49,256 bases of DNA, taken from NCBI GenBank assembly GCA_016178305.1, contig JACOTM010000084.1, positions 1 through 49,256 on the forward strand. Reading direction: 5' to 3'. Of this stretch, positions 1 to 49,256 are shown piece after piece. The translations under genes were made by a program, and so were the position numbers. The stretch is from Flavobacteriia bacterium (GTDB taxonomy: Bacteria; Bacteroidota; Bacteroidia; Flavobacteriales_D; Crocinitomicaceae). The notes beneath the pieces were generated by a model. The model saw only the letters and a list, made by a program, of their open reading frames with translations. It searched no databases and was not told where the DNA came from. The first letter of the stretch is position 1. Each line of letters begins with the position of its first letter.

Positions 1-119
1 TGATTTGCTTTCAAAATTGTATTTTTACACTATAGGTCACAGCGGGCGGCTGATAAATTTAATATTGCTTTGGTTGTGATTTGCTTTCAAAATTGTATTT
101 TTACACTATAGGTCACAGC
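1..119 (+). CRISPR. Type II-C CRISPR array, 3' end (two repeats, one complete spacer)
   Basis: Two copies of a 47-bp repeat beginning GTTGTGATTTGCTTTCAAAA and ending ATAGGTCACAGC are seen. The first is cut by the window edge (bases 1-43 visible) and the second is complete at 73-119. The visible parts are identical. The spacer between them is 29 bp (44-72). Repeats of about 47 bp with spacers near 30 bp are typical of Bacteroidetes type II-C loci. The tracrRNA anti-repeat at 7793-7815 pairs with the first half of the repeat, and in type II crRNAs that half follows the spacer, so crRNAs are read on the plus strand, towards cas2. The rest of the array and any leader lie left of the window. Confidence 0.95.
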
Positions 120-137
120 AGAGTGGCCTAAAGTGTA
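102..137 (+). repeat. Hairpin: terminal CRISPR repeat plus inverted partial copy
   Basis: The 3' part of the last repeat (102-116, TACACTATAGGTCAC) is followed after a 6-base loop by GTGGCCTAAAGTGTA (123-137). This is its inverted copy, with one mismatch and one G-U wobble over 15 bp. A transcript running through the array end would fold here. No T-run follows, so it is not a classical intrinsic terminator. The inverted copy matches the repeat half that does not pair with the tracrRNA. Confidence 0.7.
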
Positions 138-298
138 ATAACAACAAGGGTTTTAAGAAATTTATCTGAAAATAAAAAATCACCTAGAATTAAGTCTTGT
201 TTCTTTGTTTAGTATTGATTTTCAAATCCTGTCAATCGATTCAATTTTTCCAGAAGATATTTGTCAAACACTTTTTGGAGAAAAAACTTAAACTTTCA

Positions 299-640
<342 letters not shown>

Positions 641-1540
641 TCAAAAATGAAAAAGTGGATAACTTATTTTTCGCTGCTCCCCTGCAAAACATTTATACAA
701 ACTAGAGGTTGTATTACTTACAGCATGAAAGAGTGGTCGTTTTAATTCGTTGATTTCGATATCTAATTGGGATAATTTTAATAGTTCAATTTTTTGTTCT
801 CGTGTTAGTCCTTCTGGTTCAGCATCTTCAATATTGGGTAAATTCAACACGATCCAATCCACATAAGGACGATAAGGCTCCATAATATCGTCAGCTAAAC
901 AAAACGCATTGTATTTGTTTTTATGGTGTATTCCAATACTTGGAAACATACCTGTAGCCGTAATTGCTCGAGCCACTATCGATCGTAAAATAGCATAACC
1001 ATAGTTTAATTGAGCATTCGGTGTATCTCTATCTCTCGTTCTTACGAAATGCTTTCCATAGATTTCTTTCCAATAATAGGCTGCCGCTTCAGCTTCACAA
1101 TTTTTAGCATCACCACTCGTAACTTTTTCTATCAAATTTTCTAATCTTGTGGCATTTAGATTTAACTTTCTCAATACCATTGCCTGATTTTGAATCTTTG
1201 CTTTAATCGTTTGTTGCCACAATTGTTTCTTCAATGGTACAGAAGCTTCCAATTGTGTTCTTATGCGTTCCGTTTGTTCACTATTTCCATCTAATGGAAG
1301 AAAGATCCCATTTGGCATGTATTTCTGACTACAAGTTACAACTGCTACTTTGTGTGCTAATAATTCATCTAACAAATACGTTGTAAGTGTAATTTGAGGA
1401 TGTTCTAATATCACACTTCCTAAGTCTTCTATAGGAATGGTTTTAGTGATACGTTGCTCATCTTTTAATTCAACAACTAATTGCTGATTTTTACACGATA
1501 GATGTGCTGGATTACTGAAGTGAAGGGTTCGTTTTACCAT
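641..1540 (-). CDS. cas1: CRISPR-associated integrase Cas1 (type II)
   Basis: Cas1 is the integrase that joins prespacers to the array. The product is 299 residues, normal for type II Cas1. The N-terminal beta domain begins MVKRTLHFSNPAHLSCKNQQ. The C-terminal helical domain holds the metal ligands: E149 in NCEAEAAAYYW, H205 in GIHHKNKYNAF, and the acidic cluster LADDIMEPYRP with E221. No csn2 or cas4 follows, which fits subtype II-C. Upstream is not cas9, as usual, but a rhuM-Fic gene 163 bp away. A hairpin touches its start codon. Two 60-base lines counted by hand (961-1020, 1201-1260) are 22/60 G+C, higher than lines sampled in cas9. Confidence 0.95.
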   Translation of the reverse strand: MVKRTLHFSNPAHLSCKNQQLVVELKDEQRITKTIPIEDLGSVILEHPQITLTTYLLDELLAHKVAVVTCSQKYMPNGIFLPLDGNSEQTERIRTQLEASVPLKKQLWQQTIKAKIQNQAMVLRKLNLNATRLENLIEKVTSGDAKNCEAEAAAYYWKEIYGKHFVRTRDRDTPNAQLNYGYAILRSIVARAITATGMFPSIGIHHKNKYNAFCLADDIMEPYRPYVDWIVLNLPNIEDAEPEGLTREQKIELLKLSQLDIEINELKRPLFHAVSNTTSSLYKCFAGEQRKISYPLFHF

Positions 1541-1572
1541 AGTAAAAAGAGTTGGTTTTCCCTTTTTTACTA
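1540..1572 (-). promoter_or_regulatory. Leader hairpin abutting the cas1 start codon
   Basis: On the minus strand TAGTAAAAA and TTTTTACTA form a perfect 9-bp inverted repeat around a 15-base loop. The last base of the stem is the A of the cas1 ATG. In an mRNA running into cas1 this stem would sit over the ribosome-binding region. The pairing is AU-rich and weak, so any control is inference. Confidence 0.4.
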
Positions 1573-1600
1573 TTTGTTTTTCAAAATGTTACAACTTATA

Positions 1601-1657
1601 CCGATTGACCTTTGTTATTACTGAAATAAAAATCCAGCTTAACCAAAGCTATATCGG
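1601..1657. repeat. Imperfect 14-bp inverted repeat upstream of cas1
   Basis: CCGATTGACCTTTG (1601-1614) and CAAAGCTATATCGG (1644-1657) are inverted copies matching at 11 of 14 positions, separated by 29 bp. They lie in the 163-bp gap between rhuM-Fic and cas1. They could be an operator, the end of a decayed mobile element or a weak terminator for rhuM-Fic. The sequence does not decide. Confidence 0.4.
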
Positions 1658-1703
1658 CATTATACTAAAATATTTCAACTGAAAATTCAAAGTTTAATTA
1701 GTA

Positions 1704-2675
1704 TTAAATTGTTTTTATTAATTGTACCATCAATTGTACCATCAATTCTTTATCACTCGGATTACTTTGTGCCACTAATAAAGCTAATGCAACTAAGGCA
1801 TTATCATTGATTTTCAACTCTCCATTTTTCTTAAAACGATGTTTGTTTTTTTCTAAAAACCATACAAATAAAAATGCACCTATGCGTTTATTTCCATCCG
1901 AAAAAGAATGATTCTTGATTACAAAATACAATAAATGTGCAGCTTGCTCTTCTATCGTCGGATATAAATAAATGCCATCAAATGTTTGAACCACACTACA
2001 TAATGTTCCTTCAAAACTTTGGTCTTTTTCATTGCCAAACAAGGCCGTTGCTTCGTTTTGTTCCATCAATTTTGTTTTCAATACTTCGATAGCCTCTTTA
2101 GCTTCTTGATATTGAATTTCGTAGGTTATTTCTTCCGATAAATCAGAAGTTGGTAAATTATTACTATCAAATTGATTCAGCAAGATAAAACTTTGTGTGT
2201 ATTGTGTGATAATTTCTAATAATCCTTTTGCTTCTGTCAAATTAGTTTCACTATCAATCGACTGTTGAATCAGTTGAACCGTTTGTTGTAATTCGTTTAA
2301 TCGTTTTTGATTAATCGTATAACCTTGAATTAAATGTTCTTTTAAGCGTTGGGTTGCCCATTGACGGAATGCTGTTCCCTTTTTAGAATTCACACGGTAA
2401 CCTACTGAAATAATAGCATCTAAATTATAAAACTTGATTTTCCTTTTCACATTTCTTTTACCCTCTACTTGAACTACCGAGAAATATTCGGTAGTTGAAT
2501 TTTCATCCAACTCTCCTTCAGAAAATATGTTTTTAAGGTGCAAACCTATAGTATCACTATCCTTTTCAAACAGTTCAGCCATTATTCGCTGCGGTAACCA
2601 AACAGTTTCATTATCAGTCCAAACAGAAACTTCAATTGAATCGTCTTTTGATTTATAAATTTCGATATTTTTCAT
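1704..2675 (-). CDS. RhuM-family protein with C-terminal Fic/Doc domain
   Basis: The product is 323 residues with two parts. Residues 1-130 are the RhuM (virulence protein) domain, with WLPQRIMAELFEKD, a helix-turn-helix-like stretch, and the family signature ISVGYRVNSKKG...FRQWATQRLKEHLIQGY. Residues 205-323 form a Fic/Doc fold with the active-site motif HSFSDGNKR (H256-R264). Fic AMPylators have HxFx(D/E)GNGR, while Doc, which phosphorylates EF-Tu, has a Lys at the second-last place, as here. A Doc-like kinase or other nucleotide-transfer toxin is therefore likely, but the substrate is unknown. No antitoxin gene is evident, though the RhuM half could act as a DNA-binding regulator. The gene lies between cas9 and cas1 in the same direction. 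A 12-bp tandem duplication adds an MVQL at the C-terminus. Confidence 0.85.
   Translation of the reverse strand: MKNIEIYKSKDDSIEVSVWTDNETVWLPQRIMAELFEKDSDTIGLHLKNIFSEGELDENSTTEYFSVVQVEGKRNVKRKIKFYNLDAIISVGYRVNSKKGTAFRQWATQRLKEHLIQGYTINQKRLNELQQTVQLIQQSIDSETNLTEAKGLLEIITQYTQSFILLNQFDSNNLPTSDLSEEITYEIQYQEAKEAIEVLKTKLMEQNEATALFGNEKDQSFEGTLCSVVQTFDGIYLYPTIEEQAAHLLYFVIKNHSFSDGNKRIGAFLFVWFLEKNKHRFKKNGELKINDNALVALALLVAQSNPSDKELMVQLMVQLIKTI
1721..1744. repeat. 12-bp tandem duplication at the 3' end of rhuM-Fic
   Basis: ATTGTACCATCA occurs twice in direct succession (1721-1732 and 1733-1744). In the protein it gives MVQLMVQL just before the C-terminus. It keeps the frame and looks like a slippage duplication. 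Confidence 0.7.
2267..2367. repeat. Direct repeat shared by the two rhuM genes, copy 1
   Basis: About 101 bp here are nearly identical to 2768-2868 (offset 501 bp). The segment encodes the helix WATQRLKEHLIQGYTINQKR and what follows. The flanking parts of the two genes are much less alike, which suggests recombination or gene conversion over this stretch. Confidence 0.75.
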
Positions 2676-2759
2676 TATTCCTTTTAATTCAGCCCAAATT
2701 CAATCGTTCTACATATATACTTTTAAGAAAGTTATTTTTTTAATGATTTTCATATCAAT

Positions 2760-3179
2760 CTATTTATGAATCAGTTGGACGGTTTGCTGCAATTCGTCTA
2801 ATCGTTTTTGATTAATCGTATAACCTTGAATTAAATGTTCTTTTAAGCGTTGGGTTGCCCATTGACGAAATTGAGTACCTCTCTTTGAATTAACTCTGTA
2901 TCCCACAGAAATAATTAAATCCAAATTGAAATATTCAATTATCCTTTCTACTTCCCTTTTTCCTTCTTTTTGAACTGTTGCATTTTTTACAACAGTTGAA
3001 TCATATTCAAGTTCTCCTTCTTTATAAATTGATTTTATATGCCTGGAGATAACAGATTTATCTCTTTCGAATAGTAATGAAAGTTGATTCATAGACAGCC
3101 AAACAGACTCATTTATTAGCTGTACATTAATTTCATTACCATTTTCAATTCTAAATATTTCGATTTCGTTCATAAACAC
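2760..3179 (-). CDS. Truncated RhuM-family protein (likely remnant)
   Basis: The 139-residue product holds only the RhuM N-terminal domain: WLSMNQLSLLFERDKSVISRH, ISVGYRVNSKRGTQFRQW and the same WATQRLKEHLIQGYTINQKR helix as its neighbour. It then ends at QLIHK. Compared with the full gene (…QLIQQSID…), the stop TAG replaces a Ser codon TCG, and Ile-Asp codons still align after the stop before similarity fades. RhuM proteins are usually over 300 residues. This is therefore best read as a copy that lost its C-terminal half by a nonsense change plus deletion, though the small DNA-binding-like domain could still be made. It follows cas9 by 57 bp. Codon 3 is also an ATG (MNEIEIF...), an equally good start. 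Confidence 0.7.
   Translation of the reverse strand: MFMNEIEIFRIENGNEINVQLINESVWLSMNQLSLLFERDKSVISRHIKSIYKEGELEYDSTVVKNATVQKEGKREVERIIEYFNLDLIISVGYRVNSKRGTQFRQWATQRLKEHLIQGYTINQKRLDELQQTVQLIHK
2768..2868. repeat. Direct repeat shared by the two rhuM genes, copy 2
   Basis: This is the partner of 2267-2367, inside the 3' end of the truncated rhuM gene. Weaker similarity runs about 25 bp further left, past the stop codon. Confidence 0.75.
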
Positions 3180-3236
3180 ATTTTAATACTCTCCCACCTG
3201 AACAATTTTACCTAAATGACTTAAAATATTTTACCA

Positions 3237-6200
3237 TTAACTCAATACTCTAGTTATTTTACCAACTCTATCAATTTTTAAATTCCAACAAATAGATTTA
3301 ATCATTATTGGTTTCAATTTTTCATCATAAACAGTATTCAGCTTATCAAATTCTAACATTCTTTCATTTTTATTATTAGATCCATTTTCATTTGAAATAA
3401 TTTCTTTAGAATAACTATTATGAACAAAATGTCCTTCTCCACCTGTACAACTAACAAATTTATAAATACGGTTCACTTGCTCTTTCGATAAATTAGAAAA
3501 ATCAACTAAGTTTTGATCATTAACTTCTTCTTCTGTAAGAACATACACTAAATCATTTGGAGAAAGATAGAATAATAGATTATTCCCTTTTTCATTTTTT
3601 TCCGGTACTGAAATTAAACCTTGTTTTTGTCTTTCAATTACGATGTTTAAAGGAATAGTTTCATAATTTCTTTTTCCGGTTTCGTCCACATAAATAGCAT
3701 AAAAAAGATTAGTTCCTTGTGCTGCTTCTACAAATTTTCTCTGTTTATTACCTGTTTGCCCTATAGGAAATCTACTGCCAATTTCAAAAACTCTAACACT
3801 TTTAATCGGTTTATGCATTTTTCCATCATTAAATTTTGTAATATTTTCATTTAAATATTCAATACCATCATGTGAAAATGCTATTTCAGGATTCCACTCT
3901 TTAGTTTCAAGATAATTTTTTAAAATTTTTTGAATTCCTGTATCAGTAATTGAATCAATTTTCTTTAAATTAAAAGAGATATCTAAAGATTTTCTAATTG
4001 CACTTATAATTTTTCCTTTTGGAGTTATTATACGTTTTAAATCAATTTTTCCATAAACAAATGCTTTATGCATCGGTTTTCTGATAGACCAACTATTTCC
4101 TTTTGTTTGAGCAACTTGTTCTTTGTTTAGTAATCCTGCTTTCAGAACCCATTTTTCAGGTTTATTGACAGATTTATTAATTACCCTAACATTTTGCTTA
4201 AAACTAACTACAGTAGTCTCTAATTGTTTTTTACTATCTACAACAAATGTTTTCCAAGGTTGTTTAAATTCCCAATGATAATTTTTGTTTGAAGCGTCAT
4301 TGTATTTTTTATCACATAAAACAACTTTTAAATCATTTCTGTTTTTTTGCTTTTCTTCTTTTGATTTGTTTTTCTCTAAAGCATTTTGATTGTTCAAATA
4401 ATTAACGTGATTTCTTGTAGAACAAGCGATTACAAGAGCATCTAAAGCGTGATGGCGATGGTCAATTCTTTTTTTACTAAAGCCTTTCGATAATTCTAAA
4501 GGAACGGTTGGTAAATATTTTTGATGCTTTTTGTTGAAAGTTGTGAAATTTTCAGAGTTAGTTAATTCATTTAAACGTTCAAATCTTGGTAAAATTAATT
4601 CATTCCAAACATCATTTAATCCCCAACTTTGTTTAAGTGATGAAGTAATTTGACCATTTAAAGGCAATACATTTTTAGAGTTTACACCATCATCATTTTT
4701 ATCTTCTCTCACAATATTCGATAATGTTGCCATAACGAATTTACTGATAAATCGAGTATCATTTAATTGTCTTTCAATCATTTTTTCAGGAATATCTTCC
4801 ATCAAAAGTTTGCTTTTTTTACTTTGATTTTTATTGTAATTATCTTTCACGAAAAATTCATACGACTCTTCATCAAAAATTTTCACTGTTTTTCCGAAAC
4901 CTAAATCGACTATTTGATCATGATGATTTTTAATAAATTCACGTCCTGTTTGATTGCTTTTTAATTTATTTACTGCAGATTCACATATCACTTTATTACT
5001 AAAACTATCATCATAAAATCTGCTTTGTGGAATTATGTGTTCAATTTCATAGTCAGATGTAAATAAACGAGATAAAGGTATAGTCTGACCTGTATAAGGA
5101 GAAAGGTATTTTTGTTCTAACCAAAGTTTATATCGTATTAATTCTGATTTAGTTGGTTGTGGTGATTTACTAATTTTAGCAATATCGTCTGGGATTTCAA
5201 TGTTTGAAGTTAAAACTCCTTCTTCATATATCTTTAAAATATCATGTTGCATGGGAGAATATGAACGAACATTTTCAATGGTTGAATCATACAGCATTTC
5301 AGATAATAATGCTTTTATTCGAAGATTTGTATTTTCGTTTTCTGTTACTTGAGAAGTGATTCTTTTTCTTTTGTCAGCAGGATTTTTCATTTCCCGACCT
5401 AACTCAACGTGTATTTCGTCGAAAAAATGTTCTTTCCCTTCTCCAAATTGTTTCCAAATATCATTTACGACCCTAAATGTTTCAGAAACAATTTGCTCAA
5501 CAATCGGATTTCGAAGAGAATGTTGTTTAAATGATTTAATATAAGCTTCTAAATCGATTGCAGTTTTCCATTTTTGATTTGAATGTCTATCATAAACAAT
5601 ATAACTTGTTAGCCATAGTGGTAAACCACTGAAATCTTTATTTTCGATTAGATGAATTGACTTCTCACGAATTGAGTTTCTAATATTTTCATCAAATTCT
5701 CCTGTTTGAATTTTTTCAATTCTAATTTTTGTTAACTCATCAATATTATTCCAATCCCAATATTGTCCCATTCGCATCAATGGTAACAATTTCTTGATAG
5801 CTTTTGCAGAATAAGAACCATATTCACTTTTAAATGGAGGTATTTTCTTGAAATTTTCAACAAAACTTTCAATATCTAATGAATATTTTTTAGCAAAAGT
5901 TTCAATTGCTTTTTCATATTCAAATTTATCATTTACTGAATAGATGATATGCCATAATTTTTCAACTATTTCTGAATTTAAAAAGTTAACTGGAATATTC
6001 TTCACTTTTTCAATTCGACTTTGAATCAAATGAAGTGTTTCATTACAAGGATATTTTTTGTCTTTATCATCAACAAAATTCCAACGATATGTCTTTTCAG
6101 GAATCTTAAAATACTTTAAAATTGCTGTCTGATTAACTTCTTTTCTTTGATTTAAAAATTCAAACAGAGACACATATTTTTCTTCTGAATCTATAAATTT

Positions 6201-7574
6201 ATACGTTTCATCTTCATCGTTTTCACGTGAATAAATTTTTAAATTCTTGATCCATTGCCATAATCTAAATTCTTGATAAAGTGGATGGGATTTAGCAATA
6301 CATTTTAAAGGTGTTTTTTTCTTTATTCCATCATGGAAATAATATTTTGACTCAAAAGAACAATCACTGATCAAAGATTTTTTACTTTTTAAAGGTCGTT
6401 GGTAAAAAAGGATGTCTTCCAAAAATAAATAAACAAAGTCTCTTTGAGAAATATTAGTTCTGTGAGCTTCGTTGTTTGGATATAGTTCTTCAATACATTT
6501 TATATAGTTTGCTTCATTTTGTAATTCTTGATGAAATGAAACTTGTTTTGCAAGAATTTTTCGTAATTCAAGTTTATATAATTTACGCTCTATTGTTTTG
6601 ATTAATTTGCCTTTTATTTTTTGATTTGGGTTTTGCAATAAGGTATCATATATATATTCACCTACAGTTTTCTTAGTTTTATCAATCTCTGATTCTGTTT
6701 TCTTTTTAACCAAAGTCCAATCGGTTTCTGCAGGAGCTCTAAAACTTCTTTTTTCTTTGCCTTCTTTATCTAATTTGATAGAACCGTCATCATTTAAATC
6801 GGTTGTAACAATAAATTCTTTCGTTTTATCTTTCCAATCAAATAATGGAGTTTTGCTAGACCTTCTATATATCCATCCATTCTCTAAAACTAAAGAATAC
6901 CATAGATCAGATTTACCTCTTTCTCGCTCATCTTCAATTACATTAATTACTTTTAAGGAATGAAACTCAACAAGTTTATTTGGATTCTCTTCCTCTTCTT
7001 CACCTCTTAATTGATAATAACCTCTTTTTTGATTAAAATGTAATAATAACCAAGCTAATTCTTCTTTTTCAATTTTACTTGTAAGTGCTTTTTTTCTTAA
7101 ATAATAAATCGTCCAATCAGCTGGAACTTTTTTGTCATTTTTTACTAATCCAGGTTGATTAACTTTAAAATCAGCAAGCATTTCCTCGAATGAATCTTTA
7201 AAAATAAATTCATTCTCACAATTATAAACTAATTTAGGTTCGGTTTCAGAAATAAATTGACCTAATCTTTTTGTAAAATCAATATTATCGGAATAATGCT
7301 CAGGAAGAAAATTAAGAACATTTAAAACTCTATGTAACCTCTCTCTTCTAAGAAGAAATCTTTCTCTTAATCTTCTTGCCCCTCTATAACCCGTTCTTTC
7401 TGCAGTTTGAGAAATGGATTGTCCACTTTCAAATTTCCCTAATACATCTTGACTCATAGGTATAATTCTAGATCCTAATCCTAAAATTTGACCTTTTTTG
7501 TTATCAAAATCTTGCTTAATTAGAGCCCAACCAATACTGTTTGTCCCTAAATCTAATCCTAAAATTGTTTTCAT
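3237..7574 (-). CDS. cas9: CRISPR-associated endonuclease Cas9 (type II-C)
   Basis: RNA-guided nuclease of the system. The start at 7574 gives 1445 residues beginning MKTILGLDLGTNSIGWAL, where D8 is the RuvC-I catalytic Asp. An ATG 33 bp further upstream only adds residues before this conserved start. An Arg-rich bridge helix (RGARRLRERFLLRRERLHR) lies near residues 60-85. RuvC-II is VELGREM with E724, HNH is YEIEHIIPQSRF with H846, and RuvC-III is HHALDA (H1041-A1046, D1045). All catalytic positions are present, so the enzyme looks active. HNH has Glu (E845) where SpCas9 has Asp839. About 1400-1500 residues is normal for Bacteroidetes II-C Cas9. The usual cas1 neighbour is displaced by two rhuM genes. 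Confidence 0.97.
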   Translation of the reverse strand: MKTILGLDLGTNSIGWALIKQDFDNKKGQILGLGSRIIPMSQDVLGKFESGQSISQTAERTGYRGARRLRERFLLRRERLHRVLNVLNFLPEHYSDNIDFTKRLGQFISETEPKLVYNCENEFIFKDSFEEMLADFKVNQPGLVKNDKKVPADWTIYYLRKKALTSKIEKEELAWLLLHFNQKRGYYQLRGEEEEENPNKLVEFHSLKVINVIEDERERGKSDLWYSLVLENGWIYRRSSKTPLFDWKDKTKEFIVTTDLNDDGSIKLDKEGKEKRSFRAPAETDWTLVKKKTESEIDKTKKTVGEYIYDTLLQNPNQKIKGKLIKTIERKLYKLELRKILAKQVSFHQELQNEANYIKCIEELYPNNEAHRTNISQRDFVYLFLEDILFYQRPLKSKKSLISDCSFESKYYFHDGIKKKTPLKCIAKSHPLYQEFRLWQWIKNLKIYSRENDEDETYKFIDSEEKYVSLFEFLNQRKEVNQTAILKYFKIPEKTYRWNFVDDKDKKYPCNETLHLIQSRIEKVKNIPVNFLNSEIVEKLWHIIYSVNDKFEYEKAIETFAKKYSLDIESFVENFKKIPPFKSEYGSYSAKAIKKLLPLMRMGQYWDWNNIDELTKIRIEKIQTGEFDENIRNSIREKSIHLIENKDFSGLPLWLTSYIVYDRHSNQKWKTAIDLEAYIKSFKQHSLRNPIVEQIVSETFRVVNDIWKQFGEGKEHFFDEIHVELGREMKNPADKRKRITSQVTENENTNLRIKALLSEMLYDSTIENVRSYSPMQHDILKIYEEGVLTSNIEIPDDIAKISKSPQPTKSELIRYKLWLEQKYLSPYTGQTIPLSRLFTSDYEIEHIIPQSRFYDDSFSNKVICESAVNKLKSNQTGREFIKNHHDQIVDLGFGKTVKIFDEESYEFFVKDNYNKNQSKKSKLLMEDIPEKMIERQLNDTRFISKFVMATLSNIVREDKNDDGVNSKNVLPLNGQITSSLKQSWGLNDVWNELILPRFERLNELTNSENFTTFNKKHQKYLPTVPLELSKGFSKKRIDHRHHALDALVIACSTRNHVNYLNNQNALEKNKSKEEKQKNRNDLKVVLCDKKYNDASNKNYHWEFKQPWKTFVVDSKKQLETTVVSFKQNVRVINKSVNKPEKWVLKAGLLNKEQVAQTKGNSWSIRKPMHKAFVYGKIDLKRIITPKGKIISAIRKSLDISFNLKKIDSITDTGIQKILKNYLETKEWNPEIAFSHDGIEYLNENITKFNDGKMHKPIKSVRVFEIGSRFPIGQTGNKQRKFVEAAQGTNLFYAIYVDETGKRNYETIPLNIVIERQKQGLISVPEKNEKGNNLLFYLSPNDLVYVLTEEEVNDQNLVDFSNLSKEQVNRIYKFVSCTGGEGHFVHNSYSKEIISNENGSNNKNERMLEFDKLNTVYDEKLKPIMIKSICWNLKIDRVGKITRVLS

Positions 7575-7687
7575 AATAAAGATGATTTGTGTTAAATCAG
7601 GATGCAAGTTACAATTAATTCACAATATAAAAATCAAATTTTGGTAAATAATTTCTGTTGATTTTGTTCAATAAAATAATGAAAAAC

Positions 7688-7724
7688 TTACGAAGGTATA
7701 CAGGCAAATCGTAATCTATTTACG
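7688..7724. repeat. TTACG/CGTAA alternating inverted motifs between cas9 and tracrRNA
   Basis: TTACG (7688-7692), CGTAA (7710-7714) and TTACG (7720-7724) stand in alternating orientation in the divergent region, so the middle one can pair with either neighbour. This could be an operator or attenuator for cas9. The motifs are short, so chance is possible. Confidence 0.25.
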
Positions 7725-7781
7725 TATTAAATTTTATTGTTTTTTTTCTCAAAAAAGTGAATTATATTCAAAAAAAGATTC

Positions 7782-7789
7782 TATATTTG
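7782..7789 (+). promoter_or_regulatory. -7 element of the tracrRNA promoter
   Basis: TATATTTG matches the Bacteroidetes -7 consensus TAnnTTTG exactly. Transcription would start 4-7 bases later, at the first bases of the anti-repeat. I see no clean TTG at the -33 position. Confidence 0.65.
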
Positions 7790-7792
7790 TTT

Positions 7793-7871
7793 TACAATTT
7801 TGAAGCAAATCACAATAAGGATTATTCCGTTGTGAAAACATTCAAGGCGGGAATAAAATCTCGCCTTTTTT
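7793..7871 (+). ncRNA. tracrRNA of the type II-C system
   Basis: The trans-activating RNA pairs with crRNA repeats and loads Cas9. The anti-repeat (7793-7815, TACAATTTTGAAGCAAATCACAA) is the reverse complement of the first part of the CRISPR repeat, with one missing A that makes a single-base bulge. Next comes a short GGATTATTCC nexus-like hairpin and a linker, then a terminator hairpin at 7844-7871. A TAnnTTTG box lies directly upstream. The gene is divergent from cas9. The exact 5' end is inferred from the promoter box. Confidence 0.9.
7844..7871 (+). terminator. Intrinsic terminator of the tracrRNA
   Basis: AAGGCGGG and CTCGCCTT form an 8-bp stem (one G-U) around the loop AATAAAAT, followed by a run of T. 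It also forms the last hairpin of the tracrRNA. Confidence 0.85.
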
Positions 7872-8015
7872 ATTTCAACTTTCTACCAAATTTTACCTTC
7901 TCATTTAATTCATCCCTAAATAAGAATAGCAATAAAATTGGCAGACTCAATAAAATAAGAAACTTAAATATCTCTTTCGGGAGATTTCTCTAAAAAATAA
8001 AATCTTTCCAATATG

Positions 8016-8047
8016 TTTGGCTATACCGTTTCAAAATCTTAACTTTG
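8016..8047 (+). promoter_or_regulatory. Probable sucD promoter
   Basis: TTTG at 8016-8019 and TAACTTTG at 8040-8047 fit the Bacteroidetes -33 (TTG) and -7 (TAnnTTTG) boxes with a 20-bp spacer, 36 bp before the sucD ATG. The 144 bp between the tracrRNA terminator and this promoter show no other gene. Confidence 0.6.
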
Positions 8048-8083
8048 GGTCGATTAAAAAATTAGATTCTAAAACCGCATACA

Positions 8084-8962
8084 ATGAGCGTACTTGTAAA
8101 TAAAAATTCAAAAGTAATTGTTCAAGGTTTTACTGGTAGTGAAGGTACTTTTCACGCTGGTCAAATGATTGAATATGGAACAAATGTAGTTGGTGGTGTT
8201 ACCCCAGGAAAAGGTGGATCAACACACTTAGACCGTCCAGTATTTAATACTGTTGCTGATGCTGTTAAAACAGCTGGAGCTGATACTTCTATCATTTTCG
8301 TTCCACCTGCTTTTGCTGCTGATGCGATTATGGAAGCTGCGAATGCTGGAATTAAAGTGATAATATGTATTACTGAAGGGATTCCAGTTAGTGACATGGT
8401 AAAAGCAAAAGAATATATCAAAGGATATGACTGTCGTTTAATCGGTCCTAATTGCCCAGGAATTATCACTGCTGACGAAGCAAAAGTTGGTATCATGCCT
8501 GGATTTGTTTTCAAAAAAGGAAAAATTGGTTTAGTTTCAAAATCAGGAACTTTAACCTATGAAGCTGCAGACCAATTAGCGAAAGCTGGTTTAGGAATTA
8601 CTACTGCAATTGGTATTGGTGGAGATCCAATTATTGGAACTACAACTCGCGAAGCTGTTGAATTATTAATGAACGACCCTGAAACTGAAGGCATCATCAT
8701 GATTGGCGAAATCGGAGGTTCTTTGGAAGCTATTGCTGCAAGATGGATTAAAGAACATGGTACTAAACCTGTTGTAGGATTTATTGCTGGTGAAACTGCT
8801 CCAAAAGGAAGAACAATGGGGCACGCAGGTGCAATTGTTGGTGGAGCAGATGATACTGCAGAAGCAAAAAAACGAATTATGAGAGAATGTGGAATTCACG
8901 TAGTTGATTCTCCTGCTCATATTGGTAGTAAAATGGCTGAAATTATGGGCGTAACTGCTTAA
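8084..8962 (+). CDS. sucD: Succinate-CoA ligase, alpha subunit
   Basis: SucD with SucC interconverts succinyl-CoA and succinate with substrate-level NTP formation in the TCA cycle. The 292-residue product has the CoA-binding Rossmann start ([19 protein letters not shown]) and the motif [13 protein letters not shown], in which H247 is the residue phosphorylated during catalysis. Length is normal. sucC is not next to it, so the subunits are encoded apart, as in many Bacteroidetes. It has its own promoter upstream and a strong terminator downstream, so it looks monocistronic. Confidence 0.97.
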
Positions 8963-8981
8963 TATTTTCTATTAAATATTT

Positions 8982-9013
8982 AAACGCAATCTTTTTAGGT
9001 TGCGTTTTTTTTT
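8982..9013 (+). terminator. Intrinsic terminator after sucD
   Basis: AAACGCAA (8982-8989) and TTGCGTTT (9000-9007) form a perfect 8-bp stem with a 10-base loop, and the T-run continues to 9013. Confidence 0.85.
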
Positions 9014-9023
9014 ATCCTATACA

Positions 9024-9533
9024 ATGTCAATTCAAAATGAACTTCTCGCTTTTCACAAGACTAGGGACTTCAAATCATACATCCCAAATCTTATCGAAAA
9101 TCAAACTAAAATTCCTGAATTAATTAATCTGATTTCAAATTTAGAAGCTTATCCAATGAAGGAAATGAGTTCATGGATATTAACACATTTGGTTAAATCA
9201 AACCCACAATTAATTCAACCTTATTATCCTAAATTAGTTGATATATTATTTATTACGAACAATCAAACAGTCTTAAGAAATTGTGTAAATATTCTATTTC
9301 ACTTGCAAATAACAACTTACAAAGAAGGTGAATTAGTGGAAAAATTAATAACTTTTCTAAAAGACAATTCAAACAAAGTTGCATTACAAGTTTATAGTAT
9401 TTATTGTTTAATTCACTTCGTAAAAAAATACCCCGAATTATTCGATGAAATAAAAGCAATTATTGAACTTAATTCAGAAAATCAAAGTGCTGCTTTTAAC
9501 GCTGCAAAAAGAAATTTCTATAAGCTTATCTAA
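9024..9533 (+). CDS. Small HEAT-repeat-like helical protein
   Basis: The product is 169 residues, read from the ATG at 9024. A TTG at 9000 lies inside the sucD terminator stem and is a poorer start. The sequence is almost all alpha-helical with repeated pairs of amphipathic helices (EMSSWILTHLVKSNPQLI, VLRNCVNILFHLQI, VALQVYSIYCLIHFVKKYPELF), as in HEAT repeats. It has no signal peptide, so it is probably cytoplasmic. Similar small proteins in Flavobacteriia are sometimes named adenylosuccinate lyase, but no catalytic motif of that enzyme is visible here. Its role is unknown and it likely binds a protein partner. Confidence 0.75.
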   Translation: MSIQNELLAFHKTRDFKSYIPNLIENQTKIPELINLISNLEAYPMKEMSSWILTHLVKSNPQLIQPYYPKLVDILFITNNQTVLRNCVNILFHLQITTYKEGELVEKLITFLKDNSNKVALQVYSIYCLIHFVKKYPELFDEIKAIIELNSENQSAAFNAAKRNFYKLI

Positions 9534-9614
9534 AATCATGGTAAAAAATGTCGCAATTCAGAGTTTTCTATTTAACTTTAAATTGTTTTTAATTTCTTAC
9601 TTAAAAAAAGAATT

Positions 9615-10193
9615 TTGATTGATTTTTCATTTACTGGCACATTGCCTCCAACAAAGGGTAAGTTATTAATTTCAGACCCATTTTTAAACGATGATTACTT
9701 TCGCCGTTCTGTCATTTATTTATGTGAACATAACGAAGAAGGAAGTTTTGGTTTTGTTTTAAATAATTTCATTGATATTAAATTATCTGAAATGAACCCA
9801 ATTTTCCCAAAAGTTTCTACAAGAATTAGTATCGGAGGCCCCGTTGAGGTAAAAAACTTATATTTCATCCACACTTTAGGCGAAAAAATTGAAAATAGTA
9901 TTCTCGTTCACGACAATATTTATATAGGCGGCGATTTCGAACAGTTAACAAAATTGGTTGAAGAAGATCAAACGTTAGAAGATAAAATTCGCTTTTTCAT
10001 AGGATATGCTGGATGGTCTTATGAACAACTGCAAGAAGAAGTTCAAAGTCATTCATGGATAGTCGTAAATTTAAAAACTGAATCTGATTTATTTAATACT
10101 GAAAATGATGATATCTGGAAAAATTATCTGGAAAAATTAGGTGGTAAATTCAAAGTAATGAGTAAATCCCCTATCAATCCATCTGATAATTAG
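9615..10193 (+). CDS. YqgE/AlgH family protein (UPF0301)
   Basis: The 192-residue product has the family signature near the N-terminus, KGKLLISDPFLNDDYFRRSVIYLCEHNEEGSFG (quoted in two parts: residues 15-34 and on), followed by VLNN and later ISIGGPVE. The fold is known, but the biochemical role of the family is not firmly established (AlgH was tied to alginate regulation in Pseudomonas). The start is a TTG. No in-frame ATG lies between it and the upstream stop, and the position fits the family start. Confidence 0.88.
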   Translation: MIDFSFTGTLPPTKGKLLISDPFLNDDYFRRSVIYLCEHNEEGSFGFVLNNFIDIKLSEMNPIFPKVSTRISIGGPVEVKNLYFIHTLGEKIENSILVHDNIYIGGDFEQLTKLVEEDQTLEDKIRFFIGYAGWSYEQLQEEVQSHSWIVVNLKTESDLFNTENDDIWKNYLEKLGGKFKVMSKSPINPSDN

Positions 10194-10194
10194 G

Positions 10195-10250
10195 TAGATA
10201 TTAGATGTTAGATGCTAGATATTAGATATTAGATTCTAGATTTTAGATAT
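10195..10250. repeat. Tandem heptamer repeat, eight TAGATNN units
   Basis: Eight unbroken 7-bp units run from 10195 to 10250: TAGATAT, TAGATGT, TAGATGC, TAGATAT, TAGATAT, TAGATTC, TAGATTT, TAGATAT. A ninth TAGAT follows at 10256 after a 5-base break. The array lies just after the yqgE stop and 95 bp before rarA. The first five bases are fixed and the last two vary, unlike a freshly slipped microsatellite. Confidence 0.85.
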
Positions 10251-10345
10251 GGGCTTTAGATAATAATTAATGTTTTTTTTCGACTAAATAGATACAAGTC
10301 TGTGAATCAATTAATTTTAAATTAACAATTCAAAATAAAAAATAA

Positions 10346-11629
10346 ATGTCTTTTCACTCTCCATTAGCAGAAAGAATGCGTCCTCAAATATTGGATGAAT
10401 ATATTGGACAAGATCATTTACTAAAAGATGGCGCTTCTCTTCGGAGGGCTTTGGAATCAGGATTAATTCCTTCAATGATATTATGGGGACCTCCAGGTGT
10501 AGGTAAAACAACTCTGGCGCAACTTATTGCAATCTACCTCAAACGTCCAATTTACACTTTATCAGCAATTTCATCTGGAGTAAAAGATGTTCGCGATATT
10601 ATTCAAAAAGTAGAACAAGCTGGAATGTTTCAGCAAAAAGGAGCTATTTTATTCATTGATGAAATACATCGATTTTCAAAAGCTCAACAAGATTCATTAC
10701 TTGGAGCAGTTGAAAAAGGTATTGTAACGTTAATTGGAGCAACAACAGAAAACCCTTCTTTTGAAGTAATTTCGGCTTTACTTTCTCGTTGTCAGGTTTA
10801 CACCTTGCAGCATCATACTAAAAATGATTTAGAAAAATTACTAAATCGTGCAATTAATGAAGATATCATTTTAAAAGAAAAAAAAATTAAGTTAAAAGAA
10901 ACAAATGCTTTACTTGGGATTTCTGGCGGTGATGCCCGTAAATTATTAAATGTATTTGAAATTATTGTTGGGACATTGAAAAATAATCAAACAATTGAAA
11001 TTACAGATGAAATCGTTCTTTCAATTGCTCAACAAAGTTTAGCAATGTATGATAAAGACGGTGAACAACATTACGATATTATTTCTGCTTTTATAAAATC
11101 TATTCGAGGAAGCGATCCAAATGCAGCTGTATATTGGCTAGCTAGAATGATTGAAGGAGGCGAAGAACCAAAATTTATTGCAAGAAGATTAATAATCCTA
11201 GCCTCCGAAGATATCGGACTAGCTAATCCAAATGCTTTATTAATGGCTACGAATTGTTTTCAAGCGGTTGATGTTATTGGCTGGCCTGAGTCAAGAATCA
11301 TATTATCTCAATGTGCTATTTATTTAGCAACATCCCCTAAAGGAAATGCTTCATACATGGCTATTAATCAAGCACAAGAAGAAGTAAAAAGAAGTGGAAA
11401 TTTACCTATTCCTTTAGCTTTAAGAAACGCGCCTACAAAATTAATGAAAGACTTAGGTTATGGTCAAGGATACAAATATTCTCATAACTTCCCTGGGAAT
11501 TTTACTGCTCAAGAATTTTTACCGGAAACAATTAACCAAATGAATTTTTTCAAAGCTGGAAGTAGTAAAAAAGAACAAGAAATTGAAGAATTAATTCAAA
11601 AATTATGGGGAAATAAATATTCTCATTAA
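10346..11629 (+). CDS. rarA: Replication-associated recombination protein A (RarA/MgsA AAA+ ATPase)
   Basis: RarA is a clamp-loader-like AAA+ ATPase that acts at stalled replication forks. The 427-residue product shows Walker A GPPGVGKTT (residues 48-56), Walker B ILFIDEIHRF (D105, E106), sensor/Arg-finger stretches (GATTENPSFEV, LLSRCQVY) and the C-terminal RarA tetramerisation region with GGEEPKFIARRLIILASEDIG (in two blocks). Length is normal. The next gene starts 7 bp after its stop, so the two are probably co-transcribed. Confidence 0.95.
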   Translation: MSFHSPLAERMRPQILDEYIGQDHLLKDGASLRRALESGLIPSMILWGPPGVGKTTLAQLIAIYLKRPIYTLSAISSGVKDVRDIIQKVEQAGMFQQKGAILFIDEIHRFSKAQQDSLLGAVEKGIVTLIGATTENPSFEVISALLSRCQVYTLQHHTKNDLEKLLNRAINEDIILKEKKIKLKETNALLGISGGDARKLLNVFEIIVGTLKNNQTIEITDEIVLSIAQQSLAMYDKDGEQHYDIISAFIKSIRGSDPNAAVYWLARMIEGGEEPKFIARRLIILASEDIGLANPNALLMATNCFQAVDVIGWPESRIILSQCAIYLATSPKGNASYMAINQAQEEVKRSGNLPIPLALRNAPTKLMKDLGYGQGYKYSHNFPGNFTAQEFLPETINQMNFFKAGSSKKEQEIEELIQKLWGNKYSH

Positions 11630-11636
11630 CCTATAA

Positions 11637-14297
11637 ATGAAAAATTACATTTTATATCTATTACTTATTCTCAATGTCTTCATAAGTTATTCCCAATTGG
11701 AAAATGAAGAGGTTAAACCATTTAATTTAACAGAAAATACAGCCGTAATTTTAAAACCACTTGACAAAAACGATGTTCAATTTGATGAAATTCAATATGA
11801 AGCTTGGCAGTCGTATTATGAAGGAAAAGAGGGAAACAACACATTTTACATTTCACATTTAGCCATACGTCCCAATCAAAAAAATACCATTTCAGCCACA
11901 TTCCAAAATTTAGAATCTACTGACAACATAAAAATAAAAACTTCTAATGACAGCATCATTTTAAAATTCAAATGGCTTTCAAACAATTCTTTAAAAATAT
12001 TTTTACCTGAAGCGACAAGTGATTATTCTATTCTCTTTATCAATAAGAAAAAAACAATTCGTCAATTGGACATTCATGTTTTCAATGAAATAAAAGAGAA
12101 AATAATTATTGTCCCATTAGTTGATTTTCGATTCAATAAAGACAGTTTAATGTCTATTTTAACAACTGTTTACAACCCAATCAATCTCAAATTTGAAATT
12201 GAAATAAAAAATCAATTTAATACAAAACATTTTACAGATAAATTATCATTTAACAATCCAAGTGAAAATTTCGATCATTACACACATCAAATGCGTCGTT
12301 TAAGAGATGTTTATTTTGAAAAAAATCCGAATGCCTCAAAAAATGCTTATTATATTTTTTTAATCCCCAACTTTATTACCCCTTCAATCAAAGGTTATAT
12401 GCCTCGCAATAAATCTATAGGCTTCATTCCTGTGAACGATTCTATGATTTATCACACCATTGCGAAATCATTTTGTTTGGGCATTGGGATGCTGGATGAA
12501 AGTTGGAAAAATGAAGGTCCAAAAATCGGAACCACAACCAATATCATGGACACCTTAATCAATACTCAATTAACCTATTTTCAATGGGTTCAGTTAAGGG
12601 GAAATTCTTCGAGTTATTTGTATTTTGATGCTGAAGAAGATATCAAAACAAATAACGGAATGATAGCCTATTATTTTTGGGAAGAAAATAAAGATGGGTA
12701 TATTAAATTAAAAGGAAGCCTCTTAAATTCCATTAAACGTCCATTCAAAAAAAATTACATTTCTTATCATCTAAACATCAATGACATCCTATTAAAACCT
12801 CTTTATAGTTACCGCAGTTTACATATTTGTTGGCTTCACATTATTCTGTTTATAATTACCCTAACTATTACAACATATTATAGAAGAAAAATTAAGCGAA
12901 AATTAAAAATATTATTAAAACGACCTTTTTTCATAATTCGAATTTCTTTATTTGGAATACTTATTTTAGGAACAATTACATTTGGATTAAGCTGGAAACT
13001 AATTAATAATCAAATTGAAAAACATCAAGTGACATCTGGATTTTTAAAAGAATTAAAAGGGGAAAGTTATTATCAAGCGTATTATTCAATCTTAAAAAAT
13101 AAGAATTTAAAGCATGACAATGAATTTACAATGGGTAGTGAAATTTTATTAAATCATGGCGATAATTGGTACATGAAACGAAAAAAAAGAGTTCTCTATT
13201 TTAACGTAAAACAAGATGAATTTGGAAAATGGACACTCTTAAAAATCACAAAAGACTCTGATATACTAAAAGTTAAATCATTGAAATACAAACAAAAAGC
13301 TGAAAGTCATTACCTTGTTTTTAACTACATAAACAAAAATGGTAAAATCGAAAAACAAAAAGTATTCAATCATTCTGGAACAGATATTACTGATAAAATA
13401 ATAATTCAAGAAGATCTTTCAAAACGAATATTATTGTTTGTCAATGGATATCGGCCATCCTCAATTGGGCATACATTCGAAGAAACATTCCAAGATATTG
13501 AAAAAAATGGATTAGAATTTCCTAATTCATTAAACCTAATTTATACTTTTGACCGATACAATTATTGGAGACCATGGAACAATATTGATGTATTGTTTCA
13601 AAACAGAATAAATCCCAACGAAACATTCTATGCGGATGGACATTTTTCGGTTGAAACTTCCAATTATAAAAGCTTAGTAAAGTTTACAACTTCCTCTACA
13701 AACTATCCAAAACGTTGTAAAAATCAAAAAAAACATACTTGTTTCAAAGTTAAAAAAGAAGATAATTTTTGGTCTTGGTTTACTTCTGACAATACTGTTG
13801 ATTTATTACCAACCAAATCTAATAAAAAAGGATTCAACATTCGATATATCAATGGAAAAGTCGCCGGAAAAAATCTCTTGCAAATGATCAATGAAATTCC
13901 AAATAGATCTGAAAATGATACACTTTTTATCATTGCCCACAGTATGGGATACGCCTATGCATTAGGCATGATTGAAGAACTTCAACATAAAATCAATTTG
14001 GGTGAATTTTATATCATCGCTCCTGAAAATGCTGAAAGTGGTCCTATTAACATCAAAAAATGGAATAAAGTTTATCAATACGGTGTCGATCATAAAAAAC
14101 TTTACCATGTTTCCCCATGCATGCTTGATGGAATTGCACCGCAAACGAAAATTCCAGAACTTCCCAAAGAAAACCAAATTTTTATACCTGAAATGTATTA
14201 CAAACGCTTTGGTTTTTTCGATTCACATTTCATAGGATATTATACTTGGATTTTAGATATTAAACCAGATAAACCAGGATATATACGACAAAGATGA
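11637..14297 (+). CDS. Membrane-anchored protein with alpha/beta-hydrolase-like C-terminal domain
   Basis: I do not recognise this 886-residue protein as a named family. It begins with a signal peptide (MKNYILYLLLILNVFISYSQ) and an N-terminal region of about 370 residues. Two hydrophobic segments follow (about 393-414 and 431-455), with a short basic loop between them (RRKIKRKLKILLKRP) that should face the cytoplasm, so both large domains would be periplasmic. The C-terminal part has the strand KRILLFVNGYRPSS (near 597) and a nucleophile-elbow motif IIAHSMGYAYALG with S769, as in lipases and esterases. A late His (DSHFIGYYTW) could complete a triad. It is 7 bp behind rarA. Substrate unknown. 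Confidence 0.7.
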   Translation: MKNYILYLLLILNVFISYSQLENEEVKPFNLTENTAVILKPLDKNDVQFDEIQYEAWQSYYEGKEGNNTFYISHLAIRPNQKNTISATFQNLESTDNIKIKTSNDSIILKFKWLSNNSLKIFLPEATSDYSILFINKKKTIRQLDIHVFNEIKEKIIIVPLVDFRFNKDSLMSILTTVYNPINLKFEIEIKNQFNTKHFTDKLSFNNPSENFDHYTHQMRRLRDVYFEKNPNASKNAYYIFLIPNFITPSIKGYMPRNKSIGFIPVNDSMIYHTIAKSFCLGIGMLDESWKNEGPKIGTTTNIMDTLINTQLTYFQWVQLRGNSSSYLYFDAEEDIKTNNGMIAYYFWEENKDGYIKLKGSLLNSIKRPFKKNYISYHLNINDILLKPLYSYRSLHICWLHIILFIITLTITTYYRRKIKRKLKILLKRPFFIIRISLFGILILGTITFGLSWKLINNQIEKHQVTSGFLKELKGESYYQAYYSILKNKNLKHDNEFTMGSEILLNHGDNWYMKRKKRVLYFNVKQDEFGKWTLLKITKDSDILKVKSLKYKQKAESHYLVFNYINKNGKIEKQKVFNHSGTDITDKIIIQEDLSKRILLFVNGYRPSSIGHTFEETFQDIEKNGLEFPNSLNLIYTFDRYNYWRPWNNIDVLFQNRINPNETFYADGHFSVETSNYKSLVKFTTSSTNYPKRCKNQKKHTCFKVKKEDNFWSWFTSDNTVDLLPTKSNKKGFNIRYINGKVAGKNLLQMINEIPNRSENDTLFIIAHSMGYAYALGMIEELQHKINLGEFYIIAPENAESGPINIKKWNKVYQYGVDHKKLYHVSPCMLDGIAPQTKIPELPKENQIFIPEMYYKRFGFFDSHFIGYYTWILDIKPDKPGYIRQR

Positions 14298-14366
14298 CAA
14301 TAAAGAAAATTTTTAATATTTCCAATCGCAAAAATTAATCTACTTTTACATTCTCAAAAATAAGAC

Positions 14367-15299
14367 ATGTTTTCAAAATTCGCATATTACATTTTGGTTC
14401 TTCCCCTCTCCTATCTTCCACTATGTGTATTATACTTATTTACAGACTTTTTCTATCTTTTACTTCTACTATTCATTCCATACAGAAAAAAAGTAGTTCG
14501 CCAGAATTTACAACGGTCTTTTCCTTCTAAAAACAAGCAAGAAATAAAAAAAATTGAACGTCAATTCTATAGACATTTTACAGATATTTTAGCGGAAGGA
14601 ATTAAAAATTTAACGATTTCCAAAAAAACACTTTCTAAACGATTAGTCGTTGAAAATAAAGAAATAATGGAACAATTATATCATTCTAAGAAAAGTGTAT
14701 TATTGGTTTCTGGTCACTACAATAATTGGGAATGGTTAATTACTTCTCAGAATACTTTATTTCAACACCAAGCAATGGGAATCGGAATGCCATTAACAAG
14801 TAAATTTTGGGACAAAAAAATTAATGAAAGACGTTCCCGCTATGAAATGAAAGTTGTCAATTCTAAAAATTTAAAAGAATCCATCACACAAGAAAATGAA
14901 AATCCAATCGCTATCTTAATTTTAAGCGATCAATCTCCAAGCGATTCTAGAAAAAGTTATTGGATGAACTTTTTAAATCAGGAAACAGCTGTCCTTTTTG
15001 GTACCGAACAAATGGCACATGAATATAATTTTGCAGTAGTCTTTTTTAAAATGATAAAAGTAAAACGAGGCCACTACAAAATGGTTTTAGAATTAATAAC
15101 GGACACTCCCAAACAATTAAATTGGGGAGAAATTACAGAAGCGCACACTCATCAACTTGAAAATCTAATCAATGAAAAACCACAATTTTGGATTTGGTCC
15201 CATAAACGCTGGAAACGAGATATACCAACAGATTTAAATGAATTAAAAATGGAACAAAAGGCGAAGTTTGAAAATCGGTATAAACGTGACTTCGACTAA
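14367..15299 (+). CDS. LpxL/HtrB-type lipid A acyltransferase family protein
   Basis: Members of this family transfer an acyl chain to lipid A precursors at the inner membrane. The 310-residue product has an N-terminal hydrophobic anchor (residues 8-38), the basic stretch RKKVVRQNLQRSFPSK, and the catalytic HX4E motif in SGHYNNWEW (H117, E122). The late motif QFWIWSHKRWKR is also typical of the family. Length is normal. The name LpxL or LpxM cannot be decided from sequence, and an ornithine-lipid or other acceptor is possible. Its final codons and stop lie inside a short repeated element (15287-15308). Confidence 0.87.
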   Translation: MFSKFAYYILVLPLSYLPLCVLYLFTDFFYLLLLLFIPYRKKVVRQNLQRSFPSKNKQEIKKIERQFYRHFTDILAEGIKNLTISKKTLSKRLVVENKEIMEQLYHSKKSVLLVSGHYNNWEWLITSQNTLFQHQAMGIGMPLTSKFWDKKINERRSRYEMKVVNSKNLKESITQENENPIAILILSDQSPSDSRKSYWMNFLNQETAVLFGTEQMAHEYNFAVVFFKMIKVKRGHYKMVLELITDTPKQLNWGEITEAHTHQLENLINEKPQFWIWSHKRWKRDIPTDLNELKMEQKAKFENRYKRDFD

Positions 15300-15308
15300 G
15301 CTCAGTCA
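15287..15308. repeat. Short palindromic element overlapping a stop codon
   Basis: TGACTTCGACTAAGCTCAGT, followed by CA, has TGACT and AGTCA as inverted ends. Sequences of the form CTTCGACTnnGCTCAG recur in many Bacteroidetes and cyanobacterial genomes, from memory. Here the element supplies the last codons (Asp-Phe-Asp-stop) of the acyltransferase gene. Confidence 0.45.
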
Positions 15309-15379
15309 TATTCGTAGATCACCGTTATGTTTACACATCCAATTCCAATGGAAAAATATACAAATATCATTTTTATAAA

Positions 15380-16192
15380 ATGGAAACAGAAGAAATCTCT
15401 TTTCCGAATGAAAAAATTCAAGAATTACGTGATATACATTTTTTTAGAAATGAAATTCTTGCTATGCAAAGTGGCTCAACTGGGTTAATCATACATTCTT
15501 CAAAAAACATCAATTTCATCGAAAAAACATCAAAGTGGGAAAATGTGTTTTTAGATGGGTTTGATGTGAAGGATTCTATCGCATTCATGATGGGAGATCC
15601 TATAAATGGTTTTTTCTCGCTCTATAAAAATGTCTCTAACAAATGGGAACTATGTGAAGGAAAAATAGCTGCTATTGAAGGAGAAGCTGGATTTGCTGCA
15701 AGCGGAACAAATGTACAAATCGTAAATGACTCTACTTTTATTTTTGTTTCAGGCGGTGCACAAAGTCGATTTTTCAAAACAATGAATCAAGGAAAAACTT
15801 GGACTTCAATTTCACTTCCTTTTGATAAAGGAGATGGAATTGGTGCGTTTTCAGTTCATTTTAAAGACAATTTGAATGGTGTAATAGTTGGAGGCAATTA
15901 TTTAAAACCAACCGAAACAATTCATACCTCGTTCTATACCAAAGATGGAGGACTTACTTGGAATCTTTCAAAAACAAATGTAAATGGCTATCGATCAGCA
16001 GTATGTTATTTTAATAAACGTTATTATGCTTGCGGAACAAATGGAATAGACTTTTCAAAAGACAATGGAAAAACGTGGGAAAAATTAAGCGATGGAAATT
16101 ATTTTGCAATCTATCCAATTCAACAAAATGGCTCGTCTAGGTTATTCGCAACAACTACAAATGGAACTGTAAAAGTTTTTAAAATTAAGTAA
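15380..16192 (+). CDS. BNR/YCF48-like beta-propeller protein
   Basis: The 270-residue product has Asp-box/BNR repeats (NQGKTWTS, KDGGLTWNL, KDNGKTWEKL) and motifs such as GEAGFAASGTNVQIV, as in flavobacterial proteins loosely annotated as oxidoreductases or VPS10/YCF48-like. Members usually carry an export signal and an extra N-terminal blade. Here the ORF starts at METEEISF without one, so the N-terminus looks shortened. The 80 bp before the start have no obvious missing segment in another frame. It is probably a seven- or six-bladed propeller of unknown role. It overlaps the next gene by one base (TAATG), so they form an operon. Confidence 0.7.
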   Translation: METEEISFPNEKIQELRDIHFFRNEILAMQSGSTGLIIHSSKNINFIEKTSKWENVFLDGFDVKDSIAFMMGDPINGFFSLYKNVSNKWELCEGKIAAIEGEAGFAASGTNVQIVNDSTFIFVSGGAQSRFFKTMNQGKTWTSISLPFDKGDGIGAFSVHFKDNLNGVIVGGNYLKPTETIHTSFYTKDGGLTWNLSKTNVNGYRSAVCYFNKRYYACGTNGIDFSKDNGKTWEKLSDGNYFAIYPIQQNGSSRLFATTTNGTVKVFKIK

Positions 16193-16848
16193 TGGATATA
16201 AATAAAATAATCATTGAAAATGTAAAGGAATTAGTGAAAACTCAATTTCAAACAGATGCAACGGGACATGATTGGTTTCATATAGAAAGAGTTTACAATA
16301 TGGCTTGTTTTCTTCATGAAAAGGAAGGCGGGGATCGGGAATTAATTGAAATATCAGCTTTATTACATGATATTTCAGACCATAAATTTAACGGTGGTTC
16401 TCCTACCAAAGGAGGTGATATTGCATTTGAAATACTCGTTTCTATGGGGTATAATATAGAAAAAGCTCAAAAAATTAAAGAAATAATTAATCAAATTTCA
16501 TATAAAGGAGCACTCGTTTCAGATCAAACAAATTCATTAGAAGCTCAAATTGTTCAAGATGCAGATAGACTTGATGCCCTTGGTGCAATTGGGATTGCGA
16601 GAGCTTTTGCTTATGGAGGGAATCGGAATCGTGAAATTTACAATCCTTCAATTCCCCCTGTTATGCACGAAACTTTTGAAGCATATAAAAATTCAAAAAA
16701 TCACACAATTAACCATTTCCATGAAAAATTACTACTTTTGACCTCAAAACTGCATACAAACACTGCAAAAACAATAGGTTTAAAACGTCATTCTATATTA
16801 GAAAATTTCTTAAATGATTTTTTAAATGAATGGAATTTCATAAAATAA
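16192..16848 (+). CDS. HD-domain phosphohydrolase
   Basis: The 218-residue product belongs to the HD superfamily of metal-dependent phosphohydrolases, close to the YpgQ/YedJ group, which act on nucleotides. Metal ligands are visible as H30 in GHDWFHIERV, H59-D60 in ALLHDISDHKF, and the Asp of VQDADRLDALGAIG near residue 123. Length is normal. The start overlaps the previous stop (TAATG), and a ROK kinase gene follows 11 bp later. The actual substrate is not predictable. Confidence 0.88.
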   Translation: MDINKIIIENVKELVKTQFQTDATGHDWFHIERVYNMACFLHEKEGGDRELIEISALLHDISDHKFNGGSPTKGGDIAFEILVSMGYNIEKAQKIKEIINQISYKGALVSDQTNSLEAQIVQDADRLDALGAIGIARAFAYGGNRNREIYNPSIPPVMHETFEAYKNSKNHTINHFHEKLLLLTSKLHTNTAKTIGLKRHSILENFLNDFLNEWNFIK

Positions 16849-16859
16849 CGAATTACTAA

Positions 16860-17804
16860 ATGTCAGAACATTACGCTCTCGGAATCGATATTGGAGGAAC
16901 AAATACAGTTTACGGATTAGTAAACAAAAATGGAAATGTAATTATTGAAAAAAGTTTACCTACTCCCAATTATAATGAACCAACAGATTTAATCAATGCC
17001 ATTTACAATGATTTAAATGAAAACCATTCTATTGATAAAATAATAGGAATAGGAATTGGTGCTCCAAATGGAAATCATTTTACAGGAAACATTGAATATG
17101 CTCCTAATTTGAAATGGAAAGGAATTGTTCCATTAGCTCAAATGTTTCAAGATAAATTTCACAAACCTTCTATTTTAACAAATGACGCAAATGCCGCTGC
17201 AATGGGAGAAATGTTGTTTGGAAACGCCAAAGATTTAAAACATTTTGTAACTATTACTCTTGGAACAGGTGTAGGAAGTGGTGTTGTTATAGACGGTCAA
17301 ATCGTTTACGGTGAAAATGGATTTGCAGGAGAATATGGACATATACGTATTATTCCAAATGGTCGATTGTGTGGTTGTGGTAGAAAAGGTTGTTTAGAAA
17401 CTTACGCTTCATCAACTGGTCTCATTAGAAGTATTACGGAACTAGAATCTTTAAATAAAGAAAATTCTGTTTTACTTTCAATTCAAAATCCAACAGCAAA
17501 AAATGTGTTCGAAGAAGCTGAAAAAGGAGATGTTTTTGCCTCTGAAATCATCGAATTTACTGCTGAAATATTAGGTTCTTCATTAGCTGACTTTGCTTGC
17601 TTTTCAAATCCAAAAGCTTTTATTCTTTTTGGAGGAATTGCCCAGAGCGGTCCTGAATTTGCTGAAAAAGTAAAGTTTTATTTCGAACAAAATGCACTTA
17701 AAATTTATCAAGACAAAATTGAAATACGCACCTCAAGTCTTCATGGAAAAAATGCTGCCGTACTTGGATCCGCTGCTTCTATGTTCTGGAAAGTTTTAAA
17801 CTAA
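16860..17804 (+). CDS. ROK-family sugar kinase (probable glucokinase)
   Basis: ROK kinases phosphorylate glucose or related sugars with ATP. The 314-residue product has the phosphate-binding start LGIDIGGTNTVYGLV, the sugar-site motif NDANAAAMGE, the second phosphate loop TLGTGVGSGVV, and the ROK zinc site CGCGRKGC (C171, C173, C178) preceded by GEYGHI. There is no helix-turn-helix domain, so it is an enzyme and not a NagC-like repressor. Glucokinase is the usual role of such a protein in Bacteroidetes, but another hexose is possible. Confidence 0.9.
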   Translation: MSEHYALGIDIGGTNTVYGLVNKNGNVIIEKSLPTPNYNEPTDLINAIYNDLNENHSIDKIIGIGIGAPNGNHFTGNIEYAPNLKWKGIVPLAQMFQDKFHKPSILTNDANAAAMGEMLFGNAKDLKHFVTITLGTGVGSGVVIDGQIVYGENGFAGEYGHIRIIPNGRLCGCGRKGCLETYASSTGLIRSITELESLNKENSVLLSIQNPTAKNVFEEAEKGDVFASEIIEFTAEILGSSLADFACFSNPKAFILFGGIAQSGPEFAEKVKFYFEQNALKIYQDKIEIRTSSLHGKNAAVLGSAASMFWKVLN

Positions 17805-17832
17805 ATCGTTTCAGTTTTCGTTGATATTTTCT

Positions 17833-17840
17833 TAATTTTG
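17833..17840 (+). promoter_or_regulatory. Possible -7 box before the GH92 gene
   Basis: TAATTTTG matches TAnnTTTG 76 bp upstream of the GH92 start. No TTG lies at the right distance for a -33 box, so the call is tentative. Confidence 0.4.
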
Positions 17841-17852
17841 TTGAAATTACGA

Positions 17853-17893
17853 TGTAATTCCTGTCACATTAGGCTGTAATTTTACATGTAATT
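17853..17893 (+). promoter_or_regulatory. Three direct TGTAATT motifs in the GH92 leader
   Basis: TGTAATT occurs at 17853-17859, 17875-17881 and 17887-17893, between the possible -7 box and the ATG. This might be a regulator site array for the mannosidase gene. The motif is short and AT-rich, so chance is possible. Confidence 0.3.
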
Positions 17894-17915
17894 AAATGAT
17901 GTTAAAACGATTAAT

Positions 17916-20900
17916 ATGAACAAATTTTTGGTGCTTTTTACAATTTTATGTAGCTATTTATCTACTGCACAAGATCCCAATGTCAATAAAATAAAGGAAG
18001 CTCAAGATTCCCGAAAAAAATATATCAATCCAGAGAATTCAAATACAATTCATTCGACCCCTAAAGCAACTCAAAAAACACAATATGTTAACCCATTTAT
18101 TGGAACAGGTGGACATGGCCATACGTATCCAGGTGTTAGCATGCCTTTTGGTATGATGCAATTAAGTCCCGATTCTCGCTTTGATGGTTGGGATGGTTGC
18201 TCAGGCTATCACTATTCAGATTCAATAATTTACGGTTTTAGCCACACTCATTTGAGTGGCGTTGGTGTTCCAGATTATTGCGATTTATTAATCGTTCCAC
18301 AATCAGGGAAACTAAAAACCATTCCAGGATATAAGGAAAAAGGAGGTTTTGGTTCCAAATTTTCACATCAAAATGAAAAGGCAAGTCCTGGTCTTTACGA
18401 AGTTTATTTAGACGATTCAAAAATTAATGTTCGTTTAACTTCTTCTGAAAGAGCTGGTATTCACGAATATACTTTTTTAGAAAAAAAAGGAAAAAAATAC
18501 ATTTTAATTGATTTAGACCACCGAGACAAGCTTTTAGGTTCAGATTTTAAAATTGAAAATAACACTAGTCTTTCGGGGTATAGAATATCTGAAGCGTGGG
18601 CAAGTGAACAGCATTTTTATTTTTCAATTGAAGTAAATATGCCATTTTCAAAATCAAAATTAATTACCAAAAATGGACAACATAAATTAGTATTAGAATT
18701 CCCTGAAACAACCGAAAAAATATATTTAAAAGTCGGAATGTCAGCAGTTGACATAGAAGGAGCTAAATTGAATTTAAAAAGTGAAATTTCAGATTTCAAT
18801 TTTGCCGCAATACATTCGAAAGCAGTTCAAAAATGGAGTGATGAATTAAACAAAATTGATTTCTATTCGGATGACAAAAACGAAATGATCACTTTTTATA
18901 CTGCATTGTATCATTCTTTTTTAAATCCAAATTTATTCAGTGATGTTGACAATCGCTATCGCGGAAGAGATAATTTAATCCACACACTTCCAAACTCAAA
19001 TGAACATCAATATACCGTTTTCTCTTTATGGGATACCTACAGAGCTACTCACCCTCTTTTCACAATTACACAACAGCAAAGAACAAACGAATTTATCAAT
19101 ACCTTTTTAAGACAATATGAAGAAGGAAAAGATTTACCTGTGTGGGAATTAGCTGGAAATGAAACGGAATGTATGATTGGTTACCACTCTGTTTCTGTTA
19201 TTACTGACGCATTCATAAAAAACATCCAACAATTTGACGAACGAAAAGCATTGGAAGCAATGATTGCAACTTCAAATTTCAATGAATTAGGAAAAAAACA
19301 ATTCAACCTAAATGGTTTTATAAGCCTAGCTGATGAACCTGAATCCGTATCAAAAGCGTTAGAATATGCGTACGATGATTATTGCATCTCCCAAATGGCT
19401 GCTGCGACGCAAAATAATCTCCAACAACATGCAACAATCGTTAAAGAATATTCAAATAGAGCAAATAATTTCATTAATTATTTTGATCCATCAACAAAAT
19501 TTATGCGCGCTCGTAGAAATGGACTTTGGTATTCTCCTTTTGACCCAAATGAAGTTAATTTCAATTATACAGAAGCAAATAGTTGGCAATATTCACTATA
19601 TGCTCCCCATGCAATTGGTGTATTAACAAATTTAATAGGGAGTAAAAATGAATTAGAAAGTTGGTTAGACCGTTTATTTAATGTCAAATCTGGATTAAGT
19701 GGTCGTGAACAAGTTGATATCACTGGTTTAATTGGACAATATGCCCATGGAAATGAGCCTTCACACCATATTGCATATTTATATAATTACACTAATTCCC
19801 CTTCGAAAACACAATTTTATATCGATAAAATACTCAAAGAAATGTATTCTAATAATCCAGATGGACTAGCTGGAAATGAAGATTGTGGACAAATGTCATC
19901 GTGGTACGTTTTAAGCGCAATGGGAATCTATCAAATTGCACCTGGAAATCCTTATTTTGAAATTGGAAGACCAATTGGCAGATTTTCTGAAATAAATTTA
20001 GAAAATGGTAAATCTTTTAAAATATCTACCATTAATAATTCAAAATCAAATTGTTACATTCAAAAAATAACATTAAACGGAAAAGATATACAACGCTTAT
20101 TCCTTTCATTTGACGAAATCAATCAAGGAGGAGAAATAGTAATTGAAATGGGAGCCTTACCAAATTCAGAGGTCAATAAATATGAACATGCGCCATCAAT
20201 TCAAGAAGTGTCTAAAAGCTTTGTTCCTATTCCTCATTTTAAACAAGAAAATAGAACTTTTATAGATACTCTTGAAATAGCAATTGGTTATCCAATAATT
20301 AAAAACAGAAACTTTGAAATAAAATACACTTTGGATGGAACAGAGCCTACGTTAGAATCTCCTACTTATATTAAACCATTCAATATCAAAGAAACTACTA
20401 AAATAAATATTGCCCTAATAGATAATGATTCGAAAACCCTAGGTAAAAGCACAATGAATGAATTTGTAAAACGCGATTCAACAATTCATTTGAAACTAGA
20501 AACTCCTTTTGCAAATCAATATGCAGCAGGAGGTGAAAGTGCTTTAATTGATGGTATTACAGGAGGTACGGAATATCGAACAGGTGATTTTCAAGGATAT
20601 TATGGAAAAAATTTAATTGCTGAAATAACTTTTAACACACCAAAATCATTAACTGAAATTGGATTAAATTGTTTAGAAGATACGAAATCCTGGATTTTTT
20701 ATCCACAATCAATAAGCTTTGAAATTTCTTATGATGGTGTCCATTTTGTAAAATTAAAAACACTTGAAATAGCCCCATCAAAAGACCAAATAACAAAATC
20801 AACCAATTTATTTAAAGTTCAAATAGCTAATAAAGAAAAGGTTAAAAAAATTAAAGTCACCGCCATCAATTATGGTAAATGTCCAACATGGCATTTAGGT

Positions 20901-20948
20901 GCTGGATTTGACACTTGGCTATTTGCAGATGAAATAATCTTTCGTTAA
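17916..20948 (+). CDS. GH92 family alpha-mannosidase
   Basis: GH92 enzymes are calcium-dependent exo-alpha-mannosidases that trim host or yeast N-glycans. The 1010-residue product has a signal peptide (MNKFLVLFTILCSYLSTAQ) and the GH92 signatures NPFIGTGGHGHTYPGVSMPF, GFSHTHLSG, HGNEPSHHIAYLYNY and GLAGNEDCGQMSSWYVLSA. These span about residues 55-760, longer than most in having two extra modules. A chitobiase C-terminal-like domain (IKYTLDGTEPTLESPTY, near 800) is followed by an F5/8-type (discoidin-like) carbohydrate-binding region with FDTWLFADEI at the end. No T9SS signal is seen, so it is probably periplasmic. Exact linkage (alpha-1,2 or other) is not predictable. Confidence 0.95.
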   Translation: MNKFLVLFTILCSYLSTAQDPNVNKIKEAQDSRKKYINPENSNTIHSTPKATQKTQYVNPFIGTGGHGHTYPGVSMPFGMMQLSPDSRFDGWDGCSGYHYSDSIIYGFSHTHLSGVGVPDYCDLLIVPQSGKLKTIPGYKEKGGFGSKFSHQNEKASPGLYEVYLDDSKINVRLTSSERAGIHEYTFLEKKGKKYILIDLDHRDKLLGSDFKIENNTSLSGYRISEAWASEQHFYFSIEVNMPFSKSKLITKNGQHKLVLEFPETTEKIYLKVGMSAVDIEGAKLNLKSEISDFNFAAIHSKAVQKWSDELNKIDFYSDDKNEMITFYTALYHSFLNPNLFSDVDNRYRGRDNLIHTLPNSNEHQYTVFSLWDTYRATHPLFTITQQQRTNEFINTFLRQYEEGKDLPVWELAGNETECMIGYHSVSVITDAFIKNIQQFDERKALEAMIATSNFNELGKKQFNLNGFISLADEPESVSKALEYAYDDYCISQMAAATQNNLQQHATIVKEYSNRANNFINYFDPSTKFMRARRNGLWYSPFDPNEVNFNYTEANSWQYSLYAPHAIGVLTNLIGSKNELESWLDRLFNVKSGLSGREQVDITGLIGQYAHGNEPSHHIAYLYNYTNSPSKTQFYIDKILKEMYSNNPDGLAGNEDCGQMSSWYVLSAMGIYQIAPGNPYFEIGRPIGRFSEINLENGKSFKISTINNSKSNCYIQKITLNGKDIQRLFLSFDEINQGGEIVIEMGALPNSEVNKYEHAPSIQEVSKSFVPIPHFKQENRTFIDTLEIAIGYPIIKNRNFEIKYTLDGTEPTLESPTYIKPFNIKETTKINIALIDNDSKTLGKSTMNEFVKRDSTIHLKLETPFANQYAAGGESALIDGITGGTEYRTGDFQGYYGKNLIAEITFNTPKSLTEIGLNCLEDTKSWIFYPQSISFEISYDGVHFVKLKTLEIAPSKDQITKSTNLFKVQIANKEKVKKIKVTAINYGKCPTWHLGAGFDTWLFADEIIFR

Positions 20949-20949
20949 T

Positions 20950-20990
20950 AAGTTTTAAAAGCCTTTTGTCATATTAAAACTTTTAATTTT
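20950..20990 (+). terminator. Possible AT-rich terminator after GH92
   Basis: AAGTTTTAA (20950-20958) and TTAAAACTT (20974-20982) form a perfect 9-bp inverted repeat followed by a T-rich stretch. The stem is weak because it has only one G-C pair. Confidence 0.4.
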
Positions 20991-21037
20991 TAATAAATGG
21001 TTAATTTTACCACGCTAAAAATAAAAATGAAAATAAA

Positions 21038-23191
21038 ATGAAAAAAATTAGTGTAATCTTATTTCTAGCTACATTCTTAATCAGTTCGCTTGTAAAAGCA
21101 GATGAAGGAATGTGGTTTTTAATGAACATTGAACGTTTAAACCATAGAGATATGGACAAAATGGGACTTCAATTAACATCAGAAGAAATATACAGTATTA
21201 ATAATTCAAGTTTAAAAGATGCAATTGTGCAATTCAATGGTGGATGTACAGCTGAAATCATTTCAAAAGATGGATTATTATTAACCAATCATCACTGTGG
21301 ATACGATGCAATAGCTGAGTTATCATCACCCGAACATGATTACTTAACGGATGGTTATTGGGCACCTGAAAAAAAGGCTGAATTAAAACCAAAAAGTTTA
21401 TATGTTCGCTTTTTTGTAAGAATGGATGATGTTTCTCAACGTATTTTGTCCAAATTAAATGATAAAATGACGGAAGCAGAAAGAGAAAAAGCAATTAGTG
21501 CAGAAATAGCAATTATCGAAAGAGAAAACAACGAAGGAGGAAAATATACTGTTTCGGTGCGTTCTTTTTTTCAAGGAAATGAATTTTATTACTTTGTATA
21601 TCAAGATTTCAAAGATGTTCGTTTAGTTGGTACACCTCCTTCAAGCATTGGGAAATTTGGTGGGGATACTGATAACTGGGAATGGCCAAGACATACTGGT
21701 GATTTTTCAATGTTCCGAATTTATGCCGATGCGAATGGAAACCCAGCTGAATACAGTGTTGACAACGTTCCGTTACACCCAAAAGTTCATTTAAAAGTAA
21801 ATACTTCAGGTGTTAAAGAAAACGATTTCGCAATGATTTTAGGTTATCCGGGAAGAACAAATAGATGGATGCCAGCAGGTGGAATTGATCAAAATGTAAA
21901 ATTTGCTTATCCTGCTTGGGTTGAAGCTTCCAAATTAGGTATGGATCAAATGAAAATTTACATGGATAAATCAGATGAAGTTCGTTTAAATTATGCCTCA
22001 AAATATGCTAGTGTTGCAAATTATTGGAAAAATCGCCAAGGTATGATTGATGCATTATCTAAAGCAGAAACAGCAAAAACAAAAGCAAAAAAAGAAGCTA
22101 AATTCAATAAATGGGCGAATAAAAAAGAAAACAAAGCTGTTTATGGTACTGTTATTGAAACACTGAACAAATACTATTCTAAAACGAATCTAAAATCAAA
22201 ACACGACAATTATTTACAAGGGTTAGTTCGAACTTCTGATATGGCAATGACTCCGATGAGAATTGGAGCCTCTATCGAAAAAGCCTTAAATGAAAAAGAT
22301 GATACAAAGAAAAAAGAAGCTTTAGCTAAATTAAAAATAATGGCCGAAGAAGCTTATGCAAGCACTTTTATCCCATTGGAAAAAGATGTTTTAGCAGCTC
22401 AATTAAATTTGTATGTTACTAAAGGAAATGAATATGGCTTATCCCCTTTTATATCTGAATTAGCTAAAAAGAACAATAATAATTTTGTAAATTATGTGAA
22501 TGAATCATTCGCTAATAGCTTCTTCTCCAGTAAAGATGCTTTACTTAAATATTTAGATAATCCTACAATTGAACAATTAAAAAACGATCCTTTATACATT
22601 TTATCAAGTGATTTAATTGGTAAATTAAGAAATCGTAGTGAAGAACAAATTGCATTAGATGCAGAATATTTCAAAGCTTTTAGATTATTGGTTCAAGGAA
22701 TGAGAATGGCTAATCCAAAAGCAAAATATTATCCAGATGCTAACAGCACTTTAAGATTAACTTACGGAAAAGTTGGTTCTTTACCTGCTGATCCAACAAA
22801 TGACGCTAAGAAAAATTACTACACGACTTTGCAAGGATTGGTTGCAAAATATAAACCTAACGATCCTGAATTTGATCTCCCTCAAAAACTTATCGAGTTA
22901 TATGAAAAGAAAGATTACGGCACGTACGCTGATCCAAGTGGGTATATGCCTGTAAACTTCTTAACAAATAACGATATTACAGGGGGAAACTCAGGTTCGC
23001 CAGTCTTAAATGGCAAAGGAGAGCTTATTGGCTTAGCTTTTGATGGAAACATAGAAGCAATGGCAGGTGATGTTATTTTTGATCCTAATTTACAAAAAAC
23101 AATTTGTGCAGACATTCGTTACATATTGTTTATTATCGATAAATTTTCAAATGCCAAACATATTGTAGATGAAATGGAATTAGTGAAATAA
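21038..23191 (+). CDS. dpp7: S46 family dipeptidyl-peptidase 7
   Basis: S46 peptidases remove dipeptides from oligopeptide N-termini in the periplasm. They are known from Bacteroidetes that use peptides as carbon source. The 717-residue product has a signal peptide and then GMWFLMNIERLN. The catalytic His lies in LLTNHHCGYD (H85/H86), the Asp in GGDTDNWEWPRHTGDF, and the Ser in TGGNSGSPVLNG (S652). Eighteen residues after that Ser is G670 (LAFDGN). In P. gingivalis numbering this is position 673, where Gly marks DPP7 (hydrophobic P1) and Arg marks DPP11 (Asp/Glu P1). DPP7 specificity is therefore expected. Confidence 0.93.
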   Translation: MKKISVILFLATFLISSLVKADEGMWFLMNIERLNHRDMDKMGLQLTSEEIYSINNSSLKDAIVQFNGGCTAEIISKDGLLLTNHHCGYDAIAELSSPEHDYLTDGYWAPEKKAELKPKSLYVRFFVRMDDVSQRILSKLNDKMTEAEREKAISAEIAIIERENNEGGKYTVSVRSFFQGNEFYYFVYQDFKDVRLVGTPPSSIGKFGGDTDNWEWPRHTGDFSMFRIYADANGNPAEYSVDNVPLHPKVHLKVNTSGVKENDFAMILGYPGRTNRWMPAGGIDQNVKFAYPAWVEASKLGMDQMKIYMDKSDEVRLNYASKYASVANYWKNRQGMIDALSKAETAKTKAKKEAKFNKWANKKENKAVYGTVIETLNKYYSKTNLKSKHDNYLQGLVRTSDMAMTPMRIGASIEKALNEKDDTKKKEALAKLKIMAEEAYASTFIPLEKDVLAAQLNLYVTKGNEYGLSPFISELAKKNNNNFVNYVNESFANSFFSSKDALLKYLDNPTIEQLKNDPLYILSSDLIGKLRNRSEEQIALDAEYFKAFRLLVQGMRMANPKAKYYPDANSTLRLTYGKVGSLPADPTNDAKKNYYTTLQGLVAKYKPNDPEFDLPQKLIELYEKKDYGTYADPSGYMPVNFLTNNDITGGNSGSPVLNGKGELIGLAFDGNIEAMAGDVIFDPNLQKTICADIRYILFIIDKFSNAKHIVDEMELVK

Positions 23192-23213
23192 ATTCATAAT
23201 ATTTCTATTCTAA

Positions 23214-23243
23214 GAAGCTGTCCAAATAGGGCAGCTTTTTTTA
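23214..23243 (+). terminator. Intrinsic terminator after dpp7
   Basis: AAGCTGTCC and GGGCAGCTT form a stem with one G-U pair around a short AAATA loop, followed by a run of T. Confidence 0.8.
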
Positions 23244-23371
23244 TTCACTAAATTTTAACTAAATTAAGAAACTCCTAAACATAGAAGTTTTTTTAATCTA
23301 AATTTAACGTTTAGCTAACTTTCAAATAAACAATATCGTCTTTCTTTGCTTTAACCCAAATAGTTAAGAAA

Positions 23372-23581
23372 ATGAAATATTTTAATCCAATAAAAAAAGA
23401 AGAAAGTAGTGAAGTTTTTGATTTAAATCGCTTTTTAGAAAAAGGTTTAACTGCGGAAGAAAATGGTAAAATGGATGAAGCAAAAAAATGGTATTCTGCT
23501 GGTTTATTAAAAGCTAAAAATCATGAAAACAATGAAATGATTGAAATTTTTAATCGCTTTATATTTACATTATTTCTTTAA
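23372..23581 (+). CDS. Small TPR-like protein
   Basis: The product is 69 residues, ATG start. It has one TPR-like helix pair (RFLEKGLTAEENGKMDEAKK then WYSAGLLKAK), with the GxMDEAKKWYxxGL pattern of a TPR/MIT motif. It has no signal peptide. Codon use is like that of its neighbours. The stop codon overlaps the convergent comEC stop (TTTAA). Function unknown, and it may bind a partner. A gap of about 130 bp separates it from the dpp7 terminator, so it has its own promoter. Confidence 0.55.
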   Translation: MKYFNPIKKEESSEVFDLNRFLEKGLTAEENGKMDEAKKWYSAGLLKAKNHENNEMIEIFNRFIFTLFL

Positions 23582-25479
23582 TTCAACGGAAATATAATTG
23601 CGCCATTTTTTAAGTTTCTACTTTTTGAGTCATTTTTAATCCAAGGCATATTCATTGAGATTTCATTGTTCAATTGTTCATGCGGAAAATTGGTTTTTAA
23701 AACAAAAAAATTCTTTCGATTTATTTCATACTGAACTCCACTCCTACTATTTACAACTTGAATATTTAATTGAAAATCTTTAATCTTCCAATCTTTGTTT
23801 TTAATGTTAAAGTATCTTAAATTTCCAGGATAGATTTTTTGATAACTTTGAGCTATACGTTTAATTTTATTCAAATCAAATTTATCGGAATCATAAAAAC
23901 AATACAATTTTTGTTGCTTTTTAACGATTAATAATGCTTTTGTGTGATTAAAAAAACAAATGTGATCTTCGTTCATCTGCTTAAATCTTCCAAATTCAAT
24001 CAATGCAATAAGACTTATCGAAATTAACATAGTTGCTATTTGAATTGGGCGCTTCGATTGAAAGATAAAAAATGAAATCCCTAAGAAAAAACAGACTATT
24101 AACATCCATTTATCAAGTATAAATCCCATTGCTACCGAACCTGGTAATTCATCAATAAAATGAACCGTTTTAATTGTAAAAATTAATGAAAGAAGTAAAA
24201 TAAATACATGCCATTTTCCAATCCATTTCGCCCACGAAAAAGCAAAAACCAATAAGCCAAAACCTAAAATCACTCCTGTTATAAACATTAATGCAATATT
24301 TGTTAAAATAAAATAATTTGGAAATTGATGAAAATAATACAATGTAAGAGGTACTGTAAAAACCTGAGCAGCAAGTCCAACTGCTGTAGTTTCCCAAAGT
24401 TTATTTAACCATTTTAATCGGATGAAAATTGATCTAGAAATTGGTTTATAAAACCAAAAAATCCCCAACATCGCTAAAAATGAAAGTTGAAAACCAATAT
24501 CAAATAAGTTCAACGGATTCATTAACAACAAAACAAAAGCTGTAAAAAATAAATTGTTAATGGAAGAATAATTCCGCCCGCTTAATTGAGCCAATGTTAA
24601 TACTGTAAACATAACCGTTGATCGTAAAACGGAGGCAGAAAGTCCCGACAAAATTGTATAAATCCAAATGATAATCAATGCAAGTACCAATGCTTTTTGT
24701 TTGGAAATGAATCTTGAAAACAACTTTAAAAAACGAATAATTATTTCTAATAATATTCCAATATGTAAGCCTGAAACTGCTAAAACATGCATTGCACCAG
24801 AGTTTCCAAAAGCACTAATAGTTTCAGAATCTAAATCTGTGCGCTCACCTAAAATCAATGCTTCAGCTACTGCCAATTCTTCCCCTTGCAAATTTTTATT
24901 TAATATTTTCAGTAAATAATTTTTGGCATTTAATGACCATTTTGTAAACCAATCTATTTGATTATCAATTTTGAAATAATTATTTTCTGAAACAAATGCA
25001 ATTTTTGAAATAGCTTTACTTTTCCAAAAATATTCAGCATCAAATTCCCCAGGATTCCCTTTATTTTGAATGCTCTGTAAATTCGCATTTAACGAAATTT
25101 CATCCCCTTTTTCAATCTGATCACAATTTTGAAAAAAGAATACAGCTTTTTCTTTGCATGTTATAAAATCCCGTTTCTTTTTCAAGACAACAATGTCCGC
25201 TATAACTTTTAACCATTCATTTTCAAGATTCCCAACTTCTTTTACTTGAATCAAATACGAATCTCCCGAAAGATAATTTAAATCAAAATTTCTTTTATTA
25301 TTTGAAAAATAAATTTCCGATAAAGAAAACATTCCAATTAAAAAAAACAACAATAACGTAACTAATACAAAACCATTTTGAAATTTATTTTTATAAAAAT
25401 GTAACGAAATAAGAAAAGTTAATACACTCCATATCAACCAAAAGGAAATTTCAATCGAGGGATTAAAATACTCCGTCAA
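23578..25479 (-). CDS. comEC: ComEC/Rec2-type DNA uptake channel protein
   Basis: ComEC forms the inner-membrane channel for single-stranded DNA in natural transformation. The product (633 residues from the TTG at 25479) has the DUF4131-like N-terminal region and the competence core AEALILGERTDL...FGNSGAMHVLAVSGLHIGIL, then many membrane helices (LALIIIWIYTILSG and onward). The metallo-beta-lactamase-like domain of longer ComECs is absent, as is common in Bacteroidetes. The true N-terminus may be longer: the frame stays open to 25545 and encodes a typical ComEC start (…PFVPLSLAFIFGIL), which would need an ATT start at 25542. It is convergent with the small TPR gene (4-bp overlap). Confidence 0.9.
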   Translation of the reverse strand: MTEYFNPSIEISFWLIWSVLTFLISLHFYKNKFQNGFVLVTLLLFFLIGMFSLSEIYFSNNKRNFDLNYLSGDSYLIQVKEVGNLENEWLKVIADIVVLKKKRDFITCKEKAVFFFQNCDQIEKGDEISLNANLQSIQNKGNPGEFDAEYFWKSKAISKIAFVSENNYFKIDNQIDWFTKWSLNAKNYLLKILNKNLQGEELAVAEALILGERTDLDSETISAFGNSGAMHVLAVSGLHIGILLEIIIRFLKLFSRFISKQKALVLALIIIWIYTILSGLSASVLRSTVMFTVLTLAQLSGRNYSSINNLFFTAFVLLLMNPLNLFDIGFQLSFLAMLGIFWFYKPISRSIFIRLKWLNKLWETTAVGLAAQVFTVPLTLYYFHQFPNYFILTNIALMFITGVILGFGLLVFAFSWAKWIGKWHVFILLLSLIFTIKTVHFIDELPGSVAMGFILDKWMLIVCFFLGISFFIFQSKRPIQIATMLISISLIALIEFGRFKQMNEDHICFFNHTKALLIVKKQQKLYCFYDSDKFDLNKIKRIAQSYQKIYPGNLRYFNIKNKDWKIKDFQLNIQVVNSRSGVQYEINRKNFFVLKTNFPHEQLNNEISMNMPWIKNDSKSRNLKNGAIIFPLN

Positions 25480-25690
25480 TATTCCAAAAATGAAAGCTAA
25501 AGACAGTGGAACAAAAGGTGCGGTATAGAATTGTACTTTAATAAATTAAGTTTTTGTTTGTTCAAATTTAAAAATTTCTCTTGATATAAATATAAAATAA
25601 GTAAAAAATAATTAATATCCTATAGACTAACCGTTTGATTTTTTCTAAAGTTTCTCTTTAACTTCGATACAATAAATCTATCTTTACAAC

Positions 25691-27820
25691 ATGTTAACAA
25701 AAGCAAAAGAAATATTAAAATCCATTTTTGGATACGATTCATTTCGAGACCAACAAGAAAAAATAATAGAAAATATTCTTGCAAAAAAAGATACAATTGT
25801 TTTAATGCCAACTGGTGGAGGTAAATCTGTTTGTTTTCAAATTCCCGCTTTAATACTTGAAAATTTAACCATAGTCATTTCTCCTTTGATTTCTTTAATG
25901 AAGGATCAAGTCGATGCATTGAAAAGCAATGGTGTTGCTGCTGCTTTTTACAATTCATCCATGTCTGAGATTGAAAAAAAAGTAATACAAGAAAAAGCTG
26001 AAAAAAATGAATTAAAATTGCTCTACCTTTCTCCTGAAACACTTTTACAATTATCCAACTCATGGTTTTATAGTTTAAAAATAAGTTTAGTCGCAATAGA
26101 TGAAGCCCATTGTGTTTCAATGTGGGGACATGATTTCAGACCTGAATACACTCAAATTAAAATCTTAAGAAATCAACTAATTGATATTCCATTTGTCGCT
26201 CTTACAGCAACGGCCGATCGAATTACACGAAAAGATATTGCAACCCATTTAGGTTTAGTTGATCCTATAACTTTTTTATCCTCCTTTAATCGTCCAAATT
26301 TGGAATTAAATGTCAAAGGAAATATACCTAAACAAAAGAAAATTGATCAAATCCTTGACTTTATAGAAAGTCGTTCCAATCAATCTGGTATTATCTACTG
26401 TTTAAGTAGAAAAGAAACAGAAGAGTGGTCACAAATACTTAAAAACAATAAAATAAATGCACACCATTACCATGCAGGATTAACTTCAGAGGAGCGTGAT
26501 AAAATTCAAACCGACTTCATAAATGATGATATCGGAATAATTTGCGCTACAATTGCCTTTGGAATGGGGATAGACAAATCAAATGTACGTTGGGTAATTC
26601 ATAATAATTTACCAAAAAACATAGAAGGATATTATCAAGAAATTGGTAGAGCTGGAAGGGATAGTTTAAAATCAGATACACTACTCTATTACAATTATCG
26701 CGATGTAAAATTACTAGCTGATTTTGCTAGAGAAAGTGAACATAGCCAAGTACTTTTAGAGAAACTGAATCGCATGTTAGAATATGCAGAAGCAACAACC
26801 TGTCGAAGAAAAATTTTGTTAGCCTATTTCAGTGAAGAACTGCATGAAAACTGTGGACATTGCGATGTATGTAAAAATCCACCACAAACTATTGATGGAA
26901 CAATCTTAGCCCAAAAAGCTTTATCTGCTATTGCAAGAACAAATGAATCAATCGGAAACAATACTTTAATTGAAATATTAAGAGGAGCTAAAACAGCTGA
27001 TATGTATTCCAAAAAATACAATGAATTAAAAACATTTGGAATTGGGGCCGATTTAAGTGTGAATGAATGGCTATTTTTCATTACACAATTTAAAAATATT
27101 GGCTTAATGGAAGTTGCTTATGATGACAGTATGCATTTTAAAATCACACCATTTGGAAAGAAAGTTTTATTCAACCAACTTAAAATTTCAATTGCCAATT
27201 ATAAACCAAAAGAAAAAATTAATAACAAAAAAGTAAAACAACCAAAATTTGTTGAATCATTAAGTGAAAACGAACTGCTATTTGATCGGTTGAAATTATT
27301 GCGCAGAAAAATAGCAGTAGAAGAAAATGTACCTGCTTATATTGTATTCAGTGATGCAACTTTACAGGAAATGGCAAATGAAAAACCTCTGACAAATAAT
27401 GATTTCTTAGCAATTCAAGGTGTCGGTATGCAAAAATTAAATTCTTATGGAGAAGAATTTATAACGTTGATTAAACAATTTATTGCTAATTCTACCCCGA
27501 AAAAAACAACCTATGACGAAACACTTGAACTCATACAACAAGGATTATCAATTGATGAAATAGCATTGATTCGTAAATTATCAAGCACAACTATTTTTTC
27601 TCATATTGCCAAATTATATGCTGATGGTTACCCCATCAAAGTTCAACATTATTTTGATGACGAGCAAGTTGAAAAAATAAAAAAAGTGCTCCCAAACTTT
27701 GAAAGCACTCTTCAATTAAAACCTATTTATGAAGCATTAAACGAGGAAATTGAATATGGTATTATTCGTTTAATTTTAACTTTTTTAGAAAAAAATCATG
27801 TTAATAATCAATTATCGTAA
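25691..27820 (+). CDS. recQ: ATP-dependent DNA helicase RecQ
   Basis: RecQ is a 3'-5' superfamily 2 helicase for recombination and fork repair. The 709-residue product has motif I PTGGGKS (40-46), DEAH (137-140, in AIDEAHCVSMWGHDFRPEY), motif VI QEIGRAGRD, the zinc-binding Cys cluster (TCRRKILLAYF...CGHCDVC, near 373-397), a winged-helix region, an HRDC domain (about 520-595) and a C-terminal helix-turn-helix tail (SIDEIALIRKLSSTTIFSHI). It is divergent from comEC. Its last 9 bp overlap the end of the convergent T9SS gene. Confidence 0.96.
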   Translation: MLTKAKEILKSIFGYDSFRDQQEKIIENILAKKDTIVLMPTGGGKSVCFQIPALILENLTIVISPLISLMKDQVDALKSNGVAAAFYNSSMSEIEKKVIQEKAEKNELKLLYLSPETLLQLSNSWFYSLKISLVAIDEAHCVSMWGHDFRPEYTQIKILRNQLIDIPFVALTATADRITRKDIATHLGLVDPITFLSSFNRPNLELNVKGNIPKQKKIDQILDFIESRSNQSGIIYCLSRKETEEWSQILKNNKINAHHYHAGLTSEERDKIQTDFINDDIGIICATIAFGMGIDKSNVRWVIHNNLPKNIEGYYQEIGRAGRDSLKSDTLLYYNYRDVKLLADFARESEHSQVLLEKLNRMLEYAEATTCRRKILLAYFSEELHENCGHCDVCKNPPQTIDGTILAQKALSAIARTNESIGNNTLIEILRGAKTADMYSKKYNELKTFGIGADLSVNEWLFFITQFKNIGLMEVAYDDSMHFKITPFGKKVLFNQLKISIANYKPKEKINNKKVKQPKFVESLSENELLFDRLKLLRRKIAVEENVPAYIVFSDATLQEMANEKPLTNNDFLAIQGVGMQKLNSYGEEFITLIKQFIANSTPKKTTYDETLELIQQGLSIDEIALIRKLSSTTIFSHIAKLYADGYPIKVQHYFDDEQVEKIKKVLPNFESTLQLKPIYEALNEEIEYGIIRLILTFLEKNHVNNQLS

Positions 27821-30800
27821 TACATTAACATGTCCTTTAAAAGAATATCTTTCATCTGTTTGTATATCTCCAGCTTCTATTGTCCAAGTATAAGTACCTG
27901 CTTGGACAATTTTTCCATTATACGTTCCGTCCCACGAAGCATCTAAATCCATACTTTCCCAGATAATCTCACCCCAACGATTAAATATTTTCAAATTAAA
28001 ACCATATACATCAACACCATTCATGTATATTTTCCATGTTTGATTAAATTGATCTCCATCTGGAGTAAATGTATTTGGAACAAAAAGTAAAACTTCATTA
28101 TTAACCTTCACATAAAACAATACTGAGTCAAAACAATGATTCTCATTTTCAACAATTAATGTTACTGGATAATCAGCTATTATTTCAAGTGGATATTTAA
28201 CATATAAATTTTCATTATGAGAAATTGGGGGATTTCCTTGAGGCATTATCCATGTAAAATTAACCACATCATTTGAACTTGAATTAATTAAATTTACTTT
28301 TGGATCAAACATAGATACAGGATTTGGATTTATCATAAATGATGCTTCAGGGTTTGAAAAAGTTTCAATCAAATCTGTATAAGTAGTATCATAAATACAC
28401 CCGTAAATTGATGTAACCTTTACTTTAACTGTAAACACTCCTAATTTTTCATACTTATGAAAAATTAAATCTGAATTTGAATAAATCTGTACAAAACCAT
28501 CTCCAAAATCAACTTCCAAGGTCTGAATATCTGAATTTAAAAGTGTATTATTAAAAAAATTAATCGTTAAAGGTAAACATCCATTGATGGTATCAGGCAA
28601 TAATGATGGGATAATCTCTTGAGTTAAATTAATAGTCATACACAGTGTATCGGTTGGCGAGCCACATTGTTCAGAGAAAATAACACAATATTGATTTGAA
28701 CTTAATTGAGGAATTACATTCATTGTTTGACCATTTCCAATTGAAACTCCATTTTCATACCAAGAATAAGTATATGGGGAGTTTCCTCCTGAACCTATCG
28801 CTGTAATAGTTACATTTGTTCCTGGGCAAACAGTTACATTATTCGTTATTGAATTTATCTGTAAAGGAGAAGGTTCAGTTATTGTAAAATTCGTACTAAT
28901 AAAGCAACCCACCGGACCAGTTAAATCTAAAGTATAATTCCCAGGAATTAAATTATTTATGATTAAGGGCATTGTTGTCGCTATTGCTGGAGCACCATTC
29001 AAGGAATAATTAGAGATATTTAAACCATTTAATTGAATATTTCCATCATTTGCACTATTACAACTTACATTATTTACAATTGTGCTCGTTAGAGTCGAAC
29101 TAATAATTTGAATATTTACAACAGAAAAATCATAACATCCATTATTATTAACAGTATATTTATAATTCCCTGAAGTTTGAATAGCTGGATTAAAAGGCAT
29201 TATCACAACATTCCCATTTTGATCTGTCCACACACCATTTGCATCTGCATTCCCGATATAGGGAAATAAATCAAATGGTGGTAAACCATTACAAACGGTT
29301 AAAACTGAATCATGACCAGCATTAGGAATAGCCGAAAAAGTAACAATAACATCATCAGTGGTATGACATAATGGATGACCTATAGGATAAACATCTAATG
29401 TTAATACTTCCTGATTTACAACAGATATTATATTTGGATTTAAGATTAAAGGATTGTCAACAAAATTTACGGGTGTCCAGTTATAAATATAATTTGAAGA
29501 TGATCCTAAACCATTGATTGTTCCATGTAATTGATAAGCATTACCTCCACAAATAGTTGTATCTATTCCAGCAAAAACAATTGGATCTGGGCTAACTGTT
29601 AATGTAAATGTTGTATCATACTGACAACCAAAATTATCAATTACAGTATATAAATAAGAATAAGTTCCTGAATTTTGAGGTGCCAATGTTAATACATCAC
29701 CATCAGCTGATAAATTTGTCATAAATGGAGCAGGAGTTGTCCAATATGATGAATCTGAACCTAAACCTATTTGTGGTTCAAAAGTTGAAATAGTTGGATA
29801 CATCGATGGATCTAAATTTAATGAAAATGCAAATAAAGTTCCATCATCAATAGCCCAATTATCAACTACAGATACCGTCCAAACCCCATTTGTCGGACAA
29901 CCAACCAAATTGGATAAAGGCTGAATTGGTTCATAGTCGCCCGCTGGCAATGTTAACCCCCAGCCTCCTTGTGCATTTACCCAATCTACCCATGTATTTG
30001 TTGCTGTTGGTGTAAAACAATATGTAAAAGGTTGACCTTGAGTGGATGGATCATTGCAATCAACATTACTTTGGGTTACAGGAACTCCTAAATAAGTTCC
30101 ACCACCTCCTTGTTGATGTAATATTACATTTTGCCCATTTGGACAAAACACCGTAATAACCAAATCTCCCATATATGAATGCTCTAAATCTATACAAATA
30201 CTTTGAATTTGATTAATATTGGTAATTGTAGTTCCTGCTGCAAAACCAGTTTGTAATAAATCAACATTTTGAGCTACTCCTAATTGATCATCTGTTAAAC
30301 AACCATCGTCAATTGCATTAGAATTTGGAAAACCATTCCACTCAACTTCATAATCATTTGGAATTGTCGTAAGAACTACTGACTCACCTATACACAATGT
30401 TGTATCATTTGGAAAACCATTAAAAGAAGGTTTAGTACCTACCAAAACTTGTAAATCAACCAAATTATTATTTATACATTCATTATCTTGATTATCATCT
30501 TGTACAAACAATTGTACTTTATAAAGACCCGGAACATTGAAAGCATGAGTTACATTCTGACCTAATGCAGTAGTTCCATCCATAAAATCCCATTTAAAAT
30601 TAGCTAAATTAAAGCCTTGTTGAGCAAAAGATCCATTATCTTGAAAAGCAACATCTTCACCAATACAAACACGAATACTATCATTCGTTATACCATTTAA
30701 TATTTTAGCAGCAGCCACGGGATCATCACATGGAGTTGAACATGAAACACTTGCTGAAAACATCCCTGTTCCAATCGTATTTGAAGTAAATCGTAACGTA

Positions 30801-31207
30801 ATACAGCCAGTTAAATTTTGAGGTGTAGCCTGAATAACAACTCCTAATAATTCGTTGTTTTTATAATTCCCTAAAGTATTTGCTGCTGTAGAATTACCAT
30901 CGTAAACATACATGTAATCAACATTTTCAACATTTGGAGCTGGATTATCATCTGCCATACTTAAAGCAAAAGTATTGAAAGTGATGGAAATCTGATCCCC
31001 AGGTGTTGAAGGACAAAAAGTAATAACAACATCTTCATTATTGGAATACCCTATTCCGCCTTGCCCACCTGAATCAATGATAAAACCATTACATGTCGAA
31101 AATGTTTGATTATTTACAGTTGAGTTGAGTTGATACTGAGTTTGAGCAAATGTATTTAATAATGAAAATAAAAAAAGGATAAATAATAGATGTTTTATAC
31201 CATTCAT
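27812..31207 (-). CDS. Large T9SS type B cargo protein with CUB, PKD and P domains
   Basis: This secreted or surface protein of 1131 residues opens with a signal peptide (KHLLFILFLFSLLNTFAQ). Domains in order are a CUB-like domain (about 35-155, DYMYVYDGNST), a PKD domain (about 165-255, NFKWDFMDGTTALGQNVTHA), a proprotein-convertase P-like domain (about 310-470, LEHSYMGDLVITVFCPNGQN), several Ig/PKD-like repeats, and the gliding-motility-associated C-terminal domain (VPNTFTPDGDQFN, IFNRWGEIIWE, SWDGTYNGKIVQAGTYTW). The last is the type B sorting signal for the type IX system. No enzyme domain is seen, so adhesion or matrix binding is likely. Upstream is a perfect inverted repeat in the leader. 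Confidence 0.9.
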   Translation of the reverse strand: MNGIKHLLFILFLFSLLNTFAQTQYQLNSTVNNQTFSTCNGFIIDSGGQGGIGYSNNEDVVITFCPSTPGDQISITFNTFALSMADDNPAPNVENVDYMYVYDGNSTAANTLGNYKNNELLGVVIQATPQNLTGCITLRFTSNTIGTGMFSASVSCSTPCDDPVAAAKILNGITNDSIRVCIGEDVAFQDNGSFAQQGFNLANFKWDFMDGTTALGQNVTHAFNVPGLYKVQLFVQDDNQDNECINNNLVDLQVLVGTKPSFNGFPNDTTLCIGESVVLTTIPNDYEVEWNGFPNSNAIDDGCLTDDQLGVAQNVDLLQTGFAAGTTITNINQIQSICIDLEHSYMGDLVITVFCPNGQNVILHQQGGGGTYLGVPVTQSNVDCNDPSTQGQPFTYCFTPTATNTWVDWVNAQGGWGLTLPAGDYEPIQPLSNLVGCPTNGVWTVSVVDNWAIDDGTLFAFSLNLDPSMYPTISTFEPQIGLGSDSSYWTTPAPFMTNLSADGDVLTLAPQNSGTYSYLYTVIDNFGCQYDTTFTLTVSPDPIVFAGIDTTICGGNAYQLHGTINGLGSSSNYIYNWTPVNFVDNPLILNPNIISVVNQEVLTLDVYPIGHPLCHTTDDVIVTFSAIPNAGHDSVLTVCNGLPPFDLFPYIGNADANGVWTDQNGNVVIMPFNPAIQTSGNYKYTVNNNGCYDFSVVNIQIISSTLTSTIVNNVSCNSANDGNIQLNGLNISNYSLNGAPAIATTMPLIINNLIPGNYTLDLTGPVGCFISTNFTITEPSPLQINSITNNVTVCPGTNVTITAIGSGGNSPYTYSWYENGVSIGNGQTMNVIPQLSSNQYCVIFSEQCGSPTDTLCMTINLTQEIIPSLLPDTINGCLPLTINFFNNTLLNSDIQTLEVDFGDGFVQIYSNSDLIFHKYEKLGVFTVKVKVTSIYGCIYDTTYTDLIETFSNPEASFMINPNPVSMFDPKVNLINSSSNDVVNFTWIMPQGNPPISHNENLYVKYPLEIIADYPVTLIVENENHCFDSVLFYVKVNNEVLLFVPNTFTPDGDQFNQTWKIYMNGVDVYGFNLKIFNRWGEIIWESMDLDASWDGTYNGKIVQAGTYTWTIEAGDIQTDERYSFKGHVNVLR

Positions 31208-31225
31208 TTTTTTAATAGTTATAAT

Positions 31226-31255
31226 GTTTGCATACTAATAGTTCTATATGCAAAC
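31226..31255. promoter_or_regulatory. Perfect 9-bp inverted repeat in the T9SS gene leader, with a -7 box
   Basis: GTTTGCATA (31226-31234) and TATGCAAAC (31247-31255) are perfect inverted copies around 12 bp, 18 bp before the ATG at 31207. On the minus strand TAAGTTTG (31258-31251) overlaps one arm and matches TAnnTTTG, so the repeat covers the likely transcription start. It could be an operator or an mRNA hairpin. Confidence 0.5.
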
Positions 31256-31260
31256 TTAAG

Positions 31261-31564
31261 CTCAAATAAAATACTTTTAGAAGTAATTTTTTCTTACAAT
31301 TGAGTTTCAAAAAATAAAATTTCATTTAAAGTTATTCTTGAATTTTAATCTAAAAACATTGGATTAAATTCTTAGATTTTAACACAAAAGATGAAAAAAA
31401 GCTATTTGAATCAATAAGTATAACAGATTAAGTAAAAATACTTAATATTTGAAAACAAAAAGTAAAATACAGATATTACTTTTTCTGTTAAGAAAATAAT
31501 GAATTTCTTTCCTTAAAAAGGACTTAAATTGTATTCCTAAATCGATTATTTTAATGAAAAACAT
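31261..31564. other. Intergenic gap without a recognisable gene
   Basis: About 300 bp of very AT-rich sequence separate two minus-strand genes (the T9SS cargo gene and the MutS-like gene). I see no ORF, tRNA or strong hairpin here. It presumably holds the rest of the T9SS gene promoter. Confidence 0.5.
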
Positions 31565-33331
31565 CTAATCAACTAAATTCATTTTTTTCAATAAAAAAGA
31601 AGCATTCATATTTTGACAAATACCATTATTGATTTGATAACTAAAGAATAATTCCTCTTCAACTATTGTTGAATCAAAATAACGATTTACATAATTCACA
31701 CTTTCATTTGCTAAATTACATAAAGATAAATCATGGGTTGCTATCACGCCTTTTGATTTCAATTTTGTTAGTTTTTGAAGAAATTTTGATGATCCTATTT
31801 CTTTATCTTTACTGTTTGTTCCTTTTAATATTTCATCTAAAATTATAAACACCCTCTCTCCACTTTCAATGGCATCTACTATAAATCTTAATCGCATTAA
31901 TTCTGCATGAAAATAAGAACTTTCAACAGTCAAATCGTCACTTGTACGCATACTCGAATACAGGCGTAAAAAAGGAATTTCACATGCATCAGCTAAAACA
32001 GGAAAACCAGCATTTGAAAAAACAAAAATTAGTCCTAAACTTCTCAAATAAGTACTTTTCCCTGCCATATTAGGACCAGTAATGATTAAGAAATTTTCAT
32101 TCTCTTTCATTGTCACATCATTTTTTACTTTCTTTTTAGAATTTACAAACGGATGACCTATTCCTTTTATATCTATTATAGACTTATCTTTAAAAGTTGT
32201 GAAACAAGAATCATTATTATTATATTTGAATACTGCACCTGAAATCCAAACTTCAATTTCTGCTATTTTAGCTTCCCATTCATCAATTTTAGAAACATTT
32301 TTTTGCATCCATTTATCTAATTGATAAAGCATTTGAAAATCCCAACAAAAAAGAAAATTTAACAATATACCAACCAATAAATTCAATCTAAACTCAAATC
32401 TTTTAATGATTAAATTAAATTCATTAATTGAAGATAAAACACTCTCATTTGAATCAAAAAAAGTAGCTTGTTCTTCTTGAAATTGAGAATCTTTAATTTT
32501 TAAACTTTTAAATAATTTCAATTGTTTCAAAACTATTTTAATTCGTGCTGACTGATCTGTAACTATTAAAGCAATTCGATTTGAATGTTTAACAAAGCTA
32601 ATAACTGGCAATAATACAATCGAAAAAATAGTACTAAAAACGATTCCATCTATTTTCCCCATAAACAACAAGGTCAAAGACGAGAGAGCTAAAATGGGTA
32701 AGAAAAAACGAAAGAAATTCAATCCTGCCGGTAAAGTATATGCTAAATCTCTTAATTTACCTAATGATTTAGGATGTCCTTTATCTTTTTTCAAAACAAC
32801 TCCTTCAGACATAAATTCCTGACACCATTCAAGATGATTCGTTAATTCCTGAATCGCTTTATTATTCAAACCAATCTTTTCGGCTCCATACATCAAGGTA
32901 TGTGCTAATGTGTTTTTCCCTTGAATTGAAACAGTTCTATTTAACAATTGAAAAATGCTTTTAGGCCCAAAAATATCTAAATCGTGTGTAAAAGGATGTT
33001 TTGAATCCTTGAATTCATTTCCTTCATCAAACATACTCCAATCACCTTCCAATACTTGTAATTCATTTGCATTAATTTCAATAAGAATCAGCATTTTATC
33101 CCGTTCATATTTCGCATCAACAGAATAACTTACGGCAATTAAAAATAAGGTAAAACATAAAATAGCAATTGGAAAAACAAATACACTCCCCCATAAAAAG
33201 TAAAAAGTTAAAATGGTTGAAACGAAAAAAAATAACCTTAGAAGACTTAATAAATGATATTTCCTTTGTGCTTTTACTAAAATGATATTCAAGTCAGCAA
33301 TTCTATTCTTATAAAATGTATGTTGTTTCAC
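31565..33331 (-). CDS. Membrane-anchored MutS-like ATPase
   Basis: The 588-residue product ends in the MutS ATPase domain: Walker A TGPNMAGKSTYLRSL (near 416-430), the MutS signature SSMRTSDDLTVESSYFHAEL, Walker B VFIILDEILKGTNSKDKE and the H-loop GVIATHDLSLC. It lacks mismatch-binding domain I. Instead it carries two pairs of hydrophobic segments (about 28-70 and 200-245). Proteins of this design are common in Bacteroidetes and annotated as MutS-related, but their role is not known to me. Mismatch repair is unlikely for a membrane protein without the recognition domain. It stands alone, 204 bp from the divergent dehydrogenase gene. Confidence 0.85.
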   Translation of the reverse strand: MKQHTFYKNRIADLNIILVKAQRKYHLLSLLRLFFFVSTILTFYFLWGSVFVFPIAILCFTLFLIAVSYSVDAKYERDKMLILIEINANELQVLEGDWSMFDEGNEFKDSKHPFTHDLDIFGPKSIFQLLNRTVSIQGKNTLAHTLMYGAEKIGLNNKAIQELTNHLEWCQEFMSEGVVLKKDKGHPKSLGKLRDLAYTLPAGLNFFRFFLPILALSSLTLLFMGKIDGIVFSTIFSIVLLPVISFVKHSNRIALIVTDQSARIKIVLKQLKLFKSLKIKDSQFQEEQATFFDSNESVLSSINEFNLIIKRFEFRLNLLVGILLNFLFCWDFQMLYQLDKWMQKNVSKIDEWEAKIAEIEVWISGAVFKYNNNDSCFTTFKDKSIIDIKGIGHPFVNSKKKVKNDVTMKENENFLIITGPNMAGKSTYLRSLGLIFVFSNAGFPVLADACEIPFLRLYSSMRTSDDLTVESSYFHAELMRLRFIVDAIESGERVFIILDEILKGTNSKDKEIGSSKFLQKLTKLKSKGVIATHDLSLCNLANESVNYVNRYFDSTIVEEELFFSYQINNGICQNMNASFLLKKMNLVD

Positions 33332-33468
33332 TATTTTTTATTTCAAAACTAACAATTCTAGATAAATTACAAGCATTTAAACACTATTTTATAGATCTAT
33401 TTCTTCAAATATTAATAACTTAAGATTCTATGTTCATATCCTATAAAAAGTATGATTTTATTTTTCCT

Positions 33469-33496
33469 TTTGAAATCACAATTTCATTTATATTTG
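33469..33496 (+). promoter_or_regulatory. Probable promoter of the 3-hydroxyacyl-CoA dehydrogenase gene
   Basis: TTTG (33469-33472) and TATATTTG (33489-33496) with a 16-bp spacer fit the Bacteroidetes -33/-7 promoter, about 70 bp before the ATG at 33568. Confidence 0.6.
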
Positions 33497-33567
33497 TAAC
33501 AAAATAGAATGAATTTATTTTTTCATTCGAATTGAATACTAAAATAAATTATAAAAAATATAAACAG

Positions 33568-34476
33568 ATGAAAAATGTAGCTGTTATTGGTGCTGGAACA
33601 ATGGGAAATGGAATTGCTCATACTTTTGCACAATTTGGATATAAAGTTTCTTTAATTGATGTTGCCCAAGCATCTTTAGATAAAGGTCTTTCTACTATTG
33701 AGAAAAATTTAGATCGTCAAGTAACAAAAGGTTCGTTAACTGAAGAAGATAAAATACAAACATTAGCAAACATCACGACTTATACTTCTATCCAAGAAGG
33801 AGTGAAAAACGTAGAATTAGTTGTAGAAGCTGCGACAGAGAACATTGATTTAAAATTAAAAATATTTGCTGATTTAGATAAATTTTCTGATGCAAATACT
33901 ATTCTTGCGTCCAATACATCTTCCATTTCAATCACTAAAATAGCTTCTGTTACTTCTCGTCCAGATAAAGTAATCGGAATGCATTTTATGAATCCTGTTC
34001 CAGTTATGAAATTGGTTGAAATTATTCGTGGATATTCTACTTCTGATGATGTTACAAATATCATTATGGAAACTTCTAAAAAATTAAATAAAGTTCCAGT
34101 TGAAGTCAATGATTATCCGGGCTTTATTGCCAATCGAATTTTAATGCCAATGATCAATGAAGCAATTTGTTCTTTATACGAAGGAGTTGCGGGTGTTGAA
34201 GAAATTGATACTGTAATGAAACTAGGAATGGCTCACCCAATGGGACCATTGCAATTAGCTGATTTCATAGGTTTAGATGTTTGTTTAGCAATTCTGGAAG
34301 TATTACATAACGGATTTGGAAATCCAAAATACGCACCTTGTCCCTTATTAGTAAACATGGTTGTTGCAGGTAAAAAAGGAGTTAAATCAGGAGAAGGTTT
34401 CTATTCATGGAACCACGGAACAAAAGAATTAATTGTAGCAGATAATTTCAAAAAAAAAACATTAATTAGTTTGTAA
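33568..34476 (+). CDS. 3-hydroxybutyryl-CoA dehydrogenase
   Basis: The enzyme oxidises or forms (S)-3-hydroxyacyl-CoA with NAD(P) in beta-oxidation or butyrate-type metabolism. Starting at the ATG at 33568 gives 302 residues opening with the nucleotide-binding loop VAVIGAGTMGNGIAHTFAQF. An earlier ATG at 33532 only adds a basic tail. Other motifs are SNTSSISITKIA, MHFMNPVPVMKLVEII with the catalytic His, and PGFIANRILMPMINEA at the domain junction, followed by LGMAHPMGPLQLADFIGLD. It is single-function, not fused to an enoyl-CoA hydratase. It has its own promoter and terminator. Confidence 0.94.
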   Translation: MKNVAVIGAGTMGNGIAHTFAQFGYKVSLIDVAQASLDKGLSTIEKNLDRQVTKGSLTEEDKIQTLANITTYTSIQEGVKNVELVVEAATENIDLKLKIFADLDKFSDANTILASNTSSISITKIASVTSRPDKVIGMHFMNPVPVMKLVEIIRGYSTSDDVTNIIMETSKKLNKVPVEVNDYPGFIANRILMPMINEAICSLYEGVAGVEEIDTVMKLGMAHPMGPLQLADFIGLDVCLAILEVLHNGFGNPKYAPCPLLVNMVVAGKKGVKSGEGFYSWNHGTKELIVADNFKKKTLISL

Positions 34477-34508
34477 ATTTTATTTAAGCCTAAAACGTTT
34501 TATTCCTA

Positions 34509-34541
34509 AAGTCCTTTCAATACTTTTGAAAGGACTTTTTT
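34509..34541 (+). terminator. Intrinsic terminator after the dehydrogenase gene
   Basis: AAGTCCTTTCAA and TTGAAAGGACTT form a long perfect stem with a short loop, followed by a T-run. The remaining 249 bp before the next gene are AT-rich. They hold only a 24-codon ORF (34673-34747), which I do not call. Confidence 0.88.
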
Positions 34542-34790
34542 CTTTCTTCCAAATTAAGAAATGTCTAAAATTATTGAATAAACAAATTTTATTGAATTTT
34601 TCAATCAAAAGAAACAAGTTTTTTTAGCAATTAGAAATACGATTAAATATTTAAGAGGAAAAGACTTAAAACATGGAAGTCACAATAAATTTAGAATTTC
34701 TGAAGCAAATTAAACAATTTATTCAACTTAATTTTAAAATGTTTTGAACAACAAAGAACGGTATTAAATTTTTGTGACTATCTTTGATTC

Positions 34791-36842
34791 ATGAAGTTTG
34801 TATATCCTGAATTTCTATGGGCTTTTGGTGTTTTATTGATACCACTTATTATCCATTTATTTAACTTTCGAAAATACAAAACACTCTATTTTTCTAGTTT
34901 ACAATTCATTAAAGTTGTAGATCAACAAACACGCTCCACTCAAAAATTAAAACATCTTTTAGTCTTCATTGCAAGATCTCTTTTTATTATTTGTCTTGTT
35001 ATTGCTTTTGCTCAACCATTTATTCCGGTTACAAATAATAAATCAAAAGGTGGAAAACCTGTTCTGGCTATCTACATAGACAATTCATTTTCTATGGCCA
35101 TGAAAGGAACGGAAGGAGAGCTAATTTCTGAAGCCAGAGAAATGGCTCGTAAAATGATTTCAAATTCTAACCTTGACACTCGGTTTATGTTAGTCACAAA
35201 TAACATGAATGGTATTGAACAACGCTTGGTTACAAAAATTGAAGCCTTAGAAAGACTAGATAAAATTGAATTTTCGCCAATCATTCGTGAAATTGGGGAA
35301 GTTATCGAATGGGAAAAAGCGGCAATTCAAAATGAACATGAAACAAAACAAAAAATTGGCACGAAACAATTCGTTATTTTTTCTGATTTCCAAAAATCAA
35401 CAGCTTCATTTCAAAATTTAACAAAAGATGAAGAAAGTTATTATTATCCTGTCAAAGTTACATCTCAAGATCCAAGTAACTTAACGGTTGATTCTTTATG
35501 GTTCACTTCACCGATTCAAAAAATAGGTCAAAACAATGAATTAAATGTACGTGTTCACAATTACAGTTCCAAAGATATTATTAACGTTGAAGTTCACTTA
35601 GAAGTAGATCACATAAAACGAGATGTTTTTTTAGATATTCCAGCGAATAATTCTACTACAACAGTCTTTAATTACACGGAACAAACGTCAGGAATCAAAG
35701 AAGGAAAAGTAAGTGTAAATGATAAGCAATTTTATATTGACGACGAATATCATTTCAGCTATTCTGTTTCTAAACAATCATCCATATTAATCATTAATGG
35801 TGATAATGCGGTAAATAATATAGCAACGGTATATAGTTTGGATAATTTTTATACGGTTGAAACGATTGAACAAACTAGTTTCACATTAGACGCATTAAAT
35901 AATAAAGATTTAGTCATTATCAATGGGGCCAAGGAAATTCCAAGTGGATTATCCGAAAACATGATAGATTATGTCAACAACGGAGGAGCTTTAGCATTGT
36001 TTCCAGGTGAAAACATTGATCTTAATTCGTGGAACAACTTGCTATTAAGTCTTAAAATGCCAACTTTAAGTAGTGAAATTTCTGAAGGAGTAAAAATCAA
36101 AAATATCAATTATGACGATGTCTTTTTTAAAGAAGTATTTGAGAAAAAACCAATAAATTTAAATTTACCAGCTATTTCTAAATCATATAAAGTTAACAAT
36201 ACTTCCAACTCATTGTCCATGGGCTTACTATTTTTACAAAATGGAAATCCTTTATATTCTCGAACTACAAATGGAAAAAATGTTTTTTTATACGCCAGTT
36301 CGCTAACTCCCAACTACGGAAGTTTTACAACAAATGCTTTGTTTAGTACGATCTTATTAAGAACTGCTGAATTAAGTAAACGCAAAACGCCTATCTCATT
36401 AATAATTGGAGAAGATTCAAAATTCCCAATCTATTTCGTTTCCAAAAATGAAATTCCAATTCACTTAAAAAACAAAGAGGTAGATTTTATACCTCGAACA
36501 ATTAAAAATTCAGGCTCTACTTCTATTTCTATCAGTGGAATGGAAGCAATAGAAAATTTAAAAGCGGGAACATATTCAATCATTGATGATGGAAAAAAAG
36601 GAGCAATCTCTTTAAATTATAACCGAAAAGAATCGAATATCGAAGTATTAACTGAGAATGAAATTCACGAAAAATTAAATGAAAAAGGAATTAAACATAT
36701 AAAAATATCTGAAATTTCAGAAGGACAAAGTTTAACTAAAATTGATTTAGATAAACCTTATGAATATTGGAGAATATTTTTGATACTCTCACTAATATTC
36801 ATCCTAACAGAAATTGCATTATTGAAATTTTGGAAAAAATAA
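34791..36842 (+). CDS. BatA-domain membrane protein with VWA fold
   Basis: The 683-residue product starts with the BatA (aerotolerance) N-terminal domain, [20 protein letters not shown] then [20 protein letters not shown], with two membrane helices (about 7-25 and 58-78). It continues with a von Willebrand A domain whose MIDAS is intact (DNSFS, D97, S99, S101). It ends with a membrane helix before a short basic tail ([20 protein letters not shown]). Such proteins are widespread in Bacteroidetes, and a glutamine-amidotransferase-like central region is common in them. The role is unclear. The name BatA refers to oxygen tolerance in B. fragilis. The next gene is 10 bp downstream, suggesting an operon. 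Confidence 0.87.
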
Positions 36843-36852
36843 AACGAGTCAA

Positions 36853-38112
36853 ATGAAAATTCTTATTAAAAAAGCTCAAATTTTAGATTCTACTTCTAGT
36901 TTTTTCAATCAAACCTTAGACATATTGATTGAAAATGGAATCATTAGTAAAATTGAAAAGTCAATCACAGACAATGATGCTAAACTAATAGAAGGAAAGG
37001 ATATTGCTATTTCACAAGGTTGGGTAGATTTGAAAGCTAATTTTTGTGATCCAGGCGAGGAACATAAAGAAACAATTGAATCAGGCTTGCAAGCTGCTGC
37101 TTTTGGTGGTTATACACATGTTGCTATTTTACCTAGTACACATCCCGTTGTTGATGGTAAAACGCAAGTGGAATATATTTACCGTAAAGCTGAAAAAGAA
37201 ATTACAAGTATCCACCCTATTGGAGCGATCACTGAAAAAATGGAAGGCAATAATCTTTCAGAAATGTATGACATGTATCAATCTGGAGTTAGAATGTATT
37301 CAGATGATTTAGTACCTGTAAATTCTGGTATTATGTACAGAGCCCTTTTGTATAGCAAAAACTTTGGTGGGAAAATAATTGCCTTTTCCAGAGATTATTC
37401 AATAGCTGGTAAAGGAATGGTTAATGAAGGAGAAGCTTCTACGAAAACAGGTTTAAAAGCTGATCCAACAATTGCTGAAATCATTCAAGTTGAACGAAAT
37501 ATACGCTTAGTTGAATATACAGGTGGCGCCATTCACTTTACAGGTATTTCATGCGCTGAAAGTGTGAATTTAATTCGAAATGCTAAATTAAAAGGCTTAA
37601 ACATTACATCTGATGTACATGCCTCTCATTTAATTTTTAATGAAACTGCCGTATTAGATTTTGATTCAAATTTCAAATTAATGCCTCCTTTAAGAAGAGA
37701 ACATGATCGTTTAGCTTTATGGGAAGGTGTAAAAGATGGAACGATTGACACTATTGTTTCTGATCATAGGCCAATGGATAAAGAAGAAAAAGATGTTGAA
37801 TTTGACAATGCTTCATTCGGTATAATTGGACTTCAATCCGTATTTTCTTCACTTCAAGAAGCCAAAGAATTTGATTTAAATACCGTTATCGATGCTATTT
37901 CTATTCGCTCAAGAAAAATAATAGGGATCGAAAATAAAACTATAGAAGTGAGTCAAAAAGCTGATTTAACAATTTTTAGCCCTTCTGAAAAATGGATATT
38001 TACAAAAGATTCTATTCTTTCCGCAACTATCAACACGCCTTTTCTTAATAAAGAAATGACTGGATGTGTCGTTGGAATTATTAATAATGCTAATTTAGCA
38101 CTTAAAGATTAA
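36853..38112 (+). CDS. Dihydroorotase-like amidohydrolase without the HxH metal motif
   Basis: The 419-residue product aligns by pattern with class I dihydroorotase ([54 protein letters not shown]). In active dihydroorotases the first block reads DxHVHxRxPG. Here the two His are K61 and N63, and the substrate-binding Arg is C65. The late Asp-His pair (SDHRP) is kept. So the binuclear metal site is broken and dihydroorotase activity is doubtful. Similar degenerate versions are common in Flavobacteriia and may serve a structural or other role, as the inactive subunit does in some ATCase complexes. It follows the BatA gene by 10 bp and precedes the methyltransferase by 5 bp. Confidence 0.85.
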
Positions 38113-38117
38113 AGAAA

Positions 38118-38675
38118 ATGGCAGAGAAAAAAACATTTTTAAAACAGTTTTGGAAAGAGAAAAAAATGGTAGGTTCAATTCGACCAAGTTCTCGTTTTTT
38201 GACAGAAAAAATGTTAGAAAATGTTGATTTTCAAAATTCCAAAGTAATTATTGAACTTGGGCCTGGAACAGGGGTTTTCACAAAAAAAATCATTGAATCT
38301 ATGTCTGCTGATACAGTTCTTTTAGTATTTGAATTGAATGATAATTTTCATGCATTGCTTCATAATGAAATAAAAGATCCTCGTGTGATATTAATTCATG
38401 ACAGTGCTGAAAAAATAGATCAATATTTAATGATGAACAATTTACACGCAGCTGATGTCATCATTTCGTCTTTACCTTTTGCAAATTTCCCCGAAGATTT
38501 AAGAGATCGTATTATTCAAAAATCCTTCAGTTCCTTAGCTCCGAAAGGATTATTTGTTCAATTTCAATATTCAACTCAAAGTAAAAAAATTCTTAAAAAC
38601 ATTTTTAAGGATGTTTCTATTTCTTTCACTCCTTTAAACTTCCCTCCCGCTTTTGTTTATACTTGCAAAAAATGA
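38118..38675 (+). CDS. Class I SAM methyltransferase, PmtA-like
   Basis: The 185-residue product has the SAM-binding motif VIIELGPGTGVFTKKI (about 44-58) and the N-terminal GSIRPSSRFLTEKM pattern typical of phospholipid N-methyltransferases of the PmtA type, which also resemble KsgA. The motif SSLPFANFP replaces the NLPY of rRNA dimethylases, favouring a lipid or small acceptor. It has no membrane segment. It is last in the BatA, dihydroorotase-like, methyltransferase operon (5-bp gap). Confidence 0.83.
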   Translation: MAEKKTFLKQFWKEKKMVGSIRPSSRFLTEKMLENVDFQNSKVIIELGPGTGVFTKKIIESMSADTVLLVFELNDNFHALLHNEIKDPRVILIHDSAEKIDQYLMMNNLHAADVIISSLPFANFPEDLRDRIIQKSFSSLAPKGLFVQFQYSTQSKKILKNIFKDVSISFTPLNFPPAFVYTCKK

Positions 38676-38746
38676 ATTTCTTTACCGTTCAATCAATGAA
38701 TTAACAATATAAATAAATCCTTGTTTTTTTTGGCATTTGTTTTGCC

Positions 38747-38754
38747 TATATTCG
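38747..38754 (+). promoter_or_regulatory. Possible -7 box of the small ORF
   Basis: TATATTCG differs from TAnnTTTG at one fixed base. T-rich sequence with TTTG lies 14 bp upstream. The ATG of the small ORF is 17 bp downstream. Confidence 0.4.
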
Positions 38755-38770
38755 ATTAAAACAACGAATT

Positions 38771-38908
38771 ATGAAAACAAAAATAGCTTCTCCGAAAATA
38801 CTTCAAAAAGAAAGTAAAATAGAATTCAAAAAATATTCAGGTATTGATGCCGCATTAATAAACCTTGGTATAAAATTAACAAATGAAAAAGCCTCAAAAA
38901 AATCTTGA
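38771..38908 (+). CDS. Small basic protein of 45 residues
   Basis: An ATG-initiated ORF with a promoter-like box just upstream encodes 45 residues, rich in Lys, with the core KYSGIDAALINLGIKLTNEK. It has no membrane segment or signal peptide. Its last five codons and stop (TGA 38906-38908) lie inside the stem-loop of a terminator, an economical arrangement that is easy to explain if the ORF is real. I do not know a family. It could instead be the visible part of a short untranslated RNA. Confidence 0.45.
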   Translation: MKTKIASPKILQKESKIEFKKYSGIDAALINLGIKLTNEKASKKS

Positions 38909-38916
38909 GGCTTTTT
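38886..38916. terminator. Bidirectional intrinsic terminator
   Basis: AAAAAGCCTCAA (38886-38897) and TTGAGGCTTTTT (38905-38916) are a perfect 12-bp inverted repeat around a 7-base loop. T-runs on both strands let it serve the small ORF (plus) and the receptor gene ending at 38920 (minus). Confidence 0.9.
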
Positions 38917-38919
38917 ACG

Positions 38920-41394
38920 CTAAAAATCCATGCCTCCACCACCAGAATCTATGCCTGTCTTAGGCTTATTCATCATTTCTATTTTCCCAAATTTATACGT
39001 AACTGTTAAATAAATACGTCGTGTTAACCATTTAAATTCAGCATCTTGTTGTATTGTTGGTTGTCTAACTTTCAATGAAAACCCTTGTCTGTCTAAAACA
39101 TCCGAAACACGTAAGCCTATTGCCCATTTTCCTTTATACAAACTTTTTTCAGTAGAAATTTCAATGGCTCCTCTTCGTTGAATAATTCCTTGAGCAGTCG
39201 TCTGTGGCGCATTGTATTGAATATTTAATTGAGTCGTCATCGAATGTTTCCAATATTCAATAGATCCAACATATTTGGCACTGAAATTAAAACCACTATT
39301 GTTATAATTGTAATTTGCCGTATTATCGATAAAACGAATATAGCTACCGTTAAAAGAAATCATATTTCTCCACCATTTTGTTGGCTTATAAGACAATACA
39401 AATTCAACTCCTCCACTATGACTTTGATCAATATTAGCAAAAGTAATAGTCGCAGCATTGGTACTTGTAAATATTTTCACACGCTGTATCACATCAGTTG
39501 TATATCGGTAATACAAACTCGTAACAATATTAACCTTCTTTTTATCTATTGAATATCCTAAATCAAATGAATTAATATATTCTGGCTTTAATGCTGGATT
39601 TCCTTTTCTTAAATTAAACGGATCAGCATAACTTGTAAATGGATTCAAATCTTCAGAAGAAGCTCTATTTATTCTTCGACTGTAACTTAAACTCCACTCC
39701 GTATTTTCTCGATGATTGTATTTGAAATGTCCTGAAGGATAAATATTGAAGTAATTATTTGTGAATTTCTCATTCATTGACTTTAAAAACGGGTTCTGAA
39801 AAGCTTGTTCGAATCTTAAACCTCCCTGATATTTGAATTTCCCCTTTTGTTGTCCATAAATAGCATACGCACTGTAAACCTGTTCATTATAAGAATATAT
39901 AAAATTCGACAATGTATCTGTAAAATAGTTTTGGGATAATGTATCCATCGTTTGAGATGTTGTATTTACACCTAAATTTCGCACTATTGCTTTCACTCCT
40001 GCTTCAATTCGAGCTTTTTTAGAATCAATTATCCGAATAAAATCAGTTTGTCCGGTAAAAACATTGTTTTTTTCTAAATCTGTCAATTTTTGATTTTTGG
40101 GAGCGAATGCATTTAAAACGCTATCTGTTGTATAATACAACTCCTGATAATAGCCATAATTATCACTGTTTCCTAATGATTCTGTAAAATTCGTTTCAAA
40201 AGTTCCTTTTTTATCATTTAACTCCAATTTATGATTTAAATTAATATCTAAATTTTGCTGGTAAGTTGGGTCATACGAGCTTCTTGTCCAGTAATTTTGT
40301 AACAGATTTTGACCATTGTATAAACGATTCGTTAAATTCCCTGTTCTAGCTCGATCACTAGATGTTCCAGCAACAGAAAAGCCAATAGTTTGACTAGATG
40401 AAATATAGAAATCTGACCCAATTTTCAAAGAATGTGTTAAATTTGAATCCATTCCCAAACGACTTTGATTTAATTTAGAAATAACTTGATCATCAATCAA
40501 TCTTTTTAAATCTCCAAAGTTATTACGATAGCCAACAGAATATTTGTAAGAATAATTGACATAAGAATTTATTTTAGAGTTTCTTATGCTAAAACTAAGT
40601 GATGTATTATATAAATCTTTTGTTCCTGCGGTTGCACTAATCATTCCATTTGTCCCTCTTAATTTATTTTTTTTCAAAACAATATTAATAATTCCAGAAG
40701 TGCCATCAGGATCATATTTAGCAGAAGGATTCGAAATTATTTCAATTCGTTCAATTTGACTTGCAGGAATAGCATCTAATAGACTTTTTCCATTTCCACC
40801 AGACATAGAACTTGGGCGGCCATCAATTAATATAGTGACATTACCATCACCTCTTAATGAAATTTTACCATCTTGATCAATATCTACTGAAGGAACTTTA
40901 ATTAAAACATCATTAGCCGAACCACCCTTTGTCGAAAGATCAGTACCAACATTATAGACTTTTTTATCTAAGCCAATTTCAAAAGCATTTTGTTTTCCGA
41001 CAATGTTAACTTGATCTATCGTATTCGTTTTTGAAATAATTAACAATAAAGACTTTAAATTTATAAAAATAGTAGCATCATTCAATTCAACAGGAGAGGT
41101 TTTCACAAGATCATAACCAATAAAATCAACAGTTATATAATAAATTCCATTAGGAACATTCAAAATGTTAAAATTCCCTAAGCTATCTGTAACATCTCCT
41201 TTTATAAAAGTAGAGTCAATTTTTGAAAATAATTTCACTGTTGCAAATTCAACGTTTGCATTCGTTGATGAATCTTTTACGTTTCCAATAATTTTACCTT
41301 TAAATTCTTGAGAAAATGAAAAATTCGACAAACAAATAAAGAAAAGAATTTTACAATAAATCTGAAAAAATGAATAAATTTTATAGTTTAACAT
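38920..41394 (-). CDS. TonB-receptor-like outer-membrane beta-barrel protein
   Basis: The 824-residue product has a signal peptide (FFICLSNFSFSQ) and an N-terminal carboxypeptidase-regulatory-like domain (GKIIGNVKDSSTNANVEFAT). A plug domain follows, with LIDGRPSSMSGGNGKSLLDA and IERIEIISNPSAKYDPDGTS. The C-terminal beta-barrel of the OMP_b-brl_3 family covers about residues 230-800. The plug motifs are those of TonB-dependent transporters, though this subfamily is shorter and its cargo is unknown. No SusD partner is adjacent, so it is not a standard SusCD glycan pair. The C-terminus is Gly-rich (DSGGGGMDF). Confidence 0.9.
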   Translation of the reverse strand: MLNYKIYSFFQIYCKILFFICLSNFSFSQEFKGKIIGNVKDSSTNANVEFATVKLFSKIDSTFIKGDVTDSLGNFNILNVPNGIYYITVDFIGYDLVKTSPVELNDATIFINLKSLLLIISKTNTIDQVNIVGKQNAFEIGLDKKVYNVGTDLSTKGGSANDVLIKVPSVDIDQDGKISLRGDGNVTILIDGRPSSMSGGNGKSLLDAIPASQIERIEIISNPSAKYDPDGTSGIINIVLKKNKLRGTNGMISATAGTKDLYNTSLSFSIRNSKINSYVNYSYKYSVGYRNNFGDLKRLIDDQVISKLNQSRLGMDSNLTHSLKIGSDFYISSSQTIGFSVAGTSSDRARTGNLTNRLYNGQNLLQNYWTRSSYDPTYQQNLDINLNHKLELNDKKGTFETNFTESLGNSDNYGYYQELYYTTDSVLNAFAPKNQKLTDLEKNNVFTGQTDFIRIIDSKKARIEAGVKAIVRNLGVNTTSQTMDTLSQNYFTDTLSNFIYSYNEQVYSAYAIYGQQKGKFKYQGGLRFEQAFQNPFLKSMNEKFTNNYFNIYPSGHFKYNHRENTEWSLSYSRRINRASSEDLNPFTSYADPFNLRKGNPALKPEYINSFDLGYSIDKKKVNIVTSLYYRYTTDVIQRVKIFTSTNAATITFANIDQSHSGGVEFVLSYKPTKWWRNMISFNGSYIRFIDNTANYNYNNSGFNFSAKYVGSIEYWKHSMTTQLNIQYNAPQTTAQGIIQRRGAIEISTEKSLYKGKWAIGLRVSDVLDRQGFSLKVRQPTIQQDAEFKWLTRRIYLTVTYKFGKIEMMNKPKTGIDSGGGGMDF

Positions 41395-41447
41395 TTACCA
41401 ACAAAGTTTAATGTAAAATTAACAAAAGTTCGATTCTTATAAACATA

Positions 41448-41481
41448 AAAAAAGTTCGATATAAAAATATCGAACTTTTTT
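41448..41481 (-). terminator. Terminator of the tRNA-Met gene
   Basis: AAAAAGTTCGATAT and ATATCGAACTTTTT form a perfect 14-bp stem with a 4-base AAAA loop, directly after the tRNA 3' end on the minus strand. It could also work in the other direction. Confidence 0.85.
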
Positions 41482-41482
41482 G

Positions 41483-41556
41483 TAGCGAAGACGAGAGTTG
41501 AACTCGTGACCTCAGGGTTATGAATCCTGCGCTCTAACCAACTGAGCTACTTCGCC
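41483..41556 (-). tRNA. tRNA-Met (anticodon CAT)
   Basis: The minus strand reads as a 74-base cloverleaf. Acceptor GGCGAAG pairs with CTTCGCT (one G-U), the D arm is GCTCAGTTGGTTAGAGC, the anticodon loop is TTCATAA with CAT, and the T arm holds GTTCAACTC. The top of the anticodon stem has an A-C mismatch (31/39). The discriminator is A and the 3' CCA is not encoded. The loop and acceptor start fit the elongator type better than the initiator, which needs three G-C pairs in the anticodon stem. Confidence 0.93.
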
Positions 41557-41806
41557 ATGTTTTTCAGGGTGCAAATATAAGAGTTATTTCGTTAAAGAAA
41601 AGAATTTTTAAAAATTTTATTTAAAAAGAATTTTTAAATAATTCTATCTTATTTTTTTTCAAGATGTTATCAACAAAAATTCATTTGAATTTCAATTATA
41701 TAGCTTCTTTAGTCGTATAAAAATAAACTTTTATCGAAAAATAACTTTAGAACTACATGTTTTATTTGTAAATTAGAGAATTAAGTCTGATAAAAACTAA
41801 AAGAAA

Positions 41807-42193
41807 ATGGATAAAATAAAATTCGAATTAGAATTTTTGTTAAAAACTTCCCCAAGAGTTTTAGAAAATATGATTACAACTCCTGCAGGACTAAGTGAAT
41901 GGTTTTCAGATGATGTTAGTATAAAAGATGATGTTATTACTTTCAAATGGGACAGCGGTGAAGAAATTGCAAGACTTTTATCTAAAAAAATAACAGATAA
42001 AATTAAATGGCAATGGATTGAAGATGAAGAAGAAGGAATTGAAACCTATTGTGAACTTCGCTATCATATTGATCCATTGACAAAAGTTGTCGTGTTAAAT
42101 ATTACGGATTTTGCAGAAGAAGATGAGATTGAAGAATCGAAAAGACTTTGGGAAAAACAAATAAATCAAATGAAACAAACATTAGGTGCATAA
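41807..42193 (+). CDS. START-like (SRPBCC/AHSA1-type) domain protein
   Basis: The 128-residue product begins MDKIKFELEFLLKTSPRVLE and shows the pattern of the START-like/AHSA1 helix-grip fold: TTPAGLSEWFSDDV, then alternating strands, then a long C-terminal helix (ESKRLWEKQINQMKQTL). Such proteins bind hydrophobic ligands or cochaperone partners. The subgroup, common in Bacteroidetes, is uncharacterised. No signal peptide. The 250 bp before it (from the tRNA) hold no gene. The LptF/LptG gene follows 42 bp downstream. Confidence 0.85.
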   Translation: MDKIKFELEFLLKTSPRVLENMITTPAGLSEWFSDDVSIKDDVITFKWDSGEEIARLLSKKITDKIKWQWIEDEEEGIETYCELRYHIDPLTKVVVLNITDFAEEDEIEESKRLWEKQINQMKQTLGA

Positions 42194-42208
42194 TTTGTAA
42201 ATATCCCT

Positions 42209-42216
42209 TACTTTTG
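42209..42216 (+). promoter_or_regulatory. -7 box before the LptF/LptG gene
   Basis: TACTTTTG fits TAnnTTTG and is followed by CAG, a common start context in Flavobacteriia. It is 19 bp before the TTG start. The -33 box is unclear. Confidence 0.55.
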
Positions 42217-42235
42217 CAGTTCAAAAATTAATAAA

Positions 42236-43702
42236 TTGAAACGGCTTTACGTTTTTAGTATAAGATCATTTATAGGTCCCTTTATTGTGACCTTTTGTAT
42301 TTCTATGTTCATATTAATTCTTCAATTTCTATGGAAATATATTGATGATTTAATGGGAAAAGGAATCTCTATTGCCATAATTTTAGAATTACTGTTTTAT
42401 GTTTCAGCAAGTTTAATTCCATTAGCCTTACCTTTAGCTATTTTATTGTCATCAATCATGACCTTTGGAAATCTTTCTGAACACAATGAATTAACAGCAT
42501 TAAAATCCAGCGGACTGTCTCTTTATAGGATCATGAAGCCATTAATTGTTGTTGTTATTTTCATTGCTACAGGTACTTTTTACTTTTCTAATTATGTAAT
42601 TCCTGTTTCTACTCTTAAATGGCATTCTTTAATCTACGATATTCAAAACACCAAAATTTCAACAATTATAAAACCTGGTGTTTTTAGCAAACAATTAGAT
42701 GGATATGCAATTAAAGTCAAAAAAGAAGAAAATAATACAGTTGAAGACATTTTAATTTACGACCACACTGACCCGAACAAAATAAAAACTATTCGAGCTA
42801 AAAAAGGGCGTATTTACAAAGCTAATAATGGAAAATATATTTTTTTCGAATTAATCGATGGAAATCAATCTGAAGAGTTAAACCCTCAAGTGCCTACTTT
42901 TTTACCAAATGGACAAATTCATCAAAATATTGAAAACTATAGAAAAGCTACTCAAACAGCATTTACAAAATCAACGATAAAAATAGATTTATCTGGATTT
43001 AGTATTGATAAAACTGACGAAAATATGTTCAAACAAGAATATGAAATGTTAAATGTTTTTCAAATGAAAGTTGCTATTGATTCTATTCAAAAAAATGCAG
43101 ATAAAACTACAAACAATTTTTTAAATTCTTTAAAAAATGACCATTTATTCTTTGCAGCAAAGAAATTTTCAAAAGATTTAAAAAATTCATCTCTGAATAA
43201 ATTAATTCCCTTTGATGCGAAAGAAATAATATTTGACACTGTAAACACAAATGACAAAATTCTGGCTCTAACCAATACAAGTATTCGATTGAGACAAAAA
43301 AACGATAATTTAAATGCTCAAAAAGAATTTATGTCCACTATAGACTTTTCTATGATTCAATTTGCAGTTTCCTTTCATAAAAAGTTTGCTTTATCTTTTG
43401 CTATTATTGTTTTATTTTTTGTGGGCGCCCCACTTGGTGCAATAATCAAAAAAGGTGGATTTGGAGCCCCTGTTGTAATCGCTGCTTTATTATTTATGGT
43501 CTATTTTGTATTATTTTCTGTTGGAGAAAGTTTAGCTGAAGAACAAATCGTATCTCCATTTGTCGGTATGTGGTTTGCGACTCTAACCTTAACTCCTTTT
43601 GCTTTTCTTTTTATGATTTCCGCAGCGAATGACTCCCCTATTTTCAATAAAGAATCCTATCAAAAAGTTTGGAAAGCCATCTCATTTAAAAAGAAAAAAT
43701 GA
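42236..43702 (+). CDS. LptF/LptG family permease (YjgP/YjgQ)
   Basis: LptF and LptG form the membrane part of the ABC machine that lifts lipopolysaccharide from the inner membrane. The 488-residue product has three N-terminal helices (about 11-33, 55-80, 100-120), a long periplasmic beta-jellyroll region (about 130-360) and three C-terminal helices (about 382-405, 412-435, 440-465), the family layout. The motif LPLALPLAILLSSIMTFGNL precedes the cytoplasmic coupling region NELTALKSSGLSL. Start is a TTG (LKRLY...). F or G cannot be decided. It overlaps the first glycosyltransferase by 4 bp, suggesting LPS or surface-glycan work. Confidence 0.93.
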   Translation: MKRLYVFSIRSFIGPFIVTFCISMFILILQFLWKYIDDLMGKGISIAIILELLFYVSASLIPLALPLAILLSSIMTFGNLSEHNELTALKSSGLSLYRIMKPLIVVVIFIATGTFYFSNYVIPVSTLKWHSLIYDIQNTKISTIIKPGVFSKQLDGYAIKVKKEENNTVEDILIYDHTDPNKIKTIRAKKGRIYKANNGKYIFFELIDGNQSEELNPQVPTFLPNGQIHQNIENYRKATQTAFTKSTIKIDLSGFSIDKTDENMFKQEYEMLNVFQMKVAIDSIQKNADKTTNNFLNSLKNDHLFFAAKKFSKDLKNSSLNKLIPFDAKEIIFDTVNTNDKILALTNTSIRLRQKNDNLNAQKEFMSTIDFSMIQFAVSFHKKFALSFAIIVLFFVGAPLGAIIKKGGFGAPVVIAALLFMVYFVLFSVGESLAEEQIVSPFVGMWFATLTLTPFAFLFMISAANDSPIFNKESYQKVWKAISFKKKK

Positions 43703-44901
43703 ATATTTTATATTTGACGAATAAGCCCATTTATCCCATTTCTGATGGTGGATCTGTTGCTATGAATCAATTTTTAAAATGCTTATTACATGCAGGATTC
43801 AATGTTAAAAATTATACTATATCAACACCCAAACACCCTTTTGAAATATCAAATTTCCCTGAAAAATTAGAAAGCATTATTCGACCAGAAAATTTTTATA
43901 TTAAAACGAATGTCAATCCTTTAGACGCATTTAAAAACTTATTCAAAAAAGATTCTTATAATATTAATCGATTTTATTCTAAAAAATTTGAAAACAAAAT
44001 AATTAAATACATACAAGAAAATAATATTCAATTATTAGTTATCGAAAGTATTTTTTTTGCAAATTATATCGATCAAATAAAAAAGGAATGTAATATTAAG
44101 ATATTATTAAGAAGTCATAATGTTGAGTTTCAAATTTGGAAAAAACTTGCAATCAATGAAAAATTTTTATTAAAAAAAATATATCTGAAGAAGCTTGCTA
44201 ATGATATACAAAAACAAGAAGAATTACTTATTCAAAAAGTTGATGGTGTTGCCTGTATTTCAAAAAGTGATAAAAATTATTTTAAAGTAAATTTTCCAAC
44301 AATAAAATTAGCAACAATTCCAGTTGTCATAGAATCCAATCAAATTATTTCAAATTATGAAAATTTTCATTTTTTTCATTTAGGATCTATGAATTGGAAA
44401 CCAAACATTCAAACTGTTGAAATATTAATACATACAATATTCCCATTAATTAAAAAAAAATTACCTCAATCCAAATTAATTCTTGCAGGTTCAAATATGC
44501 CTGAAAAATATAAATCAAATCCAAAAGACGGTATTGAAATTAAAGGGTATATTGATGATGTTCCTGAATTCATGTCTCAGAATGGTATAATGCTTGTTCC
44601 TTTAATGTCTGGATCGGGAGTTAAAATCAAAATATTAGAAGGATTAAATATGGGAATTCCCATAATCACAACATCCATTGGTGCAGAAGGAATAGATACT
44701 TGCTTGAATAACAATCCCTCTAAGCCAACATTAATCGTTGAAAATGATTTTAAAAAATTTAGTGAAGAAGCTATAAAACTGGCAACTTCGTTTGAAAATA
44801 GAAAAATGATTGGTCAAAATGGTCTAAAATTGATTCAAAAAAAATATAAAATTGAAAATGTAACTCAAAAATTAATTGAATTCATCAAATACATATCCTA
44901 A
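43699..44901 (+). CDS. Glycosyltransferase family 4 (GT-B) protein
   Basis: The 400-residue product has an N-terminal GT-B domain (MNILYLTNKPIYPISDGGSV, the glycine-rich acceptor loop) and a GT4 C-terminal domain (FHLGSMNWKPNIQTVEILIH, VPLMSGSGVKIKILEGLNMG with the donor-phosphate-binding ExxxxG-like region, and EGIDTC). The pattern fits retaining glycosyltransferases that build cell-surface or lipid-linked glycans. Donor and acceptor are unknown. It overlaps the permease gene by 4 bp and the next GT4 gene by 26 bp. Confidence 0.88.
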   Translation: MNILYLTNKPIYPISDGGSVAMNQFLKCLLHAGFNVKNYTISTPKHPFEISNFPEKLESIIRPENFYIKTNVNPLDAFKNLFKKDSYNINRFYSKKFENKIIKYIQENNIQLLVIESIFFANYIDQIKKECNIKILLRSHNVEFQIWKKLAINEKFLLKKIYLKKLANDIQKQEELLIQKVDGVACISKSDKNYFKVNFPTIKLATIPVVIESNQIISNYENFHFFHLGSMNWKPNIQTVEILIHTIFPLIKKKLPQSKLILAGSNMPEKYKSNPKDGIEIKGYIDDVPEFMSQNGIMLVPLMSGSGVKIKILEGLNMGIPIITTSIGAEGIDTCLNNNPSKPTLIVENDFKKFSEEAIKLATSFENRKMIGQNGLKLIQKKYKIENVTQKLIEFIKYIS

Positions 44902-46075
44902 AAAAAATATAGTCATTATATTATCTCGATTCCCTTTTCCTTTAGAAAAAGGAGATAAATTACGTGCTTTTTTTCAAATTAAAGAACTTTCACAAGATTA
45001 TGACATCACTTTAATCACCACAACAGATGTTAAAGTAAAACATTCAGATATTCAAAAATTAAGACCTTTTTGTAAAACGATACATCTATTTAAATTGAGT
45101 AAAATTTCAATTTTGTTCAATGTTACACTTCAATTTTTCACGAATAAACCTTTTCAAATTGGCTATTTTTATTCTTCTAAAATCAATTTCAATATTCAAA
45201 AAATAATTAATGATTTAAAACCGGAACATATTTACTGTCAATTAATTCGTGTATCTGAATACGTCAAAAACTATCATTTATGCCCCAAAACAATTGATTA
45301 TATGGATGCTCTTTCAAAAGGAATAGAAAGAAGAATCGAAAAATCGCCTATTTATTTAAAATGGTTTTTCAGAAGCGAATCCAAAAGATTAGCAAATTAT
45401 GAATGTAAAATATTTGATTATTTTGAAAATCATATAATCATTAGTGAACAAGATAGAGAATATATACTTCATCCCAAAAGAAAAAATATAATTTGCGTCC
45501 CAAATGGTGTCGATTCAACCTTTTTCCAAACTTATAAATCTATAAAAGATTTTGAACTAATTTTCGTAGGTAATTTAAGTTATAAGCCAAATATTGAAGC
45601 TGTTCATTACATTTCCACTAAAATTCTTCCATATTTCGAAGAAAAAAAAATTTCGTGTCATTTTTTAATTTCAGGAGCTTCACCGCATTCTTCAATTACA
45701 AAACTTGCTTTTCAAAAAAAGAACATTACTTTAACCGGTTGGGTTGACGATATTAAAACGTCATATAAACGTGGTAAAATTTTTATTGCTCCAATGATGA
45801 TCGGGACTGGAATGCAAAATAAATTATTAGAAGCAATGGCTTTAGGCATCCCATGTATTACAACGACTTTAGCGAACAATGCAATTAATGCAGTACACTT
45901 AAAATCGATTATAGTTGCTGATACAGAAAATGAATTTATCGATGCAATTGAATCATTATTAAATGATAAAAAATTATACGACACCATTTCAATTGAAGGA
46001 AAAAAACATATAGAAATTAATTTCAAATGGGATATTACAACTAATATTATTAAAAACATTATTCAAAATGCTTAA
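44876..46075 (+). CDS. Glycosyltransferase family 4 protein (PEP-CTERM-associated sugar transferase type)
   Basis: The 399-residue product starts at a TTG inside the previous gene. It shows SRFPFPLEKGDKLRAFFQIK near residue 17, the acceptor-domain signature of the family found with exosortase/PEP-CTERM systems in other phyla, then PNGVDSTFFQ, LIFVGNLSYKPNIEA and APMMIGTGMQNKLLEAMALG in the donor domain. No exosortase gene is visible here, so the association is only by sequence pattern. Its role is probably surface glycan assembly. The 8-bp overlap with the following lipoprotein gene supports one operon. Confidence 0.87.
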   Translation: MNSSNTYPKKNIVIILSRFPFPLEKGDKLRAFFQIKELSQDYDITLITTTDVKVKHSDIQKLRPFCKTIHLFKLSKISILFNVTLQFFTNKPFQIGYFYSSKINFNIQKIINDLKPEHIYCQLIRVSEYVKNYHLCPKTIDYMDALSKGIERRIEKSPIYLKWFFRSESKRLANYECKIFDYFENHIIISEQDREYILHPKRKNIICVPNGVDSTFFQTYKSIKDFELIFVGNLSYKPNIEAVHYISTKILPYFEEKKISCHFLISGASPHSSITKLAFQKKNITLTGWVDDIKTSYKRGKIFIAPMMIGTGMQNKLLEAMALGIPCITTTLANNAINAVHLKSIIVADTENEFIDAIESLLNDKKLYDTISIEGKKHIEINFKWDITTNIIKNIIQNA

Positions 46076-46958
46076 AATCTTATTTTTTATTGCAATTATT
46101 AATATCTTATGTTCCTGTTTAAAAAAAATTGACTACCAATTTAAAATCCCTGCCAATGTACATGTGATTAATCCTAATTTATTTGAAAACCATGAAATTG
46201 AGAAAATTATTGAAAATCCATTAATAAATAAAAATAATTGGAATGATTCATTGATTAAATTATATAAAATTAAAAAAATAATTATTGCAAATAAAAGTAT
46301 CAATAATCCAGCTGTAAATCGTCTTGAATTGATTTATTGTTTTAGAAAAAACGGAACTCCAAAATCTTTTCAAATAATTGATAATGAAGATAATTCAAAA
46401 ATAATTGCATCAAACATTTACAAGTATAAAAATTCAAATGACTATTCAATAACAAGTGAAATATTCAATCATAATTATTGCCATTATTCTTTACACCATA
46501 AAGTTCTAAAAGAATATGAAATTTTCTATTTTGAAAAAACAAAATGTGATAGAGATACATTAATTATATTAAAAAATAAAAAATTATATCAATTCAATAT
46601 AGAAAAATTTAATAATAAAATTACTAAAATAGAACTATTAAATTACTCAAAATCAAATATATTCAGTTGTAAAAATTTCATTCAAAACAAATTACACATT
46701 CAATCATTTGAAGATATTAAAGTTGAAATAACTACTTTTTCAAATGATAAACCTCAAGGCACATATAGCACTGATTTTAATTGGAACAAAACTAAATGTA
46801 TTCGGAAATGGAAGTATAACTCTAAAGGAATGCTGGTAAATTTGAAAATATGGGAACAAAATAATTTATCAAAAAATTTCAATTTCAAATATGGAAAAAA
46901 TGATTTACTAGAAAAATTTCAACTCAATAATCAACAATACACAATTAAATATTTATAA
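46068..46958 (+). CDS. Uncharacterised lipoprotein
   Basis: The 296-residue product has a lipoprotein signal (MLKILFFIAIINILCSCLKK, with a Cys after LCS). The mature part is Lys/Asn-rich, with no motif I recognise; short strand-like repeats with YNSKGMLVNLKIWEQN near the end resemble MORN/toxin-like repeat antigens only faintly. It overlaps the upstream glycosyltransferase by 8 bp and joins the next gene as TAATG. It is presumably membrane-attached in the periplasm or outer membrane. Confidence 0.7.
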   Translation: MLKILFFIAIINILCSCLKKIDYQFKIPANVHVINPNLFENHEIEKIIENPLINKNNWNDSLIKLYKIKKIIIANKSINNPAVNRLELIYCFRKNGTPKSFQIIDNEDNSKIIASNIYKYKNSNDYSITSEIFNHNYCHYSLHHKVLKEYEIFYFEKTKCDRDTLIILKNKKLYQFNIEKFNNKITKIELLNYSKSNIFSCKNFIQNKLHIQSFEDIKVEITTFSNDKPQGTYSTDFNWNKTKCIRKWKYNSKGMLVNLKIWEQNNLSKNFNFKYGKNDLLEKFQLNNQQYTIKYL

Positions 46959-47422
46959 TGTTATCTAAGGAGCAAAGAAAAGAATTGAATACCTTATTTT
47001 GGTCTGGTTTCCAAAAATTCATGACTAAAACAAGATCTTCTAATGGAAAAAAAATAAATTGGATCAATTATCCTTCTGATGTGAAAAATATTTACATACG
47101 AATCGAAGTTGATTCGAATGGAGCGCGTTTATGTCTTGATATTCAACCAAAAGACAATGAAATTAGAGCCTTAATTTGGGAACAGATGACGGAATTAAAA
47201 TTTGTTCTTGAGAATATTATGGATTATCATACTCATTGGATTGAAGAATATTGCTCTGAACAAAATAAAGTTATTTCAAGGATTAGTTGGGAAGAAAATA
47301 CGTTAAATATTTATAAACTTGATGAACATTTTAAAATTTATGAATTCTTAAGAGAAAGATTGATTAAATTTGATCTATTCTATCAAGAATATAAAGAGAT
47401 TCTTATAGCTTTAGTTAATTAA
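46958..47422 (+). CDS. DUF4268 family protein
   Basis: The 154-residue product fits the DUF4268 family by length and pattern: KINWINYPSDVKNIYIRIEV, GARLCLDIQPKDNEIRALIW, and the C-terminal FLRERLIKFDLFYQEYKEI. It has no signal peptide and is probably cytoplasmic. The domain often occurs alone or attached to nuclease-like proteins in other bacteria, but here no nuclease motif is present. The function is unknown. The start overlaps the stop of the lipoprotein gene. Confidence 0.78.
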   Translation: MLSKEQRKELNTLFWSGFQKFMTKTRSSNGKKINWINYPSDVKNIYIRIEVDSNGARLCLDIQPKDNEIRALIWEQMTELKFVLENIMDYHTHWIEEYCSEQNKVISRISWEENTLNIYKLDEHFKIYEFLRERLIKFDLFYQEYKEILIALVN

Positions 47423-47435
47423 TATCATAATAATA

Positions 47436-48230
47436 ATGCAAAAAATATTCTTTCTTTTTTCAATAATTTCAATCCCTTTTTTTGGTCATAATCAAACTGA
47501 TATATTTTTAGAAGATTTTCAAAATGGTATTCCAAATAATTGGTCTATTGTAGATAATGATGGACAAACTCCTTATTATACAGAATATAACAATGCCTGG
47601 ATAACAACAGTTGACCCAGAAAATATCAATGATACTGTTGCCAGTTCAACATCCTATTTTGTACCATCAGGAATAGCAGATCGCTGGTTAATTACCCCAT
47701 CAATAAATCTAGGGACATTTGGAAATTTTGTTTCATGGAATGTAAAATCTCAAGATGCTAGTTTTCCTGATTCTTATGTAGTTCTTATCTCTACAACTGA
47801 TGCGCAATTATCTAGTTTTACTGATACAATAGCATTAATTCAAGAAGAAAATTTTGAATGGACCACGAGAACGGTTGATTTAAGTGAAAATGGATTTGAT
47901 AATCAAACTATTTATATTGCTTTTATTAATAATACAAATGATGGTTATAAACTCTATATGGATTCCATTCATGTATGGAAAAACGACCCTGTTTCAATCA
48001 TGGAAATTCAAACAAATAACTTCAGCATCTCTCCTAACCCTACATCAGATAATATTCATATTCAATCGAATACCAAGGTGGAAAAAATAGTGATCTTTAA
48101 TGAAATCGGTGCTGTTATTTTAACATCCACTTCTAAAGATGTTAATGTCTCAAATTTGAATAATGGCGTTTATTTTTTAGAATTACAAAGTAACGGAATT
48201 ACTTCTATTCAAAAATTTATAAAAAATTAG
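47436..48230 (+). CDS. T9SS type A cargo protein with choice-of-anchor J domain
   Basis: The 264-residue secreted protein starts with a signal peptide (MQKIFFLFSIISIPFFGHNQ). It continues with a cleaved-adhesin/choice-of-anchor J domain (about 24-185, LEDFQNGIPNNWSIVDNDG, DRWLITPSINLG, MDSIHVW). The C-terminal type A sorting domain of about 70 residues contains FSISPNPTSDNIHIQ, VYFLELQSNG and a final basic tail SIQKFIKN. It should be exported through the type IX system and anchored or released. It is 13 bp after DUF4268. Its last 4 bp overlap the convergent lipoprotein gene. Confidence 0.9.
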   Translation: MQKIFFLFSIISIPFFGHNQTDIFLEDFQNGIPNNWSIVDNDGQTPYYTEYNNAWITTVDPENINDTVASSTSYFVPSGIADRWLITPSINLGTFGNFVSWNVKSQDASFPDSYVVLISTTDAQLSSFTDTIALIQEENFEWTTRTVDLSENGFDNQTIYIAFINNTNDGYKLYMDSIHVWKNDPVSIMEIQTNNFSISPNPTSDNIHIQSNTKVEKIVIFNEIGAVILTSTSKDVNVSNLNNGVYFLELQSNGITSIQKFIKN

Positions 48231-48649
48231 AATTCAGGCAACGGAATAAGTACTAATTCAAATTGATTTTTAATACCTTTCAAAGGTTTAAAAACTAATT
48301 TATCATTTGATTTGATATTAAATTTGTATCTCCATTGATTTTTTTTAAACTTAATAAATATTTCTTTTTTTTCTTCATTCAGATAAAATATACCTTGATA
48401 ATTTTCTTTAGTCGCAATTTTATCTATTTTAGTCAATAAGACTTTATTTGTTTTATAAAAAATTAGAATATCTCTATTTTTTCTTTCCAAAGATGCATAA
48501 TTTTTATGATCTCGATTTATTTCATCAATCAACCATACTTTACTGTTTGAATCATGAAAAAAAGAGGAATGATCTATTGGATTTAATTTGTATTCAGCTG
48601 TACATGAAAACAATAAAAACAAACCAAATGAAAACATTATTATTCTCAT
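48227..48649 (-). CDS. Small lipoprotein
   Basis: The 140-residue product has a lipoprotein signal (MRIIMFSFGLFLLFSCTAEY, Cys16 after LFS). The mature region is a set of beta strands without a motif I recognise. It is translationally coupled to the gene before it on the minus strand through an ATGA overlap (48646-48649). It ends 4 bp into the T9SS gene from the other side. Confidence 0.7.
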   Translation of the reverse strand: MRIIMFSFGLFLLFSCTAEYKLNPIDHSSFFHDSNSKVWLIDEINRDHKNYASLERKNRDILIFYKTNKVLLTKIDKIATKENYQGIFYLNEEKKEIFIKFKKNQWRYKFNIKSNDKLVFKPLKGIKNQFELVLIPLPEF

Positions 48650-49256
48650 TGTAAAATCATCCCATTTTTAATAATATCTTTTTCTACTTCAATTGAAATA
48701 GAATCTTTCAATTCGGCTTTCACAGCTCCACCCCAATTTGCACCTTCAATCACTTCAACAGACTTATACTTATAAACTCCATCAACCCAAGTAAAATAAC
48801 AATTAAAAAAAACATTTTCTCCTTGTTCTTTATCAATAAACCTTAATAAAATATCGTGAAATTTAGAAGAATTTTTTTTCATTCCGATAATATTTCCAAT
48901 ATATTCATTCGTTTTTACTAATCTACCTTTTTCTCTAATAAAAACAGCTATTCTACGTAAAGGAAAGCCATAAACTTTAGATTTTGTCAACAAAATAAAT
49001 GCATCTTCAAGAACTAATTTTTCTGAAATTTGAAAAAGTTCAAAAAATCTTGGAGAACAAGATGGATGCATATAATCAACAGTTGAATTATTATTATCTG
49101 AACATATTTTTAATTCTTTTAATAATTCAGACTTTTTAGGATTATCAAATTCATTATCATCAAACAATTCTTTGATTTCAATCAAATTTGATTCTTCTTT
49201 ATCATTTAACTTTTTTGAGTTTTTTGAATTATCATTTTCATTTGAAGTACAAGCAA
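48646..49256 (-). CDS. Lipoprotein, N-terminus cut by the window edge
   Basis: The frame is open to the right edge (first complete codon at 49254). A TTG at 49185 would give 179 residues, but the frame upstream encodes …ACTSNENDNSKNSKK, which looks like the lipobox Cys and a Ser/Asn/Lys-rich tether. The real start therefore lies beyond 49256 and this is a lipoprotein. The mature part has CSPRFFELFQISEKLVLEDA and VDGVYKYKSVEVIEGANWGG. I recognise no family. It overlaps the next lipoprotein gene by 4 bp, so the pair forms one operon. Confidence 0.7.
   Translation of the reverse strand, partial: ACTSNENDNSKNSKKLNDKEESNLIEIKELFDDNEFDNPKKSELLKELKICSDNNNSTVDYMHPSCSPRFFELFQISEKLVLEDAFILLTKSKVYGFPLRRIAVFIREKGRLVKTNEYIGNIIGMKKNSSKFHDILLRFIDKEQGENVFFNCYFTWVDGVYKYKSVEVIEGANWGGAVKAELKDSISIEVEKDIIKNGMILQ

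What the first reader, a model, noticed from the sequence alone, without database searches (positions are those of the whole stretch)
102..137. Terminal CRISPR repeat folds against an inverted partial copy of itself
Directly after the last repeat lies a 15-bp inverted copy of its 3' half (one mismatch, one G-U), giving a strong hairpin without a T-run. It matches the half that does not bind tracrRNA, so it is not a second tracrRNA. It could cap the precursor, protect or mature the last crRNA, block spacer insertion at this end, or be a relic of an inverted insertion.
Basis: partly seen in the sequence, partly recalled or inferred. Interest (0 to 1): 0.55.

Follow-up and report, generated by a model that had tools for sequence, protein, structure and literature searches.

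The report
Covarying hairpin closing a CRISPR array
Where this bacterium's CRISPR memory array meets the flank at which new memories are normally added, the flanking DNA carries an inverted copy of half the last repeat, and in related bacteria the two halves have changed together, so the folded end appears to be kept by selection rather than being an accident.

Summary
The last 47-nt repeat (73-119) of a type II-C array is followed by an inverted copy of its 3' half: 15 pairs, one mismatch, one G-U (101-116/123-138), far beyond chance. By analogy with Riemerella, where spacers enter between cas2 and the array, this is the leader end. So it is a leader-repeat hairpin, not a block to insertion or a relic.

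Relatives keep it through compensatory change: 12 of 21 pairs changed on both sides in 15 sequences, 0 of 500 shuffles. Of 167 arrays, 86 have a strong hairpin here (59 using the repeat), against 61 of 905 spacer contexts. In 66 complete arrays the leader end scores high in 11, the far end in 1. In this lineage the stem starts where the tracrRNA helix ends. Some other lineages have leader-only stems, partly terminator-like.

Leader-repeat hairpins are published for II-A and VI, where they stop an extraneous crRNA; one paper reports none in II-C, having searched the opposite end. That role cannot apply here. Best reading: an RNA hairpin closing transcripts that leave the array. A DNA role in spacer integration is not excluded; my wobble test was not decisive, and no transcript was seen.

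The parts
73..119 (+). Last (leader-proximal) CRISPR repeat, 47 nt, crRNA sense on + strand
   Evidence: Rfam CRISPR-DR49/DR50 matches just below the gathering score
101..116 (+). 5' arm of the leader-repeat hairpin (3' half of the repeat)
117..122 (+). Loop, centred on the repeat/leader boundary 119|120
   Evidence: same centre in 8 listed relatives (L008, L010, L011, L013, L019, L020, L022, L024)
123..138 (+). 3' arm: inverted copy of the repeat's 3' half, in the leader
120..219 (.). Presumed leader between array and cas2 (end approximate): CAAGGGTTTTAAG at 145-157 and an A-run at 174-179 correspond to positions conserved at fixed distance from the boundary in 167 arrays
74..103 (+). Putative promoter inside the repeat: TTG 74-76, 19 nt, TATTTTTA 96-103 (Bacteroidota-type -33/-7)
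   Evidence: TAnnTTTR in 93 of 167 repeats vs 11% of shuffled repeats
44..72 (+). Leader-proximal (by position newest) spacer, 29 nt
1..43 (+). Penultimate repeat, cut by the contig start; repeats of the same sequence lie at the end of contig C52 of the same assembly
299..637 (-). cas2
   Evidence: TIGR01573
641..1540 (-). cas1
   Evidence: TIGR03639, type II Cas1
3237..7574 (-). cas9
   Evidence: TIGR01865; start chosen within the ORF
7793..7867 (+). tracrRNA: antirepeat 7793-7815 (pairs with repeat 2-25), terminator stem 7844-7867 followed by TTTT; 5' end not mapped

Best explanation
It is a leader-repeat hairpin at the acquisition (leader) end of a type II-C array. Array RNA is made from promoters inside the repeats and runs toward the leader. 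When RNA polymerase leaves the last repeat, the repeat's 3' half in the nascent RNA pairs with the inverted copy in the leader, while the 5' half stays free for tracrRNA. The transcript that carries the newest spacer would then end in two neighbouring helices (tracrRNA:repeat, then leader:repeat). I think this folded end closes and insulates the array's output: it protects or defines the 3' side of the newest crRNA precursor and hinders antisense RNA running into cas2. Shown here: the hairpin, its compensatory covariation with the repeat, its excess at the leader end over the far end, and its fit next to the tracrRNA helix in this lineage. From other species' literature: polarity and direction of transcription. 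Inferred: that it acts as RNA, and what it does.
For: Covariation: 15 sequences, 12 of 21 pairs with changes on both sides, 25 such cells, 0 of 500 shuffles; sliding the partner by 1-3 columns cuts paired cells from 75% to 41-49%. Species-specific match: repeat-leader complementarity >=24 in 12 of 78 distinct arrays vs 0 of 1081 own spacers, >=18 in 25 of 78 vs 8 of 1081. Wider set: hairpin >=18 in 86 of 167 arrays vs 61 of 905 repeat-spacer contexts and 26 of 501 shuffles; 41 of 91 sequence clusters by median. Leader end vs far end: >=18 in 11 vs 1 of 66 complete arrays. Pairing in 14 loci of the window's lineage falls off at repeat position ~24, where the antirepeat ends (2-25 in the window); stem and antirepeat meet also in L020 and L092 (24/24), L068 (18/17), L120 (21/20). 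Among 25 strong loci stem mismatches are G-U 23: A-C 1 vs 51-64% G-U in controls, as expected if + strand RNA is selected. Other lineages have leader-only stems at the same place, 9 of 18 with >=5 T in the 8 nt after the stem, i.e. terminator-like.
Against: No transcript was seen. The wobble excess rests on one lineage (20 of the 23 G-U) and on two columns (16 of 23); counting each event once per cluster over 83 loci gives 43 G-U vs 18 A-C, p 0.12-0.32, and the uncollapsed wide set 50:13 vs 245:122, p 0.056. The window-type hairpin is not an intrinsic terminator: T after the stem is near background (2.81 vs 2.59 of 8; 11 of 59 with >=5 T, background 12%). No predicted gain in tracrRNA hybridisation (16 hairpin loci, mean -0.56 kcal/mol, p 0.16; the window itself +1.0, i.e. 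weaker), though predicted accessibility of the tracrRNA half rises slightly (0.44 vs 0.40 in 23 loci, p 0.005). RNAalifold predicted no structure on the alignment. 81 of 167 arrays have no strong hairpin here, and only 59 use the repeat as 5' arm. In 8 of 54 strict repeat-leader stems the stem begins before repeat position 20, in L104 inside the tracrRNA half; no control was run for the stem edge. One paper suggests II-C may hold subgroups with different acquisition ends (PMC12638026, passages read).
Confidence: 0.48

Rival explanations
1. DNA signal for spacer integration: Cas1-Cas2 (or a host factor) reads inverted copies on both sides of the integration junction, or a + strand DNA hairpin forms in the integration intermediate. 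The arms covary because both must follow Cas1 specificity.
For: The dyad centre lies on the repeat/leader boundary, the presumed integration site, in the window and 8 listed relatives. In S. thermophilus II-A about 10 bp of leader and 5 bp of repeat across the junction direct the first integration step (PMC6895254, passages read). The leader has DNA-like fixed-distance motifs (T34 92%, A56 95%). The collapsed wobble test does not separate RNA from DNA. The same strand folds as DNA too.
Against: The centre is not constant across lineages (for example 0, +2, +12.5, -3.5) and 22 of 59 repeat-arm stems have bulges, which suits single-strand pairing better than duplex recognition. 81 of 167 arrays lack a strong stem. 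Within the lineage G-U exceeds A-C.
Confidence: 0.25
2. Transcription barrier proper: a terminator that protects convergent cas2-cas1-cas9 from array-derived antisense RNA.
For: Leader-only stems in 18 arrays include terminator-like ones (for example L173, L170, L174, L259, L261). In this layout array RNA would run toward cas2. The other end of this array has a terminator-like stem.
Against: The window's stem has no U-tail and repeat-arm stems as a group are near background, although this genome has a U-tail terminator-like stem at the tracrRNA (7844-7867).
Confidence: 0.15
3. Neutral by-product: an inverted copy kept similar by template-switch correction of quasi-palindromes, without function.
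For: Such correction can make inverted arms change together without selection (recalled mechanism, not searched).
Against: Would not by itself place the stem edge at the tracrRNA boundary in this lineage, nor recur with different stems in many lineages, nor keep wobble pairs rather than perfect copies.
Confidence: 0.1

Closest known systems
Leader-repeat hairpin of type II-A arrays (Liao et al. 2022, as described in PMC12080349 and PMC13187072; original paper not read)
   Same: Leader RNA pairs with the repeat next to the leader, at the acquisition end.
   Different: In II-A the leader is upstream, the hairpin interferes with tracrRNA pairing of the extra repeat and so prevents the extraneous crRNA. 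Here the leader is downstream, the paired half is not the tracrRNA half, and the extra repeat lies at the other end of the array.
Leader-repeat hairpin of type VI (Cas13) arrays (PMC13187072; abstract, introduction and passages read)
   Same: Leader-encoded inverted copy pairing with the adjacent repeat.
   Different: Leader upstream; blocks Cas13 processing; no tracrRNA.
Type II-C anti-ecrRNA features (Feussner et al. 2025, PMC12080349; abstract, introduction, results, discussion and method passages read)
   Same: Same subtype. The far end of this array shows similar features: truncated first repeat and a terminator-like stem.
   Different: They analysed the region upstream of the array (leader-distal) and state that no leader-repeat hairpins were identified in II-C; the hairpin here is at the downstream leader.
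Leader palindrome of Riemerella anatipestifer CRISPR1 (PMC5006608, passages read)
   Same: II-C leader between cas2 and array with an inverted repeat.
   Different: As described there the palindrome lies in the putative leader and does not use the repeat.

Membership tests
Type II-C CRISPR-Cas array and locus | cas9, cas1, cas2 only (no csn2, cas4) | tested here: met
   TIGR01865, TIGR03639, TIGR01573; the five ORFs listed on the - strand between array and tracrRNA were scanned and none matches csn2 or cas4
Type II-C CRISPR-Cas array and locus | tracrRNA antirepeat complementary to the repeat | tested here: met
   7793-7815 pairs with repeat 2-25
Type II-C CRISPR-Cas array and locus | promoter in each repeat, transcription toward the leader | tested here: inconclusive
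   TTG-N19-TATTTTTA in the repeat; TAnnTTTR in 93 of 167 repeats vs 11% shuffled; no transcript data for this organism
Type II-C CRISPR-Cas array and locus | spacers inserted at the cas2-side leader | not testable with these tools
   Shown in Riemerella (PMC6008519, passages). Here only indirect: the outermost repeat at the other end is truncated, and in 66 complete arrays the far repeat carries 3.05 changes in its first 24 nt vs 0.29 in the rest.
Leader-repeat hairpin (II-A / VI kind) | leader pairs with the adjacent repeat, conserved by covariation | tested here: met
Leader-repeat hairpin (II-A / VI kind) | masks the processing (tracrRNA) half of the extra repeat | tested here: not met
   in the window the stem begins at repeat 26, the antirepeat ends at 25
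Rho-independent terminator | stem followed at once by a U-rich tail | tested here: not met
   no T-run after 138; not among the 5 terminator-like sites found in 1-9000
Rfam family | match to a described RNA family over the hairpin | tested here: not met
   over the hairpin only CRISPR repeat families (73-119, below gathering score) and a chance-level match RF02862 (E 3.6)

The most novel reading that the evidence does not exclude
Leader-repeat complementarity is a general mark of the acquisition end in class 2 systems and serves spacer integration itself (for example as a hairpin of the + strand, which by the general integration scheme, recalled, stays joined to the leader while the repeat is single-stranded). 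The published suppression of extraneous crRNAs in II-A and VI would then be a secondary use, and II-C, where that use is impossible, shows the original one.
Probability: 0.13. Interest if true: 0.82.

Novelty: new variant of a known kind. Interest (0 to 1): 0.6.

Why it matters
Leader-repeat hairpins in II-A and VI arrays are explained as a guard against a useless extraneous crRNA. In II-C that crRNA would arise at the opposite end, and one study reports no such hairpins in II-C. A covarying hairpin at the II-C leader end, on the half that tracrRNA does not touch, means the pairing is kept for another reason, in newest-crRNA production or in spacer insertion. The two arms give a simple, decisive arm-swap experiment. 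The hairpin with the fixed-distance leader motifs could also help to orient II-C arrays, on which current tools disagree (PMC12638026, passages read).

Tried and rejected
Insertion block: rejected, the matching end is the acquisition end in Riemerella. Relic of inversion: rejected by covariation. Second tracrRNA: rejected, wrong half of the repeat. Intrinsic terminator: rejected for this stem (no U-tail). Freeing the tracrRNA half to favour the newest spacer: accessibility rises slightly but net hybridisation energy does not, so not claimed. Wobble asymmetry as proof of RNA: strong in the lineage, lost when events are counted once per cluster, so not claimed as proof. RNAalifold on the alignment gave nothing. 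An unrestricted repeat-leader alignment with a bonus for G-U ran into the 5' half, 60 of 79 stems starting before position 22; the strict version placed 46 of 54 at position 20 or later. I give weight to the strict one because the loose one extends through weak matches, but this is a choice. Order of acquisition could not be read: L044 and L012 share no spacer, and the 64 shared spacers found lie in locus pairs that are the same genome fetched twice, or in L106/L156, not followed. Covariance models and structure prediction were not used, as they could not decide RNA against DNA.

Rows dropped: one search parsed 81 of 123 loci; the window and 4 loci were added and 2 corrected by hand, giving 86, of which 78 distinct. 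One search found arrays in 196 of 258 loci (62 without, 4 of them for lack of a cas1 match). One search dropped 12 of the newly added arrays (unlike last copy, odd repeat start, or masked N at the leader) and kept 167 distinct of 170. The named-genome scan kept the best 80 of 584 relatives.

Full report
WHAT IS THERE. The window is contig C76 of its assembly and begins inside a CRISPR array. On the - strand lie cas9 (3237-7574), cas1 (641-1540) and cas2 (299-637); two other genes sit between cas9 and cas1. The + strand carries a tracrRNA next to cas9 whose antirepeat (7793-7815) pairs with positions 2-25 of the 47-nt repeat. The + strand is therefore the crRNA strand and the array reads toward cas2. 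Repeats of the same sequence at the end of contig C52 are presumably the rest of the array.

THE HAIRPIN. Directly after the last repeat (73-119), bases 123-138 are an inverted copy of 101-116: 15 pairs, one A.A mismatch, one G-U, a 6-nt loop centred on the repeat boundary. RNA MFE is -20.3 kcal/mol, z -5.8, 0 of 200 shuffles. The complementarity score is 26 against at most 9 for the array's own 4 testable spacers and 0 of 100 shuffles.

WHICH END. [quoted passage not shown] In Flavobacterium columnare II-C transcription runs from within repeats toward the leader, and a TTG in the repeat is the proposed -33 element (PMC8092290, passages read); F. psychrophilum RNA-seq shows such an array transcribed (PMC10309648, passages read). 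PMC5006608 reports no promoter in R. anatipestifer repeats, and PMC12638026 suggests II-C may contain subgroups with different acquisition ends (passages read), so polarity here is by analogy. The flank fits a leader: across 167 arrays, positions at fixed distance from the boundary are conserved (A13 75%, T34 92%, A56 95%), and the window has A at 132, T at 153 and an A-run at 174-179. The C52 end has a truncated repeat without its tracrRNA half, preceded by a 12-bp hairpin and a terminator-like stem. In 66 complete arrays 30 far-end repeats differ from the leader-end one, with on average 3.05 changes in the first 24 nt and 0.29 in the rest. This agrees with Feussner et al. (PMC12080349), who found the extra, oldest repeat mutated mostly in its first 15 nt.

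CONSERVATION. Loci came from 240 genomes of the family (37 with a Cas1 match at E <= 0.001), 399 of the order (41 at 1e-40), 395 each of class and phylum (84 and 59 at 1e-30), overlapping sets; 80 named genome loci, a capped list; 7 viral contigs and 6 plasmids. In 78 distinct arrays the complementarity of the last 24 nt of repeat with the first 30 nt of leader reached 24 in 12, and 18 in 25; 1081 of their own spacers reached these in 0 and 8. The sequences differ between species but stay complementary: on 15 aligned junctions 12 of 21 pairs have changes on both sides, 25 cells, no shuffle of 500 as high; covariation score 0.291 vs 0.19 shuffled and 0.09-0.11 slid. Further pair types alone were less striking (29, reached by 22 of 500 shuffles). 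RNAalifold found no consensus structure on that alignment. In 167 arrays a hairpin of score >= 18 within repeat end plus 45 nt of leader occurs in 86, against 61 of 905 repeat-spacer contexts and 26 of 501 shuffled leaders; collapsing to 91 clusters, 41 have a median >= 18 (p 4e-24). Of the 86 stems 59 use the repeat as 5' arm, 18 lie in the leader, 9 are mixed. A second form, seen in Flavobacterium and others, has its centre near +12.5 (12 loci in that bin). At the far end of 66 complete arrays 1 reaches 18, at the leader end 11.

FIT WITH tracrRNA. In 14 loci of the window's lineage pairing holds from boundary distance 4 to about 24 and then falls off. The antirepeat covers repeat 2-25 in the window and the stem starts at 26; the two meet at 24/24 in L020 and L092, 18/17 in L068, 21/20 in L120 and 25/25 in L086. 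In L010 they overlap by a few bases (25/21). In L016, L053, L078 and L106 a gap of 2-7 nt remains, in L056, L102 and L105 a larger one. In L104 the best stem lies inside the tracrRNA half (5-23). Over all 54 strict stems 46 begin at position 20 or later; no control was run for this edge. The stem does not by itself improve predicted tracrRNA binding, though predicted accessibility of that half is slightly higher (0.44 vs 0.40 over 23 loci).

RNA OR DNA. Within 25 strong loci, stem mismatches are 23 G-U and 1 A-C, against 51-64% G-U in controls (Fisher p 0.002 and 0.0007), which favours + strand RNA. But 20 of the 23 are in the window's lineage and two conserved columns supply 16. Counting each event once per cluster over 83 loci gives 43:18, not different from the null; the uncollapsed wide set gives 50:13 vs 245:122, p 0.056. 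The test is not decisive. Against a duplex-DNA site: the centre shifts between lineages and 22 of 59 stems have bulges. For a DNA role: the centre on the integration junction in this lineage, and II-A data that sequences across the junction direct integration (PMC6895254, passages read).

TERMINATION. Stems that use the repeat are followed by near-background T content (2.81 of 8 vs 2.59); leader-only stems are T-rich (4.28; 9 of 18 with >= 5 T). Some lineages thus seem to put a terminator where this lineage puts a repeat-leader stem.

MECHANISM PROPOSED. Transcripts begun in older repeats run through the newest spacer and the last repeat. The repeat's 5' half is left for tracrRNA, the 3' half folds onto the leader. 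A transcript begun at the last repeat's own promoter should start near 108-111 (inferred from the -7 element) and could form only the inner part. The hairpin would thus mark and close the RNA that carries the newest spacer and insulate cas2 from array antisense RNA. Shown: structure, covariation, place, fit in this lineage. Inferred: RNA action and effect.

COMPARISON WITH PRINT. Leader-repeat hairpins are described for II-A and type VI as a block on the extraneous crRNA (PMC12080349, PMC13187072, sections read). PMC12080349 states that none were identified in II-C; it analysed up to 180 nt upstream of arrays, i.e. the leader-distal side. My searches (listings seen, seven of the listed papers besides these two opened or read in part as named here) showed no report of a repeat-leader hairpin at the II-C leader end; a palindrome in the R. 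anatipestifer leader is in print (PMC5006608, passages read). Most subscription papers and bioRxiv as a library are outside what I could search.

VERDICT. A real, covarying leader-repeat hairpin at what is most likely the acquisition end of II-C arrays; a new variant of a known kind, at the end and on the repeat half where the accepted explanation cannot hold.

Noticed in passing
L006 236-330 (contig C52, minus strand): The outermost repeat at the other end has lost its tracrRNA-binding half and is preceded by a 12-bp hairpin and a terminator-like stem with a T-tail, resembling the published II-C anti-ecrRNA features.
   Followed up: partly
167 leaders, window 120-219: II-C leaders, nearly all of Bacteroidota, have positions conserved at fixed distance from the array (A13, T19, A28, T33-34, T43-46, A54-58, T-runs near 90-99); by eye some recur every 10-11 bp, as if the DNA were wrapped or bent on a protein.
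   Followed up: partly
window 1704-2675 and 2760-3179, minus strand: Two genes lie between cas1 and cas9, one with a death-on-curing (DOC) match just above the cut-off; they share a 224-nt stretch at 80% identity, so one looks like a partial copy of the other.
   Followed up: partly
66 complete arrays among fetched loci: Far-end repeats carry about ten times more changes in their first 24 nt than in the rest, so the tracrRNA half decays while the promoter half is kept.
   Followed up: partly
L170, L173, L174, L176, L259, L261 leaders: Leader-only stems right after the last repeat, several flanked by or ending in A- and T-runs, like terminators between array and cas2.
   Followed up: partly
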